NCBI GenBank assembly: GCA_027076405.1
Contig: JALTJN010000144.1
Coordinates: forward strand, 1 to 6,706
From: Chromatiales bacterium
GTDB taxonomy: Bacteria > Pseudomonadota > Gammaproteobacteria > UBA6429
Reading direction: 5' to 3'
Length of the DNA: 6,706 bases
Shown: in pieces, positions 1 to 6,706 of the stretch
Layout: each line of letters starts with the position of its first letter
Numbering within the stretch: position 1 is the first letter of the stretch
Notes under the pieces: model-generated
The model's database searches: none
What the model was told of the DNA's origin: nothing
What the model saw: only the letters and a program-made list of their open reading frames with translations
Position numbers and translations under genes: made by a program

Positions 1-1039
1 TTTTGTTGAACGAATATCTTTGAGACTTCTCAATCCATCCAAATATTTGTTCAGCTACCTCTTTTGAAACTATACCTTTCTTTTCACATCCTTCTAAAAA
101 CATGCCTTTAACCTTAGCCATAAGGTCGGCTTTTTTCTTACCAATACTGTTATGTACTAATATGCCATTAATGAATCCATAGTGATGTTCGTCGGAATCT
201 ACCTCGAAATCATACGTTCTTTTTTTACCAACATGTTTTATGCTTAGAATTTTAGACCATTTAGTAGATTTTGATCTTAAAGAATAGGTAATAATATAGT
301 CATTAGAAGTAAGATGTTGGCTCTGTTTCCATTCATCTTCCAAGGTAAAAATTTCATGTGTGCGTGTAACTTCTATTTTTTGACCAGTATCAACCAATAT
401 CTCATATACATCTTGCACACCAGAGAACCATACGTTTTTTATAGGTAAATAAGTTGGCGTATCATCTACTATTGTTAAAATATGGTCGTTACTATTAACA
501 GATTCTATAGGTTTAGGTCCATTGTTTGTATATACTAATGAACCCTTGGCAATGCACTTCCTCAGTATATCAGCTTCCTCCAAATTAAATCCAGCTATCT
601 CTTGTGCAATTCTCATAGACTGTTCTTGATATATCATTTCACCATATGTTTCATCCAATATATCCTTAAGACTAGGATGAACATAGTCTACCTCTTCTTC
701 TCCATTTTTGCGCAATATATAATGTTCGGCAACGTTTTTTCCATCGCGGACAGACTCAATACATCCAGGTCTCAAAATACTCATTAGGCCCGCTAAATGC
801 TCAATATTTTCGGGCTTTAGCTGTTTTGAATATTGTTGGCCAAATCTTGTTTCAAGCTGAAATACACCCTTAGTATTACCTTGTGCAAATAGGTCCCATG
901 TTAGAGGACAAGCAAGATTAATATTTTCTACATGTGGATCAAACTTAATACGCAGTTCTGGTTCATGTTGAACTATTGGAAAAGAACATCCACAAGAATA
1001 TTCCAAAAAATCACCATTAATTTTGGCAGACCGCTTCAC
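1..1039 (-). CDS. dnaE: DNA polymerase III alpha subunit, C-terminal half with an intein (3' end outside window)
   Basis: This open frame runs off the left edge; 346 codons are visible. From a GTG at 1039 a short new N-terminus (1-45, with C16, C18 and C44) leads into family C polymerase sequence. Landmarks are TKGVFQLET (56-64), SILRPG (87-92), EMIYQEQSMRIAQ (134-146) and GFNLEEADILRK (150-161). After a 136-residue intein (162-297) the polymerase resumes as SIGKKKADLMAKVKG, then EKSQRYSFNK at the edge. These segments align with the E. coli order VFQLES, FRPG, YQEQVMQIAQ, ADMLRRAMGKKK and GFNK, so this is the direct continuation of the protein encoded at 3062-4948. The beta-binding and C-terminal parts would lie beyond the window. 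GTG is chosen because GAGGGAG sits 9 bases upstream; the next upstream candidates are TTG codons without such a site. The gene makes a separate polypeptide, three genes downstream of its partner. Confidence 0.94.
   Translation of the reverse strand, partial: MKRSAKINGDFLEYSCGCSFPIVQHEPELRIKFDPHVENINLACPLTWDLFAQGNTKGVFQLETRFGQQYSKQLKPENIEHLAGLMSILRPGCIESVRDGKNVAEHYILRKNGEEEVDYVHPSLKDILDETYGEMIYQEQSMRIAQEIAGFNLEEADILRKCIAKGSLVYTNNGPKPIESVNSNDHILTIVDDTPTYLPIKNVWFSGVQDVYEILVDTGQKIEVTRTHEIFTLEDEWKQSQHLTSNDYIITYSLRSKSTKWSKILSIKHVGKKRTYDFEVDSDEHHYGFINGILVHNSIGKKKADLMAKVKGMFLEGCEKKGIVSKEVAEQIFGWIEKSQRYSFNK
149..556 (-). other. Mini-intein in the DnaE C half (136 residues, no homing endonuclease)
   Basis: An in-frame insert that has no counterpart in DnaE and carries the splicing blocks of a Hint domain. 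Block A is CIAKGSLVYTNNG with the nucleophile Cys1. Block B is IEVTRTHEIFT (61-71) with the TxxH motif (T64, H67). Block F is YDFEVDSDEHHYGF (115-128), with D116 and probably H124. Block G is INGILVHN (129-136), ending in the penultimate His135 and the terminal Asn136, followed by extein Ser +1. All residues needed for class 1 splicing are present. At 136 residues it is near the minimum length for a splicing domain, and nothing between blocks B and F could encode a LAGLIDADG or HNH endonuclease. Removing it joins ADILRK to SIGKKK, restoring the E. coli-like ADMLRRAMGKKK segment. It is contiguous, not split. Splicing must occur for the polymerase to have a normal sequence here. Confidence 0.94.
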
Positions 1040-1718
1040 GATTATAAGCTCCCTCAAATTGTACTCTTGGTGCAACTGATCTAAACAATCTCATAAATTT
1101 TTGTATCATCCAAGCCTCATCCCTAATATCTTTTAGGGCATCGTGGCTACCAGCAGTAGGTATACCAAAAAATTCTCTGAGAGTATCCATGTTGTAGCTT
1201 CCTGGCCTTTGGGTATTTTCAAACCAATAGAAGCTCATTTCCGTGATATCAATAACATCTCTTGGATAAAACAGTTTTTGTTCGCCGTTTTTGTCAGTTT
1301 GCCCATATTTTTTAGCTAATCTATCCACTATAATATTGTCAAATCTCCGTATATTGGCACCAGCGCGTATTGGGGCACTAAACTTAGTCCTACGAGATTG
1401 ATTCTTATTATATTTAAGTAGATATTGAACAAAATGTTCCCAACCCTGTTGTTGAGCAGGAAAAGAAAGCCATCTCTCATAGATTTCGCGCGGACTTACA
1501 CCATAATTGCCCGCGTGCCATTTAATAGTGCTTTCGTGCTCTGAGAAATAAGACTCATCATCTATATCTGATGGCCTCATGTTAACCATAAATTCAGAAT
1601 TTTCCACAATATCAAGCGTGATAGGATTAATTATGCACGCGGCTAACTGCACTGGTTCGCACGTATATGGGTCGGCACTATCAGTTTCAAAGTCATATAC
1701 ACATATAAAATTTTTCAT
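1017..1718 (-). CDS. DEDDh 3'-5' exonuclease, DnaQ/exonuclease I-like
   Basis: A 233-residue exonuclease-fold protein of the DnaQ superfamily. ExoI is VYDFET (D9, E11), ExoII is ANIRRFDNIIVDRL (D127) and ExoIII is SHDALKDIRD with the catalytic His192 and Asp197 spaced as in H-x-A-x-x-D. These are the four acidic residues and the general-base histidine of the DEDDh class, which trims single-stranded DNA or RNA 3' ends with two metal ions. The domain order and length resemble the nuclease core of exonuclease I as well as a proofreading subunit; it lacks the extra C-terminal domains of bacterial exonuclease I. The ATG has AGGA about 6 bases upstream. Its 3' end overlaps the start of the DnaE C half by 23 bases, so the two are probably translated in a coupled way, which supports a proofreading role for the split polymerase. 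That pairing is inference. Confidence 0.93.
   Translation of the reverse strand: MKNFICVYDFETDSADPYTCEPVQLAACIINPITLDIVENSEFMVNMRPSDIDDESYFSEHESTIKWHAGNYGVSPREIYERWLSFPAQQQGWEHFVQYLLKYNKNQSRRTKFSAPIRAGANIRRFDNIIVDRLAKKYGQTDKNGEQKLFYPRDVIDITEMSFYWFENTQRPGSYNMDTLREFFGIPTAGSHDALKDIRDEAWMIQKFMRLFRSVAPRVQFEGAYNREAVCQN
1049..1055 (-). promoter_or_regulatory. Ribosome binding site for the DnaE C half
   Basis: GAGGGAG lies 9 bases before the GTG at 1039, inside the end of the exonuclease gene. It is the strongest site near this frame and decides the GTG start. It also shows that the C half is initiated on its own rather than being a dead remnant. Confidence 0.8.
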
Positions 1719-1727
1719 ATTTTTCCT

Positions 1728-2579
1728 TTATGTATTCAGACATTGCTTACAATACTCCTTCACTAATTCGGCAGTTTTCCTAGAAATAGCCTTATTAGTG
1801 TTTTTGGTCCATACCACTTCTCCCTCAGACTCATCTTTAATATCTTGAATCATGGCGGGAATAATTAGGGGAATATTTTCGGGCATGGGTGATTTTTGAA
1901 GTGCCGAACATACATGTAATAATCTTTCCCGCGTCACCCATTCTTCTGCAATTGCTTGCGCTTCCTTCAATATCTGTAGTTCTTCATCGGTTAGTTTTCT
2001 GATGGTTTTTGTTTCTCTCCTATTTTCTTTTTTATGTTTGGCTACTATATATTCCCCATTATTCATTCTAACTTCAAATGGTGGACGCAAAATAATACCC
2101 TCAGATTCCTTATCGGAACCAACACCATTTTTCTCAGCCTGTTTAGATGGCCAATCCCTTGCGGCATTTACGCTATCTATATCTGTACTAATGAGTTCAT
2201 AATGCACGAAATCCAGGTCCAAGTTTGAACAAAAGTCATGTGCATTTGGAACATCTAATTTAAGACTGTCTACATAAACGTCAAAAGCCACAAATCTAAT
2301 ATCCGTTCCATATACAGAACTCATTCCTTGTATTTTGCCACCGTATCCTTCTCCATATATAATAACATTACTACCTAATCCTTCCAATTTAGATAATACA
2401 TTTTCAGAGAAGGCTTTAATTCCAAGTTCATATGAAATACCACGAATGTTAATAGATAGCTTTACATTAGGTCTAGAAATAGACCACCAGCTTCCATCTA
2501 TCTTTTCTAGGGCATATACTTTTTTGAATTCAAGAATTCTCCTATCTTTATAAAGATTCGGTATCTTCTTGTAACCCAT
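1728..2579 (-). CDS. RNA ligase, T4 Rnl2-like
   Basis: A 283-residue nucleotidyltransferase that should seal RNA ends using ATP through a covalent lysyl-AMP step. Motif I is EKIDG with the nucleophile Lys26. Motif Ia is probably NIRG (R46). GEGYGGKIQG (76-85, E77) matches the Rnl2 segment GE...GGxIQ. Motif IIIa is RFVAFDVYV (95-103), motif IV ESEGIILRP (158-166, E160) and motif V AKHKKENRRE (180-189, K181 and K183). The full set favours Rnl2-type RNA ligase over DNA ligase, which would normally be longer and carry an OB-fold. The C-terminal 90 residues look helical, as in Rnl2. The ATG at 2579 has GAGGAG 10 bases upstream. The stop lies 9 bases before the exonuclease start. In phages such ligases repair tRNA or other RNA cut by host defences; no kinase/phosphatase partner is visible in this window. 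Confidence 0.9.
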   Translation of the reverse strand: MGYKKIPNLYKDRRILEFKKVYALEKIDGSWWSISRPNVKLSINIRGISYELGIKAFSENVLSKLEGLGSNVIIYGEGYGGKIQGMSSVYGTDIRFVAFDVYVDSLKLDVPNAHDFCSNLDLDFVHYELISTDIDSVNAARDWPSKQAEKNGVGSDKESEGIILRPPFEVRMNNGEYIVAKHKKENRRETKTIRKLTDEELQILKEAQAIAEEWVTRERLLHVCSALQKSPMPENIPLIIPAMIQDIKDESEGEVVWTKNTNKAISRKTAELVKEYCKQCLNT

Positions 2580-3075
2580 CTTCTTCCAACTCCTCTACAT
2601 ATAGGTCCTGTTTATTATCGGTATTGCTTTCAACAAATTCCATTTCTACCACTTCTGATTGTGGTGTTTCCACAAATACGTCAACTTCTACTGTTCCAGC
2701 CAACATAGCCTTTTCGCCAGTATTTACATTGACTACCGCAAATTTTCCACCACCATCTCGTCCATCAGGATCATGTTTATATACTTCGCCGTTATATTGA
2801 AACCACGTTCCTCTCTCAACTACACTCAATTTCATTTTAATAGTCTCCTCACTAAGAGATAAAGATTCTGCTCTAAACGGTTGGTCATATACTTCGGTTT
2901 GGTCATTTAACAAAACCGTTTTTTGCTGTAAAACTCCATTAACCATTTCAAGTAATTTAGCATTATGTGGTGGACTACAACACGATCCACCAAAATGTTT
3001 CAATTTAATAAGTTTGTTGTCTCCGTACTGATCGGTAAAAAACTCTGCCCCTATTTTTAGATCAACAAATTTCAT
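2548..3075 (-). CDS. Acidic protein with two related beta-rich repeats, unknown function
   Basis: I do not recognise a named family. The protein (175 residues from the chosen start) contains two diverged copies of one module. Copy one (about 1-63) runs from MKFVDLKIGAEFF to VLLNDQTEVYD, and copy two (about 81-134) from MKLSVVERGTWFQYNGEVYK to GTVEVDVF. Each has the pattern of a short strand, G-x-x-F, a turn, a K-rich strand, then a Gly-rich stretch and N/V strands, which resembles small beta-barrel modules common in phage proteins. Residues 137-175 form a strongly acidic tail rich in Glu and Asp. The ATG at 3075 is preferred over the ATG at 3087 because GGAG lies 6 bases before it, while the earlier one has no usable site. 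It overlaps the end of the DnaE N half by 14 bases and the RNA ligase by 32. It is one of three genes separating the polymerase halves. Confidence 0.8.
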   Translation of the reverse strand: MKFVDLKIGAEFFTDQYGDNKLIKLKHFGGSCCSPPHNAKLLEMVNGVLQQKTVLLNDQTEVYDQPFRAESLSLSEETIKMKLSVVERGTWFQYNGEVYKHDPDGRDGGGKFAVVNVNTGEKAMLAGTVEVDVFVETPQSEVVEMEFVESNTDNKQDLYVEELEEDGLQEDTESL

Positions 3076-4948
3076 GAATTTCTCCATACTCTAAATCTTG
3101 GGCCACACCCATAATTTTGTCAAGTAGGGCGATCCCCAGAATATCAAATTTAAGACCACCAGCTTTTTCTAGGTCTTCCATTTCAAAACCAGCAATAGTT
3201 TTTTTGCTTTTTGAATCATACACCATAGGAAACATTGTGTCAAGTGGGTAAGGCGCAATAACTATACCAGCGGGATGCTTAGATTGGGCAGTTTTGGTTC
3301 CTTCAAGACGTATGGCCTGTTCAAATCGTTTAGCTAATGGACCAGCCAAATTACCATCATCATCAATGAAACACCATTTCTTCAACTTATTTGGCGTATT
3401 TTCTAGACACCACAATATAATAGAGGAAAATCCACGCTGTTTTTTCATGGTTTCCAATTCATCAGTAATTTTATGTTCTTCAATAATATTCTTGGTGATT
3501 TCGTTAACTTCATCATGAGATAAATCACCATATGCCCGAATAACATCTTTAAGAGCACCACGACCTTTCATGGTTTGGAATGTTATCATTTGGCCAACAT
3601 GATCTTCCCCATACTTTTCAGATACATATTTTATAATCTTATCTCTAGCATACTTAGGAACATCAATATCAATATCAGGCATAGAAATGTGGTCTTTAGT
3701 ATTCCGTCCAGCATTATAGAACCTTTCAAAAATTAAGCCATACTGTATTGGGTCAATAGAAGTAATTCCGAGTAAATATGATACTAAACAACCAGCCGCA
3801 CTTCCACGGCCTGTAGGAGTTAACCATCCATTATTTCTTACAAAATCAATAATATCTTTAACTACTAAGAAATACGCTGATAGTCCAGCTCCTTGTAATA
3901 CTTTAAGCTCATGTTTTACACGATCTGCATATATACTATGTTTTGACTTATCAATCTTTCCCTCTATCTTTTCTTTCCATCCTTCTCTACATAAATGTCT
4001 TAAATATTCATCAGCGTTCATACCATCTGGACACTCAAATTTTGGTAATACTGGAGAACGCAAAATATCATTGTATTCTTCTACCATTTCGGCAATTTTA
4101 AGGGTGTTTTGTAGTTCTTCCTCGGTATGCCATTCTTTCATTTCCTCATAAGTGGGAATATGATATTGCCTAGATTTAAAAAATCCACCTAATTCAAATC
4201 CTGGCATATTAGCTTGTTCAATGGTAACATGCATGTTTGTGCAAAGCAAAATTCTTTGGTCATCGGCATCTTCTTTTTTTGCATAGTGTGCGTCTTGTGT
4301 GGCCACACATGGTATTCCAGTATTTCTAGAAATTTCTCTAATACATTCAGCTATATCTTTTTGCAGAGAAAAATTCATATGGTCCATTAATTGAACTTCC
4401 AGAAAGAAATTACCGCGCCCAAATATGTCTTGAAGTTCGAGAGCCAGTTTACTTCCCTCATCTAGCCAATTCTCTTTTAATGATTCGCCTTCATCAAATA
4501 GTATATTTGCCATGTGTGAACCTATATGGCCGCTAAACGCTATAAGATTACCCTTTTGGGCAAATTGGGCGATTCTGTCTAAGTCTAGCCTTGGTTTATA
4601 GTAGAATAATTCTGGCGTATTAGACATAGAAACCATCTTGACCATATCTTTCCAACCAGCGTCGTTTTTTGCCAAAATACACATGTGCGCCAATTTACGA
4701 TTATTCTGGTCTTTAATGGAAGCATCCTTATTGCTCACATAAAATTCACAACCCAGTATTGGTTTTTTTCCTGCCTCACGCATTTCTAATAAGAACTGTA
4801 TGTGCGCACTAATATTACCGTGGTCTGTTATTGCACACCCAGGTACATCAATTTCTTTACACCGCTCAGCTATATCTTTTGGGGAAGACAGTCCATCTAA
4901 TAGACTATAATAACTATGTACGTGTAGTGGGAAATATGTATCAGCCAC
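3062..4948 (-). CDS. dnaE: DNA polymerase III alpha subunit, N-terminal half (split DnaE)
   Basis: This 628-residue protein is the first half of a bacterial C-family replicative polymerase. It opens with a PHP domain: HVHSYYSLLDG (9-19), AITDHGN (39-45), GCEFYV (66-71), HMCILAKND (88-96), SGHIGS (139-144) and QDAHY (218-222). The polymerase palm follows. GRGSAAGCLVSY (380-391) is the conserved Gly-Ser loop, PDIDID (424-429) carries two catalytic aspartates (D425, D427), and KFDILG (600-605) carries the third (D602). The reading frame ends 26 residues later at a true TGA, whereas whole alpha subunits run to about 1,100-1,200 residues. The missing fingers region begins in the gene at 1-1039. 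The start is GTG, with AGGG 9 bases upstream and an 8-base overlap with the macro gene. No intein fragment is visible at its C-terminus, so the break is not a split-intein junction. It should act in phage DNA synthesis together with the C half. Confidence 0.96.
   Translation of the reverse strand: MADTYFPLHVHSYYSLLDGLSSPKDIAERCKEIDVPGCAITDHGNISAHIQFLLEMREAGKKPILGCEFYVSNKDASIKDQNNRKLAHMCILAKNDAGWKDMVKMVSMSNTPELFYYKPRLDLDRIAQFAQKGNLIAFSGHIGSHMANILFDEGESLKENWLDEGSKLALELQDIFGRGNFFLEVQLMDHMNFSLQKDIAECIREISRNTGIPCVATQDAHYAKKEDADDQRILLCTNMHVTIEQANMPGFELGGFFKSRQYHIPTYEEMKEWHTEEELQNTLKIAEMVEEYNDILRSPVLPKFECPDGMNADEYLRHLCREGWKEKIEGKIDKSKHSIYADRVKHELKVLQGAGLSAYFLVVKDIIDFVRNNGWLTPTGRGSAAGCLVSYLLGITSIDPIQYGLIFERFYNAGRNTKDHISMPDIDIDVPKYARDKIIKYVSEKYGEDHVGQMITFQTMKGRGALKDVIRAYGDLSHDEVNEITKNIIEEHKITDELETMKKQRGFSSIILWCLENTPNKLKKWCFIDDDGNLAGPLAKRFEQAIRLEGTKTAQSKHPAGIVIAPYPLDTMFPMVYDSKSKKTIAGFEMEDLEKAGGLKFDILGIALLDKIMGVAQDLEYGEIHEIC
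3082..3085 (-). promoter_or_regulatory. Ribosome binding site deciding the start of the beta-repeat gene
   Basis: GGAG sits 6 bases before the ATG at 3075 and overlaps the alternative ATG at 3087. The spacing favours the downstream ATG. The site lies within the last codons of the DnaE N half, which suggests coupled translation. Confidence 0.7.
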
Positions 4949-5420
4949 GATGTATAACCCTAAATCTATTATCCAAAATTGGATCTAAAAGTCTTTTTAC
5001 GTCTGTCCAGTCAAGATTTCCGAGTCCGCAACCTGGGCGGGTCATTAAAATGCTCTTCCATCCTAGTATATCGGCGGTTCGAGCTAATGTCAAGGCAGAT
5101 TGTTTGATTAATTCTGGACTTGCATCGTTTTTCCAATGTTGTTTCGTAGGAAACGCTACCAAATCTACTATTCTCTTGCCTCCTAAAGAGGTATGTGCTG
5201 TTGTTACCATAAATCCATTTATATGTAGACCATCATTTATACGTCTTCCCCAATCTAAATCAATGTTACGAAATCTATCTCTAAAATCTTTAGCTATACC
5301 AGCCCCCATAACTAGACAACCATTCTTTTTGACTACCATATTAGTAGTACAAACAAAGGCGTCATATCTGGGATTATCTTTTTTTGCCTCCTCCCAGTAA
5401 TCACCAGTGATTTCTATCAC
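4941..5420 (-). CDS. Phage-type macro domain (ADP-ribose-binding) protein
   Basis: A single macro domain of about 159 residues fills the protein. Macro domains bind ADP-ribose, and many remove it from proteins or nucleic acids or hydrolyse related metabolites. Visible family landmarks are DAFVCTTN (20-27, ligand-contacting Asn27), the glycine-rich VMGAGIAKDF (37-46), VAFPTKQHW (88-96) and the C-terminal loop RPGCGLGNLDW (128-138). This combination is typical of stand-alone phage macro domains and of the DarG/Poa1-like group. I place the start at the GTG at 5420 rather than the ATG at 5468: the GTG forms a GTGA overlap with the upstream stop, has GGAG 8 bases ahead, and leads straight into the VIEITGDYW strand. 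The longer start would add an unsupported 16-residue hydrophobic stretch that overlaps the upstream gene. The stop overlaps the DnaE start by 8 bases. Possible jobs are reversing host ADP-ribosylation or handling NAD-derived products; enzymatic activity is inferred, not shown. Confidence 0.92.
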   Translation of the reverse strand: MIEITGDYWEEAKKDNPRYDAFVCTTNMVVKKNGCLVMGAGIAKDFRDRFRNIDLDWGRRINDGLHINGFMVTTAHTSLGGKRIVDLVAFPTKQHWKNDASPELIKQSALTLARTADILGWKSILMTRPGCGLGNLDWTDVKRLLDPILDNRFRVIHRG

Positions 5421-5890
5421 TTTTGAAACTCCAATATACAACAAGACCATGCACCACAATAAGGACATATAGTATCGTTATACATCTCATACCCATCTTC
5501 ATCATATACACAGTCAGATTCTAATTCTGTCCACGGAAATTTTTGTTTACATATATCACATTCTACTTCAAAAGTTTTATCATACTCATATAGGTATAAT
5601 GGTTCTGGTGAGAGACTATATATCTGTTGTGTATCTTGATATGTAGAAGATTTAAACTCTATTTTAGAATCTAGTAATTTTTGAATGGTATTTTTAGCTT
5701 CATTACCATATAACATATATGTATACGTTGAATTTGATATTTGTATTATATAGTTATCTGGTAACCACTCAATTTTTGATTTTACTTCAATTTGTGTTAT
5801 TGGTGGACCACATGGTATAGTATGTATGTATTTTTCAGCATTGGGATTAGGTTTTTTAGAAACATAAGGTACTATAAATGTTTTAAACAT
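5417..5890 (-). CDS. Zinc-ribbon protein of unknown function
   Basis: A 157-residue protein with a C-terminal zinc ribbon. The first knuckle is CDIC (C111, C114) and the second CPYC followed by GAW (C142, C145), 27 residues apart. This is the CxxC-n-CxxC geometry of a structural zinc site that usually contacts nucleic acid or protein. Residues 1-105 contain predicted beta strands (IEWLPDNYIIQIS, STYTYMLYG) and no family I recognise. The start ATG is 2 bases after the upstream stop, with only a weak GTGAG site before it, so it may depend on translation from upstream. Its TGA stop overlaps the GTG start of the macro domain gene as GTGA. Extra cysteines (C127, C150, C151) lie within or beside the ribbon and could modify the site. 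Function is unknown. Confidence 0.85.
   Translation of the reverse strand: MFKTFIVPYVSKKPNPNAEKYIHTIPCGPPITQIEVKSKIEWLPDNYIIQISNSTYTYMLYGNEAKNTIQKLLDSKIEFKSSTYQDTQQIYSLSPEPLYLYEYDKTFEVECDICKQKFPWTELESDCVYDEDGYEMYNDTICPYCGAWSCCILEFQK
5429..5432 (-). promoter_or_regulatory. Ribosome binding site deciding the macro domain start
   Basis: GGAG lies 8 bases before the GTG at 5420, which overlaps the upstream TGA as GTGA. This is a typical translational coupling junction and argues against the longer ATG start at 5468. Confidence 0.7.
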
Positions 5891-5892
5891 TA

Positions 5893-6147
5893 TTAGCTCA
5901 CTATTAATAATTTAGTTTTAATAATTTTACCATTATTGTCAATTACAATTAATGATCCATCTTCATCCAACGGTCCATTTTTAGTTTGAATATATAATAT
6001 TTGTTGATCTGGATATAATGTTTCTAACTCTTCCCATTCTTTCATTAATAATTCATATTCATATCTGTTCATATAAGCATTTTTGTTAAACAATGTAATA
6101 CAATATGCAGTATTATTCATAACATCATAAATAAATTTATTTAGCAT
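5893..6147 (-). CDS. 84-residue protein of unknown function
   Basis: I do not recognise this protein. It begins at an ATG sharing one base with the upstream stop, and a GGGAG Shine-Dalgarno site (6157-6161) lies 9 bases before it, which supports translation. The first half is rich in aromatic residues and probably helical (YEYELLMKEWEELE, around residues 29-42). The second half looks like beta strands with a turn at LDEDGSLIVIDNNGK (60-74). There is no signal peptide, membrane segment or cysteine pair. The DNA is visibly more AT-rich than the polymerase genes downstream. It sits between the nuclease and the zinc-ribbon gene with a 2-base gap to the latter, so it is part of the same transcript. 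No function can be assigned. Confidence 0.75.
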   Translation of the reverse strand: MLNKFIYDVMNNTAYCITLFNKNAYMNRYEYELLMKEWEELETLYPDQQILYIQTKNGPLDEDGSLIVIDNNGKIIKTKLLIVS

Positions 6148-6706
6148 TATTCTGTACTCCCTGGTGGCTTATAGTAATCTATATTATGTCCTGGTGCTAT
6201 CATATTTTTTAATACTACATCTTCTGGTCTATGTTCTAAGCAATAGGCAACTTGTTCGCACATCGTCATCTTTTCTCCAAGTGCGCATACTTGTCCCTCA
6301 CGACGTTCGTAAATAGGTTTGACGTACGTCAAATCAAACGTATGTTTACCATAGTGACAAAACTTAGTACATTTCCAAGACCTGTTTCTCCTTGGTATTT
6401 GTGTATGCTTAATATCCTCAAATTTTTTCTGCAACATTCTCTCAATAGTTGGAAGATCCTCATCTGAAAAACAAATAGAAAATGGTCCACCATCATTAAT
6501 AAAATAGATAGTCAATATTATATGTGGTATATCAGGATATAGTTGGCGAGCAGCGTAATAGTATAACATTAGCTGTGGATCTTGTAATAGTTTGGCATAT
6601 GTTTTTTCTACATCTTTTGCCCAATCCCAACGTCTACCAGTCTTAAAATCCAATATACAATATGTATTATCATCAACTTTAGAAATTTGGTCTATTGTGC
6701 CCTTAA
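6147..6706 (-). CDS. PD-(D/E)XK nuclease, RecB/Cas4-like (5' end outside window)
   Basis: This is the C-terminal 185 codons of a larger gene whose start lies beyond the right edge. The visible part opens with GTIDQI, then CILDFKTG, then QLMLYYYAA. These match the RecB-family nuclease motifs: a metal-binding Asp in GxID (partial residue 5), the D-x-K core (D19, K21) and the QxxxY motif (Q44, Y48). The family cuts DNA ends with a two-metal mechanism. Cysteines follow at partial residues 112, 116, 140, 149 and 155, the first pair in WKCTKFC. A C-terminal cysteine cluster is typical of Cas4/AddB-type members that hold a [4Fe-4S] cluster, but the spacing here is not canonical, so a cluster is inference. 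The stop TAA overlaps the next start as TAATG. An ATG-like start near 6653 would cut off the GxID motif and is not the true start. A role in recombination or end processing during phage replication is likely. Confidence 0.9.
   Translation of the reverse strand, partial: KGTIDQISKVDDNTYCILDFKTGRRWDWAKDVEKTYAKLLQDPQLMLYYYAARQLYPDIPHIILTIYFINDGGPFSICFSDEDLPTIERMLQKKFEDIKHTQIPRRNRSWKCTKFCHYGKHTFDLTYVKPIYERREGQVCALGEKMTMCEQVAYCLEHRPEDVVLKNMIAPGHNIDYYKPPGSTE
6318..6333. repeat. 16-base perfect palindrome inside the nuclease gene
   Basis: The sequence TTTGACGTACGTCAAA is its own reverse complement. It falls in the coding sequence for LTYVK of the PD-(D/E)XK nuclease. It could be a protein-binding or modification site, or simply chance; no second copy is seen in the window. 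Confidence 0.4.

Follow-up and report, generated by a model that had tools for sequence, protein, structure and literature searches.

Analysis of a 6,706-nt stretch from Chromatiales bacterium (GenBank assembly GCA_027076405.1, contig JALTJN010000144.1; the whole stretch is called the window here) revealed a DnaE-type DNA polymerase III (Pol III) alpha subunit encoded by two genes, one for the PHP domain and palm (4948-3062) and one for the fingers (1039-2), with three genes intervening. This two-gene split is real and settled, and the coordinates and motifs that a preliminary description had given for both polymerase genes were recovered when recomputed from the window. The following features were identified:

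3062..4948, minus strand: dnaE N-part with PHP domain and palm, 628 aa (Pfam PHP 5.5e-37, DNA_pol3_alpha 6.6e-71)
3676-3674, minus strand: D425, catalytic aspartate of the N-part
3670-3668, minus strand: D427, catalytic aspartate of the N-part
3145-3143, minus strand: D602, catalytic aspartate of the N-part
2548..3087, minus strand: acidic 179-aa protein with partial likeness to a ~60-aa protein (SCC motif) of relatives
1728..2579, minus strand: Rnl2-like RNA ligase (Pfam RNA_ligase 2e-8)
1017..1718, minus strand: DnaQ-like DEDDh-type exonuclease (Pfam RNase_T 2.1e-5)
2..1039, minus strand: dnaE C-part with CxC head and fingers, a mini-intein inside, open at the window edge (DNA_pol3_finger 2.5e-41)
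986..994, minus strand: CGC motif in the head of the C-part, frequent in the split lineage
149..556, minus strand: complete mini-intein, 136 aa (Pfam Intein_splicing 5.4e-11)

As in DnaE-type enzymes, the PHP domain of the N-part is followed by a palm with three catalytic aspartates, which were invariant in 64/64 aligned rows; the protein ends 26 residues past D602. Its predicted fold was confident (AF2 pLDDT 92.3, pTM 0.90), and Foldseek returned Pol III alpha as the best matches to the model. The fingers, which contact the dNTP and the template, are found in the C-part, where the motifs FQLE, RPG, QEQ, and RK.IGKK were invariant in 62/62 rows. Modeling of the C-part of a relative (L031; AF2 pLDDT 92.0, pTM 0.87) again led to Pol III alpha as best PDB matches. 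The DnaE-type succession of fingers, helix-hairpin-helix (HhH), and OB fold was completed by the relative L002, whose complete C-part carries HHH_6 and OB domains; by analogy with such relatives, HhH and OB domains are expected past the window edge in the window's own C-part. The head of the C-part contained CGC in 124/160 and CxC in 130/160 loci.

The fingers motif had been rendered as ADILRK...GKKK in the preliminary description, and both ends of it are present, but the dots hid a complete mini-intein (window 556-149) that had been missed. It is inserted at ADILRK/C...VHN/SIGKKK and displays the sequence features of a mini-intein (Hint fold), namely an N-terminal Cys1 (CIAKGS), a TRTH block (block B TxxH), a terminal HN, and Ser as +1 nucleophile, while no endonuclease domain was detected in its 136 aa. 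It matched NCBIfam intein_Nterm above the cut-off, and an intein at the identical site of P0152 showed 43% identity to it. This mini-intein should splice in cis, and it does not bridge the break between palm and fingers.

Among the genes between the two parts, the DnaQ-like exonuclease gene was present at this position in 160/160 distinct IMG/VR loci among the matches listed. Its residues D9, E11, D127, H192, and D197, the DEDDh catalytic set, show the DxE, D, H-x4-D arrangement and were conserved in 99-100% of 103 rows. In 90/122 relatives, a ~60-aa protein is encoded between the palm and exonuclease genes. An iterated profile of this protein matched the acidic open reading frame (ORF) of the window (31.0 bits in total, E 4.5e-9 in the small ORF set searched) in two stretches, one of 20.4 bits at the N-terminus and a weak one of 9.4 bits after it, and no Pfam family was found above its cut-off in the 179-aa protein. 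Its earlier name, acidic repeat protein, is thus appropriate as to the acidity, while the weak second match leaves a repeat only possible. The RNA ligase matched NCBIfam RNL2 under the cut-off (1.4e-10), and tblastn gave no match to it in 137 representative loci of relatives; it appears to be cargo, absent from the relatives examined. A gap of three genes is therefore correct for the window but local, as the usual gap in relatives is ~880 bp, often with one small gene and the exonuclease.

The loci of relatives were the best 80 of 580, 80 of 494, and 80 of 584 confirmed matches in three scans. With repeats of the same contig counted, there were 246 loci; both parts were found in 224, while 20 had no C-part and 2 no N-part. 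In 15 of the 20 loci without a C-part the contig ended within 0.9 kb of the N-part; L038, L079, L087, L093, and L324 extend 1.9-3.4 kb past the N-part to the contig end, still with no C-part. In L141 and L115, the N-part was located further up the record (gaps of ~6.8 and 0.7 kb). All 160 distinct IMG/VR loci with both parts, among the matches listed, revealed the identical break, which is far beyond chance, with 45-66% identity to the window N-part. In each, the two parts lay in different frames with a gene intervening, so that palm and fingers were on one polypeptide in none. The same had been seen in the first set of relatives, in which 122/122 loci were split alike with the exonuclease between and a palm-fingers spacing of 0.7-4.5 kb. 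These results strongly support the earlier view of a settled arrangement rather than fresh damage, and the continuous dnaE in a relative that would have spoken against it was not found among the 160 loci. Two N-parts deviated: that of L168 is internally broken and resembles a deletion or chimera, and that of L171 has an early stop in the frame test. An apparent swap of halves (discordance of L171 and L154) was rejected, the N frame of L171 being a stub.

As controls, the best 80 of 595 confirmed GTDB loci, all on bacterial contigs and all with at most 39% identity, revealed one frame in 77; two were incomplete, and in L223 a stop codon interrupted the frame of the N match. In the tree, 54/55 split rows, including the window, formed one clade (SH-aLRT 100) separate from continuous phage and bacterial DnaE. 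Contigs of 94-230 kb harbored exactly one palm match and one fingers match each (20/20), so a second dnaE, the other observation that would have undermined the split, was not encountered in these large contigs of relatives, and PolA and PolB had no match in any of the 20. Since these contigs come without a completeness estimate, a further polymerase outside them is possible. In ten records of the first set, the fingers match was single in eight, absent from the fragment G001, and double in G010, where one gene is interrupted by an intein. The terminase of the largest contig showed, among the best 12 of 39 records, 24% identity over 69% of the query and at most 31% over shorter stretches.

Start sites, N-C distances, and exonuclease residues were examined in 102 of the 122 loci, 20 with incomplete or interrupted parts being excluded. 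The C-part began -40 to +30 nt from the exonuclease stop in 98/102 loci. A Shine-Dalgarno-like motif preceded 29/102 C starts versus 103/1358 internal ATGs, and was lacking before 73/102 C starts and 55/102 N starts; translation thus rests partly on gene overlap. N-C distances were correlated (r 0.92), as would be expected for any co-inherited neighbours.

Alignment to Taq alpha placed the end of the N-part at chain residue 625 and the beginning of the C-part at 647. The window products carry 19 and 38 residues in place of the 21 chain residues between, which bears out the earlier statement that no conserved segment is lost. The third aspartate was followed by 19-43 residues in 159/160 loci (exception L171), and at most 23-91 residues preceded FQLE in 160/160; intein halves in addition to the link could consequently not be accommodated, and the preliminary description was right that none lie at the break. 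An [HS]N[CST] string occurred in one of 160 heads, within native sequence. Intein halves facing the break, as in the cyanobacterial DnaE, were not found, nor was a split intein with a free-standing homing endonuclease, as in fractured genes. A search against Rfam detected no intron in the window or nine relatives, the sole match in the relatives being a tRNA. Neither an intein half nor a trans-splicing intron was recognized at the break.

Inteins do occur at other sites, with at least one in 16/120 C-part homologues listed, at four sites. L140 has a split intein in the palm at GRG/SAAG and L275 one in the fingers at FNK/SH, each with a nuclease-like ORF lying between the N- and C-intein halves; for the L140 ORF, the matches to nucleases were under Pfam cut-offs. 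In Alicyclobacillus phage MMB025, an endonuclease gene separates the two pieces of a gene broken close to the LRK site.

Taken together, we consider it likely that the replicative C-family polymerase of an uncultured tailed-phage lineage has been fixed as two genes, and we infer that their products assemble non-covalently. One protein carries the PHP domain and the palm, including all three catalytic aspartates, and the second carries the fingers, HhH, and OB fold; the two would bind each other to form the active site in trans. Because the cut passes through the DNA-synthesis part of the enzyme, the two pieces probably must fit together to work. The exonuclease encoded between them would probably join them for proofreading. 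The fingers protein of the window's phage would first lose its mini-intein in cis, a step unrelated to the break. Two observations count against this reading: many C starts lack a Shine-Dalgarno-like motif, and in none of the 20 large contigs was the beta-clamp C-terminal domain family matched. Together with the inferential nature of the palm-fingers assembly, the missing clamp match would fit better if the two proteins were not one enzyme, so that palm or fingers pairs with a part of the host DnaE or differs in role, and a host or unrecognised polymerase copies the phage. We regard this as improbable, given that the catalytic residues of the N-part and the fingers motifs of the C-part are both invariant, that each large contig matches either part once and neither PolA nor PolB, and that the parts stay so close together in 122 loci. 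Still more improbable is an unrecognised trans-splicing system, based on RNA or protein, that rejoins the halves. The polymerase attracts inteins, also in split form with nuclease-like genes (L140, L275), and cyanobacterial DnaE is rejoined this way (PMC3919608), but too few residues flank the break, its sole [HS]N[CST] string is native, no Rfam intron was detected in the window or nine relatives, and all inteins observed sit elsewhere. Decay or misassembly, i.e., a frameshift, chimera, or recent insertion in an intact dnaE, might be read from L168 and L171, but is practically negligible in view of the identical junction at such sequence distances and the strong conservation of catalytic aspartates and fingers motifs.

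A different matter is how the split arose. A split intein with a homing endonuclease may once have occupied the junction and been lost when the halves self-assembled, with exonuclease and cargo remaining; this concerns the origin, not the present working, of the polymerase. Such a stage exists today in L140 and L275, and MMB025 is broken in a similar manner. We nevertheless hold this origin to be rather unlikely, since no intein remnant is left at the ancestral break, plain insertion of an exonuclease gene would yield the same order, and the nuclease matches of L140 were under cut-off. Only tentatively do we suggest a lineage-wide, obligate multi-subunit replicase, with palm and fingers on separate polypeptides that, along with the exonuclease and the ~60-aa partner, would unite polymerase and editing in a single complex; its genes would form an operon in the order palm, small protein, exonuclease, fingers. 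The split might then go back to an ancient fractured gene that lost its intein once the parts were able to bind unaided.

In cyanobacterial DnaE, the break lies within the fingers region. It is likewise encoded by two genes, but with intein halves, which are absent at the break here (PMC3919608 for the cyanobacterial enzyme). The preliminary description had rightly named this precedent, but its account of known splits was incomplete, as other split phage Pol III alphas exist. Iyer et al. 2021 (PMC7824862) describe group 2.2 jumbo phages with a split minimal Pol III alpha, whose two proteins are predicted to reconstitute the enzyme. Though a phage C-family catalytic subunit is divided between two proteins in both cases, according to that paper the group 2.2 genes are far apart, other Pol III domains are absent, Mg2+ binding resides in the C-terminal part, and a family B polymerase coexists, whereas here the genes are 0.7-4.5 kb apart (122 loci), PHP, HhH, and OB are present, all catalytic aspartates belong to the N-part, and 0/20 contigs had a PolB match. 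The split lineage therefore does not belong to the group 2.2 type with catalytic and template-binding domains only, distant genes, and PolB. Split inteins and homing endonucleases also characterize fractured genes (Dassa et al. 2009, as cited in PMC6892783), which likewise yield a two-gene protein with genes between, but no intein half is present at the break here, while L140 and L275 show such genes elsewhere. Microbacterium cluster EF phages encode Pol III alpha in two genes (PMC7302621), and so do the actinophages Onyinye, Terapin, OverHedge, and Riparian; in these last four the break is between PHP and palm. In other polymerase families, a replicative phage enzyme is divided over two ORFs that flank a further ORF in OM43 phages MEP401/402 (PMC10580990; family A) and in jumbo phage MIJ3 (PMC6892783; family B with a split intein, intein motifs on both sides).

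Rossellomorea phage phiT1 (gp20/gp19/gp18), which has a named host, is split at the homologous palm/fingers junction, but has a 49-aa ORF between the parts, no exonuclease in the gap, and no CxC head. In the 83-row tree it grouped with Phrappuccino (97, both long branches), and after removal of three long rows it moved next to the split clade (90, not starred). Scanning viral contigs with its gp20 gave nine pattern matches but no relative. A literature search found no description of the present split lineage.

The bacterial controls analysed here have DnaE as a single chain. In this group of phages, palm and fingers belong to different proteins, and a two-protein polymerase seems to replicate their large genomes. 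Such a natural two-piece polymerase offers a system for studying the opening and closing of the fingers and a possible bridging role of the exonuclease. Other sites of both genes occur intact, with a cis-intein, or with a split intein, and the lineage is therefore also suited to the question of how split inteins can yield to non-covalent assembly.

All genes described for the window lie on the minus strand, with the alpha subunit of a DnaE-type DNA polymerase III (Pol III) encoded in two parts:

6704-6147, minus strand: end of a PD-(D/E)XK nuclease gene
between this gene and the next, minus strand: two ORFs of 84 and 157 aa
5468-4941, minus strand: macro-domain protein
4948-3062, minus strand: PHP and palm part of DnaE-type Pol III alpha (N-part)
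3087-2548, minus strand: acidic ORF, 179 aa
2579-1728, minus strand: Rnl2-like RNA ligase
1718-1017, minus strand: DnaQ-like exonuclease
1039-2, minus strand, open at the window edge: fingers part of DnaE-type Pol III alpha (C-part)

Overlaps were found between palm gene and acidic ORF (26 nt), acidic ORF and RNA ligase (32 nt), and exonuclease and fingers gene (23 nt), while a 9-nt gap separates RNA ligase and exonuclease. The macro-domain protein beside dnaE is DarG-like (NCBIfam 1.3e-18, under the family cut-off). DarG is a DNA ADP-ribosylglycohydrolase antitoxin, and the phage protein might counter a DarT-type defence.

Catalytic or motif residues were kept in both polymerase parts. The preliminary description had placed the three catalytic aspartates correctly (D425, D427, and D602), and all three were conserved without exception in the 64 aligned rows. 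In an alignment of both parts with Taq alpha, the N-part reached chain residue 625 and the C-part began at 647; the 21 Taq residues in between are covered by 19 + 38 residues supplied by the window, so that the earlier claim that nothing was lost could be upheld. AlphaFold2 models of the window N-part (pLDDT 92.3, pTM 0.90) and of the C-part of relative L031 (pLDDT 92.0, pTM 0.87) both had solved Pol III alpha chains as best Foldseek matches.

An initial scan revealed 15 relatives, 13 of which extended to the C-part, all 13 being split. Wider scans, keeping the best 80 matches each, brought the total to at least 246 loci, 224 of these 246 with both parts and 160 distinct by the final 240 bases of the N match. 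Among these best matches, all 160 distinct loci displayed the same break, which the preliminary description had proposed to seek in relatives, and all carried the exonuclease between the parts. The split is real, conserved, and lineage-wide, reaching well past the single case first described. In locus L168 (3148-4933), the N-part breaks out of frame and lacks residues, which probably reflects a chimera or deletion. In the protein database, where candidates were confined to about 345-1099 aa, so that continuous polymerases could fall outside, 7951 of 7998 scored candidates matched the N-part, the best 120 all having 571-659 aa; the window's own N-part appeared as P0003, from a 14.5-kb ENA contig. 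PolA and PolB had no match within 20 contigs of 94-230 kb, nor did the beta-clamp C-terminal domain family in any of 20 contigs (G011-G030).

The palm-fingers gap ranged from 692 to 4514 bp in the first 122 loci, mostly near 880 bp, with a protein of about 60 aa harboring an SCC motif between palm and exonuclease genes in 90 of them. Other cargo, read from three scanned loci, comprised a uracil-DNA glycosylase in L002, a glutamate-type dehydrogenase plus an IMP dehydrogenase in L013, and what may be a glycosyltransferase in L010. In L141 (contig G037), L013, and L059, the interval reached 3.8-6.8 kb. This swelling, with metabolic genes in L013, looks as if the interval were a gene-acquisition site.

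Only 19-43 residues separated the third aspartate from the N-part end in 159 of 160 distinct loci (the exception, L171, has an early stop in its N frame), and at most 23-91 residues lay upstream of FQLE in all 160. Such short ends leave no room for an intein half, in agreement with the reported absence of intein halves at the break. What had been overlooked is a complete mini-intein within the fingers gene (556-149), running from C to VHN between ADILRK and SIGKKK, which is a second feature separate from the split. Inteins were present in 16 of the best 120 of 3237 C-part homologues, all 16 exceeding 680 aa; 12 showed a Pfam intein domain and four were recognized by reading of the sequence. 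Their sites, assigned by eye, were directly after RPG in six (an RPG pattern search also matched a native Cys), between GEM and CYQEQ in two, between LRK and SIGKK in two, and between FN(K/H) and SH in seven. Homologue P0152 was counted at two sites, with an intein 43% identical at the window's site and a second between FNK and SH. At FNK, by contrast with P0152, the window lacks an intein: the base following this codon is A, excluding Cys. The L015 intein was of the LAGLIDADG type. Split inteins whose halves flank a nuclease-like ORF fractured the palm gene in L140 (1981-5114; ORF with a weak Phage_endo_I/TnsA-like match) and the fingers gene in L275 (reverse strand; DUF559 above cut-off). 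The palm/fingers break was the site of none of the inteins found in relatives.

A tree of 83 rows grouped 54 of the 55 split rows, including the window, into one clade (100) separate from continuous phage and bacterial DnaE; the 55th, Rossellomorea phage phiT1 (L016), also split at the palm/fingers junction, was provisionally placed outside it. The best 80 of 595 confirmed bacterial loci comprised 77 continuous, two incomplete, and one (L223) with an in-frame stop within the N match. From the phage collection, 12 of 15 loci were continuous, six of these being MT83 faecal contigs; the remaining three were phiT1, Jayan (L017), and MMB025 (L019). The six human faecal contigs, L025-L030 (MT836494, MT836213, MT835501, MT837297, MT835750, and MT835604), titled "UNVERIFIED: Bacteriophage sp.", carry DnaE nesting with largely Clostridia-labelled bacterial rows and look like bacterial contigs within the phage collection. 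Across 50,697 phage records, the N-part was matched over nearly its full length at 36% identity at best, by an MT83 contig with a DnaE that clusters with Clostridia; among the best 40 plus 60 spread rows of 1352 phage records, identity rose to 51% in one short stretch covering 11% of the query.

A PHP/palm split was identified in actinophages Onyinye, Terapin, OverHedge, and Riparian, while DnaE is annotated as a single gene in Myrna, FEC19, and Pa204. Gene 74 of Mycobacterium phage Riparian (L285, 2495-3430), labelled DNA polymerase III sliding clamp, matched DnaE over its PHP part (residues 5-244 of the window N-part); the label probably misnames the first half of the PHP/palm split. In Bacillus phage Jayan (L017), DnaE was split within the palm region, with a 76-aa ORF between the parts, and Bacillus phage PS1 (L021) showed a similar gene order with DnaE continuous. 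The site of division in phage DnaE thus varies, with splits at palm/fingers, inside the palm, and at PHP/palm. DnaE of Alicyclobacillus phage MMB025 (L019) was continuous at the palm/fingers junction and broken near the LRK site, stopping shortly past ADILRKAIG, adjoining the window's intein site, and resuming beyond an endonuclease gene, either by an intron or by a split intein.

Iyer et al. 2021 described group 2.2 jumbo phages in which a minimal Pol III alpha is split between distant genes, accompanied by a family B polymerase (PMC7824862), and one sentence mentions two alpha-related genes in Microbacterium cluster EF phages (PMC7302621). Split phage polymerases of families A (PMC10580990) and B (PMC6892783) are already published. 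One survey of bacterial C-family polymerases mentions cyanobacterial split inteins (PMC3919608); no such mention was found in the accessible text of a second (PMC12926913), nor a split alpha subunit in that of PMC2147016 and PMC10674732. No description of the window's phage lineage was found in the open-licence literature.

The N-part and C-part proteins would bind each other, and the CGC (124 of 160 loci) or CxC (130 of 160) motif at the head of the C-part, modelled in L031 as short strands (AlphaFold2), could be a docking element. In 98 of 102 loci, the C-part began between -40 and +30 nt from the exonuclease stop, an arrangement suggestive of coupled translation; Shine-Dalgarno-like motifs preceded 29 of 102 C-part starts and 47 of 102 N-part starts, compared with 103 of 1358 internal ATGs. 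Since exonuclease residues D9, E11, D127, H192, and D197 were conserved at 99-100% (103 rows), the enzyme is probably active and the natural candidate for proofreading. Altogether, the window's polymerase is a new variant among split replicative polymerases.
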